In this document: positions 1 to 64,000 of the stretch, piece after piece
How positions within the stretch are numbered: position 1 is the stretch's first letter
How the letters are laid out: every line of letters starts with the position of its first letter
The notes under the pieces: model-generated
The model's input: the letters and a program-made list of their open reading frames with translations, nothing else
Told to the model about the DNA's origin: nothing
Database searches by the model: none
From: Warburgia ugandensis
Lineage: Eukaryota; Streptophyta; Magnoliopsida; Canellales; Canellaceae
NCBI GenBank assembly: GCA_035236585.1
Contig: CP141138.1
Location: 26,113,437 to 26,177,436, forward strand
Reading direction: 5' to 3'
Length of the DNA: 64,000 nucleotides
Program-made: the position numbers and the translations under genes

Positions 1-114
1 TTAAAAGAAACTTGGATGCTGGTTTGAGAAAGGGGTTTTTCTATTTTTGGATAATTAAATTAACTCATGGGAAAATTAGATTAATCATAGATGGAAATGT
101 TAATACAAAGATAT
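1..114. other. Unique flank left of the copia insertion, probably TAF5 intron
   Basis: AT-rich, no open frame and no recognisable repeat. It ends in CTTTG (115-119), the left copy of the target duplication of the copia element. The right copy lies at 13024-13028, inside what is clearly a TAF5 intron, so these bases are inferred to be the other half of that intron. Confidence 0.5.
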
Positions 115-119
115 CTTTG

Positions 120-475
120 TATTGACATAGGATCCCTAAATATGAGGGGCATATCCTTTCCTTTCATAGTTGTTATAATAATCTTGACATAGGATCCCTA
201 GATATGAGGTTCATATCCTCTCATAACTGTTATAATAGTTATAGACATCTCATCTAATCTTTGACTTTAGATTGATTGATTGTAATCTTTTTTGTAATTC
301 TCTAATGAGGAAACTTGATCTAATTGATTGTAATCATAACTTATTGTAATCCTTTGATGAGGAAACTGTATCATGTAACATCTATAAATATTGATATGTC
401 AATAGAGTAAGACAAGCAAACAACATGACTCTTATTTGCTGTACTTGTTTTCTCTCATTAGTTTACATATTAACA
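120..475 (+). repeat. Copia 5' LTR
   Basis: It matches 12699-13023 along its length. It ends in TTAACA directly before the primer binding site. The first 60-odd bases are present twice in this LTR (the motif TTGACATAGGATCCCTA starts near 122 and again near 184), which explains why it is longer than the 3' copy. Confidence 0.9.
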
Positions 476-487
476 TGGTATCAGAGC
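476..487 (+). other. Copia primer binding site (tRNA-iMet)
   Basis: TGGTATCAGAGC immediately follows the LTR. It is the standard plant copia site complementary to the 3' end of initiator methionine tRNA. Confidence 0.9.
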
Positions 488-764
488 TAGTCATTGCTAT
501 CTTTTAACCTAGCCTTCATTGCTAGGGATATTTTGCATTCATAGCTAATCATTCACTTCCAAAAACTTCAATTTTAACCTCCTTTTCTGGTCTATTATTT
601 GCTGGAATTATTGGCCTTCATTTCTATTTTTCTGGTTGTTGGACTTTGTACTGGGCTCTCTTCTTGCTTTTACCCATATACATGCTGCACTCATTTCAGA
701 TTTCTAGGTTTGTAAACCAGATTTTTTTTCACCACTATCATTTTTCTTCTTTAACCTTGACCAA

Positions 765-958
765 TTGTTATGGCAGATACACAAACCTATTAATCTGTCC
801 CACCTGTCCCAATCATCACTTAGATTTCAAACACCACTCTCAATTTTGCTAATGAGAACCCTAATTCTCAAATTACTACTTGCAAACTTAATACCCAAAA
901 TTTTCTTGAATTGTCTCAATCAGCTAAGTTTGTTCCTCAAAAGCAAGAAGAAGATGGT
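765..958 (+). pseudogene. Copia gag, 5' part, interrupted by the gypsy element
   Basis: A plus-strand frame just downstream of the copia leader leads into the gypsy insertion point at 958/959. It is taken as the start of gag because of its position after LTR and primer site and because clear gag sequence resumes on the far side of the gypsy element at 7667. Fossil. Confidence 0.5.
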
Positions 959-1630
959 TGATGTAGGACAACATGCAAAATGACCTAATCTATATGTCGA
1001 GATTAGATCAGAATTAGCTTAAATAAGAAAATATAAATTAAACTACAACGAGCACTTTAACATGTAGAAAATCATTCTTAATTAGCATGAATAGCTTATA
1101 ATGGGTTACAAGATCTGCAAATTGCCCCAGATCTCTATTGATTAAGGTAAGATCGAAGTCTCAATTCAGATTGTCCCTTTAATTGACGAATAGTCTTGGT
1201 TAAGCTTCGGATCTAGGGTTCAGGAATTTTATGCAGGATAAGAATTTTAGATTATTAGCCATGCAAATCACATAACCACATGCAACTCAGAAATCATCCT
1301 TTAAAAGACAAGGTAGAAAAGTACTGACTTACAGAATAGGATGAAACAATAGTAATAAGGCCTTGTACCAAAAGCTTCACGCCCATGGGAAGGAAGTTAA
1401 AATGAGGAATCCACCAAGTCAATGAAATTTTCATTCATTATTCATCAAAAACTACTTACACGAGAGAAAGATCTTAAGTAGGGGACATCCAACCCTAATC
1501 TAGAAAAAGACAAAATTGCCCCTACTTAAGTCATAACACACTAAGAAACCTAATACTCTTAGTGGTAAATATCCCAAGTAAACTAAACTATAACATAACA
1601 TAAAAAAAAGTCGGATGATGATCCCCATCA
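959..1630 (-). repeat. Gypsy 3' LTR (left copy on the plus strand)
   Basis: It aligns with 6785-7666 apart from the SINE in the latter. It begins TGATGTAGGAC and ends CCATCA on the plus strand. It contains no SINE, so it records the empty SINE target site near 1435-1455. Confidence 0.88.
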
Positions 1631-2289
1631 ATCTCCCCAGCCAAAAAGACTTTGACCCTGTCGAACAAGGAATATCAAGCCTTCCAAGTGTATGTGTGCG
1701 CAATGCGGGGTCTCCAAATGCATATACATACTTGGCTCATTAGTAAAAATTCTCCGCGTATGTAGCTTCCCAATGTGGGGTCTTCAAATAGTGCCTAGAT
1801 ACATGGGTCTTCAATCATCTCTTACAAGTACACCTTCTTAGGTGGGGACTTCACTGTAGTACATATGTACGTGTAAGAGGTCTTATGCTCTTAAGGAATA
1901 AGGACCCGACGAAGTAGGGCCCTCCTCTGTCGCCTTTGATGTCTTGAAATCACGTCCAGGGTGGTGATCATTATCATGATTGCCGCATGTTGAAGGCGGG
2001 GTTCTTGGTGTAGTAAACTGTCGATAGTAATCCAAAAAGTCTAGATCTAAGCGAAAGCTCGTACTTTGTGATCCATGTACAATCAAAAGCAACCCTATCC
2101 TTCCACTTGACAAGGAATTTTCGTTAACCCCCATGTCTAGTGGACACTATTTGATTGTCAAGTATGTTCTCTACTTTTTAGCGGGACGAACTTGTGGCTG
2201 TGGAGGTAATGGTTGCATGGGGCCAAGGGCTCTGGATGGGCTGGTTGAGATTAGTGCTCGGGTCAGGGTTAGGATTATGACTAGGATCA

Positions 2290-3216
2290 GTGGGTGAACT
2301 GGTGGGGTGACGAAAAGGAATTAGATCCTCCACATTAAACATTGAACTAATTCCCCAATTAGGATTATCATCTAAGATATAAGCGTTCTCCCCTACCTTC
2401 CTCGGTACTCGAAAGGGAGCGGCACTGTAAGCCTGTAATTTCTAAGCGACTCCGTGTGGAAATTGTTCAGGTCTCATGCAGAGACCATGATATGATCACC
2501 TGACTGAAATTTCTTATATTGTCTGTGCAAGTCAGCAGCAAATTTATATTTCTCGTTAAATTAATCCTTCATGTGATCTAAGAATGCAAATTATTTTTAA
2601 CCTGTGCGAAGGACTAGGTTGACTCAAATGGCCTATGTGATGCAGACATGGGTAAGAGATTTGCATGTATCCTAGGCTTGTATTCGTAAACAACCTCAAA
2701 AGGACTCATACTAGTTGACTTATTAGTAGAATTATTATATGCGAACTCAACAATTGGTGAAACGGTGTCCCAACTCCTATTGTGCTCTCCCACTAAACAC
2801 CTCAACAAATTTCTTGGGCTTTGATTTGTAGCTTTTGTTTGACCATCAGTTTGTGGGTGGTAAGTAGAAGACAATTGAAGCCTGGTGCCAATCATGTGCC
2901 AATAGTGTCGGCTAAAAATAGCTAACAAACTTGACATAACCAGACTATTGACTCAAAAAAACTACTGGCAATCCTAGAAGCATTGGCAGTCTCAGAGCAA
3001 GGAATGAAGTGGACCATTTTAGCAAAACGGTCTGCAATGACAAATATAGAATTGTGCTTTCTGATAGCCTTGGATAGTCCTAGCACGAAGTTCATGCTCA
3101 AATCTTGCCACAGAGCATGTGGCACTGGCAAAGGAGTGTACAATCCTGTATTCTATTTGCGTTGCTTTGCTAGTTGACAAGTATGGCATTGTCCAATGAT
3201 ATTGGCAACATCCCAT
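2290..3216 (-). pseudogene. Gypsy integrase and post-integrase remnant
   Basis: Minus-strand peptides carry the integrase core signature STYHPQTDGQT (about 2850) and the flanking host-DNA-binding segment. Further down, a segment with GENAYILD and FNVEDLIPF (about 2310-2420) is typical of the gypsy tail after the integrase core. In life this enzyme inserted the cDNA copy. This copy is broken. Confidence 0.85.
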
Positions 3217-3508
3217 TGGGGACTTGGCTAATAGAACTTATTAGAGATGAGCAACCGTCTTGTTATGACCAAAATGGCCCGTGCCTGCTGAGCTCCCAAA
3301 TGTGAAAGTCTCTCAAGGAAGTGTGGAGAATACATAAATGAAGGCCTCTAAACAAATATCCATCCTACAGGAGGTAGTCTCTAACACTCCGTATCTGACT
3401 GTTAGTCAATGATGTGTAAATCTCTCTAAAATCCGGGCACGATGAATAAGCCTCTCTCAAACCCGGTGACCTCAACTTGTAAGGTGTGTAGTGACGTTAC
3501 CTTGCTAC

Positions 3509-4650
3509 TCAATGCATCTGTAGGTTTGTTCTCGACCCCTGCCTTATGCTTGAGCACAAATGAATATTCCTAAAGAAATTTAACCCATTTGGTGTGCTGT
3601 GGGTTTCATTTCTTTTGGGAGTTAGGGTATTGCAGGGCCTCATGGTCAGAGAACAAGACATATTCATTTGCCAATAAGTAATGTCTCCAATGTCATAATG
3701 CTTGAACAACTGTATAGAACTCCTTTTTATAGTTGAAGTATTTTTGCCGCATGTCATTTAATTTCTCACTAAAAAGTACCACTGGGTGACTCTCTTGACT
3801 TAGAACTTCTATGCCTAAATCAAATGCATCACATGCCACTTCAAAAGACTTTGAGAAGTCTGATAGGCACATTGTTGGAGCTTCAGCCATTCTCTTTTTG
3901 ATTTCTTTGAACGCTTTGGACATAGCATTCGTCCACCACCCCGCACCCCCCCACACACACTTCTTCATGCAATTAATAATGGGAGCTGTAATGGAACTGA
4001 ACCCACGGATGAAGCGATGATAGAAGGTCACTAACCCATGAAAACTACGGACCTCGTGAATATTTTGTGGCTCGCTTCACTCCACGATGGACCTCACCTT
4101 CTCTAGGTTCATAGAGATGTCCTGAGAAGAAACTACAAATCCTTAGAAGATAACTTGTTGGGAAGCAAATGAACACTTCTTAAGATTTGCGTATAGCTTC
4201 TCTGTCCTCGGAGTCTCATAGATGTCTCAAGTGGATGAGGTGTTGTTCTTGGGTTTGACTATAGATCAAGATGTCGTCGAAGTACACGGCCAATAACTTA
4301 TCGATAAATGGCCTTAGCACTTGTGTCATGATCCTTACGAATGTACGAGGGGCATTTGAAAGCTCAAAAGGCATGACCCATCCAATCATATTCCACTCAT
4401 CCCTTGGATGAATACGGACTTGACCGTGATTTTATTGATAGCTTGATTGTCCATACATATTCTCCATTACCTATCTTTTATGGGTGTGAGTAGTGCGGAC
4501 ATCACAAGGACTCAGGCTCTCCCTAATGAAACCTTTCCTTAATAATTCATCCACCCATTTCTTCAACTTAGCATGCTTTGTGGGATTCATTCTATAGTGG
4601 GGAAGGTTTGGAAGACTCGATCCAGGTATCATATCGATATGGTGTTAAAT
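3509..4650 (-). pseudogene. Gypsy reverse transcriptase and RNase H remnant
   Basis: The minus-strand peptide FYHRFIRGFSSITAPI (about 3980-4030), followed by the CDAFDLGIEVLSQ region, is the gypsy RT connection and RNase H start. Weaker RT similarity continues to about 4650. Broken. Confidence 0.8.
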
Positions 4651-4721
4651 ATCCCTCATGAGAGGTAACTCATCTGGTAAATCATTAGGAAAAACATCAT
4701 CATACTCATATAGAACAAGTG

Positions 4722-5033
4722 CTACTCCCTAGGGTACTCAAGAGCCGGCAGCGATGGGGTCTTTTTTGCCACTAGGGCATAGAAGAAAGGCTCGTCTCTA
4801 ATGTCCCTTGCAAATGCGGCGTTGATAATGTGTAGGTCTTTAGCTTTCGCCCTACCCTCCATGACTACTTCGTTGTTGCCTTCTTTTTGCTTAGGTGATG
4901 CTTTGGTTGGTAGAGGATTGAGTCGGATCCTCTCGCCGTCATGCAAGAAAGAGCATGAATTACATAGGCCATAAATAGTAATGTCCATATCATAAAGCCA
5001 TGGCCTGCCTAAAATAATGCGACATGTATCCAT
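4722..5033 (-). pseudogene. Gypsy protease-region remnant
   Basis: The peptide contains CRIILGRPWLYDMDITIYG, the conserved ILGRPWL..D stretch that follows the aspartic protease active site in plant gypsy polyproteins. Fossil. Confidence 0.75.
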
Positions 5034-5399
5034 AGGTACACATTACACCACAAGGTGTCTTTATATGTTATAAATTCAATGGGAACTTGATACCTCCGAG
5101 TAATTGGGAGTGATGAAAAAGCATCAACCCACTTAACTCAGTGAGGTCTAAGGTGGGGAAGGGGTGAAAATCCTAATTGGGAGATAGCATGGATGAAAAT
5201 TATATTTGTGCAGCTCCCAACCTCTCACTATGGATGACATCTTTACAATTCTTTTTGCCACTCTTGACATCTATATGAGAAATGTTTGTCCTACACCAAT
5301 CATCACTATCGTTTGGGTGCGTGAGAGCATGCCTCCTCATGGGCATCCTTCTCATTGCTAGCCTCACCAACAAGCTCATAAACCTCCTCAAGCCATCCT

Positions 5400-6450
5400 T
5401 CATATCCATTGTTCACATCCTTGCCTTCTATAAAGAGGGATTTAGAGGGCATTCTCGAAAGGCATTATGCAGCAACATGTCCAAATCCTTCACATAGATA
5501 ACACTTAGTGCTGCTGTTTACCCTTGAACTCTTTCCTGACGCATCTTTTCCTTTATCGACATTAGATGCCTCAGTCACTTGAGTTCTAGGTTGTGGATTC
5601 GCAAATGTAGATTTAGCCTCGAATTCATATTTTGCTTAGTTGGTTGTGGTTTGAGATATTGCTCTAATTCTTGCACTATCTGATATGCATGATCAAAGGA
5701 ATTTATATCATGGGCAATGAATTTTTTTTTTGAAGCTCAAGGTGAAGGCTTATCGTAAACCTATACAAGGTCATAGAGGAATCCTCCCTTACATTGCATC
5801 TCCTCATAAACTCATTGAATCGAGCAACATATTCAGTGACAGACAGATCTCTGTGGCTTTAGTTTTGCCACTAATCTAGTAACCTAGAATGGTAGGAGAG
5901 GAGAACAAATTTCTCTGTCAGCCTTTACTTCATATTCTTCCAAGTGGAAATGGGTGGATGCATGGTTGTAGCTCACTGACGCTCCAAACTAGTCCAATAG
6001 AGCCTTGCTTGACCAATCAGTTTAATCTTAGCAAACTAGACCCGCTGCTCTTCAGACATTTTGTATTAGTCAAAGTAATGATCCATGTTCGAAAGCTAGT
6101 CAAGAAATCGCTTTAGATTCAGTTCGCCATTATAGGTAGGGGCCTCAAGCTTGAAAGTTTTCAGGATCCAACTTTTAGCGATATGTGGCTCATAATCGCG
6201 ATGATGGTGATTACCATCTTTCTGTGGTTACCTCACTCTTGCATGGCTAGTCTAGCACGCACATTACCTATGAGAGGTTCAGGTTGTGACTCTAATGCCT
6301 CAATGCCGAACCGTGATCATCTAATAATGTTGTCAATTTAACATGCTAACTGATTACACTATCATTCTACTCAGCTAACCGTGCTTGAATTTCTTGACGG
6401 ATTTTACTAAGTTGTGGATCCATTGGCTGGTAGGACTAGCCACTACGAGT
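5400..6450 (-). pseudogene. Gypsy gag remnant with CCHC knuckle
   Basis: Minus-strand translation near 5470-5510 shows a zinc-knuckle pattern (CYLCEGFGHVA). Upstream (higher coordinates) is gag-like sequence up to the leader. It is too eroded to bound precisely. Confidence 0.6.
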
Positions 6451-6769
6451 GGACATATACTAGGATGCCTTGACATTTGACAACTAAATACCCTACGACT
6501 CTATGGCAAGTACCCTAAATCTATGTGCAATACTCTAAATCTAAATGGAATGAGCACACAAGTCCTTTACAATGCAACTAAACACAACGACCTATAATGC
6601 GCTTCACAGAGTTGTCGTGGGTCAAGCTACGTGGTTAGCTTGCCGCCTGAAAGGTAAACAAAAATCATGTCTTATGATAAGCGCGAAACCCTGAAAACTC
6701 TAATGTAAATCTGGGTTGGGGGGGAGGGGGGTTCAAATGCGAACTAATGTAGATTCTAAGCAACCTTAT

Positions 6770-6781
6770 GCTCTGATACCA
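6770..6781 (-). other. Gypsy primer binding site (tRNA-iMet)
   Basis: The plus strand reads GCTCTGATACCA, the complement of TGGTATCAGAGC, three bases from the LTR edge. This fixes the element's orientation as minus. Confidence 0.88.
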
Positions 6782-6784
6782 AAT

Positions 6785-7666
6785 TGGATGTAGGACATCA
6801 TGCAAAATGACCTAATCTATATGCTGATATCAGATCATAATTAACTTAAATAAGTAAACATAATTTAAACTATGACGAGCACTTTAACATGCAGAAAATC
6901 AGTCTTAATTAGCATGAATAGCCTTCAATGAGCTACAGGATCTGTAGATTGCCCTAGAATTCTACCGATTAAGCTAAGATTGAAGTCTCAATCCAGATCA
7001 TCCTTCTAATTAACGAATAGTCTTGATTAAGCTTTGGATTTAAGGTTCAGGAATTTTATTCAGGAGACTTTTAGATTTTATTACCGATGCAAATCACGTA
7101 CCACACGCAGCTCAGAAATCGTCCTTCAAAAAACAAGATAGAAGAGTACTGACTTACAGAATAGGATGAAACAATAATGATTTGGTCTTGTATCGAGTGT
7201 AGCTTCACACCCACTGGAAGGAAGCTAAAGCGAGGAATCCACCAAGTCTAATGAAATTTTTATTCATTATTTATCAAAAACTAGAAGGGGAGCCTTGACG
7301 CAATGATAGAGTTGTCGTCGTGTGACCTTGAGGTCACAGGTTCAAGATGTGGAAACAGCCTCTTGCCAAATGTAAGGTAAGGTTGCTTACTATTGACCCT
7401 TGTGTTTCACCCCTTCCCTGGACTTGACATACGTGGGAGCCTCATGCACTAGGGCTGCCCTTTTATTTATCAAAAACTACTTGCACAAAAGAGAAAAAGA
7501 TCTTAAGTAGGGGACATCTAACCCTAATCTAGAAAAAAGACAAAATTGCCCCTACTTAAGTCACAACATACTAAGAAACCTAATACCCATAGTGGTAAAT
7601 ATCCTAAGTAAACTAAACTATGACATAACATAAAAAAAAAAAAAGGTGGGATGATGGTCCCTATCA
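6785..7666 (-). repeat. Gypsy 5' LTR with SINE insertion
   Basis: It starts TGGATGTAGGAC and ends CTATCA on the plus strand. It is about 0.2 kb longer than its partner because of the Au SINE at 7284-7464. Confidence 0.88.
7284..7464 (+). mobile_element. Au SINE, near full length
   Basis: It starts GAAGGGGAGCCTTGACGCAA and has A-box and B-box like sequence (GGTTCAAGA near 7340). It runs through the family's hallmark region AACAGCCTCTTGC and ends GGGCTGCCCTTTT. A perfect 15-bp duplication ATTTATCAAAAACTA flanks it (7269-7283 and 7465-7479). The sister LTR at 959-1630 lacks it. The Au family is a tRNA-derived SINE of flowering plants mobilised by LINE enzymes. Internally transcribed by RNA polymerase III when active. 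Confidence 0.92.
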
Positions 7667-8349
7667 ATGGGCTATGTGCTGGGAAAATCCCCTCTCCAAA
7701 AGAAGATGATCCCACGTTTGAGACATGGGAAGTCGACAACTCTATGGTGCTGTCATGATTACTTCATTCCACGCAATCAGAAATCAGCAAGCCCCTTCTT
7801 TTTCTCTCAACTGGTAAAAAAATTTGGGATTGTGTGGCATACTTATTTTCTAAGGTGAGGATAAAGGCTTTTATTTATGAGTTTAAGAATCAGATGTTTT
7901 TTTACAAAGCAAGGGACATCATCTACCAGAACTTCCCAACGTAATTACCTGCAGACATTGTTCAAATCCAAAAGTTGATTAAAAAGGATCGTATCTATAC
8001 TTTTTTGACTGGATTGAGGCCAGAATCTGATCAGGCAAGGGTGCAAATTTTGGGCAAAGAACCCTTTCCTTCATTAAAGGAAGTTTTTTCTCATGTTCGA
8101 GAAGAAGAGAGTTGTCAAATGATAATGTTGGAAAAACCATCCATGGAGAGCTCTACCCTAACGGTTCCAAATGAGGCCATCGCAGCAGAGAAGCAAGATG
8201 GAAAGAGTACCATTGAGAAAGAGACAAGGTGGTGTGACTTTTGTAAGAAACCTCACTACGTAAGAGAAAATTGTTGGAAGCTTCATGATAGGCCTTCTTC
8301 AAGCATAAAAGGGGAAGCAGAAAAAAGGATAAAAAAAAAAAAAAACTAA
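7667..8349 (+). pseudogene. Copia gag, 3' part, with CCHC knuckle
   Basis: Gag resumes at the far edge of the gypsy element. The frame at 7975-8349 ends with a zinc knuckle (CDFCKKPHYVRENCWKLHD, about 8233-8289), the nucleic-acid-binding motif of copia capsid protein, preceded by the conserved gag segment FLTGLRPESDQARVQIL. Fossil. Confidence 0.85.
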
Positions 8350-8819
8350 GCATTTACCACGAAGAACAAGAGAGAAGACACATCCATAGACAACTAAGAG
8401 TTTAGAGGATTGAGTAAAGAACAGTTGGAGAAATTGAAGGCCATACTTGATAAGATGAACTCTAAGACATGCTCTTCAAAAGGGTGATATCTCTTAAGGC
8501 TTACTTTCTTTTTCTGATTGCTATTCCACACTTGGATCATAGATTCAAGTGCCTCAGATCATATGACAGGATCTTCCCCTTTTTCTCCAATTACAAACCT
8601 TGTGTAGGAAATAAGGTCTCTACAGCTGATGGAAAGAGTGCCCTGTTCTTGGCCAAGGATTGATTCCCTTAACTAGTTCTATATCCTGAATTCTGCCCTA
8701 CATGTTCTTAAATTGACATGTAATCTATCTCAATCACAAAGCATACTAAAAGCCTAAATTGTTCATTGGTTTTCTTTCCTTCTCACTATATTATATAGGA
8801 CCAGGCTATGGGGAAGATG

Positions 8820-10170
8820 ATTGGGCATGCTAAGGAGAAAGGTTGAGTTTACTTCCTCTAGGCTATTGGTGGAAATGAGACTATCTCAAGCATGGCTTGC
8901 TCATACAAGTAATTTGATATTTTACTTTGGCACAAATGGCTTGGTCACCCTTCACTCTCTACCATGCAAATTTTTTTCCCTTCATTTGATTTCAATAAAA
9001 TGCTTTGTCATTATGAAATCTGTGAAATGGAAAAACATCATAGAACAACTTTTTCTTCAATAAATGAAAGATCTTCCTTACCTTTTAGCCTTATTCATCA
9101 TATTGATGTTTGGGAAAAATAAAAAATTTCTAACATCTCAGGTTCTCTCTGGTTTGTTTCCTTTATTGACAATTGTACAATGTTAATATGGGTTTATCTT
9201 CACAAAAACAAATTTGAAGTCAATTAGATTTTTCCCATCTTTCATAAGATGATTTCCAATCAGTTTGGTGCCGAAGTCCATATTCTTCGTTCATATAATG
9301 GAAGGGAATGCTTCAACAATGACTTGATTTCTTATTTCCTGAAAGAAGGAATTATTCGACGGTCCTCATGTTCAAATACTTGACAAAATGAGGTTGCTGA
9401 GAGAAAAAACCGTTAGCTACTTAAAGTTATCGAAAGTCATCTTGACTGCCTCTTATTTAATCAACCGGCTACCCTCTCGAATCCTTAATTTGCAAATTCC
9501 AGCGAGTTATTTATCTTTTTTCTTCATGCAAAAACTTTGGGATTCTTTCTCCTAAAGTATTCGGGTGTTTCTCTTTTGTGCATATTCATGATCACCATCG
9601 AACAAAACTTGATCCTAGAGCTTTAAGTGTGTCTTTCTTGGCTACTTATCTAGTCAAAAGGGGTACAAATGCTATTACCTATCAACAAAAAAGGTCTATG
9701 CTACCATGGATGTCAATTTTGTTGAAAGTCAACCATATTTCTCACACAATTATCTTCAGCGGAAGAACATATATGAAGATAATAAGAAATATATACTTCT
9801 CTTATTGATCAAAGACCTAACAAACCCTGAATCTTCTTCTTCCCTACCACCCATTTCTTTCTCGCCAACTATTTCAACATTCGAACATGAACAGATTGAA
9901 CTGACTGAAAATATGCTAGCTAGTGATTTAAATCAGCCATCTCCATTCAAGGAGGAAAGAGTCTTTACCAGAACTGATGCATACTCAAACATCTTAACTG
10001 GAACTAGCTAACACTAATCCTCTCTTAGTTGATTCACGTGCTTCCAATGATAATATATTCCTATCCATTGCCCTTAGAAAAAAAGAAAAGAACTTGCACC
10101 CAACATCACATATCTAAGTTTATGTCAAATCGTAAGCCTTCTCCTACTTCTTCACCTTAGAAATTCTGAA
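8820..10170 (+). pseudogene. Copia integrase region remnant
   Basis: Plus-strand pieces between 8930 and 9560 show the GAG-pre-integrase and integrase core of copia. Among them is the stretch around 9280-9350 with the QFGAEVHILRS-NG type signature. The rest is the linker before reverse transcriptase. Strongly eroded. Confidence 0.6.
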
Positions 10171-10275
10171 AATTATCAATGAGGCACTAAATAATAAAAA
10201 ATTTAAAGAAGCTATGATTAAGGTGATGTGAGTTGTAAAAAAGAATGATACGTGGGAGATAGTTGACTTGTCGGA

Positions 10276-11690
10276 ATGGAAGAAACTTGTGGTTGTAAAT
10301 GGATCTTCACACTCAAATACAAAGCTGATGGGTCTTTGGAAAGATATAAAGCGAGATTAGTGGCTGAGGGCTTTACTCAGACCTATAGGTTAGGCTTTCA
10401 GGAAAACTTTGCCCTAGTAGCCAAAACGAATAGCATTACAATTTTGATTTCTCTTGTTGTTAACCTGAACTGGACTTTGCAACAATTTGATGTGAAAAAT
10501 GATTACCTATGTGGGGATCTGGATGAGGAAATCTACATGGAGATTCCACCTTGTTTCAATAACCCAAAGGAAAGAAAAGTCTGCCGTTTAAGAAAATCTT
10601 TATACGGCCTCTAATTGTCTATAGAGCTTGGTTCGCGAAATTCACAAAGGCAATGGTGAGGTTTGGGATAGACAAAATAAGATGATCACACACTTTTCAT
10701 CAAACAAGAAGATCTAAATAAAGTGACTGCTCAAATTGTCTATGTAGATGATGTAATTGTGATTGGAAATGACCAAGAAGAAATTAACAAGTTGAAGCAT
10801 TGTTTGACAAGAGAATTTGAGATAAAAGATTTGGGAAGGCTTAATTACTTTCTTGGAATAGAGGGTGCCCACTCCAGAACAGGTATCTTCTTGTCTCAAT
10901 CCAAATATACACTTGATCTACTAGAGGAGACGAATGTTAGGTTGTAAACCTGCAGCCAGTCCCATTGAGCCTATCACAAGGTTGTATGCCATTATAAAGA
11001 ACCGAAGACTAATAAAGAAAGGTACCAAAGACTTGTTGGAAGACTAATTTATCTTTCACATGCGCATCCAGACATAGCATATGCAGTAAGTGTTATTAGT
11101 CAATTTATGCACAGTCTACAGAAGAAACATGTGGAAGCTGCCTATCGAATCCTTAGGTACTTAAAGTCAGCACCTGGGAAAGGAATCTTTTTTAAGAAAA
11201 ATGAGAAAATAGATGTCGAAGGGTATATCAATGTAGACTGGGCTAGGTCAATTATAGATCAACATTCCATTAGTGGATATTATACATTTATTGGCGTAAT
11301 CTTATCACTTGGAGAAGCAAGAAGCAATCAGTGGTTGCCAAATCAAGCACTGAAGTGGAATTCAGATCAATGGCTCAAGGTATTTGTGAGTTAATTTAGA
11401 TTTGATTGATTCTCTCAGATTTGGGGATAAACTAAAAGGGCCTATGAAGTTGTACTATGACAACAAATCCACCATAAGCATTGTGCATAATCCACTCCAC
11501 CACGATCAAACAAAGCATGTAGAAGATTGTCATTTTATCTAAAAATTGGAAAATGGGGAGATTTGCATTCCTTATGTTTCTTCTAAAAGTCAACTTGCAG
11601 CTTTTCCGACTAAAGGGTCGTCAAGTTCTACATTCCATTCAATTCTAAGCAAGCTGGAAATGGAGGATATTTTCTCATTAGCTTTAGGGG
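10276..11690 (+). pseudogene. Copia reverse transcriptase and RNase H remnant
   Basis: The RT motifs are clear: [20 protein letters not shown] (about 10295), the AEGFTQ stretch, [20 protein letters not shown] (about 10480), and the catalytic box YVDD at about 10741. RNase H follows from 11107 (HVEAAYRILRYLKSAPGKGI, about 11134). It ends just before the purine-rich tract TTAGGGGGAG at 11684-11693. Several breaks; fossil. Confidence 0.88.
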
Positions 11691-11703
11691 GAGTGTTGAC
11701 ATA

Positions 11704-12695
11704 CTCATCATCATCTAGGCCTTATCCCAATTAGGGGTTGGCCACAAGAATCTTGTTCCTCCATTTTCATCTATTAAGTTTCATGACTTCATTAGTTCAA
11801 AAGCTTTTAAATCTTTTCTCACCACTTCTATCCACATTCTTTGGGCCTTCCTCTTACCCTTTTAGAGCCTTCAACATGGATTGACTCACTTCTAACAGGT
11901 GCCATTTTCGGTCTCCGTTGGACATGTTCAAACCATCTAAGTCTACCATCTCATCTTGTTACCTATTGGTGCTACTTCTAATCTTCCTCTCATGTTTCCA
12001 TTTCTAATTCTATCTTTTCTTGTCATGTCACTCATTCATCTCAACATCCTCATTTCAGCCATCTCATGTACATGTTGTTCTTTGACTGGGCAATACTTTA
12101 ATCCATAAAGCATGGCAGGCCTTACAGCCATCCTATAGATTTTTTCTTTTAGTTTGAGTGACACCCGCAATCACACACCTCTAGAAGCACATCTCCATTT
12201 GGTCCAATCCAGTTGGATTTTCTGGGTAACATTCTTCTCAATCTCTTTGCTATCATGAATTATCTATCCCAAGTATTGAAAGTAGTCTTTTTGGGTGGAC
12301 TTCTTGGTTATCAATCTTTACTGGTGCTTCACCTCCACTCCTTTCCTCACTAAAATTGCATTCCATATGCTCTGTTTTAGTCAGTTGATTTTAAATCCTT
12401 TAGACTCTATATCATCTCCATGACTCTAGCTTTGTGTCTACGCCATCCCTTTTCTTATCAATCAAAATTATATCATCTGCAAATAAATATTTTCTTAACT
12501 CATCCATAACCAACATGAGAAGGTACGGGCTCAATGCCGATTCTTGGTGCTATTCGGTAGTGATAGGGTAATCATTGATCTTTCTGCTTGTGTGGTTTTA
12601 TGACCTCGATATCAGTCCTAATCCTGGATAGAGGAGGGTTGCATTAGGTGCCAGCTGGCGTAAAACCCTTTGGCAAATAAAATAACAAGAATCTA
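11704..12695 (-). mobile_element. RTE-clade LINE, 5'-truncated, inserted in the copia 3' LTR
   Basis: Read on the minus strand, the segment carries the reverse transcriptase box FADDIILI with the upstream LSPYLLMLVMDEL stretch (about 12450-12550), then the C-terminal region. It ends in a (GATGAT)n tail, seen as CTCATCATCATC at the left edge. Plant RTE elements end in short simple repeats rather than poly(A). GAGTGTTGACATA is repeated perfectly at 11691-11703 and 12696-12708. The N-terminal endonuclease is missing. Several frame breaks. The outer 0.1 kb (about 12596-12690) lacks coding similarity and may be a separate module. Confidence 0.9.
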
Positions 12696-12698
12696 GAG

Positions 12699-13023
12699 TG
12701 TTGACATAGGATCCCTAAATATCAAGGGCATATACTTTCCTTTCATAGCTGTTATAACAGATATAGATATGTCATCTAATCTTTGAATTTAGATGGATTG
12801 ATTCTTTGTGATAGTTTGATTGATTGTAATCTTATTTGTAATCCTCCAATGAGAAAACTGGAAGATTGATTGATTGTAATCTTAACTTATTTGTAATCCT
12901 CTAATGAGGAAACTGTATCATGTAACATCTAGAAATACTGATTAATTAAATAGAGTGAGACAAGCAAACAACATTATCCTCGTCTCCTGTACATGTTTTC
13001 TGTCATTAGTTTACATCTTAGCA
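12699..13023 (+). repeat. Copia 3' LTR
   Basis: It starts TGTTGACATAGG and ends TTAGCA, and aligns with 120-475. The true LTR start lies at 11694, because its first ten bases TGTTGACATA are present on the left side of the LINE and repeated on the right as part of the LINE's target duplication. Confidence 0.9.
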
Positions 13024-13028
13024 CTTTG

Positions 13029-13531
13029 GTTTTCAATAACTGCCTAATTGGATTTGAAGCCTCTTAAAAGTAGAAGGGGATAAGTATAATGGCTTATATG
13101 TTATACTATAATCTACACTATATAAAAGTATAAAGCAGTGTGATTTAATTAAAACTTGATTAAGTTAAACTATTCTCAGGCTGGTTTAAATCTTGCATGA
13201 GACCAGCTGGGATCATGAAATTATGAAGTCAATATGTTCATTCAAACTTGACATTAACCCATTCTAATACCATCTACCGTACTGGTGAAGTGATATACTC
13301 GATCGCTTGTTTTAGAAGTGACAAAATAAAATTTTAAGCAGTAAAATTGAAAAACTATGTATTGCTTACATGTTCTGTATATAGTTTGGAACTCCAGCCC
13401 TGACTTCATCCTGCATCATACAAATTTGCGTTCTATAAATTGTTTGATATTCATCTTATTGTTTTTCATTATTTACTACATAATTGCATTTTTCACTAAC
13501 AAAATTGTTTATCACGGTTCACTTGTGGCAG
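13029..13531 (+). other. TAF5 intron, remainder right of the copia element
   Basis: AT-rich and non-coding. I looked for the exon that normally precedes FSPVGHYF in plant TAF5 and found none here, so the intron must start left of position 1. It ends in a good acceptor (TGTGGCAG before 13532). Confidence 0.75.
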
Positions 13532-16500
13532 TTTAGTCCTGTTGGCCATTATTTTGCCAGTTGTTCACATGACCGGACAGCTAGGATTTGGTCTATGGAT
13601 CGAATCCAGCCTTTACGAATAATGGCAGGGCATCTGTCAGATGTTGATGTGAGTATGATTTTTCCTACTATACTTTTGCTTGTTTCTATCATATCATCAT
13701 CATAAACGTCTTATATTTATTGGTCTTTCCATATATATTTATGGTCCTCATAGTCTACAACATGCTCAGTGTAGGTTAGTAAGGTCATAATAGATGTTTG
13801 GACTTTGTTTGCCTTAAGCAATGGTGTTATTGTAAACTTTACTTGGTGTATGGTCTTTTACATCTTAACATTTTTGTATTTAGGAGCTTGCCATTTTGAA
13901 TGAAGTTCAATTTACCTGAGTTTCCATTACAGTAAGTAACCCTTCTTAGTCTCACTCCGTGCACCTTTCGTTAAGTGACACCCATCCAACCATCAGTGAT
14001 CATCAGGATTGGGTACAAAACTATTGGCTCTACCCAGGTAGAATTGGTTCATTACCATAAATTGCTGGTTGGTGGAATCAATAGTGGAATTTGTGAAACT
14101 CACAGATCAGAGGAGGCACCTATTAGGAGGGCTGCCAATGGATTGGATATGGTTCAGATACCAACATTCCATATCTATTTTAATGAATTTCATCGGTTCA
14201 GATTTCGTAATCCATTCAGTATCTTTCCATTTGCTTTGGTTCAGATAGTGGATTATCCATTCCACTCAGCTTTGCTAATTTTTTTTGAAAGCAAGACATA
14301 TAACTTGGTGCCTTTTATTTGACATGACTGTGCTTCTGTAGCTCTGATGATGCCTTGATACTTCAAACCGTAGTGTAGCTGTATGTTATCCTTTGAGTGT
14401 TCTGCTACATGAACAACCAGCATGCTGTTTTATGCTGAGCAAAGAGTTTCTATTGTCAAAAGAGTATCTATAAGTTGTCATGTGTCGCTGAGTTTCTATT
14501 GTCATATGAGCAAGAGATTATTAATTATTTATATTTTGGGCTATAACTTTTAGTTGCTTTATGTGCATAATGAATCAAACCAATTAGTTTATGAATCAAG
14601 CCCAATTAGTTTACTGCCTGTCTTGTTATGCTCTTGATTACGCCTTACAAAAGTTTATCAATATGGTTGACTGCATTTTTTATTAGTTGATAATTAATCT
14701 ATTTAAAATTTAATGCGTATTTGACTAAAGTTGGATCTTATTATTCAGTGTGTTCAATGGCATGCAAACTGTAATTACATTGCGACTGGATCTAGTGACA
14801 AGACGGTTAGATTATGGGATGTGCAAAGTGGGGAATGTGTTCGTATTTTTATTGGTCATAGGAGTATGGTATTATCAATAGCTATGTCTCCTGATGGGCG
14901 ATACATGGCCTCTGGTGATGAAGATGGAACCATCATGATGTGGGATCTCTCAAGTGGCCGCTGTGTTACACCTTTGGTGGGGCACACCTCTTGTGTATGG
15001 ATGCTTGCCTTCAGGTGAGGTTTATTTTAATTCACTTTGTTTTGACGTTATTTTATTAGTTTGCTATTATTTTAAGAAATCCATCTTTATGGGCAATAAT
15101 TGATTCAATCTAGCTATGGAAGTTCTTGGTATGAAATGGATGGATACCTTTCCATGTCATCATCATCATCAAGACCTTATCCTAATTAGGAATCGGTCAC
15201 ATGAATCTTATTCCTTCATTTCCCTTTATTAATTGTCATGGCTTCATTTAGTCCCAAAGTTTTTAAATCTTTTCTTACCACTTCTATCCATGTTCTTTTG
15301 GGCCTTCCCTTGCCCTTTTGCTACCTTCGACTTGGATCGCCTTAGTCTTTCTCTTTCTATTTGGTGCTGTTTTTGGTCTCCATTGGATATGTCCAAACCA
15401 TCTAAGTCTAATGTCTCTCATCTTGTTACCTATTTGTGCTACTCCTAAGTTTCCTCTAATGCTCACATTTCTAATTCTCTGTTGGATCCCCCTTTATGTA
15501 CTGATCATAATTAGATCATGTACCAAAGATTATAGTTATCCATGATTAGGCGCTGTGAGAATACTAGACTTCATTGTCAATTAGCCTCCTGGGTCAATTG
15601 GCTGTATGATTCGTCCTTGTGATTTTGGAATACTATTGACCCTTGTGGTCCACCCCTTCCTCGGACCCCGTATACGCGGGAGCTTCGTGCACTAGGGCTG
15701 CCCTTTTATCTTCATTAGCTTTTCCTTAGTTGAAGTGGATTCTTAGAATGCTTTTCAGGATAAATCCTCTCTCATCGTGGTTCAAAATCTGTTATATGCA
15801 TTTGGAAAAAGTTAAATTAATTCCATTACCTCCAACCATTTGCTGAACCTAGTTATTGTCCAAGAGCTAATCCAAGGGTGTCTGAAAAGGCATATGTCCA
15901 ACCATCAAGAGTAGCAATCTTCTAGCAGCAAATTCTTTATTCATTTGGTGTTTCACTTTGACAAATTTGACCTAAACCTTTCCTGGTAGAAAAATTTTCA
16001 CCCTTATTTGGGCATAATTTTTATTTTTCTGAGTCAACTACATTATTAGTTGCTGTCAAAACTTGCATAATTACGTCAAGAGAAGTGATATTTGGCTTGG
16101 CTTTAACTGCTAATACAACTTCGTAGCAGTCTTAGCATGACAAGTGTACCTTAAAACATATTTGAGGGTTAACACAGTCAAACATGGTAAATTATGCAGT
16201 TGGGTTAAGGAGACACGTGGCTTGTTGATAAAGCTCCTAATCTATATTAGTGGTTCAAGCTAAGCCAAATATCATTTCTCTTATGTCAGTTGGAGGATTT
16301 TAGAAAATTTTTAGTTGAAAAGAATCTCAACAAGTTATGAAATTAGGAAGATAAAGATGAAATGAAAAATAGGAAATGCCTTATTAAAGTACACAAATGG
16401 GTTTGGGATACTGAGTTAAAGACTCCCTCCCGGACTTCCTGTCATTCAGTGGGATCTGTCTGACTGAATAGTGGGGCCTGCTGTAATGTCAGGCAGGCCC

Positions 16501-17772
16501 TACTGGATGATTGGGAGTCCTGGCTCGACTCCTTGACTCATGATCTGGCAAGCAGTTCTCTAAATGAAATGGTTTGTCACTTTGGAACATTTAGAGAAGA
16601 AATATGTTGTACAACCCAAGAAACATTCCTGGCAAGATGTTTGCAGCTGTAAAACCTCATGGAACAACTGCCAAAATCGGTGACTCAAGTTGGTCTTTTG
16701 GAGACTATGCTTTTTGGTTGGTTGAACATGAGATCTATTCACTTGTAGTAATGGAATGGAAAGAGAATTGCCAACCATTCTTACACCTAGACTGTAAAAT
16801 ATAGAATTGGCATCGTTTAGATGATTATACTAGACACGAGCATTGCTGGAGGGTTTGCAATGTCTTGCCTTCTCAGTTTCAGTAAGATCATATGTTGCAT
16901 TTGCAGGAGAGGTGGTAACCCTCCCTTCTCTGCTTTCTTCCCCCAAGTAGTATTTGTTTCCACTTTCTTAGTCAAACATACCTTTAAAACAGGGTAGATC
17001 TGTTAATTAAGCAGGCAACAATCTATGATTACCCTTGCTGTCTGAAAGGCAGCAGTGCGAGCAAGCATTTTCCCAGGGAAAAAATAATTATCTAATTTTT
17101 GTGTATTTTTCAAGCATGTAGCATTCAGCCATGACATGATTTTGGTCTCCATGTCAGTTCAAATTGGTTTTGGCTTGTAAGTGTCCTTGTATGGGAAAGA
17201 CAGCTAACGCATTACAGTGAGAACTTTAATATAAACATGCTTTTAGAATGAATTTTTTTTTTTATATTTTTTTTTCACTTGCATAAGTAGACTTGCCTTG
17301 CGTGAAGATGTTGTTGGTGGATTTTAAGCACATCTGTTCCGATGCATCTCAGTTGTGAAGGTTCACTTCTCGCTTCTGGATCAGCTGACTGTACTGTAAA
17401 GTTATGGGATGTTGCCGCAAGCCCCAAAGTACCAAGAGCAGATGACAAGTATGTCAACCAATATGAATTTGTATGTTTGCTTCAAATATTGAATGTATTG
17501 AAAGAAATTAACAGTATTATCTCTTCTAATCAGCAAAGTTGGAAGCGCAAATAGACTAAGATCACTAAAAACGCTGCCGACCAAATCAACTCCAGTCTAT
17601 TCTTTGCTGGTAAGGCCACATATATACAGATATAATAGTGCATACACAGTGTGTATACTTCCTTGCTCATGTGGCCTCTTTGAAGATCCTTAATCTTTCT
17701 CTTTTTATTTGTGTGCAGTTCTCTAGAAGGAATCTTTTATTTGCAGCTGGGGTGCTCTCAAAATCTGTGTGA
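13532..17772 (+). CDS. TAF5: TFIID subunit 5 (TAF5), C-terminal WD40 exons, partial
   Basis: Five exons, 13532-13648, 14749-15014, 17353-17448, 17534-17609 and 17719-17772, code 202 residues and a TGA stop. All introns are GT-AG and the frame is continuous through phases 0, 2, 2, 0. TAF5 is a scaffold of the general transcription factor TFIID in the nucleus. Its C-terminal WD40 propeller contacts TAF6/TAF9. Visible WD repeats: ASCSHDRTARIWSMD, IATGSSDKTVRLWDV, MASGDEDGTIMMWDL and LASGSADCTVKLWDV. The last exons (SANRLRSLKTLPTKSTPVYS, FSRRNLLFAAGVLSK) match the plant TAF5 tail as recalled from the family. The N-terminal LisH/NTD2 part and the first WD repeats are outside the window, to the left. 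No lesion is visible in these exons. The alternative start of exon 4 a few bases downstream cannot be excluded. Confidence 0.93.
13649..14748 (+). other. TAF5 intron, no recognised element
   Basis: Donor GTGAGT, acceptor TTATTCAG. A plus-strand open frame at 13975-14322 has no family similarity that I recognise and is taken as chance. Nothing else is seen. Confidence 0.85.
15155..15482 (-). mobile_element. RTE-clade LINE 3' fragment in TAF5 intron
   Basis: The minus strand codes IGNKMRDIRLRWFGHIQWRP followed by basic residues, the C-terminal signature of plant RTE reverse transcriptases. The (TCATCA)n at 15155-15170 is the 3' tail on the plus strand. It is similar to the left 0.3 kb of 11704-12695, so the two are members of one family in the same orientation. 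Only the last 330 bp remain. Confidence 0.85.
15630..15706 (+). mobile_element. Au SINE, 3' fragment
   Basis: It matches the last 80 bases of the family: ACCCTTGTGGTCCACCCCTT, the CGCGGGAGCTTCGTGCACTA stretch, and GGGCTGCCCTTTT. The 5' half is missing. Confidence 0.8.
15707..17352 (+). other. TAF5 intron, remainder
   Basis: Apart from the hairpin, I see no coding or repeat family. A (T)n-rich stretch at 17251-17277 precedes the acceptor at 17351-17352. Confidence 0.7.
16432..16520. repeat. Imperfect hairpin in TAF5 intron
   Basis: Left arm 16432-16464 and right arm 16488-16520 are 33 bases each, about 25 of 33 complementary by strict pairing, with a 23-base loop. Four of the mismatched positions could be G:U pairs in RNA. 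It could be a short foldback element or a microRNA-like precursor. No target is known to me. Confidence 0.5.
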
Positions 17773-18400
17773 AAACGAAAAGACCAAGGACTGGATTAAG
17801 TTGACGACGTTTAGCTTCTATACCGTTTTCTTGGTTACTCATTTAAATTAACCCTGAATAGTCTTTCTTAACTAGTTGATGTACTATATACAAGCAAAAC
17901 AACGGCCAAACTGTGTTCTACATGTTCTTGACACTTTAGATTATTCATCTGGCGCGGCGTTCCTGTACTCGGTTTGTCTCATTTCTTCGTGATGCCATTG
18001 AAGCTTGGTTCTTTGTTAGGTATGTCCGTAATGGTGCAAGAATTATGCTCGTCTGTCCATCTGATCAACAGAATAAGGCCCTCTAAGACTGAAAATACTG
18101 AAATTCTGGTGATGTGCCTTGGAGAGGAATCCCCTCATTTTAATATTTTAATTTATGATAGAAGTAAACGTGTGTATCCATGTTGGCCACATGCACTGAA
18201 GAAGGCAATTGGCCATCCAAACCGTTTGATCTTTTTCTCACATTCTTAGTAATTGATATTAGAGAAACTTCCAGTTCCAGTTATTGTCCACAAGTTTTAG
18301 CCACTTGGAGCACTTTGACGGGTCTTTGCCTGTGGAGGGCCCAAGTAAAAACTTCTTCGTTACTGTAGCACAAAGAACCCCGTGCCCTTCTCTCTCTCTC
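17773..18400 (+). other. TAF5 3' untranslated and downstream region
   Basis: It follows the TGA at 17770-17772. No further exon fits the TAF5 frame. The end of the transcript cannot be set: AT-rich stretches occur but no single convincing polyadenylation signal. Short (TC)n near 18391-18401. Confidence 0.55.
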
Positions 18401-18454
18401 TCAAAATATTATGGCACCAACTTGGTTCCTGACACATTTTAGACGCCAAAATTT

Positions 18455-18995
18455 CTAGCCCCATCTATTGGATGATAAATTTCTGCATGTTCTCATTTTC
18501 TTCATTCGTATTTCAGCTGAACAAGTCAAATGATGAGGAAAAGAATAATAGAAAGCCCAATTGAAAATAACCTTACTGAGTCCATGACGATGGCCTCCCT
18601 TGTGCTTTAGTTGACCAACATTACCATCATTTTCAGCTTGCGATCTTGAATCTGCCGGAGTTAAAAGTGGAACAGGAAATCCATTTTTATAGCAAGGAGC
18701 AATTCCAAGCTTCACCACCTCAGAAATCAAAGAGTGACTGCAACAAAGATTAGTTCCCACTCAACTGCAAAACAGCCAATCTATGTATAGAGGATCCATT
18801 AAAAGGATGAACTCCCTGGAAATTGTTGTTCTCTATATTCTAAGTACTTCAAACCCTTAATCTCGGCAAAAAATATTTGGAACGGAGCCATTTAACTGAT
18901 TTGAACTAAGATCGATGTGGGGTTAAAGATGAGATTTAGATAAAGTATCAAGAACTGGATCCAAAAGGTGTGAATTAGTCAATGAAGAGTCTGCT
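18455..18995 (-). pseudogene. Relic of an LRR receptor-like protein gene
   Basis: Minus-strand translation gives a textbook leucine-rich repeat, IDLSSNQLNGSVPNIF (about 18865-18920), preceded in the same frame by LDTLSKSHL, with a stop codon between HL and the PHIDL segment. A further minus-strand frame at 18455-18760 (EVVKLGIAPCYKNGFPVPLL) resembles the extracellular juxtamembrane stretch that follows the last repeat in inactive LRR receptor kinases of the At3g03770 type. No kinase domain is visible. The stops and the lack of other repeats point to a decayed fragment rather than a working gene. The LRR is secure; the subfamily is a guess. Confidence 0.5.
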
Positions 18996-20170
18996 TTGCC
19001 AAAAATTTTCTGCCCAAATAGAGAAAAGAGGATTATAAGTAAGAGAATTACAGAAAGGCGTGAGAGAAATTCAACGGTTTGGATTAAAACCCTTACTGTA
19101 ATCCTCTTGTCGCTGTTTTGGCCGAAAGTTTCATGGTCTTGCAGTGGTAGTGGAATTTCTTTCCAGTTTGCAGGACAATTTTGTCCCAAAATATAGGATG
19201 ACTGGGCCATTATCGTCATGAAACAAGTTAACAGGCAAATTAGAACCCTCCATTGCCAAAGGCCTGTAAACTGCACTAAAGGGTCTATATCTTTTGTGCT
19301 ATAATCAGAAGAGGAATTCTCCCTTGATATTATCGTTCAAGAAATTGAGAGTTTAGTGTTTGTTTTCGACCTTGTAAGCACTCACTACGACAAGGAGAAG
19401 ATTTTGATGAGCAACCTGCAAACACCTGGTCCGCGCAATAGTGGTTTTGGGTTAAAATCCTAGTTTTTAGTGCATTTAGCTGTGCAATGGGACACTTCCT
19501 TAGAATCTTCGGTCATTTTCATGGAGTTCATCTTTGAATGATCCAACCGACTCATCTGATTGGTCTAGTCTTGGATATCTAGTATTTTAACAACTAGATG
19601 AAGTAGCTTATTATCCCAAGAAGTGGAAGCTTAGTAACTACATATATCTAAATTTAAGTACCAAAACCATGGCATTTAGGCTGCTAAGCTCATGCTTCAA
19701 ACATGATCTTTTGTTTGTGAGATATTCAAAGCTAGAGCAAACAGGAGAGTGGGTTGGATCATTCGAAGATTGGCCCATTAATGAAAAAAATGAGGGGCAC
19801 TTCTAGAGAAATGTCCTATAGGATCTTCGGCTTAGCATTACTCATATTAATAATCACTTGTAATTGATATAAGATTGATCCTGTAACGGTCAGATATAAA
19901 AAATACAAACATGGTGTCAATAAAGTGGGCGAAGCTTTTCGGATCTCCAACTCTCATCTTACACAGGTCATGCTCAAAACTACCCATGTAGATTTTTCTG
20001 TTATTTTAAAGCATATAGGAGCTGCTTAGACAGTACAATAAGTACCTCAGCAACTATGAATTATTTTAATCTGATACGTTCTTTGTGATTTTTTCTTTTT
20101 TTATCATTTTTTAAGCAAAGCATATTTCTGTTATCTGAAAAAACAAACTACTACATTTTTAAAGAAAAGC
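18996..20170. other. Intergenic, nothing recognised
   Basis: A minus-strand open frame (18923-19276) has a hydrophobic stretch but, above the LRR part, no family that I recognise. The rest is low-complexity to AT-rich, with no repeat ends or motifs. Confidence 0.5.
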
Positions 20171-20174
20171 ATCT

Positions 20175-20277
20175 AGATACAGTTTTGCCTGCAGCATCAT
20201 CCTGCAGGATTTTATACAAAAAGGATGGAGCAAAAAAGAAGGAAGACTGATTGATACATTCCCTTGGCTGCACCCAT
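20175..20277 (-). pseudogene. LINE-type RNase H relic, downstream piece
   Basis: This continues, on the minus strand, the RNase H relic at 28559-28905, from which it is separated by the copia element. The two meet at the target duplication CCCAT (20273-20277 and 28559-28563). The assignment rests on contiguity, as the protein signal here is weak. Confidence 0.35.
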
Positions 20278-20536
20278 TGTTGAATATTTCTTTATTGATG
20301 AAAACCTTCATTATACTAAGATCATCCATGTCAAATCATCAAGAATAATAGACTAGATGCGGAAGCGTACCTGAATCCATGAGAACGGATGTGATTCATG
20401 AGTCTTGTGGTTCTTGATCTTCCAAATTGAAGCGTATGAATTTTCTAGAGAAGGGGTTTTCCCTTTTCTGACGATGGGATGTTAGAAAAGAATTATATGT
20501 ACAATTTGGGGACCATAACCTTTTATAACTACATAT

Positions 20537-20744
20537 ACTTTTCTTATTTCTAATTTCAGCCCATCATGAATTAGAAATCAGAAATTAGGACTCTACACAT
20601 AATAAAGCTCATACTTTGTGAGATGACTTAAGCCCATTTGACTTTTCTTATTTCTAATTTCAGCCCATCATGAATTAGAAATCAGAAATTAGGACTCTAC
20701 ACATAATAAAGCTCATACTTTGTGAGATGACTTAAGCCCATTTG
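20537..20744. repeat. 104-bp tandem duplication
   Basis: The two copies are virtually identical, starting ACTTTTCTTATTTC at 20537 and 20641. Identity between copies far exceeds that to the other LTR, so the duplication is younger than the insertion. Confidence 0.93.
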
Positions 20745-20757
20745 ACTTTAAACCTTA

Positions 20758-20759
<2 letters not shown>

Positions 20760-20836
<77 letters not shown>
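20760..20836. repeat. (CA)n microsatellite
   Basis: An uninterrupted CA tract of about 38 units inside the copia left LTR. The other LTR has a different sequence there. Confidence 0.97.
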
Positions 20837-20837
<1 letters not shown>

Positions 20838-21274
20838 CACTTTATAATTGTATATCACAATACAACCTTATGAGCTCAAAATCTTTACTATCATGATAAA
20901 AAAAAAACATCTCCAAACAATCTCATCTATTAATAATTTTAATATAGGATCAAGGCGATCTTCGTTATATGTATTGTAACTAAATTCATCCATGGTCACA
21001 TATATCAACACAACCAAACGACATAGATCAAGTATGGCTGTGTAGCATGGAATTACATGCAATGTGATCTAAACATACCTATTTCCAACTGGTCCAACTT
21101 TATTATTTATGAGATCATATTAAAACTAAATCAGAGTAAAATATTAAGTTGAAAACTTTATTTCTGCAGAAAATATCCATAAACATAAGATGTGCCTGAA
21201 ATAGAAAAGCATATAAATGCAAACTCCCACTAATCTAGTATATCCTCAAATTTTACAACACTCATATGAGCAGT

Positions 21275-22672
21275 TGACACACATCCCGTGAAGGATCTAC
21301 AATAACGATATTGTCTCGTACAGGGCCCGCAGGTCCCACGGGTTTTGTTTCTCCCCCCTACAGGGGAAAACCGGCCGTTACTGTGAGAGGCGATCTTGCC
21401 CCTTATCACCCAGCCCAGCTCCCCTCTCCAGGTGGCATGGGACGAACTCTCAACCGTCCCCCCCTCAACCTTAGCCGTTTCGCCACCCCTCACAAGGCCA
21501 TGGTACCTCATGATGCCTGAGCTAGCAATGATAGATACCATTTGACACACCCCCCGTAAAGGGTCCACAGTAACGATATTGTCCCGTATAGGGCCCGTAG
21601 GTCCCACGGATTTTGTTTTTACCCCCTTACAGGGGAAAACCGGTCATTACTATGAGAGGCGATCCCGCCCCTTATCACCCAGCCCAGCTCCCCTCTCCAG
21701 GCGGTATGGGACTAACTCTCAACCGTCCCCCTCTCGGCCTTTACCACTTCGCCACCCCTCACAAGGCCATGGTACCTCACGGTGCCTGAGTCGGCAAGGG
21801 TAGATCTCTCCCCCTTAGGGGACACACCCTCTTGTGAGGCCCATATGTTGTTAGCCACCCATCACCACGAGGAGACTGGCTCTGATATCATTTGACACAC
21901 CCCCCGTGAAGGGTCCACAGTAATGATATTATCCCGTACAGGGCCTGCAGGTCCCATAGGTTTTGTTTCTCCCCCCTTACAGGGAAAAACCGGTCGTTAC
22001 TGTGAGAGGTGATCCCACCTCTTATCACCCAACCCAGCTCCCCTCTCCAGGTAGTATGGGACTAACTCTCAACTGTCCCCCCTCGGCCTTCACCACTTCG
22101 CCATCCCTCACAAGGCCATGGTACCTCACAGTGCCTGGGCCAGCAAGGGTAGATCTCTCCCCCTTAGGGGACACATGCCCTCGTGTGAGGACCATATGCG
22201 GTTAGCCACCCATCACCATGAGGAGACTGGCTCTGATACCATTTGACACACCCCCCGTGAAGGGTCCACAGTAACGATATTGTCCCGTACAGGGCCCGCA
22301 GGTCCCACGGGTTTTGTTTCTCCCCCCTTATAGGGGAAAACCGATCGTTACTGTGAGAGGCGATCCCGGCCCTTATCACCCAGCCTAGCTCCCCTCTCCA
22401 GGCGGTATGGGACTAACTCTCAATCGTCCCCCCCTCGGCCTTCGCAGCTTTAGCACCCCTCATAAGGCCATGGTACCTCACGGTGCCTGAGCCGGCAAGG
22501 GTAGATCTCTCCCCCTTAGGGGACACACGCCCTCGTGTGAGGCCCATATGCGGTTAGCCACCCATCATCACGAGGAGACTGGCTCTAATAGGGGAGAAAC
22601 AAAACCTGTGGGACCTGCGGGCCCTGTACGGGACAATATAGTTATTGTCGACCCTTCACAGGGTGTGTGTCA
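21275..22672 (-). mobile_element. Tandem TRIM-like LTR array nested near the copia 3' coding end
   Basis: Four LTR-like units begin TGACACAC at 21275, 21543, 21893 and 22244. They are followed by a partial LTR in inverted orientation (22589-22672), so both outer edges read TGACACAC inward. Between LTR units lie short internal domains of about 85 bp. Read on the minus strand, each has a primer site (TGGTATCAGAGCC or close) next to one LTR and a purine tract (AAGGGGGAGAGA) at the other side. There is no coding capacity. GC content is clearly higher than the surroundings. GCAGT (21270-21274) and GTAGT (22673-22677) are the likely target duplication. Classified as TRIM by structure; the family name is unknown to me. 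Confidence 0.8.
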
Positions 22673-22689
22673 GTAGTATACTCATGAAA

Positions 22690-23183
22690 GACCTTGGGTG
22701 GTAGTCCCTTAGTAAGCGGATCCGCAACCATGGAGTCTGTGCTAATATGCTCTATATACACTTGACCACTCTGAACTCTTTCCTTAACAACTAGGAACTT
22801 GATGTCTATATGCTTTGACTTCGTCGAGCTTCTGTTTTTGTTGGAATATAAGGCTGCTAACTTATTGTCACAAAATAACTTAAGTGGCCTTTCAATTCTA
22901 TCCACAATTAGCAGCCCTATGACAAAATTTCTTAGTCATATTCCATGATTGGATGCCTCATAACATGCTATAAACTCAATTGCCATGGTGGAAGAAGCAA
23001 TGAGTGTCTCCTTAGCACTCTTCCAGGAGATAGCTCCTCCAGTAAGTAGATAGATATAGCCTGAAGTGGATCTTCGATTGTCTTGGCATCTAACAAAGTC
23101 GGAGTCGAATACCCAATGATCTCTAACTTATCCGACCTCCCGTATGTGAGTATATAATGTTTTGTTCTCTGAAGATACTGCAT
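22690..23183 (-). pseudogene. Copia RNase H remnant
   Basis: Minus-strand peptides LFCDNKLAALYSNK and TKHIDIKFLVVKERVQSGQV with ADPLTKGLPPKVFHEY (about 22680-22870) are the C-terminal half of copia RNase H. QYLQRTKHYILTYGRSDKLE (about 23120-23180) is its N-terminal half. The TRIM array interrupts just after KVFHEY. Confidence 0.88.
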
Positions 23184-23279
23184 GACCCATTTGGCTACTT
23201 TCTAATGATCTATTCCTGGATTGCTCAAATATCTACCTAACATCCCAAAAATGTACGCAATATCCGGATGAGTACAAAC

Positions 23280-24281
23280 TTAAGCATACATTAGACTTTC
23301 CACTGTTGAAGCATAAGGAATCTTTTGCATTTTCTTAGTTTCAAAATCATTCTTGGGGCATTGATCAAGACTGAACTTGTCTCCCTTAGCAACAGGGGTG
23401 TCTCCTGGTTTACAATCTTGCATGCCAAATCTCTTAAGTACCTTCTCAATATAACTCTTTTGTGATAATAGAAGAATACCCTGAGAGTAATCTTGATGTA
23501 TTTGAATCCCCAATACAAAAGATGAGTCCCCAAGATCTTTCATCTCAAATTTCTTTGATGGAAATCTCTTAGTTTCATACAATAAGCCTATATTATTGCT
23601 GGCAAGTAGTATGTCATTGACATATAAAACTAGGAAAATGTGTTTACTCCCACTAAACTTGTGGCATATACAATCATTAACCGCATTCATCTCAAAACCA
23701 AACAAGATAACAACTTGATGGAATTTGTAATACCATTGACAGGAAGCTTGTTGAAGCCCATAGATGGATTTCTTTAATTTGCAAACCATATTCTTTGCAT
23801 TTCCAGACACAAAGTTTTCTGGCTGCACCATATAAATCATCTCATTAATGTCACCATTGAGAAATGCAATCTTTACATCCATCTAATACAACTCAAGGTC
23901 AAAATGTGCCACTAATGCTATTATTGTCCTAAAAGAGTCTTTTGATGAAACTAGAGAGAAAGCTTCATTATAATCAATGCCCTCCTTTTGAGTGAAGTCC
24001 TTTGCAATAAGACGAGCCTTATATCTCTCCACATCACCCTTTTAATCCCTCTTGGTTTTAAATATCCATTTGCAACCAATAGGCTTTGCACCTTCAGGCA
24101 ATGGGATGAGTTTCCAAACATCATTGTCTTTCATAGAATTAATCTCTTCATTCATGTCATCAATCCACTTTTGAGAATTAGTACTTTGCATAGCTTGATG
24201 AAAGTTGATCGTATCATGTTCCACCAATCCAATGTCATCCTCATGTTCTTGGAGAAATATGATATAATCATCAGAAATCAC
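23280..24281 (-). pseudogene. Copia reverse transcriptase remnant
   Basis: From right to left on the minus strand: GAKPIGCKWIFKTKRD (about 24050), MDVKIAFLNGDINEMIYMVQ (about 23825-23882), KLKKSIYGLQQASCQWYYKF, and VLYVNDILLASNN (about 23600), the catalytic box region. These are the classic copia RT blocks. Confidence 0.9.
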
Positions 24282-24649
24282 ACTTCTCCTCTCTCTAGTG
24301 GATCTTCTTAATGCATTTGTTCTTGAGGTTGTTGAGTTTGTTCTTCAGAAATAACCTGTTGACCTTGATTAGGGAGATTTTTAACATTGTCTTGTGGTTC
24401 TGGTATTATTTCTTCAACAATATCAAGAATAGGAGCATGATCATTGTTAATAACAATTATAGGAAGAGAAATAGATTCCTCTTCAAAGGCAAAGTCTTTA
24501 ACCTTATCTCTCCCCCCCAAACTCAATATCCTCAAAGAATAGGGCATTTCCCATCTCAAAGAAGGACCTGGTTATGGGATCATAAAATTTACACCTCTGA
24601 GACTATTCAAAGTACCCAACAAAATGGTTGCTAACCGTTCTTGAGTCCA

Positions 24650-25900
24650 GTTTCTTTTCACTTGGCCTATAAGGCCTTGTCTCAGCTAGACAACCCCAAA
24701 TGTGTAAATGCTTTATATTGGGCTTCTTGCCCGTCCATAATTCATAAGGAGTTTTAGCTGCTGCCTTAGTTAGAACTCTATTAAGGATGTAAGTTGTAGT
24801 TTTTAGTGCCTCTCCTTAGAGTGAATTTGGAAAGATAATATGACTAATCATACTCCTCACCATATCTTTTAATGTTCTATTTTGTCTCTCTGTAACACCA
24901 TTTATGCTAGGATTTTCTGGTATGGTGTACTATGGGACAATATTGCACTCCTCTAAGAATTTGGCAAATGGCCTTGGACGTTGTTCACCTGATCCGTCAT
25001 ATCTGCCATAGTACTCACCACCATGGTTAGATCGGACAGCCTTAATGCTTTTGCCAAGTTGGTTCTCAACTTCAGCCTTGAATGCCTTAAACACGTTCAG
25101 TGATTGAGACTTCTCATGAATGAGATAAAGGTAGTCATAATGTGAGAAATTGTCTATGAACGTAATAAAATATTGTTGACGATTCCATGAAGTCGTAGGG
25201 AATGACCCACAAATATCCGTATATATTAGTTCTAAGACGTCTGAAGATCTGTTAGCACCTAATCTCCTTATGTTTATCTGCTTCCCCTTAATGCACTCAA
25301 CATAGACTTGAAAATCTAACAAATCAAGGGGATTAAGAATTCCATTTGACATAAGTTTTTCAATTCTTTGTTTAGATATGTGCTTTAAATGCTTGTGCCA
25401 GAGTGACGCAGAATTCTCATTGGTTAATTTGCATTTTATGCCACGTGAACTCACATGCAAGGTTTCATTAAAAGAGAGAATAGTATCAAACAAATAAAGG
25501 TTATCATAAAAAGACAAAGAACCGGTACCAACAATATTTGAATTCAGAAAAAGATAAAACTGATTATTTTCAAATGAACAAGAATAACCAAATTTGTCCA
25601 AGATAGAAATAGAAATCAAATTTCATCTAAAAGATGGTACAACATATGTCTCTTTCAAATCCAAATATATTTTCTTTAATAATAACCTAAAGTTTCCTAT
25701 CACCTTAGCCTCCACTGATTTGCCATTGCCCATATAGATGAATTTTTCAGCATCATTTGGCTTTCAACAACTTAGGCAACCCTGCATAGACACACTTATG
25801 TGAGTAGTGGTACCAGAATCTATCCACCAAGTGTGTCTTGGTGCTGAAGCTAAATTAACCTCAGAACAAACCAAAGTGAGAAGCATACCTTTCTTTGCAT
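24650..25900 (-). pseudogene. Copia protease, GAG-pre-integrase and integrase remnant
   Basis: The frame at 24930-25619 shows the GAG-pre-integrase zinc finger region (LWHKHLKHISKQRIEKLMSN). The integrase core follows, with ELIYTDICGSF, YFITFIDNFSHYDYLYLIHE and GGEYYGRYDGSGEQRP. The protease part lies at about 25650-25850. Fossil. Confidence 0.88.
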
Positions 25901-26720
25901 GCCAAGCGTGATATTTGGCACACTCCCTCTTCATATGTTCAGGATTCTATCAAAAGTAACACCCAAATTCCTTATTTTATTTCTTTTGCTGTTTCTTTTA
26001 AGGTGGACCACTTGCAGCTTCTTTATCCTTCTTCCTTTTCATGTTCTTGTCCTTAGAGGTACTTGCCATATGAGCACTTTCAGTCTTTTCTTATTTCAGC
26101 CTTTCCTCTTCTTGTACATAATGAGAAATGAGCTCATTAAGAGACCATTTGTCCTTTTGGCAGTTATAACTGATCTTAAATTGACTAAATTGTGTAGGAA
26201 GAGAAATCAAAACTAAATGCATGAGCAAATCCTTAGACAGCTCTAGCTTTAATGCCTTTAGTTTTGAAGCAAGATGAGACATCTCTATGATGTACTCTCT
26301 TATATTTTCTTTTCCTTTATACTTCAACTAAATCAAGTTCGACAGAATCTTACTTGTTTCAGCCTTATTGTTTTTAGCAAAATGCTTTTCAATTTCCTTA
26401 AAGAACTAAGAACTCCTTGGCAATAGTTACCTTTTCGGACACAGCGTCCCTAAAGGTTTCTAGAATTCCATGCTTCATGATCATAAGACTCATGCGATTT
26501 GAACAATCCCACTTCTCAAAGTCCCGTTTTTCCTCATTGGAACTTTTGTTCGTAAGAGCAGTGGGTTGTTCAATCCTTAGCGCAAGGTCTAGATCCATAC
26601 AACCAAGAACGATCATGACGTTATCTTTCCATTCTTTAAAGTTGGTCTCATTCAACATAGGAATTGAATTGATGTTGGCAGATGTAACAGAAGCATATGC
26701 ATTAACTGAGAATAGAACAA
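25900..26720 (-). pseudogene. Copia gag remnant (UBN2-type)
   Basis: The minus-strand peptide LNETNFKEWKDNVMIVLGCM (about 26600-26655) is the gag start block. ENIREYIIEMSHLASKLKAL and DLLMHLVLISLPTQFSQFKI (about 26100-26310) are the UBN2 core. A knuckle-like region follows near 25930. Confidence 0.85.
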
Positions 26721-26724
26721 AACA

Positions 26725-28077
<1,353 letters not shown>

Positions 28078-28089
28078 GCTCTAATACCA
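28078..28089 (-). other. Copia primer binding site
   Basis: The plus strand reads GCTCTAATACCA, the complement of TGGTATTAGAGC, two bases from the LTR edge at 28092. It is a slight variant of the tRNA-iMet site. Confidence 0.85.
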
Positions 28090-28091
28090 AT

Positions 28092-28558
28092 TGTTGAATA
28101 TTTCTTTATTGATGAAAACCTTCATCATACCAATACCATCCATGTCAAATCATCAAGAATAATAAACTAGATGTGGAAGCGTACTTGAATTCATGAGAAA
28201 GGATGTGATTCATGAGTCTTGTGGTTCTTGATATTCCAAATTGATGTGTATGAATTTTCTGGAGAAGGGGTTCTCCCTTTCCTGGTGATGGGATGTCAGA
28301 AAAGAATTATACATACAATTTGGGGACCATAACCTTTTATAACTGCAAACACTTTTCTTATTTCTAATTTCATTCCATCGTGAATTAGAAATCAGAAATT
28401 AGGTCTGCACACATAATAAAGCCCATACTTTGTGAGATGACTTAGGCCCATTTAACTTTAAACTTTATCAGATCACTTTTAATTTAGGCCAAACCTATAT
28501 GATAGCATATAATATACAATTATATGTGTGTGTGTATATACGCATCCAAAATCTAACA
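28092..28558 (-). repeat. Copia 5' LTR
   Basis: It starts TGTTGAATATTTC and ends CTAACA on the plus strand, directly before the CCCAT duplication. 467 bp, the simpler of the two LTRs. Confidence 0.9.
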
Positions 28559-28905
28559 CCCATGGCTAGCTCATTAGCAGCTCTGTTTCCCTCGTAGCAT
28601 ATATGGAACGGGGAAGATAATGACTCTAAGCGACTAAGTGTAATGCAGGCCTTCCAATTCCGGAGGCATACCTAGAAGCTTTAGACTGTCCTTGGAGTGC
28701 TAGAGGAACGATCAAGGAGTCTCCAGATATTTGCAAAGCGAGGATCTATAAGTCATATGCAAGCTTTAAACTGATTTTTAACTTTGTCCATTCAGCTCTG
28801 ACATTTGTTTTGAGACTGAAGGTGAAGAGTAGTAGCTGAAAAATTGCCTTGGGCATCATGAAGTATAGCCCCATCACTTGCAGGCCTAGTGTTACTCGAG
28901 CATCC
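28559..28905 (-). pseudogene. LINE-type RNase H relic, main piece
   Basis: Minus-strand translation begins near 28905 with SDGAILHDAQGNFSATT, the RNase H start block (GA.L.D..G). It ends near 28565 with CYEGNRAANELAM, matching the H/Y-REGN-A-D-LA end block of plant LINE RNase H domains. Stops lie in between. It is broken at 28559 by the copia element. Such domains sit at the 3' end of plant L1-type LINEs. Confidence 0.6.
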
Positions 28906-28919
28906 TAATCAAGGTTCAA

Positions 28920-29204
28920 TTGAATTATGGATACCCCGCCATAAGGCCTGAAGGCAATGATAGGGCAAATTACCACACCTCAACCTCAACCTCAACCCCA
29001 TCACCTTTACTGAGCAGCGCATACAGACCATCTGCACATCAAGCCTCTCTACATAATTACATAGAGTCTTTCGAGACCTTTCAAAGAGTTAGTAGCTACC
29101 TTGAGAATAAGAGTTCAAGCATCATCCCAGAAGACAATGGCAATTTCGATGAGAAGCAAGGAAATTCTACCCGCATTCCAATAGCAGCTGATTCTGTAAC
29201 CTAG
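28920..29204 (+). other. Open frame of 94 codons, unassigned
   Basis: Ser/Thr-rich, with no family that I recognise and no visible splice context or Kozak support. It may be chance. Listed because no element explains this stretch. Confidence 0.15.
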
Positions 29205-29445
29205 TCTTTCCCTGTAACTGCTATCCTTGTAATGCCAATTCTGATCCTTGCTGGAAGTTGTCTAGAGAGAGATTGAGACCCCTTTGTTTGCCTGAGACCA
29301 ATAGAGTGAAAAAAAAAGATAAAGAAGAAAATCAGCTTTTAGTGAGCCCAAGCTCTTATCGATCTGCTTGCGAGCTTTAGTGCTTTCTCGCTTCTGAACA
29401 ACTACACTAAAATCTTTCTACCAGCTATTTGGATTCAGTCTCCCC

Positions 29446-30017
29446 TTACTCCATAGGGCTCCAACGTCTTCGCTCATTTTTGTATGCTCTTAAAGCTTTG
29501 CTCCTGTCTTTCTCACTTTCTTGCCAAGGGAATGGGGAATCGCTTTGATGCATGAGACAGTTGGCAGGTATGTTGAATCCCTTTTTGATTTCACATTTGC
29601 ATGAGGGGCTGATCTTCACTTCTAAATTTTTTGTTGACATTGTTGAGGTTAGAGACAACGGTAGAGTTGTCCTTGTGTATTATTGACGCTTATGGTCTGC
29701 TCCTTCCCTGGACCCTACACATGTGAGAACTTCATGTACCGAAGCTGCCCTTTGTTGAAGTTAGGGACAAAAGGACTCGTGCTTTCCACCGAACGAGATA
29801 TGCATATTGTCATGCATGGACTGATTTCTAGTATGCTAAATGTTACAGGCCTACCTGAATCTCCTTTAAAACCTCTTTGGGAGCATTTATCCGAAGAGTC
29901 ACGCCTGGCAGCGTGGAATCCAAACATTTTCAGCAGTTTCAGACGCACGAGGTCCTTACAAAATTCTAAGAAACCTTTGAATTCGCACAGTTCGCTCACA
30001 ACAGAAACACGATACAC
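29446..30017 (-). other. Possible host exon remnant, unassigned, split by a SINE
   Basis: Two minus-strand open frames (29446-29658, 29715-30017) flank and overlap an Au SINE. The sequence is GC-richer than its surroundings, and CAG-GTAGGC near 29850 could be a splice donor. No protein family is recognised. It could be a gene remnant, a non-coding transcript or chance. Confidence 0.2.
29653..29751 (+). mobile_element. Au SINE, internally deleted
   Basis: The 5' part (GACAACGGTAGAGTTGTC) and 3' part (TTATGGTCTGCTCCTTCCCT to GAAGCTGCCCT) of the family are joined with the centre missing. A 13-bp duplication, 12 of 13 identical, flanks it: TTGTTGAGGTTAG at 29640-29652 and TTGTTGAAGTTAG at 29752-29764. 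Confidence 0.85.
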
Positions 30018-31083
30018 CAGACGATTTCCTTCCTTTCTTTATTTATTTGTGGTGAAAGCTGGGCAAAGTTTAGTTTATTGAGGGTTTTTTTTTTTTTAAT
30101 ATAGAGAAGGAAAAAAGATGGGTCCCAAAAAAGAGCCACATGTTTGGAGTGATGTTGCTTAGCATAGTCACAAAATTCTCCAAATAATTAAAAAAATTTC
30201 AAAATAGTCCCCACTTTTTGGGAGCGAATCATAAGTTCTTTATATGAGTTTACTTTGTAAAACTCAAAATTTACAAGTAATTTATCAAACTCTTAAATAC
30301 TAATTATAAGTCTAGTTGAAAATTCAGATGAAAAACCAAAACTCATATATGAAAATTTATTTTTTCTGATTATTTTTTCAAAATTTTCATGAACATTTGC
30401 AGAATTTTTTAACTATTTGGTTTGTCGATTTATTCTTAGTCCAAACTTTGTCATTACTTTGCTTACGAATGAAAGGGAGTATAATGGGTCCCATGTGGAG
30501 GCCAGTTGTTAGTTTTTGTTGGATATTTAAGGGAAACTTAGATGGAAGGATCAGATTGGTTAAGTGATGGTAGTTGCGGTATATAATTCTCCTGATTTTC
30601 AGTTGGATGGCCTAATACAAATGTGATGGTAGTTCGGGGAGGGGTCTAACATATATTTTATTATTTACTTGTGAAGTAGATATTTGGATATGCCCATTTT
30701 TTATAGGCGTGCGAATGATTTTGTGGGACGGCGGGCTTGATACGGCTTGACACCCTCAGCCCGTTTTACTGCTATTTTTCCTTTGATTTTTTACTTTTCT
30801 AAAATATAGAAAAGTAAATAATATATTATAATACAAGAAGATAGAGAGAAAGCGATGAAAATTTTTGTTGCAGTTGCAAAAAATGGTAGGTGCTTAAGAG
30901 GAGAGAATGTGGTAGGTGAAACTAATTTGTTTAGATCTAACCTATTTGAATATATTAGACAGGCTCAACATTCGGATATTTTTAGCCTATGTTTCTATAT
31001 GTAAAAGATTATGAGTATTTTTTTTTTATGTTCTTTAATAATTTAAAATAAGTGACTAGAATTGTCCAAATGTCATATTTTTT
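30018..31083. other. AT-rich intergenic, nothing recognised
   Basis: No open frame of note and no repeat ends. Several poly(A/T) runs. Confidence 0.6.
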
Positions 31084-31650
31084 TATCAGCTAATTTTTTA
31101 GGGTTTTTTGCAGATTTGCCACTCGTTTTTTATGCTTTTGTTAAAATATCCAAACTTTTTAACTTTTTGTAGATTTTTCATTAAGTTTTGCAAAATTTGC
31201 AAAAATGCCATTCCATTAATTTTTGTAAAATGACGAAAATACGCTTCTTCTCTTCTCCCTGTTTAAACATAAGCCTGAAAACAGATGTTTGTAGAAGAAG
31301 AACGACGACCGGTGAGGAATCCGCCATATCAGCTAATTTTTTAGGGTTTTTTGCAGATTTGCCACTCGTTTTTTATGCTTTTGTTAAAATATCCAAACTT
31401 TTTAACTTTTTGTAGATTTTTCATTAAGTTTTGCAAAGTTTGCAAAAATGCCATTCCATTAATTTTCCACCGTTATTTTTTGTAAAATGACGAAAATACG
31501 CTTCTTCTCTTCTCCCTGTTTAAACATAAGCCTGAAAACCTGAAAACAGATGTTTGTAGAAGAAGAACGACGACCGGTGAGGAATCCGCCAGGCTTTACT
31601 CGCGCTCCGCCCAGGTTACAAAACGTTTGTATTGTCAGTAACCTGAATCC
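31084..31650 (+). repeat. MULE left TIR, tandemly duplicated
   Basis: Two copies start at the shared TATCAGCTAATTTTTTAGGG (31084 and 31327), period 243 bp. The second continues to about 31650 as full TIR. The duplicated unit includes the flanking target site, so it arose after insertion. The second copy has two short extra stretches relative to the first. Confidence 0.9.
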
Positions 31651-32170
31651 ATTCCCTCCCGTCCTAAGTAGTCCTCAATCCTCCGAGGCACTTCGGTATT
31701 ATCTTTCATCCATGTGAATGATAGCTGCAGATTTTTCAGGATTTTGATAACATAAAACAGTGCAATTGCCTCAGCCTCTGCAGAATCTTTATACCCGATT
31801 GGGCTAAAGTAGTCAACTATCAATGATCTTGCCTTGAGTCCACCCACCTAACCAATTGCCACGTGAAGATCCATCAAAATTAAGCTTGTAGGATCCAGAA
31901 TTTAGGTGTTTCCATGATGCTGCGGGTAGCTTCTTCAGCCAACACTTCTCTCCCATTGATCCTTAGTTGTTGCATGGTAAATCCTCGAAACTCTGTTTTG
32001 GCAAGTGCCCAGCTACATACGGACAAAATAATTGTACTCCATAATGTTTCTTTGTGTCACCTTTGTCCCGTGAAGATTCTAAGATTTCGTTCTTTCCACA
32101 TTGCCAAATTGTAGCAACATAGAACATCCTTCATAAGCAGCTTGTTCTCTTTGAAACATTGAACAAATGC
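31635..32170 (-). pseudogene. Captured plant LINE fragment (zf-RVT tail and RNase H start)
   Basis: Minus-strand translation gives LCCYNLAMWKERNLRIF (about 32090-32140), the region after the zf-RVT domain. Then comes NSGSYKLNFDGSSRGNWLGG (about 31840-31900), the RNase H start block, and DSAEAEAIALFYVIKIL (about 31750-31790). Several frame shifts lie between these. The fragment runs into the left TIR. A typical passenger of a Pack-MULE. Confidence 0.75.
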
Positions 32171-32565
32171 CGCCCAATGAAATGTTTGACTGCTGAGAAT
32201 GACAGAACCCGTCTAACCTGGACACATAAAATTCTACTCCCACGTTTTTTTATCCCAACTTGCAATGAAGATGAAGATGAAGAGAACATCATGAAAAAGC
32301 CAATGGTCTTGGTGGTACCTTTATATTCTAGATGTGATGAAAGTTAGTAAATTCAGACTGAATCGCTTGAAGATTGATGTTAAAGAGCGCACTTTTTGTT
32401 GTAACTTCCCTTATGATTCCCAGTTCCAAATGATTCGATGTTGCTACATAGGTCTAATAATTTGTTAGAGAGATGAGATCCGGGTGCCTCTGCCAGTGTT
32501 GTCGATGCCTTGTCTATACTCTTCTTTTAACATTGGGCCTCCAAATAACTGTTTCTCCAACGATT
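32171..32565. other. MULE interior, unassigned
   Basis: Non-coding as far as can be seen. Contains a (GAAGAT)n-like patch near 32265-32285. Source unknown. Confidence 0.4.
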
Positions 32566-32861
32566 GGATAGAGGTTACAGACAATACACATGTTTTGTAA
32601 CCTGGGCGGAGCAAGGGTGGAGCCTGGGCAGATTCCTCACCGGTCGATCGTCGTTCTTCTTCCACACAAACATCTGTTTTCAGGCTTATGTTTAAACAAG
32701 TAGAAGAGGAGAGGGTATTTTTGCCATTTCACAAAAGAAAAACGGTTGAAAATTAACGGAATGGCATTTTTGCAAAACTTAATAGAAAATCTACAAAAAG
32801 TTAAAATGTTTGGACATTTTAACAAAAACGTAAAAAAGGAGTGGCAAATCTGCAAAACACC
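32566..32861 (-). repeat. MULE right TIR
   Basis: It is the reverse complement of 31327-31650 with scattered differences, about 296 bp. The shared landmark is CCGGT followed by GAGGAAT on the minus strand. Confidence 0.88.
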
Positions 32862-32870
32862 TATTTTTTA

Positions 32871-33272
32871 CATCCTAAACATGATGAGCGGTTTAGATTT
32901 GCAAAAATTATTGTACCATGCATGAAAAAAGGGAGTGTACTCATTCCTCTCCTCTTCAATGATAATACCTGGATCAAAATAATAAACCTGAGCTCAGTTT
33001 TCGGTTGATCTAAACCATCTAGGATCCACAAGCACTTTTAATGTGTTCAAATCAACTTTCGATGCGCTATAATACTGTTATATGATTTTCTCACAAGAAT
33101 TTATACAAGTTTCGTGCAATTAAGATTGAGTTAGTTGGTGATCCAAGCTGTTAATGTTGTAGGGCATATCTCTTACGTGTCATAACCCAAAAATCATCTT
33201 CACTAAATCACTCTATCTGATCCAATTGTTTCCCTTTAGTTCTAAACTTGATCCTTGGCAATCCCATAGCAG

Positions 33273-33275
<3 letters not shown>
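32871..33275. other. Intergenic, nothing recognised
   Basis: No open frame or repeat boundary is seen. Confidence 0.6.

Positions 33276-33350
<75 letters not shown>
33276..33350. repeat. (GA)n microsatellite
   Basis: About 37 perfect GA units. Confidence 0.98.
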
Positions 33351-33353
<3 letters not shown>

Positions 33354-34381
33354 CCTTCCTCGTCGGACCCAAATATGCTATGTGGGAATCATACACATTG
33401 TTTGAGCACGCGACCACAAGTCCCTGTCATTGTCACAAATTTTGGCTTGATCGATTTACCTTAGCCCTTCATCCACGAAGCTTGACATAAGATTTTGTCA
33501 GCAACTTCACCCGTTAAGTTAGGATTTAAGTGGCCTAAATATTTTCAATCGGATGTTCATAGATTGAGAGACCAAATACATGTCTCCGTCTCTTGAACTT
33601 GAAGTTCTGAAACTTTAACGCATAGATCATCTTTGGTTTTTCTCGTGGGCGGAAGCCGTGGAACAAAAAAATTGTCTCTGTAGATCCTAAAGTTTGATGG
33701 TAAGTTGTGTATTGCAGAGAGGAGGAGTAATGGAAGAAGAGAGTAAATGTGCAGGTATTTATTTATTTCTTTGTACAAGAATTATAAAGCAAATCAGTTA
33801 GTTCCATTAAATCTAATCCCTACCAAGGGGAAAGCACTGAGTTAAACCTGCTACCAGGTATATCTTGGACAGATTCCTCAGTTATCTGCTACAATGGTTT
33901 GAATCATTGAAAATAGTTAGGCTCGTCTTGTACTTTTACCCTATCATATTTTTCTACTGGTGAAAATATGTGCATCCATCACATACTCATATAACAAATC
34001 GTTTCCACGTACGCTTCTTTTCTAGTGAGAATCTTTCCCATGCATGACCACCTATATAATCAACATTTAGGGAAGGGAAAACCCGTGACAGCAAGAAAGT
34101 CCGGACACCTCCCAACCGTAAGGTCATTAAAATAGTATGAATTTGTCCGTTTGCTTAAAAAAATGGATCATTTACTGAAAAAACATTAATACTTAAGTAG
34201 AAGAATGCTAAATGAACGGTGAGTGTCAAGGTTTTGCTACAGTTGCTGTTTAAGCGTCATGCCTGCAGAAGGACGTGATAAGAAGCGCTATAACAGCATT
34301 AGATCTGGTACCTTCTTCCCCACCACGATCAAACAGTTTTACCAGCTCGATTGATTTCATCATACCCTGGCTAATGAGAGT
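33351..34381. other. Intergenic, nothing firmly recognised
   Basis: A minus-strand frame at 33557-33778 starts with a leucine-rich hydrophobic stretch but matches no family I know and has no supporting context. A partial MITE-like motif AATGCTAAA occurs near 34206. Confidence 0.5.
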
Positions 34382-34756
34382 AATGCTAAACTGACCGTAT
34401 TATAGGTGCAGTCTAGCAACCACATTTCACGAGGGCTCACCTATAAATGTATAAATGATCAGACTCATTTATCTCATTTCTCTACATTTAGGTGTCGTAT
34501 GAATAAAAAAAATCATGTGATTTGGATGACTGTAGTTTCTAAAAAGCATATGAAATATTGAGATTAGAAACTGACAGTTTAAAAACTTTCATAAAAGAAA
34601 TGTACAGTTTTATAGCAGCTATAATAATCCAAACCACATGTTTTTTTTTTTTTTTTTAATCTATAAACAATGAGATGAATGAGTATGATAGCATAGAGGT
34701 GAATCCATAACACATGGTTGCTAGGCTGTACCTGATAATGTGCCTAGTTTAGCATT
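34382..34756. mobile_element. MITE, 375 bp
   Basis: Terminal inverted repeats of about 45 bp: the left starts AATGCTAAACTGACC, and the right end, reverse-complemented, starts AATGCTAAACTAGGC. The shared inner block CTAGCAACCA is present in both. The interior is AT-rich and non-coding. No clear target duplication was found, so the superfamily is open (hAT, PIF or Mutator). Confidence 0.8.
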
Positions 34757-36110
34757 CCTCACCTAATTATCATTGACGAATAGCTAAACAATTTATCATT
34801 TTAGTACTTCATTGTACGGGCGAGATATCAGTTCCAATGAGACCATGATCATGTGGGTCACCCCACGATGATCTACAAAATCAAGAGTCCAAGTTGATAT
34901 ACATAACTAATTTGTAGGAGTCTAGGATCCTGACCGTGTTTTGTGCCCAAACAAACCGTGTTGTATGTAGTTGCACTTCTACAGTAAAAAGCATAGAAGG
35001 TATAGATAGGCACAGATCTCTGGTGATCCGAACCATTCATCTTTGCTCCTTCCATGCTACATATGGGCCATGTCCAAGAGTCTCATCCATTAATGATCCA
35101 GGCTTCTAGCCTTTATGTTTATGAATTACAAAATGGGTGGTAAACTCGGGCTAAGATCATGGAATGGATAAGATACTTTGGGCAGGCACTTTGTGGATCA
35201 GCTCCACAAGATGTTCTCACCACATCTAATTAATTTGTTAGTCCTAACAAATTAATTAGATCCAGCACAACAACTTCCGTGGGAGCATATCTTTGCACGG
35301 CTGAACTTATAAGTAGGTCCATCTTCGGGCTGTTCTAGTTTGTTCGGCTTTAACTCCCTCTCTCTGCTTTTAGAAATACACTGAAATCAATCTTCTTTGT
35401 CTCCCCTGTGCCTACTTTGTCTAAGGGCGCCGTACGTCAAGATGGAATTTTAACTTTTTGGTGGATTCCACGGTTTCAACTCTATCGTGGAAAGTACTTT
35501 TGAATTCAGTTGTAGGTGCACTCCACCGTATTAGATTCCGTCTGTCAAGGAATTCTGTCTTTGTTGGTTGGCAACTCATGCTGGATTTTCAATGCATGCG
35601 TTATGATGGAATAAATTCTACGGTGAATTCTATCTGGACTACCAGCTACTTTACTCTTTCGTCACATCCCGATTTGTAGCGAATGATTTATGTCATGGTG
35701 AACGTCATAGAAACTAGAAAAAGTATCGCAAACAAATTCATTTCATAACTCCAAATGCGTTGAAATGGCTTCATCCGAAACTTTGTCCACCTTGAAGTTC
35801 TTGTCCAAAAGATTCTCTACGTGTCCAAGTGTGGCAAACAACACAAGGTGACATCGTTACCTAAAGATATGACATTCTCAATGACAATTCTTGGTTCACG
35901 TTTACTTGAAGTTATAGGAGGGCGGCCATGCATACTCGTTGTTGGCTATTGAGTTCATTGTATGATAAAAAGTATGGGATATTTGCTTGAAGAGCCCTAA
36001 AGCATCTTGATTGGCTGTTGGTTTTATTTATAAGTTAATATTCGCATGTAAAGTACTATCAATTCTGATATCACCTTTCTCATAGAGACATATAACTTTA
36101 TAGAGGACAG
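34757..36110. other. Intergenic, apart from a palindrome
   Basis: No gene is recognised. A plus-strand frame at 35458-35679 is unassigned. The palindrome at 35224-35261 is listed separately. Confidence 0.5.
35224..35261. repeat. Perfect palindrome, 18-bp arms, 2-bp spacer
   Basis: ATCTAATTAATTTGTTAG at 35224-35241 and its exact complement at 35244-35261. A smaller inverted repeat, TGTGGA/TCCACA, lies about 35 bp upstream. It may be part of a foldback element or the joined ends of a lost one. Confidence 0.9.
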
Positions 36111-36815
36111 GAACTAATAGTCCCATGTTGCTTATGATAAAGATAGTAAGAGGAGGGGAAGCCCCATACAAAGCCTCCCCCACCCAGGCTTCTCTCATCA
36201 GAAATCTTTCAAGTCTTTGCTCATTTTTCTTTGGGTTTCGAAGGGTGATTTGCTTTTTCTCTCTGGTTTTCAAAAGTTAGGGGCTCTTTGAGATCTATTT
36301 CTTTGTATTCCTACGTTCTTTAAGACCTTGATAAATTGTTCCTCAAATTTCTTGCACTCTTTGAGACCTAATAGTTGCCAAATTCCTTAGTCTATTTAAG
36401 ACCTAATAGTCATTACATCAAGAATATCATACCTTTTAGAAGTTGAAATTTGAAGACAAGTTTTAGTACTCTTTGAGACTTCAAATTTATGTGGTGCTTT
36501 TCTCTAAGAGATTGTTCCAGTAGTTAAACAGACAAAGAATTGATGATTTATTACTAAATTATTTTCTAAGTTTTAGAGGCATTCATTATTAAGACCAGAG
36601 TGCGAAAATATTCTAATCATGCAATTAGACAAGGTACAAATTGAGTTTGAGTTGGTTGAATCTTGGAGATAGAGCTGTCATATCCCTTGCACAATTTAGA
36701 AAGCTTCAATTATCTTCAAGAAATACATTTTAATTTGTTCCTCTAACCAAGGTTCATCGGATTCAGTTTGTTAAATGCATTAAATTACTAAAAATTTGAA
36801 TATAGTGATACCTCC

Positions 36816-37770
36816 ATGGATTCTATTAACATATCATCTACTAAAATTAGTTTCTTGAACCCCGATATGTTGATCCCTAATATGAATATGATTCAAAAGT
36901 TTGATGGAGAAAACGTCAAAAGATGTGAACAGAAGATTACCTTTTATCTGAAAACACAAAAGATGACACATGTTTTGACTGAAGCATGCCCAAAATTTGC
37001 TAAAATCATTATTTCTGGTGATGTTACTGAAGTAGTTGCACAACAAGCTAATGCGGACCTACTAAATAAAATTGATAAATGGGTAGAAGATGATGATAAG
37101 CCAAGAAATAAAAATTTGATGGTTGTGTCTATTGAATTTTACGTTTAGTAGTCTAAAACTACTAGGTTAGCGAAAGGTCTCTAGGATACTTTGAATGGAA
37201 TTTATCTAAGGAAGAAAAAATGAGGAAGAAATTTCTCTTCGTAAACTATTTGGACTTTAAATTTGAGCACAACAAATCCATTGCTCCTCAAGAACTAGAA
37301 TTGCATATCATAGAGAATGCAATTAATACAACCAAAGATCCAACTCTTAATAGTTTTCATATTAGCACCATTATTTTAAAGCTACCATATTCTAGAAAAA
37401 TGTTTCTCACAAGACTTTTGCATAAGAATGAGAAGATGACACACAATTAGTTGCTGAATTATCTGTTCATAGAAGATAATAATAGAGTAAAAAAGGCTAC
37501 TTCAAAAGAACCTATTGCAAAGGCCCACGTAATGGAAGGTAAAAGGAAGAGAAACCTCACTTAGAGGAAGAACAACAAGTTCAACACTTAAAATCATAGT
37601 CCTATGGGGAAGCTCTTTCAGAAGCAATATGGGAATGAAGTCAACAAATAAGTTAAAAAAGAACTTATTTGCTATGTGTGAGGAAAGAAAGCATGCATGT
37701 CTACATACTACAAATTGAGGAGGAAACTTTTTTATGACAAGCAAATTAGGATGATCATACCAAAAAAAAA
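36816..37770 (+). pseudogene. Copia gag remnant
   Basis: Peptides MIQKFDGENVKRCEQKITFY and LKTQKMTHVLTEACPKFA (about 36880-37000) are the start of UBN2-type gag. A second gag block starts near 37240 (VNYLDFKFEHNKSIAPQELE). A knuckle-like remnant lies near 37670-37740. Broken. Confidence 0.8.
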
Positions 37771-38362
37771 AAGAGAATATAAGTTGTTAACCCTACATTG
37801 AACTCAATGGGCTTAAAGACCTATAATTGACTAATAGTTGGTTACCCTATATTGTGACCAGGTTCAAAGGGACAAACTACCTATTTGGATCTATCAAGAT
37901 GTACTACACATATTTTTATGAATAAAATTCATTTCCATCCCTACTGCCTATGCAATATGACTTGTAGTGATGGAAGATGACTAATGTCTTAATGAGTCTA
38001 TAAACCAGTTTTGGGATTATGGTGCAGACAAAGGCACCATTGATAGACTCAAGTTGGGTGTCAAAGGTGGGGATGCCTCCTATAACTCAAGTTGATCTCT
38101 AAAACACTCAACAAAATAGAGGATTAGCACATGGCAGATAATAAAAGCACCCAATTTAAGTACAACTATCTTCTTGAGAAAAGTGCATGTTACAATTATT
38201 ACCTTGGGATAGTAGGTCAATACTTATTTTACTTGTTACTTTGATATTCCTTGAATTATATAAACTAGGGGGAAGTTCAAGACCCTATTCACTTTTTCTA
38301 ATGTACAAATTTTGTTGAATTCCTAAGTTAGTATTTCATATATATATATAATACTTAATTTA

Positions 38363-38541
38363 AGGGGAGACTGGCACAATGGTAAAAGTTGTCGTCATGT
38401 AATCTTGAGGTCACGGGTTCAAGGTGTAGAATCAGCCTCTTACAAAAATGCAAGATAAGGCTGCCTACTTTAGGCCATTGTGGCCCGCCTCTTCTCGGAC
38501 CTTGCATAGGCGGGAGCTTCGTGCACCGGGGCTGCCCCTTT
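38363..38541 (+). mobile_element. Au SINE, near full length
   Basis: It starts GGGGAGACTGGCACAATGGT, carries GGTCACGGGTTCAAGG (B box) and the CAGCCTCTTAC block, and ends GGGGCTGCCCCTTT. Flanking ATACTTAATTTA (about 38351-38362) and ATACTTAAATTT (about 38548-38559) are the likely target duplication. Confidence 0.9.
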
Positions 38542-39483
38542 GATAAAATACTTAAATTTTCTTTTTCTTTTTCTTTTTATACATTAAAACTAGTGAGAAT
38601 ATTTTTTGTGTTGTTTTAACTTGAAAACAAGTAGAGGATTACTAGTTTTGTCTTTAAGTTAAAGGGATTATTAGTCCCATGCCGTCTTTCTCATATGAGT
38701 TGCTAAGAGACATCTCTATAAAAGGGCCCCCCATTGATTCTCATAAAGAGTGTAGAGGAGAAGAACCACTATATAAAGGAAGCACCCCCGCTATATTGCG
38801 ATTCTTGTCCCAAGGCTTCTCTTAATTATTAATCTTTCAAGATTTGAGATTTATGAAGGTGCTCTGCTAGGGTCTCTTTAGGATTTTAAGGGTGCTTTGC
38901 TTAGTTTATTCTCTTTAGTTTTTAGAAGTTAAAGACTCTTTGACATCTCTTTCTTTGTCTATTCAATCTAGACTCTTTGACACTTTGATTATTTCTCAAA
39001 TTCCTTAGCCTCTTTAGGACCTATCACTTGCCAAGTTCCTTAAACTCATTGAGACCTAACACTTATTGCATCTAGATTATCATACCCCTTGCTACTTGAA
39101 ACTTGAAGACAAATTTCTATATTCTTTGAGGCTCAGAACTTATAATTTCTAAATTTTCATACTCTTTCAAACTTGAGATATGTATTGTGCTTTTCTTTAA
39201 GAGATTGTTGCACTAGTTGGACAAACAAAGAATTGATAATTTCATACTAAATTATTGTCCAAGTTTTTTGAGAAATTCATTATCAAATACTAAGGTATAT
39301 ACCAATTTTGATCATCCAAAAACAATTGAAGTGCATATTGGTTTTGGCTTGTTTGAATCCTAGAGATAAGACTGTCATATCTCTTGAACAGTTGAGGAAA
39401 TTTCAATTGTCTTCAATAAGTTTATTTTGACAGTGCCTCTAAATCAAAGTCCATCAAATTCAGTTTATGCAAGACATTAGAGC

Positions 39484-40250
39484 TTCATTCATACATAAGA
39501 CACATGATATCAAGTAGCTCTTCTATCTTGAGTTTGTCTACCTGTCATTTTATAAATATCATTGTTTGAACTCAAGTAAAACTAACTTTTGCTCATATTT
39601 AATTTTCTATAGACCTCTTATGTCCATCTCTAAACTCTCTGATCTTGGCATTAACTTAGGATTAAGTACAAGAATGGCTCATATTTGTTGATGAAATGTG
39701 TTGATACCATATTTGTATCTACAATTGGTCATACAATACATTTTTTGAGTCAAAACCTTTCTAAAAGTAAGTTTTCAAGTTGATATCTCCATGAATTGGT
39801 ATTCACATATTTCATATTAGAGCTTGTATTAATCTTAGTAATCTTGCCTTAAAGAGATAGAATTGGTATTCTCATATTTCATATTGGCATCTCCCTCTTG
39901 ACGTATTCCTTAAATTGATAATTTCATTGCTAGTGTTTTTTTTTTTTTTTTTTTTTTTTTCGCCTTCCCTCTATTAATGGAGTATGGTAATTAGTTTTTT
40001 AGAATCCTTAACATTAGCTTTCTCAGCCTAATTCTTATCCTTTATTTGAAACATCTTTCAAAGACGATGATAGCTTGCAAATTCTCAATGACTGCTAATT
40101 CACTTGTAGTGATATAAAATTCAACACTTGAGGTAATCATAAATTTAAAATCCTGATAGTTCCAAGCACAAATAAATGAGGGTTGTATCAGGTTTCAAAC
40201 AACATAAAATGTTTTGGCAAATCCTATGTCATGAATCTAAAGATTATGAC
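39484..40250. other. Intergenic, nothing recognised
   Basis: AT-rich. A (T)n run lies at about 39936-39960. No coding signal. Confidence 0.6.
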
Positions 40251-41389
40251 ATTCCCTTAGGCTAGGGCTTTCCCTATAACCAACACACTACATCAGAGCC
40301 TGGATGTAGTAAGAAATGGGCAAGGGTTGTTAAGGCATTCCCTTATAAGTGACATAGTGCATCGAATCTTGGGGGTAGAGGGAAATGGGCAAGTGCTGAT
40401 AGAGCATTCTATAAAAAGTGACATGCAGCATCAAAGCCTAGGTGTAGTGGAAAATTAGGCTAGTGTTCCCGTATTGTTCTAAATGGGAGCATGTAAGGAG
40501 ACTGGCTCAGGAGAATAAGATTCGTATCACCACATGGAATATAGACACATAGACATGTAAGAGTATGGATTTAGTATATATGATGAAACATAAGAGAGTT
40601 AACATAGCCTGCATCTAAGAAACCACGTGGAAAGGGGTTAAAATTAGAGAAATCAATGGGTATAAGCTCTAGATGTAGAAAATGACAATAATAGAAATGA
40701 TATAGGGATAGTGGTAGATAAAGAATTAAATGATAAACTCATATATGTTAGAAGAACCAATAATATAATTCTACTAATAAAACTTGTCTTAGGAGAGAAG
40801 ATCATAAATGTTATAAGTGCACACACCCTTTATCAAGGGTTAGAAGATAAACTCAAGAGATAACTCTAGGAAAATATGGAGACTTAAATGGTCATTTAGG
40901 AAAAGAAAAGGAAGTATATGATAGGGTACGATGTTGGAGGAAGAAATGAGATGGGGGAAGGTATCCTCAATTTTTATTTAGCATATAACCTAGCTCTAGC
41001 AAACACATACTTTAAGAAAAGGGATGAATACTTACTAACCTTTAAACGTGGATCATATGAAAGTCAAATGGACTTTTTGCTACTTAGGAATATTGAAAGA
41101 TCAATGTGTAAGGATTGTAAGGTGACACCTGATGAGAGTTTAACCACACAAGATAAGTTGATGGTTATGAATACTTATATTAAGAGATGGAAAAAAGGAA
41201 ATGAACTTAATAGGTGTCAAAAAAACTAAGTGGTGGAACTTAAAACAAAAAAAGATAACATCATTTAGAAAAAAGTTTATGATAGAAGGAAAGTGGAACA
41301 ATGAAACAAAAGTAAACACCATGTGGACTAATATGGTCAAGTCCAAAGACACTGGCAAAAGATATCCTAGGAATATCTAAAAGTAAAAG
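40250..41389 (+). mobile_element. RTE-clade LINE, 5' part with endonuclease
   Basis: It opens with three imperfect 70-85 bp repeats (starting at about 40251, 40336 and 40405), a plausible 5' leader. Coding starts near 40510 with IRITTWNI, the first block of the apurinic endonuclease. The open frame 40918-41229 carries GGRNEMGEGILNFYLAYNLA, LANTYFKKRDEYLLTFKRGS and QMDFLLLR with CKDCKVTPDESLTTQDKLMV, the C-terminal endonuclease blocks of plant RTE. Stops and frame shifts occur earlier (for instance in the WNI segment). Reverse transcriptase is absent: the LINE ends near 41390 where an LTR-like sequence begins. Confidence 0.88.
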
Positions 41390-42764
<1,375 letters not shown>

Positions 42765-42769
42765 CTGGT

Positions 42770-42916
42770 TGTAACACCCTAGGTTTTTCATGAAAATTTT
42801 TTGCATTTATTTTGGAAAGGTGGTGTACCAATATTTTTAGAAATTCAACAACAGCAAAAAACATGTTCTTTGAAATTCATTTTCTCAAAAACCTGAATGT
42901 CACCTTTATACTCACA

Positions 42917-42952
<36 letters not shown>

Positions 42953-45900
42953 TTTTAGAATATAGATATTCATTTTTTAAAACAGGACCGATCCAGTGGT
43001 TCACTTGTACAACCCCTATAACATTATATTAAATATCCAATATCACAATTCAAATGACTAACTATACAATACAAAGGCTTTAATAAAATATATACCTAAG
43101 CGCAGAAGTATGGTTGATTGATTCCTCTTCTTATGTACATCTTCTCCTATTGATCTGTGTTTGTGATATTGTAAACATAAAACATTTACATTATCTTAGC
43201 AAGCTATGCTTGGTAGGAGAGTTTAAGAAGCATGCTAAATCTTAAGATACATTAATTATTTCATAGTAATTAGAATATTCACAAATATAGATCAATAGGA
43301 GAAGATGTACATTAATTTAAATAAACCAATTCAATTCCATAAACCATACTCTGCATAACAGGTCTACCCATTTATATACCCATATGAAACTACGCCTTCA
43401 ATAATATACATATAACATCCATACACATATATGGAAAATGTTAAAAGACATACAAAATTATGAATATCATCTAATTTACATTCCCAGACTACACTGGGTT
43501 TCAGAATCATACCCCTCATCATGTGGGGTTCATAAGTGTCCAACCTATATTGGTATATCAATATAATCCTCATGCCCCTCACTATACAGGGTCTACAATC
43601 CTCTAGCCGTTGCTGGGAAAACAATATAAGGTATATCATCATGCAATATCATATAAGGCATCTCATAATGCCATCATATAAGCACCATAGTGCATCAAAT
43701 ATAGAGACTACTATGCTGCAGTCTAATTCGTACCAACGCACTTAGATAACTGCTTTCATACTCCAAGGATACCAAGTGTGGAAAATCATTTATGTCATGT
43801 CTATATGGGTAGACAGATCATCACAGTGGTGGCCTTCCCATATTGCCCCACCTGACATTTTACCTCTCTTTGGGCATGGTATCATCATACATATCACATT
43901 CCAGAGAGCAGGTGGCCAAACCCTACTACTCTCCTAGCATAGCATTCCCAGGCCTATGCCTGTCTAAAACAAAACTCTCAGGCCTCCATGCCCGGATGCA
44001 AAATAATCATAATAGTAAGCAATTCACCTGTTCATATATTTCATAACAAGAATAACATCTTAACTTATTTGGTGATAACCCACTAGGGATGTATCCTATA
44101 AACCTAGACTTATACATCATCAATACTGACATGGTACCTATGTACCATAAACATAATTTCACAATTCACATACATGATGTACAAGTCATAAGCATCAATT
44201 ATAACATGCAATTCTTTTAATTAACATTATTTTCATCATTACAATTTAAAACATGTTAAACACCAATCATACCATTTTAGTTTCATAACATCCATAATTA
44301 GAAATAAGATCATGTTTAGAACATGTTTCTTATTATTTAGACATGCCGTCTTAAATTTTCACTTACCTCGTGTGATGCATTCATCGAATTCCACTAGCTT
44401 TAATTGCCCTCTTTTCTTGATACATTCACATACACAGAGATATTTAAATTTAATTATGATCATAATTTTAAGAATCTGATGCAATCCAGGGCCTAGATCA
44501 TCATTATCGCATTTTTACATGGACGATCAAGACTCATGTGAGTTGATCAAGGCTTCTGTGGATGTTTGTCCTTAGTTTAGGGTTGAGATCTATGGTTGGA
44601 TTTGTGTGGACATCTAAATTGTGTTTTTCATCAGATTATATGGTCAAATTTAACTAATTTAAGGGTCTACATTGGTCAGATAGACCATTTCTACCTTTGG
44701 ATTGACGATCAGAACTCATTTATGGGGTCTAATCGTAAATCCGACGTCAACCAGTCCCTGTTTGAATAGTGACAGATCGGACGACTAAAGTTTCTTGATA
44801 GGTTTTCATCCAAATTGCATCATTCTAGTCACATCCTAGCTAATTCATGGTCCAAGTTGTCCGATCTGTTTTCTAGCACATATCACAATTTCAGTCAAAT
44901 ATAACTTCTCTTGGGTATAGATCTATCCATTAGTAAACATGGATTAACAATTCAATGGTTGGATTATCACTTGAACCTAGATTTCAAATAAAATGATACA
45001 GATTTAGCAAAATTCAACAAATCAGGAATAGGGTTCGACAAATCTTTCCTTCATAGTGTGTTTCCAGGCTTCCTCTGCCCTTGGATGAGCCGAATCAACC
45101 TTAATTTTAGTTGAACCCTCCCCAATCTTATTGCACAGTAGTTTCCTTCCTCAATCAACAACCTAAATAATCCTATATCTCATCATAGCCATGGGGTTCA
45201 TGTTCTCCTAGGCCAGCTGTGGATGATGACTTGCTCAGATCAAGGATTCGAGCTACTGTCGTCTCCAACGACAACCTGCAAACTTTGGCCAGGTGCCAAA
45301 CCCTGGTTTCCTCCTCCAATCGTAGTAGAACTAAAGGGCTTTTGCCCTAAACTTTGAGGCGAGCAAGGTGGGGGCTTCAGATCTGAAATCTGAGCCCCCA
45401 ATTATCTCCAGCGAGCTTCTCATCTTCCGGTGACATGGAAACCCCCCAAAACCTTTTTTTTCTTCTTCTTCTCCAGCAGGCCTGCACTTCTCTGGCGTGC
45501 AGGTCGCCTTTTCCCCTTTCTTTCCTCTCTTCTCCTTCCTCTTCCCTCTTCTTCTTCTTCTTCTTCTTCTTCCCCCTCTCTTCTTTCCCATTTTCTCTTC
45601 CTCCCCATCTAGTTCTGTTGGGTTTTGGGAATAGACCTAAGTCTATCCCCTACATTTCACTTAAGTGGGGGGTGCCGTTATTAAATGTGCCCCCCTTTTG
45701 TTATTTTAATTTTGTTTTCTTTTATTTGTTTTAAAGTTTTATAATGGTGTTTTTACTTTTCTGAACACCATGATATTAGTCAAAGAAAAGGTAAGACATA
45801 CTAATGATGTTTTTCAACTCTATTGACTGTCACATTCCAACTCCTGCAAGTGGGGCCTATGTAGCAAAATTAATAAAATACCCTTTTGTAAGAAAATTAC

Positions 45901-46421
45901 CGTTTATTCATCCAATCTCCTATTTCAATGAACTTAGTGTCATTGGATTCGTATCGATGAGTATAATTCAAATTTTATAATTTCAATTTCATGTTCTTAG
46001 TTTTTTTAACTTTTAGTTACCAAAATAGCCCTGACTTCGAAGTCTCATAACTTCCTCATCGAGACTCTATTTTTAACTTTCTTTGAGTCGTTGGATTTCA
46101 TTTTCTGAGTACTATCTAATGATTTCAGTTTTAGTTTCAAATTATAATTCTATAAAGAAAAAGATATGTCCCTTGAAAACTCATAACTTGATCATGGAAT
46201 AGTAAAATTTTAGGGTGAAATTCATCTATAATGCGATTTTAGTATTCTTTATATCGTTCGATTAAAATTTTCAAGTACATTCCAAACATTCATGTGTCCA
46301 CTCAATTCCATTTCTATATAAAATTTTATTTTCTTTGGGTCAAAATTCCAATTATATTCTAAAATTCTAATTTCACATAATAATGCCCAGAATAGTATTT
46401 ACAAAATTTAGAGTTGTTACA
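42770..46421 (-). mobile_element. Giant solo LTR (3.65 kb) of a gypsy-type element
   Basis: It starts TGTAACACCCTAGG and ends GTTGTTACA, with the perfect target duplication CTGGT at 42765-42769 and 46422-46426. No coding sequence, primer site or second LTR is present, so it is a solo LTR. Its minus strand resembles 51924-59344 read forward: TTTGGAATGTACTT near its start, ATGCTATGCTAGGAGAG and GGTTTGGCCACCTGCTCT in its middle. It is therefore a reversed member of a related family. TGTAAC...GTTACA ends are common in plant chromoviruses. Confidence 0.9.
42920..42949. repeat. (AT)n microsatellite
   Basis: About 15 AT units inside the solo LTR. Confidence 0.95.
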
Positions 46422-46426
46422 CTGGT

Positions 46427-47000
46427 GACGTCTTTTTATTCCTTATTTTTATCTAGATTCAATCTAAACTGTTGAAATTCCTCTGAAACTGAGATTTTCA
46501 ATCCAAGAAGTTGTATAAACTTGATTTTAGATCGGAAGCATCCATAGGAATTGCCTTGACAAGACAGACCTATTAAAATGATAAAATTTAGGATTTGGAT
46601 AAATCTTGAATACTAGTTTTGGGCCATAGACTTTAGCTGGCTTAGATTTATAGATAGGAGGCAATTAGACTTCAAATATTTAAATAATTGGTTGATATAG
46701 TATAATATAGACACTGATTTATAGTCTGATTATCCAAATGATCTAAAATAGTAACATTTTATGACAAGGAAATATAAAATTATCGATTTGATTGATTAGA
46801 GGTAGTTCTCACTGTCAAATCAATAAATTACCTTTATATATACAATTAGATGATTTAAAACACTAATGATATGTAGGATCAAGATGTATTAGATCTAGAT
46901 AGTAACGATTAAGATACTCAAAATAGACATTAAGAGCAATCTATTAGTAGGATCATCCTAAAAAATTTGGATTGAGTAAGATTAGACCTTGTATAGCTTA
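46427..47000. other. AT-rich, unassigned
   Basis: Between the solo LTR and the CACTA subterminal region. It may include the CACTA left end, which I could not locate. Confidence 0.4.
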
Positions 47001-47368
47001 GATTTAACTTTTGAAGTTATTTTTTTGAAAACAAGTTCAAAAGTTTGACTTTTAAAGACATTTTATTGAAAGCGACTTTAAAAGTACACAATATTTTATA
47101 ATTTTTTTAATTCAAAATATATTCACCTTTTATGCTAGTACTTTATAATATCTAACAAATAATATACAATGAAATGACCTTTTTATGATAGTGAATATTG
47201 ATTCATGCATTCTTTTTATGCACACACATATATATAGCTCATTGTCAATATTGATCCATATAGCTCATGACAAAAGCAGAGCTAAAAATTATAAACATGA
47301 ATATATATATATATATATTACAACTAACTAATATACATATTCCATTTACCCCAAAATATATATTGTTT

Positions 47369-47902
47369 TCAAATCCAAGCACCTTCCTCACCATTGTCAC
47401 ACACATAATCCTCATTTTCACTAAGTAGTGCTTCGATTGATGGGATTGTTTTGGTAATAGAAGGGTAATTGATTTTAGCATTTCCTAGATCGTCTTCCTC
47501 ATAAAAATTGCTCAGATAGGATGATAAAACTATTGACCATCTCTTATCACGTTCATCTTGTATGTAGAATACTTGTTTTGCTTGAGATGCCAAAATAAAT
47601 TGATCAATTTTATAGCCAATCCTATTGAGGTCAACCAATGTTAATCTGAGGGCATCAGTTTTGATGCTATTGTGTGCCACCTAATTGCACTTAAACACAA
47701 CCACAGTTTTGAAAGTATAATCCAAGGCCCAAATCTCTCTTATAACCCTGTAATAAATATCATCCGCCACTATTGGCCTATTATTATTTGAACTTGAAAA
47801 GAATGTAGCATTAGCAATTAAGCTAAGTCTACTATTTTGTTGTACTTGAGTTATCATAGTCTTTTGTGTAAAAGCGATAACCATTGATGGTAAATTTGGC
47901 AT
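47369..47902 (-). pseudogene. CACTA DUF4216 region
   Basis: Peptide DQFILASQAKQVFYIQDERD followed by KRWSIVLSSYLSNFYEED (about 47480-47610) matches the DUF4216 signature found at the C terminus of CACTA transposases. The frame 47681-47902 upstream (IREIWALDYTFKTVVVFKCN) is the preceding part. One stop separates the two frames (VFKCN, then stop, before the next segment), which are otherwise colinear. Confidence 0.85.
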
Positions 47903-48023
47903 ATTTTATTACTTCTGGTCATGGTTCCATTGCCATCCAGCCGAAGGTTTCTAATATACCGGTGCTTGCTACTTCTCGTTAATCTTGAATTTATGTATAT
48001 TAAGTAGGCTTAAGTAAGATTAA

Positions 48024-48071
48024 TACATACATACATACATACATACATACATACATACATACATACATACA

Positions 48072-48102
<31 letters not shown>
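48024..48102. repeat. (ATAC)n microsatellite
   Basis: About 19 tetranucleotide units between the DUF4216 and DUF4218 parts, so probably in an intron of the CACTA gene. Confidence 0.97.
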
Positions 48103-48103
<1 letters not shown>

Positions 48104-48399
48104 GAATGTAGTTTTTTAACTTAAATGAGCTTTCTTTTATTTTACCTTCTTACACTGTCAATTATTGAAAGTACGACAATGCTCAAATTGTAACACTTCT
48201 GTTTCTTTGCGTAACTTGGATTCTTTGCCTTGAGTACATCCATGTGTTCGCTGCGTACATGCATAAAAATTAATAGAGTAATCACGGAAAATGAAATTAA
48301 CCATCAGTAATTAAATTTTACATAACTGCAGCATGCATGATCAACTTACTCAATGTAAGGTTGGACTTCATCAACATTTCACAACACATAAAGATGCGC

Positions 48400-48961
48400 C
48401 TAGTCTCATTCTTTATAGTCAACGGTCAATACATGACCACTCGATAGAGGTTCATCAACCTTTGGATAATGAAATGCAATTGATTGTTTCTTTCTTTGGA
48501 TTCCAATGGCATTCACTCATGCTAAGTACTCTGTGCAAAACTCTACTGCTTCCACTGCAATATAACAATCAGCTATGCACCCCTTTGGCCGATTGTGATT
48601 ATGTACATACCCTTTTAAAATTTTCATGTATCTCTCAAACGGATACATCCATCACAAGTAAAATAGCCCATAAAGTTTGACCTCATCAATGAGATGCACT
48701 GTTAAGTGTGCCTTGATGTTAAAGAAGGATGGTGGGAAGATTATCTCAATCTCACATAAAGTTGTCACTAGATGACCTTGAATTTCTTGCAATTTTGAAA
48801 CATTAACCACCTTCTTGCATTAAGCATTAAAGTAGCAGAATTTTGTAATAGCTCTCCTAACTTTGTTTGGTAACATAGAACGTATTGCTACTGGCAGTAG
48901 TTGTTGCATCAATGCATGGAAATCGTGGGACTTCATCCCTAATAATTTTAACTCTTCCATA
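48400..48961 (-). pseudogene. CACTA DUF4218 region
   Basis: Not visible as one long open frame, but the minus-strand translation is clear. It has MKSHDFHALMQQLLPVAIRS, VRRAITKFCYFNA, then a single in-frame TAA, then LQEIQGHLVTTLCEIEIIFP and HLTVHLIDEVKLYG. After a small frame change come WMYPFERYMKILKGYV and HNRPKGCIADCYIAVEAVEF. These are the core blocks of DUF4218. Apart from one stop and one frame change the domain is well kept. Confidence 0.85.
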
Positions 48962-49262
48962 GAACAATGTTTTTAAAGTTTGAAGAGTAGCAATCGGAGA
49001 CTTTGAGCTCAAACAAGGTTTTACACATTATTCTCCTCTCCTCTCCATTTAGAGTATAATTTTCCTTAGGCAGGTATGTTCCTTGACTGCCCCTATCCTA
49101 AGGGTGCAACCTCCTCTTCAAACCCATGTTCATAGAATTCATTCAAGCTACAAGTCCATCCTTTGTTTTTCCTAAGATATTAAGCAAGGTATTGGTCAAG
49201 CTTTCACACACATTCTTCTCAATGTGCATGACATCAAGCACATGGCACATATGTAGTGATTT

Positions 49263-49954
49263 CTAGTATGACAAACAAAAAAATATTAATTTTTTCTTCC
49301 AACAACTTCTACAATTACTTTCACCTGCACGTTTACTTGATTTCTTCGTATTCTTTCCCCACAAGACATTAATATTTTCAACCTGCTCCAATACCTGACT
49401 TCTTGTCAACATCTTCAAAGGTGTATTTGTCTCTACATTCTTGTTAAATTCTTCCTTCTTAGAACGATATGGATAGTCTCTATGCAACCATCTTCTGTGC
49501 CTAAGGAATGTTATTTTCCTATCATGTTTAAGTCGTACAGTACATGTTTGATCATTACAGATAGGACAAGCATCGTATCCCTTCACAGTGCATCTTGACA
49601 AATTACCGTATGCCTGGAAGCCGCTTATTGTCCACAACAATATAGCCTTTAGGGTGAATGACTCTTTCCTGTATTTGTCGTATGCTTTAACGCCTATGTC
49701 TCATAACGTCTTAAGATCATTAATCAAGGGAGATAGGTACACGTTAATATCATTCCTAGCTACTTTGGACCCGATATCAACATAGTTAGCATCATGAACT
49801 TTCTCTTCATATATAGAGATGTTGGAAGGTTGTAACAAACTAATATAACGGGCCAACAACTATATCTACTACTCATAGAACCATGAGGATTAATCCCATC
49901 TACATATAATGCAAGACGTAGGTTTCTAGTTTCTTCACCAAAATTAGGCCACAT
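49263..49954 (-). pseudogene. CACTA Tnp2 transposase, C-terminal part
   Basis: The frame 49760-49954 has NLRLALYVDGINPHGSMSSR, YSCWPVILVCYNLPTSLYMK and MLTMLISGPK. The frame 49263-49640 has WTISGFQAYGNLSRCTVKGY, DACPICNDQTC (zinc-binding cysteines) and FLRHRRWLHRDYPYR. These are consecutive blocks of the Tnp2 catalytic region. The stretch between them (49641-49759) is shifted out of frame. Confidence 0.9.
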
Positions 49955-50054
49955 GAAGTCTATGAGTTTCCATGTTGGGTTATTTGCTGGATGGCATGAA
50001 AAGCTATATCTACTTTGTCATTGGCATGCCACACTAATTTATTCGTTGTTTCTG

Positions 50055-50882
50055 TTATACAAAACATTCTTTTGAACCTTGTAATAGGGGAAAGGACCAT
50101 AGAACCTTTGCAGGAACACTTGTAATTGTCTTAGTTGAATTCTTCTTTAACTTCCAACTTGGCTGTCCACAAGTTGGGCATGTAGTTTTATCCTTGTGTT
50201 CCTTCCTATACAAGATGCAATCATTGGGACACGAACGTATCTTCTCATACTTCAATCTTAGTGAAGCCATGGTTTTCTTTGCCTCCCATGTGGACCTCGT
50301 CAATTTATTATCCTTTGGTAGCATCTTACCTACTACTTTCAAGATTTTTGTAAAACCTTGATTTGAAAAACCAAATCTTGATTTCACATTGTAAAGTTCT
50401 ACCACTGCTGGCAGCTTGGTACAATCTTTATACTCAAGGTACAATGGCTGATCAGCTTCCTCTAATGTAGTGTGAAATTGTTTAGGGTCATCCTGGAAGT
50501 CATCATGTCCATCTTGAAATATTGGTACAGTTGTACTACTATCTCCAACACTTCCTATAGTGTCTTGATCATATATTCTAGGCCTTGTAGAGGGCCTATG
50601 TGAAAGTGCTTCTCTATGCCAAATCCATGGGTGGTAGCTTTTGTCGATTCCATTAAAGCACAAGTGTTCTCTCAACACCCTTACAATTAATTTTTTTAAG
50701 TTTCCACATTTTGAGTATGGACAATGAATATGATTACGATCAACACCTGCCTTAAGTGCAAACTCTATGAAATTTTCTGTACCCTCATCATATTCTTTCA
50801 ATGCCCTTATTGTAGACATCCAAGTATATTTGTCCATTATCATAAGAAATAAAGTAAATTTGCTTGGAGACTTGTAAGACAT
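50055..50882 (-). pseudogene. CACTA transposase-associated domain and Tnp2 start
   Basis: A 275-codon open frame, the longest in the window. Residues 17-100 are the transposase-associated domain (YTWMSTIRALKEYDEGTENF, HCPYSKCGNLKK, YHPWIWHRE), a DNA-binding module with paired cysteines. From residue about 165 the Tnp2 family begins (LYNVKSRFGFSNQGFTKIL, KIRSCPNDCILYRKEHKDKT, CPTCGQPSWK). It probably opens at the second Met (MDKYTWM), as family members begin this way. The frame ends before the next Tnp2 block. Confidence 0.9.
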
Positions 50883-51450
50883 GAAAAGATTAGGTTAGGC
50901 ATTTTACCAAACACTAGATATACATGAATTAGAAGTATTCAAAATAACTACATTTCATAGATATTTCCAATTAACAACGAAAAAAAAGCAAATTATGATA
51001 GACACATTCATGAATGAAATCAACTTTCAAAAGACAATTTCTAAATCACAACCTTGTAAAAATTCTTCAAATATGCATAATAGTACGTATGAGATGAACA
51101 TAGAGATACCAACACTCAAAAATCAATATTGACCGCGAATTTGTGAATGTAATTCCAATTCACGCATGTAGGATTTGGTTTAGAGTAGGGAAACAGAAAT
51201 CTGGTTTAGTTTTTTAGCACAGATAATAAACACAAAGTGAATAGGCATGGCGGAAGTTGACAAAATAATTCTTAAAGCAAAAGTACAATTGAAGTTAATT
51301 TCAAAAAAAGGACTTTAAATGTATGCACTTTTAAAGTCGTTTTTAGAAAGCAACTTAAAATGTGTGCAATCTTAAAGTAGTTTTTATGGAAACAACACTT
51401 TTAAAGTCGTTTACATAAAAATGACTTTTAAAGTCATTTTCTACAAACGA

Positions 51451-51918
51451 ATTTAATAATTTTTAATTTTTCACACGAAATATATATATTTATATTTTAT
51501 ACCTTATAAATTTACATAAATACACAATAAAACTAATTTTACAACATAATGATATGTATATATCTATAAAAACAAACACATCAATAAGGAAATTAAATTA
51601 TTTTTTGATTATATCCTATATTACATATATATATATATATCAAAATGTTACATATGATTAGATCTTGTCAGTCAATATCTATTTTTCATCAAAATCTAGC
51701 ATAGTGTTTAGCTAACACCACTCGTTTTTATCAAAATAGGCCAAAAGTTGATGTTATAACCACCATTCTTCATCAAACCCTAATTTTGGCTGAGAACCAC
51801 AAATCATATAGTTCTCCCTTCTTCAATAGTGAGGCTTGAGAGAGAAGTAGTTGTCATTTTCATTGAAATCATTTGGTTTTGGTGAAACCAGGATGATCAA
51901 ATAGATTCTTAAACCCCA
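51451..51918. other. AT-rich flank between CACTA and the solo LTR
   Basis: Could contain the CACTA right terminus: TAGTG occurs near 51707 and 51825, but neither has a matching partner that I can find on the left. Confidence 0.4.
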
Positions 51919-51923
51919 TGATA

Positions 51924-54900
51924 TGTAATAACCCCAAATTTTTTTGTAATTATTGAGAAAAATCAATAAAGTTTGAATTTTCAAAAATTTTGAGTTAGAT
52001 TATTAGGTTATTAGAAATTCTCTTTTTATAGAGATTAAACCATGATTTAGAACTTATAAATTATGAATATACTCAAAAAACCAATTAAAATGACACTAAG
52101 TACATTGAATTCTGAGTTAAAATGAAAAATTCCTAATTTTCTCGACTTTTATAAACAAAAGGGTAAAATGGTAATTTTACTTATAACTAAGAATTTAGAC
52201 ATGAATATTTGGAATGTACTTAGAAAATTGATCAAAATGAATCTAAGTACACTAAATTTTGAGTTCAGACAAATAATGTCTATTTTTCTCAATTTTTGAG
52301 AATAAAAGGGCAAAACAATCATTTTACAATTAAAGTGGGGCCCACAAAGTGGTCCAACGTTATGGAAGTAGCCATTAGTGGTCAAACCACTACCATCTGG
52401 TAGTGGAGATAGAGGTGGAGTGGTAGCTCCACTCCCCATTAAATTTAATCAAAAGTAAAAACATTATAATTATAGGAAATTTACAAAAAATTCTAAAACT
52501 TGCCTATAAATACCTCCAAAAAATCTCCAAAAATTTTCAAAAATCCTTAGAAGTTCCCTAGACTCCCCTAAATCTCAAATCCAAATTCCTTCCCTATCTC
52601 CCCCAATTCCTCTTTCAAATCTCCTCTTTTATTTTTCCTTGTTGGAGCATCCACGTATGTACCCCGCCTCTATACCAAGTGGAGATGTCGGGCGTGTCAT
52701 TTAATGCGTCGTCCCTGGTGAGATAGGGTTTATGTCTGAAAACCCTAATCTAATTAGCCATCCATTCTTAACCGTTAAAATAACATCTTGACCATTGGGT
52801 CTGTTTGAGCTAGCCTTCTATACAAGTTTTCTCTCCTTCTCTGACAACGATGATGGAGAAATCTCAGTTTGAATATTTATCTAGCATCTAGGGTTTTCTT
52901 TCTCCAGTGCATAGCTTCTCCAATGAAATACCTTCACTGGACCAACACGAGTAGGCGACCCATGTTGTCCCCTTTCATTCCAGCATGTCTTTCTAGGTTT
53001 CCGGCCATCCCTGATCTCCCTAGGCCATTGATCTGTCGAAAATGATGATCTGGCATGGAGGGTTAAGATCTCATCCTTGGATAGCTCATATGCAAACTCT
53101 GAGCTGTTGGATGAGTTTCTGGAACCCAACAAGCACAGGAGATGAAATCCTGGGCGTGGATCTTATAAGATGAGGGAGATTAGGGGATGAGTGATTCGAC
53201 GGTCCAGATCTGGACGTCTCGCCTATCACCGGTCACTGGCTCAGATTAACCTAAGATCATAGGTAGAGGAGGTGGGACACTGATTGTCCCCTCATCATGA
53301 TGATTAGATCAATTCTGAGCCATCCAAATGACTGTAAACTTGTTTCCTTAATTCTGGAGTCATCTAAACTCCAAATCAAGATCGAAAAGAAGCTATAAAA
53401 AGCTTATGAAGTCTATTTTCTTCTGAAATCATAAAATTTAATAAATAATTTATTAAACTTTCTATTTATAGGAAACAAGTTTCTAATTATCTTGATCTCT
53501 AAAATTTATGATGATTAGACCTTGGGAAACTAATCCAAATATAATATAATGTTGATAATATGTGAAATTGGGGATTTATTATGATAGATCTATGAAAAAT
53601 TAAGAAATCTACCCTTTATGGTAAAAATACCCTAAATATACAAAGGAACCCACTTGATTAGTAAGATCAAGCATGATCAGACCTTGTGGATGGGTTGAAT
53701 GAATATGATTATGATGAGATCCAGTGAGATCATGGATGGGATATGACAAAAGAACATGTCGATATGATCTTTGGACCTTAATGAAGTAAAAACCCTTAAT
53801 GTAATTAAAACCTTTGATCTAAAGGATTAACATAAAATCAAATGGTTGGATCATGATTAAAAATTTCTAATAATCTTACTTTAATTACTTTAATTGTCTT
53901 TTATTGTAAATATGATTTATGTTATAAATTAGGAAGCATGATGGTGAAATTCTTCAATTATAGCATACTATGCTCTAAATGTTCTTAGGTTATTATAATA
54001 GGTTGGTAAATTTAATTATCTTAGGGCCATGAGATTTTAGCATGATTCCATTAGATTACTAGTAAAATTTCATGTATTTTATAACCTAGGATCTATGTTA
54101 GTATATTATAGTATAAATGTCCTTAGAGTGATATAGATGTACAATTCTATTTAAAGTGTATAGTTATTTAATTGTCAAAGTATAGTGTAAGCATCTTAAT
54201 TGTCTTTAAGTTAGTAGATATAATTGTTAAATTAATAGTTATGCTTCAATATTCATAAATTAGCAAAAATGTAATCTAATGAAATATAAAGATTCATGGA
54301 CAATTAAGATGAATGAATGACTTTGACTTAATATTAGTAAGGGTTATAGTTAGTAGGATAATATAAGGAATGATTTACCATTTCCTTTGTCCAAAGTAGG
54401 AGAATAATGAACTTCCATGGATGACATTGTGCAAATCCATGAAAATTAATTAAAATCAATTAGAGAAGGGACTTAAGGTAAAGAGCTCATAGGAACCTTG
54501 TTAAAGGTTGAGCTAGTGTCACTCCAGTGGACTCTGCACATTGTGGTTATAGGGGATATACAAGAGCCAAGTGCTTTTGCCTCACCTCCCGTTGACGTAA
54601 GTTGAGGTCTAAATGCCTCCTTACATGAGGGCTATATTAACCACTCTTTGAGCAGACTTTAACTGATAAGCACTAATCATCCTGAAATAAGAATGAGCTG
54701 TCTAGTATTAAGAAGAAATAAATTATCTTCAACCAATAAGACATTAAATGGTTGAATAATAATAATAAGAACATAAAAAAGCAAATTATCTAACTTTAAT
54801 AAAAATAGTAAGTAAGATATGGATGATCAAACAAGATGAGATCTTGAATTGTAAAAAAACTAAAGGAAAAGAAATACCAATATAGATTAGATTGTTTATA

Positions 54901-57900
54901 TATGATATAGATAGTACTTATATAGAAGATCTGAACCCTTGGTCATATGTGATTCAAGGAAAAAAGATTTAGATCATCCTACATAAGGATAATAAAAAAA
55001 CCATGTAGTATGTACCATTGATTAGAAAGATGACATTATACATATAATTTGATAGATATATGTTGATCAAGACTATGACAGACTTCAATGAGTAAGAATA
55101 CCCTATTGAGGTAGGTGGATTTTAAGAATGCCTTTACATGAAAATATATGTTTAATACATGATCTTATGTTTAGAAGTATTGACATGTACAATACCTATA
55201 TATTGTGGTAAATACCTCAGAAATAAATATGATCAAACCAAATGATGAGAAAAATAAGTACGAAATGGTTAAGTTTAGAATTGAGAACAACCTTAAGTGA
55301 ATAGGTATAATATCCTCAATTTTAGGTATAAATTAATAATTTATTAAATAAATTAAATTAAAATTTTATAGATGGAATTTGGTCCTGAAAACTTAAAATT
55401 AGAAAGTACTCATTGATAGGATTCCAACAACATAAAGAACGCGAAAAAACGGAGCTCAAATGAAGGAGTTATGAGCTGTTGAAGTGTAAGGGCATTTTGG
55501 GCAATTACCAGGGCCCGAAATATAGGGGGCCAGTTTTGATAACGGCACCCCTAACTAGCCTGCCTTATTAGATTTGGCAATTTCGCAAGAGAAATCGTAG
55601 GAGGAGAGGCGTAAAATAGGAAGAGCCTCATTCCCCCACCTCAAATGCACCTTTCTATCAAGTTTAGTCCTCAATCATCTCCTTTTCCCCTCAACATCGC
55701 ACCACTGGTTTTACCCTAATCCTAGCCTCTGAGAATATGAGTTTTTTTTACGAGTAGGGCTTCGACAACCTCATGCAATACTCAACTTATAGAGGTAAGG
55801 TCTAATCCCTTTATTTTCATGTTACATGGGCATGGATATGCTAAATAGAAAAGCATGAAATCAGGGAAAATAGGAAAAAATGGAGTTTTTCCTGGAACCC
55901 TGAGTACGCTACTATCAGAGCATGATTTCATAGATTAAAACACATTATTTTACAAATCGGACCATCCATCTAGTGTATAAGAGACCCAAGATCAAACCCT
56001 TTAAATTTGGAAGAGATCCAACGGCTGATTTTTCCAAAAAAATGTGAAAAAAATACCTAGGGAACATTTTAGGAACATGAAAAAAATCGCATAAAAACCA
56101 TAGTTTTTGGAAAAATCAATGCAAAAGGATAGAAATGGAAAGTAGACAAAATTTCGAACAAAATGGCTCAAAAACCAAGTGATTTGGACACTTGTAGGGT
56201 CACCGGAGATGACCGGAAACCGGTCATCTTCTTCGGCGTCGGTTTCCGCATCGCCAGTGTAACCCAGTGTAAACTGGGGCCGCCCATGTAACTCAGTGTA
56301 AACTGGGTGCCGGTATAAACCAGTGTAAACTGCGCCGCTATTGCAAAAGAGCTTATGGTGGTCGGTCAGCCCTAAAAGAGGCATAGTTCCACTTTAAACT
56401 TTATTTTTGAGGGCGTTGTGACCGTATTAACGACGCGGACCTATATTTAACCTAAAAGCTTATAAATAACCACTTTTACTTTAGAAATTTTTTAAAATAG
56501 TGATGTGACATTGACAAGTGCATTCAAACATAAAAGTTAAAGGGATTTTACGAGTGAATTGAGTAATCTCACGTCAAGGTAGGTGACGACAATTAATGTT
56601 TTATTTTAATTTTAAAACCATGCATAATCCTAGCATAATGAGTGATTGTGATTTAAATTGCATTTATTCTTAACCGTTGATTTTATGAGATTTAGAGTTA
56701 CGTTATGATTATTATAAATTGCAATCATGTATTGAATAAACCTATGACAAATGATTTTATGAGCATAATATTATCTAATTATGCATAGATATCAATTTCT
56801 TTTCTTTATTACATTATTGAAATGGATGGATTTGGATGAGAAAGAAAAATAGAGGCTTGGTGGTTGGTCCTTTTAGAGGCTAACCTTAGGATGAGGGGCG
56901 TGCTTTGGGGATTGCGAGCTACGAGTACTCTTAAGTTTTAGCATATATATGATTTTCTCGTTTTTGTTATTTATGATGGGTGCTCTCACCCAGTGGGCGT
57001 CATGCTAGGAGGGAGAGTGCCGGCCACCCACCCTCCGAGATTTATGATGTGATAAGATTGTGATATGATAGACACATGCCCGTAGATGGCATTCAGTAAG
57101 GGTTTGGTAACATGGATAGTCCACACTACCAGTCTAGGCCTTTCCATGGGGACGGACGCTAAGTCTCCCATTATGATGTTGACGGGGAGTAGCGGTGGTT
57201 GAGACCCATGGAGGGTTGCCACTGCTGCATGACAGCCCATACTCTTATTATGTGTGCTTGCATGATGAGCATTGTGATGAGATGATATGCCTAGGTGTGA
57301 CGACACTCAGAGGCTGGATATGAGTACTCATGATCAGTGGTATTTGTTTATATGACGCTTATGGGACCCATTACCTTAGGGTGCCATTATTATTATTGTA
57401 TGCTCATTTACATTGATTCATATCATGTTTTAAATCCATGGAATGCATGTTTTAGCATACTTGATAAATTGATATTATGCCAGCATGAGTTATAATTATT
57501 TTAGCCTCATAAGTGATAGATATTTTATTTTGTCATTACTGTTATTCTATTTTATTACATTAATTTTCTATGTACCTACACAAGTGATAGCTTGCTGAGG
57601 CATTGCTTTGTTTTGCAATGCCTTAGATCTCGAGCGTGACATCAGGAAGGGCAAGACTGTTGAGAGACCGTGGTAGCAGTGGGAGATCCTCTTACTTTGA
57701 TTTATAGACAGTAATGTAAGTTAATAAATAGGACTACCATTTGACTTTATTTATGGACTGCATAATTTTATTTTATGGATTTAATTAAGATGTTATGCAT
57801 ATGATGGACATTTGGATATGGGATGTTATGATGGATAGACCCTGGGCCATATTAATATTGTGTTTTGGATATTTATTTGATTGAAAATAAAGGCGCCATG

Positions 57901-59344
57901 CATTTTGATGTTTATTGATATGCATATTTTTTAAAGTCTATTATCATAAAATTTTAATTATGTTTTAAGTTAAAAATTGTGATGTTGGAAAAGGAAAAAT
58001 AACACTCAAAGGTTTTAAGAAATGTTTTAGTAAAAAAATTAATAAAAAAATTTCTCATGGGATCCCAAATGCTATTATTATTATTATTATTATAAAAATG
58101 TCATAAAATCCCGAAGTGTCACAATAGGGGAGTAGAAAATATTTCAGCCCTAGATAAATAGATAGATAGTCTGATATGTATAAGTATTGTTTTACATACA
58201 AGCATGGATGCTTGTGGTTTTGTTTTAAATAGGCGTTGGCTTGTGGATGCTATGCTAGGAGAGTTATGAGGGTTTGGCCACCTGCTCTTTAAAACTTGAT
58301 GATATTGAATACCAAGCCTAAGAAAGGCTAAAAGTTGAGTGGGGCAATTATGGGAGGGCCGCCATTGTGACAGCTATGGTCCCCTCATACGGACATGGAT
58401 AATGTAATTTCCATTGATGATTGTATAAGTAGATTATAGAGCAATTATCTGGGTGTACTGTGCAGATCAAACTGCAAGCATGGTAGTCCTTGATTATTTT
58501 GCATTATGATGCATATGAAATTGGCATAGTGAAATGCCTTAAGTGATAGCATGATGAAATGCTAGGTAATTGTATATTACCAGTATTTTTCCCAATAACC
58601 AAAATTCCCAGTGGAGTAACTGGTTGAGATACTAATCTACTATAATGAAAGAAGTTGATTAGCTTAGTATGGGAATGATTGTTAACTGTTTTCACAATTT
58701 TAATGGATTTGTCCGTATACAATATATATGTATAAAGATGAACACAAATGACAAAGTAATGAGATGTCCATATAAATGATATGGGTCCATGAATGTGTTT
58801 ATGATAGCATGAATCATGGGATAATTGAATATTGAGATTATATTGTTAATATATTACATTTTTATCCCCTACCAAGCATAACCTACTGAGATATTGTAAA
58901 TGTTTAAATGTTTACAACATCTCATATACAGAGAAGGAGACTTAGGAGCTCAAGACTTGAAGAACTATTGAAGAATAAGTAATTAGGGTATATCCCTTGA
59001 AACGTTGTATTGAGAGTTAGTATTGTTTTAAGAGCTTGTATTGTATTTAGACGTTTGTAATTTGGATTGTGTATTTGAACAAGTATTGTAAGGACACAAT
59101 GGGTTGTGTATTGTGAACCACTAAATGGATCCTGAAATTTAATAAAAGTATATTCCTTCAATGGAATTTTATCTTGTACAAAACTCTACTTATGATATGT
59201 ATGAAGTGGTGACTTGGGTTTTACAAAACAAGTTCTAAAGAAAAGAAATTTTGTTACTTTGTTTTGCAAAAAATTTTAATAACTAAGGGCCCTGTCTTTA
59301 CAAAATGTATTATAAAATGTGTTATAAAAACTCGGGTCGTCACA
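51924..59344 (+). mobile_element. Giant solo LTR (about 4.6 kb) with a nested solo LTR
   Basis: It starts TGTAATAACCCC and ends GGGTCGTCACA, with the perfect duplication TGATA at 51919-51923 and 59345-59349. It is split by 55306-58123. The same family recurs at 59522 onward, which lacks the nested insertion and shows the empty site near 62962. No primer site, coding sequence or second LTR. GGGTCGTCACA is a common end of del/Tekay-like chromovirus LTRs. Solo LTRs arise by recombination between the two LTRs of a full element. Confidence 0.9.
55306..58123 (+). mobile_element. Nested giant solo LTR (2.8 kb)
   Basis: It starts TATAATATCCTCAATTTT and ends CGAAGTGTCACA, with the perfect duplication ATAGG at 55301-55305 and 58124-58128. 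The host LTR resumes with GGAGTAGAAAATATTTCAGC, as in the intact copy near 62965-62990. It differs in sequence from its host but shares landmark motifs (CATGCTAGGAGGGAGAGTGC near 57000, TACACAAGTGATAGCTTGCT near 57576), so it is a related family. No coding sequence. Confidence 0.92.
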
Positions 59345-59349
59345 TGATA

Positions 59350-59521
59350 TGTAATGCGAAAACCCACGTGATCTATAAAATAAAAACATAAAAAAGTTAG
59401 TAATAAGAAAAGAAACATTTATGTGATTTAAAATAAGTTGTGGTGTACTTATAGTTTTTTCCACGACACAAATAGTCCAAATATAAAAATGAAAAGTAAG
59501 AAGGAAAAAAGAGAGCAGCGT
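59350..59521. other. Short unique spacer between two giant LTRs
   Basis: 172 bases, AT-rich, no match to either LTR. It represents the older DNA into which both inserted. Confidence 0.7.
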
Positions 59522-62500
59522 TGTAATAACCCCAGATTTTTATAAATTATTGAGAAAATTTAATAAAGTATGAATTTTCAGAAATTTTGGGCTAGAATAT
59601 TAGGTTATTAGAAATTCTCTTTTTAAAGAGATTAAACCATGATTTAAAATATAAATATTTGGAATGTAATAGAAAAATCATTTGAAATGACATTAAGTAC
59701 GTTCAATTGTGAGTTAGTAAAAAATTCCTAATTTTCTAAAAAAAAAGGTAAAATAGTAATTTCACTCATAACCAAGAATTAAAATATGAATATTTGGAAT
59801 GTACTTGGAAAACCGTTCAAAACGACATTAAGTACATTCAATTTGAAGTTAAAATGAAAAATCCTTAATTTTCTAAACAAAAGGGTAAAATGAAAATTTC
59901 ACTCATAATCAAGAATTAAAACTTGAATATTTGGCGTACTCAAAAAACCAATTGAAATGACTCTAAGTACACTAATTTCTAAGTTTGGACAAATAGTGCC
60001 TATTTTTCTCTATTTTTGGAATAATAGGGCAAAACGATTATTTCACTCTTTAGTGGAACCCACAAAAGTTAGGTAAGGACTGAGATTAGCAATGATGCAA
60101 GTTAGGCATCAGCGAACACTCAGCCCTAATGGAGGTAGTGAAATTTCCACTCCCCATTTTAATATTTTGAGTGGAATTTAGATTAAAATAAGAGATTAAT
60201 ACAAAAAATTACAAAAATTGCCTATAAATACTATTTGTAAAAATTTCCAAAACTTCACCATGAAATTTCTTAGATCCCCTAGAAAATCAGAGCAAAACTG
60301 TTCCCCCATTTTCCCCCATCTCTCTCCTCTCTCTAGAATTGTACAAGAACCCTAAATTCAATTAGCCACTCCATTCTAGATAAAATTTCACAAATCTCAC
60401 CGTTCATATTGTTCTAAATTCTCTGGTCTACAAAATCCCCAAAATAATTTCAAGATCCAACGGTGCAATCAACAACAAAACACAAAACAAGATTTATTGG
60501 GTGATTTTATCTTCCAAGGAGGATTTCTTTATTTTGGACATTAATTCGTCAATTTTGAGTAAATCAAGTAGAAGGATATAATCTAATATTCAGTTTATGT
60601 CATTTTATATATTTTTAATTTAACTGGATTTGATTTTTTGTTAATGTTTCAAAAAATCAATTTTTGGTGAAAACCCCTCCATATTTGCATCATGGAGGGC
60701 TTAGATGAAAATTTTGAGCCATCCAATAGATTTAGAAGGGTTCAAAACTCCCAGGTATGAAATAACAACCAATTTCATAGAGATATGATGGCCCAATTTG
60801 AAGGAGAAAAGGGGGATGGTGATTTGATGGTCCGATCTGGATCGTCTCATCATTTATAGGTCATCACCATGTTTGCACCGGTGGTCACTTGTAAAACAGG
60901 GTGGAATGACCAGTTCCGCTGATTTTGTCCTATTCTAACGGCCAGATCAAATTTGGACTGTTAAAATGACTATGAATTTCAAACTTGAATTTCAGGGTCA
61001 TCTGAACTCCAAATCACGAGTGAAAAGAAGCTATGGAAAGCTAATGATGTCTAATTTCATATGAAATAATAAAATTTAGAAAATATTGTAAGAAAATTTC
61101 TGTTTAAAGAAAATAAGATTCTTACTTCCATGATCTTGAATTTATGAAATGATCAGACCTTAAGGATTTGATCTATTTATATTATAATGATAATGATATG
61201 TGAAATTGAGCATTTAATATGACAGATCTATGATAAATTAAGAAATCTACCCTTTATGGTAGAAGTAACTTAAAATTTATAAAGAAATTTTATTGATTAG
61301 TAAGATCAAGCATGATCAAATCTTATGGATGGGTTAGACAGAGTTAATAATGATAAGATCTAGTAAGATCATGGATCAATTATGATAAAAATATGTGAAG
61401 ATGATCTTTGGACCTTTAATGTGATTAAAACCCTAAGATCAAAGGGATGGACATAAACTCTAATGGTTGGATCATATTAAAAGACTTTAATAATCTTAAA
61501 TCATTATTTTAATTGTTTTTACTTATTAATTAAATTATGAATTTGATTTATGCCATGAAATAGGATCTATGCTAGTTTAATTCTTCACTTATAGTATAAT
61601 TGCTTTACATTGCCTTAGATTATTTGTAAATTGATAGAGTTGGCAATCTTATGACCATGTTAGTGTAATTGTTATTAATTAGTATCATTATCTTAGAATG
61701 TTAGTAGATTTGGCAATTATCGAGATAATGTTAGTTTAATTTGATTCATTTAAGTGACGTACATTATTTACTTAGGGATCATGCTAGTATACATATAAGT
61801 ACCTTGCCCATTATTCTTAGGTTTATATTGGCTTATTCTTTAAAGTTTATAATTGATTTATTGTCAAATCTTCTTAGTAGATTTAATTATTAATTAGTTA
61901 TGATATAAAGAGCATAAGGCACCAAAAATGTATCCTAATAAAAAATTAGAGTTTTATGACACAAATAAGAAGGAATGACTTTACTTAGACTTAATTAGTT
62001 AGGGCTATAGTTAGTAGAAAAATATAAGGAATGGTTCACCATCTCCTTAACCCAAAGTACGAGAATAATAAACCATAGTGAATGACATTATGGATATTCA
62101 TGAAAATTAATAAAAATTAAGTAGAGATAAATTTAGGGTATATGAGCTCATAGGAACCTTATGAAAGGTTGAGCTAAGGTCACTCTAGTGGACGCTAAAC
62201 ATTGTGGTTAAGGCGGTTATCTAATAGAGCCTCGCTCTTCCCCCACCTTCTGATGATGTTTATTGAGGTCTAAATGCTTCCTTACATGAGGATTGAAGTA
62301 ACCACTTTTTGAGCAGACTATAGCTGGTAAGCCTTAGTCAATTGGAAATAAGAGAGGTTGTCTAGAATTAGGAGTGACTAAATTATCCTCAAACCAATAT
62401 AACACTATCTGGTTGATAAATAATAATAAGAACATAAAAGGTTATTAAATTATCTAATCCTAATAAAAATTGTAAATAAGATAAGAATGATCAAAAAAGA

Positions 62501-63568
62501 TCTTGAATGATCAAAAACAACAAAAGAAAAGAAACACGAATGTAGAGTAAATTGCTATTGTATGATTATACTTGTAATATAGAGTTATTAGATTAGAAGA
62601 TCTAAACCCTTGATTATATATGATTGAAGGAGGAAAGATTTGGATCATCCTACTTAAGGATTATCAAAAGACTACTTAGTATTTACCCTTAGGCAGAAGA
62701 TGATATTATACATATGGTTTGATAGATATATGATGATCAAAGACTATGGCAAACTTCAAGGAGTAGTAATACCTTATTGAGGTAGGAGGATTTTATGAAT
62801 GCATCTACATGAGAAATACATGTTGAATAAATGATCTTATGCCTAGAAATGTTGACAAGTATAATGTAAATACTTGTAATAAATAGCTATGAAATCCATA
62901 TGATCCAACCATGATAATGAGAACATATATATATGAAATGGTTGTGTTGAGTTAAGGGAAAACCCTAAGTAAATAGGGAAATAAGAAATATTCCAGCCCT
63001 AAGTAAACAAACAGATTGTCTAATACGTATGAGAAATATTTAACTACAAGCATGGAGGCTTGTGGTTTTGTTTTAATAGGCATGAGCCTAAGGATGCTAT
63101 ATTAGGAGAGTTATGAGGGTCTGGCCACCCGCTTCCTGAAATTATGATATGATAGATACCAAGCCCAAAGAGAGGCTGAAAGTAGGGTTGGGTAATTATG
63201 AGAAGGCCACCACTGTGAAAGTCCTGTTTCCCTATATGGGCAGTGACATAATTTATCCACCGTGGTATCAGTGGAGCATGGAGCAGTTATCTAGGTAGTC
63301 TATATGGATCAGGCTACAAGCATGGTAGTCTTTAATGTATTTTGCACTATGATGCATATGAGATAGGTATAGTGAAATGCCTTATGTTTTGGCATGATGA
63401 AATGCTAAGTAATTGTATATTACTAGTATTTCCTAAGAAGGAAAATTCTCAGTATAGGACTAGTTGAAATATGAATTTCTTATAGTAGAAAGAGTTGATC
63501 AGCTTAGTTTGGGGAATGCTATTTGACTATTTTTATGATTTTTATGGCTTTATCCATGTATAGTATGT

Positions 63569-63634
63569 ACGTATGTATGTATGTATGTATGTATGTATGT
63601 ATGTATGTATGTATGTATGTATGTATGTATGTAT
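63569..63634. repeat. (GTAT)n microsatellite
   Basis: About 16 units. At the corresponding place in the other copy (near 58725) only a short ATATATGTATA occurs, so the tract expanded after the copies diverged. Confidence 0.96.
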
Positions 63635-63784
63635 AAGGATGTACATATATGACAAAATAAAGAGTTCGATTCATGAGTATGTTTATGAATAATGGGATTA
63701 TGAAGTATTAGGATTATACTATTAAATTATCATGCTTCTTGAATCCCCTACCAAGCATAGCTTGTTGAGATATTGTAAATATTT

Positions 63785-64000
63785 GAATATTTATAATATC
63801 TCAAATACATAGAAGGAGAATTAGGAGCTCAAGACTTGAGAAGATTTGGAAGAATAATTGATCATGGTATATCCCTTGAAGACTTGTATTCAAATATTTA
63901 CAATATCTCAAATACATAGAAGGAGAATTAGGAGCTCAAGACTTGAGAAGATTTGGAAGAATAATTGATCATGGTATATCCCTTGAAGACTTGTATTTTA
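63785..64000. repeat. 107-bp tandem duplication at the window end
   Basis: The block containing TCTCAAATACATAGAAGGAG starts at 63799 and repeats at 63906 with near identity. It is single in the copy near 58920. The repeat may continue past the window. Confidence 0.88.

Follow-up and report, generated by a model that had tools for sequence, protein, structure and literature searches.

Tandem TRIMs are common in plants, with 129 subfamilies in 35 of 43 plant genomes in the survey of Gao et al. (2016, PMC4717578). The legend to Fig. 2C of that paper describes two inverted TRIMs inside one duplication (TSD: CTTCA) in maize Zma-SMART, and the smallest plant TRIM given in its text has a total length of 233 bp with LTRs of 52 bp. 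Wukong of maize has copies in which the number of LTRs is three, four, six or seven; the LTRs usually point the same way, and the copies have 5-bp duplications (PMC4528315). In Cassandra, an array may contain up to 12 repeats, and template switching has been put forward as one source of such arrays (PMC7215508). Helenus-1_SMo of Selaginella has an internal portion of 85 bp according to section 3.4 of PMC10886601, and the Selaginella family is the only plant family of the Helenus type in that account. A 2025 study found duplication-flanked tandem LTR elements to be widespread; its abstract favours a single insertion, and its discussion treats tandem insertion and later recombination as both possible (PMC11899658). 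Unequal LTRs have been attributed to misalignment and template switching (PMC9278108), which decides nothing for the array discussed here.

We identified such an array within a window of 64 kb, the whole stretch of DNA analysed, which is taken to be plant DNA from the types of element that it contains. It is very probably a TRIM array that inserted once, with two U5 ends, into a copia element. The features of the locus are as follows.

21275..22672, minus strand: whole inserted array, consisting of an inverted U5 piece and then internal domain plus LTR four times, one internal domain being nearly lost
21275..21536, minus strand: LTR unit u1, outermost, at the 3' end of the element in sense; ends in ...GTGTGTCA at 21275
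21537..21542, minus strand: internal-domain remnant between u2 and u1, placed by alignments
21543..21805, minus strand: LTR unit u2, upper edge approximate
21806..21892, minus strand: internal domain i2, from a primer site one base off, TGATATCAGAGCC, to the purine tract AAGGGGGAGAG
21893..22157, minus strand: LTR unit u3, the unit named in the preliminary description, upper edge approximate
22158..22243, minus strand: internal domain i3, with an intact primer site, TGGTATCAGAGC, whose first base on the minus strand is 22241, and the purine tract AAGGGGGA
22244..22508, minus strand: LTR unit u4, upper edge approximate
22509..22590, minus strand: internal domain i4, immediately adjoining the inverted piece and starting part-way through the primer site (TATTAGAGCC)
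22591..22672, plus strand: inverted, R-U5-like copy of the final 82 bp of the LTR, giving the same terminal sequence at both array ends
21270..21274, no strand: GCAGT, one copy of the probable 5-bp target-site duplication
22673..22677, no strand: GTAGT, the other copy of the probable duplication, 4 of 5 bases identical
20272..28490, minus strand: host copia element with gag, integrase and RT matches, outer limits approximate
20272-20645 and 28086-28459: LTR pair of the host copia element, 91.2% identity

Tandem TRIM arrays and short internal domains are already known, and there is a precedent in maize for inverted TRIMs. Like the TA-TRIM Zma-SMART, as figured in PMC4717578, the array has LTRs and short internal domains alternating in one 5-bp duplication, and one of the figured cases is inverted. 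In arrangement, it differs in that only an 82-bp piece is inverted, and this piece replaces the 5' LTR. Wukong shares the multi-LTR copies and 5-bp duplications, but its LTRs usually lie in one orientation (PMC4528315). Cassandra has similar long tandem runs of LTR and small internal domain (PMC7215508), whereas no 5S match was obtained in the array. The retrozymes are likewise non-autonomous plant retrotransposons (PMC4918200), and the array differs from them in having no hammerhead match in Rfam. Both of these candidates, Cassandra with its 5S rRNA-like sequence and the retrozymes with their hammerhead, were rejected after Rfam returned no match at E≤1 over 20500-23500. Helenus-1_SMo has a 5-bp duplication in addition to its 85-bp internal portion, but its LTR measures 120 bp (PMC10886601) against 262-265 bp here, and the array contains no supported tRNA-like sequence. 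Among the matches listed in literature searches, we recognised no title or abstract on a plant TRIM that ends in an inverted partial LTR, and a full-text search with six words of 15-21 bases from the array returned no papers. Array patterns searched one at a time in viral_contigs and genome_contigs gave no matches; these hold viral and prokaryote DNA, with little bearing on plants.

Repeat finding and alignment divided the array into four LTR-like units of 262-265 bp alternating with internal domains, of which three measure 82-87 bp and one retains a few bases. At the high-coordinate end stands an 82-bp piece in the opposite direction, a copy of the 3' (U5) end of the LTR. Tandem repeats were detected at 21534-22590 (period 351, 3.0 copies, 89% matches, score 1742) and at 21274-21790 (period 269, 1.9 copies); the spacing of u1 and u2 is 269 instead of about 351 because the internal domain between them is nearly lost. 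The ends of that deletion apparently share a short ATC, as read by eye. Unit 21893-22243 aligned to three more places besides itself at 85-90% identity and, inverted, to 22672-22583 (87%, E 2e-26), and inverted arms of 82-90 nt in the array are 83-91% complementary. These repeat matches, both tandem and inverted, are far beyond chance. Pairwise identity among the LTR units is 86-91%, and none of nine stop-to-stop open reading frames of at least 60 aa in the array matched a Pfam family at E≤0.1.

The preliminary description had proposed four LTR-like units in a GC-rich array, and both points are borne out, the units by tandem detection and self-alignment and the composition by a G+C content of 57% against 35-37% in the flanks. 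Its internal domains of about 85 bp are present in three cases (21806-21892, 22158-22243 and 22509-22590), but the fourth is down to the few bases at 21537-21542. It had also called so tiny an internal domain unusual, a view not supported by the lengths of Helenus-1_SMo (PMC10886601) and of the smallest TRIM (PMC4717578) quoted above. The closing partial LTR in the opposite direction was confirmed as an inverted piece; since the sense strand is the minus strand, it stands at the 5' end of the element, in place of the 5' LTR.

In sense, an LTR ends in ...GTGTGTCA and is followed by AA, then the primer site TGGTATCAGAGCC, and then a purine tract, and the order of parts is inverted U5 piece, i4, u4, i3, u3, i2, u2, remnant, u1. 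The primer site TGGTATCAGAGCC is intact in i3 and one base off in i2, and some 60 bases further on come the purine tract AAGGGGGAGA and the next LTR. A primer site and purine tract had been claimed for the internal domains, and both are there. We take the primer site TGGTATCAGAGC to be the initiator tRNA-Met site used by plant LTR elements. Two other words of this kind, at 476 on the plus strand and at 6781 on the minus strand, probably belong to other LTR elements. The bases after AAGGGGGAGA do not form a TG start in u2-u4, and u1 has no such tract before it. With no U3 end exposed, the array does not define the 5' limit of the LTR, and no LTR start of the TG type was located.

Several of these features are those by which a TRIM is recognised: direct LTRs around a short non-coding internal domain in a unit of less than 1000 bp, a primer-binding site adjoining the LTR (TGGTATCAGAGC, minus strand, 22241, with two bases between it and the CA end), and a target-site duplication of 4-6 bp, here 5 bp with 4 of 5 bases identical and with flanks in one copia frame. 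As in a TA-TRIM, at least three LTRs and at least two internal domains lie within one duplication. A complete LTR at both termini, which is our own reading of the LTR/internal notation used for that group, is not found here, the 5' terminus being the inverted 82-bp piece.

A satellite-like repeat, or a local rearrangement merely resembling LTRs, would also be tandem and could be as rich in G+C, and it would fit both the lack of a TG at the LTR start where the purine tract ends and the result of an alignment search at E 0.01, which found no further copy of the array in the 64-kb window. The primer site two bases past a CA end, the purine tract, and the copia flanks that share one frame with a 5-bp duplication speak against it; the primer site, the duplication and the copia frame led us to disfavour this reading, which appears highly unlikely.

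The occurrence in u2 and u3 of TGGCGAAGTGGT, an A-box-like word with one mismatch to the consensus, raised the question whether the LTR of this TRIM carries a pol III promoter derived from a tRNA, as in the Helenus type. No Rfam match was obtained at E≤1 and no tRNA was found by ARAGORN. The best sense-strand pairs of A and B boxes were matched or beaten by 235, 76, 230 and 252 of 300 shuffles in u1 to u4, respectively, and all four units have a TTTT stretch further on in the same LTR. With the Rfam, ARAGORN and shuffle tests all failed, this identity is extremely improbable.

The array adjoins a copia element on the same strand, four of whose seven translations matched Pfam families: Retrotran_gag_2, gag_pre-integrs with rve, and RVT_2 twice, the rve match and one of the RVT_2 matches scoring under the Pfam cut-off. 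The two stretches nearest the array, 22642-22935 and 22936-23127, matched no Pfam family. The interrupted stretch is presumably RNase H, by its motifs. The preliminary description had placed the array at the very end of the copia RNase H region; a position near the end of the copia pol gene stands, and the RNase H label depends on those motifs. The two LTRs of the copia element are 91.2% identical over a 374-bp core, with 7.2% non-CpG differences; this core was used in place of a wider alignment running past the LTR edges (85.1% over 429 columns).

The C-terminal stretch of the copia gene runs ...ADPLTKGLPPKVFHEYT up to the array and resumes with TAHMSVVKFEDILD beyond it (HEYT / TAHMSVV). Once one 5-bp copy (ACTRC) is discounted, the frames of the two flanks agree, the flanks having been translated separately and the shared frame worked out by hand. 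Their agreement suggests that probably no copia sequence was lost and that five bases were doubled. The array is nested at the 3' end of the copia pol gene, probably with five bases (ACTRC) duplicated. The proposed duplication GCAGT/GTAGT differs at one base, a 4 of 5 match, and agreement of at least 4 of 5 bases between the 5-mers on either side of a 1398-bp interval occurs at 1378 of 62592 window positions (2.2%). At this rate of chance matches the duplication alone is suggestive, and the reading frame carries part of the weight. Together, the duplication and the agreeing copia frame make probable the entry of the array as one unit, as had been proposed.

The copia LTR next to the array contains an exact 104-bp tandem duplication (20537-20749, 2.0 copies, 100%) and a (CA)39 run at 20759-20836, and the other copia LTR, near 28086-28470, has one copy of the 104-bp stretch. 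An exact duplication within a copia LTR pair that has diverged by 9% would be either recent or an assembly effect. A long (GA)n run at 27895-28005 lies just before the other copia LTR, and a matching run is found at 33275-33350.

Among 261 ungapped LTR columns in the array, 203 are invariant, 53 are singletons, four are split 2:2 and one falls in none of these classes. The singletons (19 in u1, nine in u2, 15 in u3 and 10 in u4) are mostly C to T or G to A (43 of 53). Most differences being private to one unit, most of the change would have been independent in each unit, after a near-identical early state. Two of the 2:2 columns pair u1 with u3 and two pair u1 with u4; none pairs u1 with u2, and there is no agreed grouping. 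A star-tree simulation with rates fitted to the unit data predicted 6.3 ± 2.0 double-hit columns, so the four observed hold no signal of grouping beyond chance. These patterns point to a concatemer that was already formed at the time of insertion or shortly afterwards.

Non-CpG differences between units range from 5.7 to 9.4%, with 8.5-9.4% between u1 and u2-u4 and 5.7-7.0% among u2-u4; the corresponding figure for the copia LTRs is 7.2%. A nested insert would be younger than the copia element, and the transversion counts (seven in 4x261 sites in the array units and nine in 2x374 in the copia LTRs; Fisher p 0.31) are compatible with this, the difference not being significant. As the copia element necessarily predates its insert, there is no need to assume that the array was old on arrival. 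Unit u1 stands apart: 20 alignment columns, including one gap, set u2-u4 together against it, and at three of the 20 u2-u4 have A where u1 has C or G. This argues against a pure star history and fits also an amplification of the inner units at a later stage, or differences among the units that predate the insertion.

Such an amplification is the core of one alternative, in which a simpler insert (inverted piece, internal domain, LTR, internal domain, LTR) afterwards gained inner internal-LTR units through unequal exchange. The closer mutual relationship of u2-u4 and their 20 columns against u1 would follow from it, as would two states that the inverted piece and u1 share against u2-u4, and PMC4528315 suggests unequal crossing over as the mechanism in Wukong. 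The disagreement of the four 2:2 columns would require the amplification to have occurred almost in one step, and the inverted end itself is left unexplained. We consider this history rather unlikely.

Both termini of the insert are U5 ends and the 5' LTR is absent, in accord with the earlier remark that the two array ends read alike. The junction with the inverted piece falls within the primer site, whose first three bases are missing there; it lies near the point where minus-strand synthesis ends. Over the 82 bp common to five copies, u1 and the inverted piece agree with each other and differ from u2-u4 at two columns, one of these differences being a transversion. At a third column both depart, to different bases, and at one other column the inverted piece agrees with u3. 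In 20000 runs of simulated independent decay, two shared changes including a transversion arose in the u1 and inverted pair in 0.4% and in some pair in 2.0%; with no transversion demanded, the values were 6.6% and 29%. The rates in this simulation were set by hand, the question was framed after the columns had been seen, and the pair rests on two columns. The outer U5 ends may have a common source that differs from that of the inner ones. That source may be the 5' R-U5 of the parent RNA, copied twice, or the resemblance may reflect later amplification of the inner units, and a single copy cannot separate the two.

The explanation that we favour is a failure in reverse transcription. It seems reasonably likely that a tandemly arrayed TRIM entered the 3' end of the copia pol gene in a single insertion, as a ready-made concatemer, its second strand transfer having failed; the donor cDNA would for that reason have lacked a 5' LTR. 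Minus-strand synthesis normally stops at the primer site and awaits the second strand transfer. Here, the 3' end of the minus strand would instead have switched to a minus-strand strong-stop DNA as template and been extended as far as the U5 end of that DNA. The product would have no 5' LTR, an inverted R-U5 joined at the primer site, and U5 at both termini, and such two-U5-ended DNA could be used by integrase, which we infer was supplied in trans and inserted the concatemer. The particular switch to strong-stop DNA is a tentative proposal, somewhat more doubtful than not. It predicts the features seen, with the exception of the three missing primer-site bases at the junction, which it does not predict by itself. 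Under this proposal the outer U5 ends would both have been copied from the 5' R-U5 of the parent RNA, in which case the states shared by u1 and the inverted piece are expected. The 82-bp piece would then be R plus U5 and its inner edge (GGGGAGAAAC) would mark the transcription start; no TATA-like box was seen about 30 bp before this proposed start when the alignment was read by eye. The RNA of u4, the only unit folded, was predicted to be more stable than 200 of 200 shuffles (z -2.96), with a predicted stem of 11-12 bp between ACAGUAACGAU and AUCGUUACUGU. We speculate that such a stem might favour template switching.

Two U5 termini would be produced equally by an inverted (head-to-head) TRIM dimer within one duplication, if a later deletion took most of one arm and left 82 bp by the primer site of the next unit. 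The maize Zma-SMART figured by Gao et al. (2016, PMC4717578) is a precedent, and deletions do occur in the array, as shown by the lost internal domain between u1 and u2. The dimer needs a second event, however, with a breakpoint that happens to lie inside the primer site, and alignment across the window found no inverted stretch of a missing arm beyond the 82-bp piece. On balance this origin, too, appears unlikely.

If the failed strand transfer that we favour is correct, the locus is a datable fossil of that event, lying within a copia gene that reveals both limits of the insert. It bears on the choice between single insertion and later recombination left open in the discussion of PMC11899658: recurrence of the inverted edge in other copies would favour single insertion, whereas one case is a curiosity, and the explanation is built on a single array copy whose duplication is imperfect (4 of 5). 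A bolder proposal is that the element regularly integrates by two U5 ends, the jump to strong-stop DNA replacing the second strand transfer and the fixed inner edge recurring from copy to copy as the mark of the transcription start. This would make it a retrotransposon whose inserts carry terminal inverted repeats, and we regard it as very doubtful.

Other elements were observed in the window. A PDB search with 50058-50894, the second transposase stretch of an element at 49266-50894 on the minus strand, gave no matches. This element has matches to Transposase_21 (tnp2) and Transpos_assoc, and we take it to be a CACTA-type DNA transposon. An SH3_retrovirus domain at 9619-10008 on the plus strand probably belongs to another copia-type polyprotein. 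Another repeat in two directions consists of a tandem pair of about 245-265 bp (91%) at 31084-31654, with an inverted copy about 1 kb away at 32562-32861 (80-82%).
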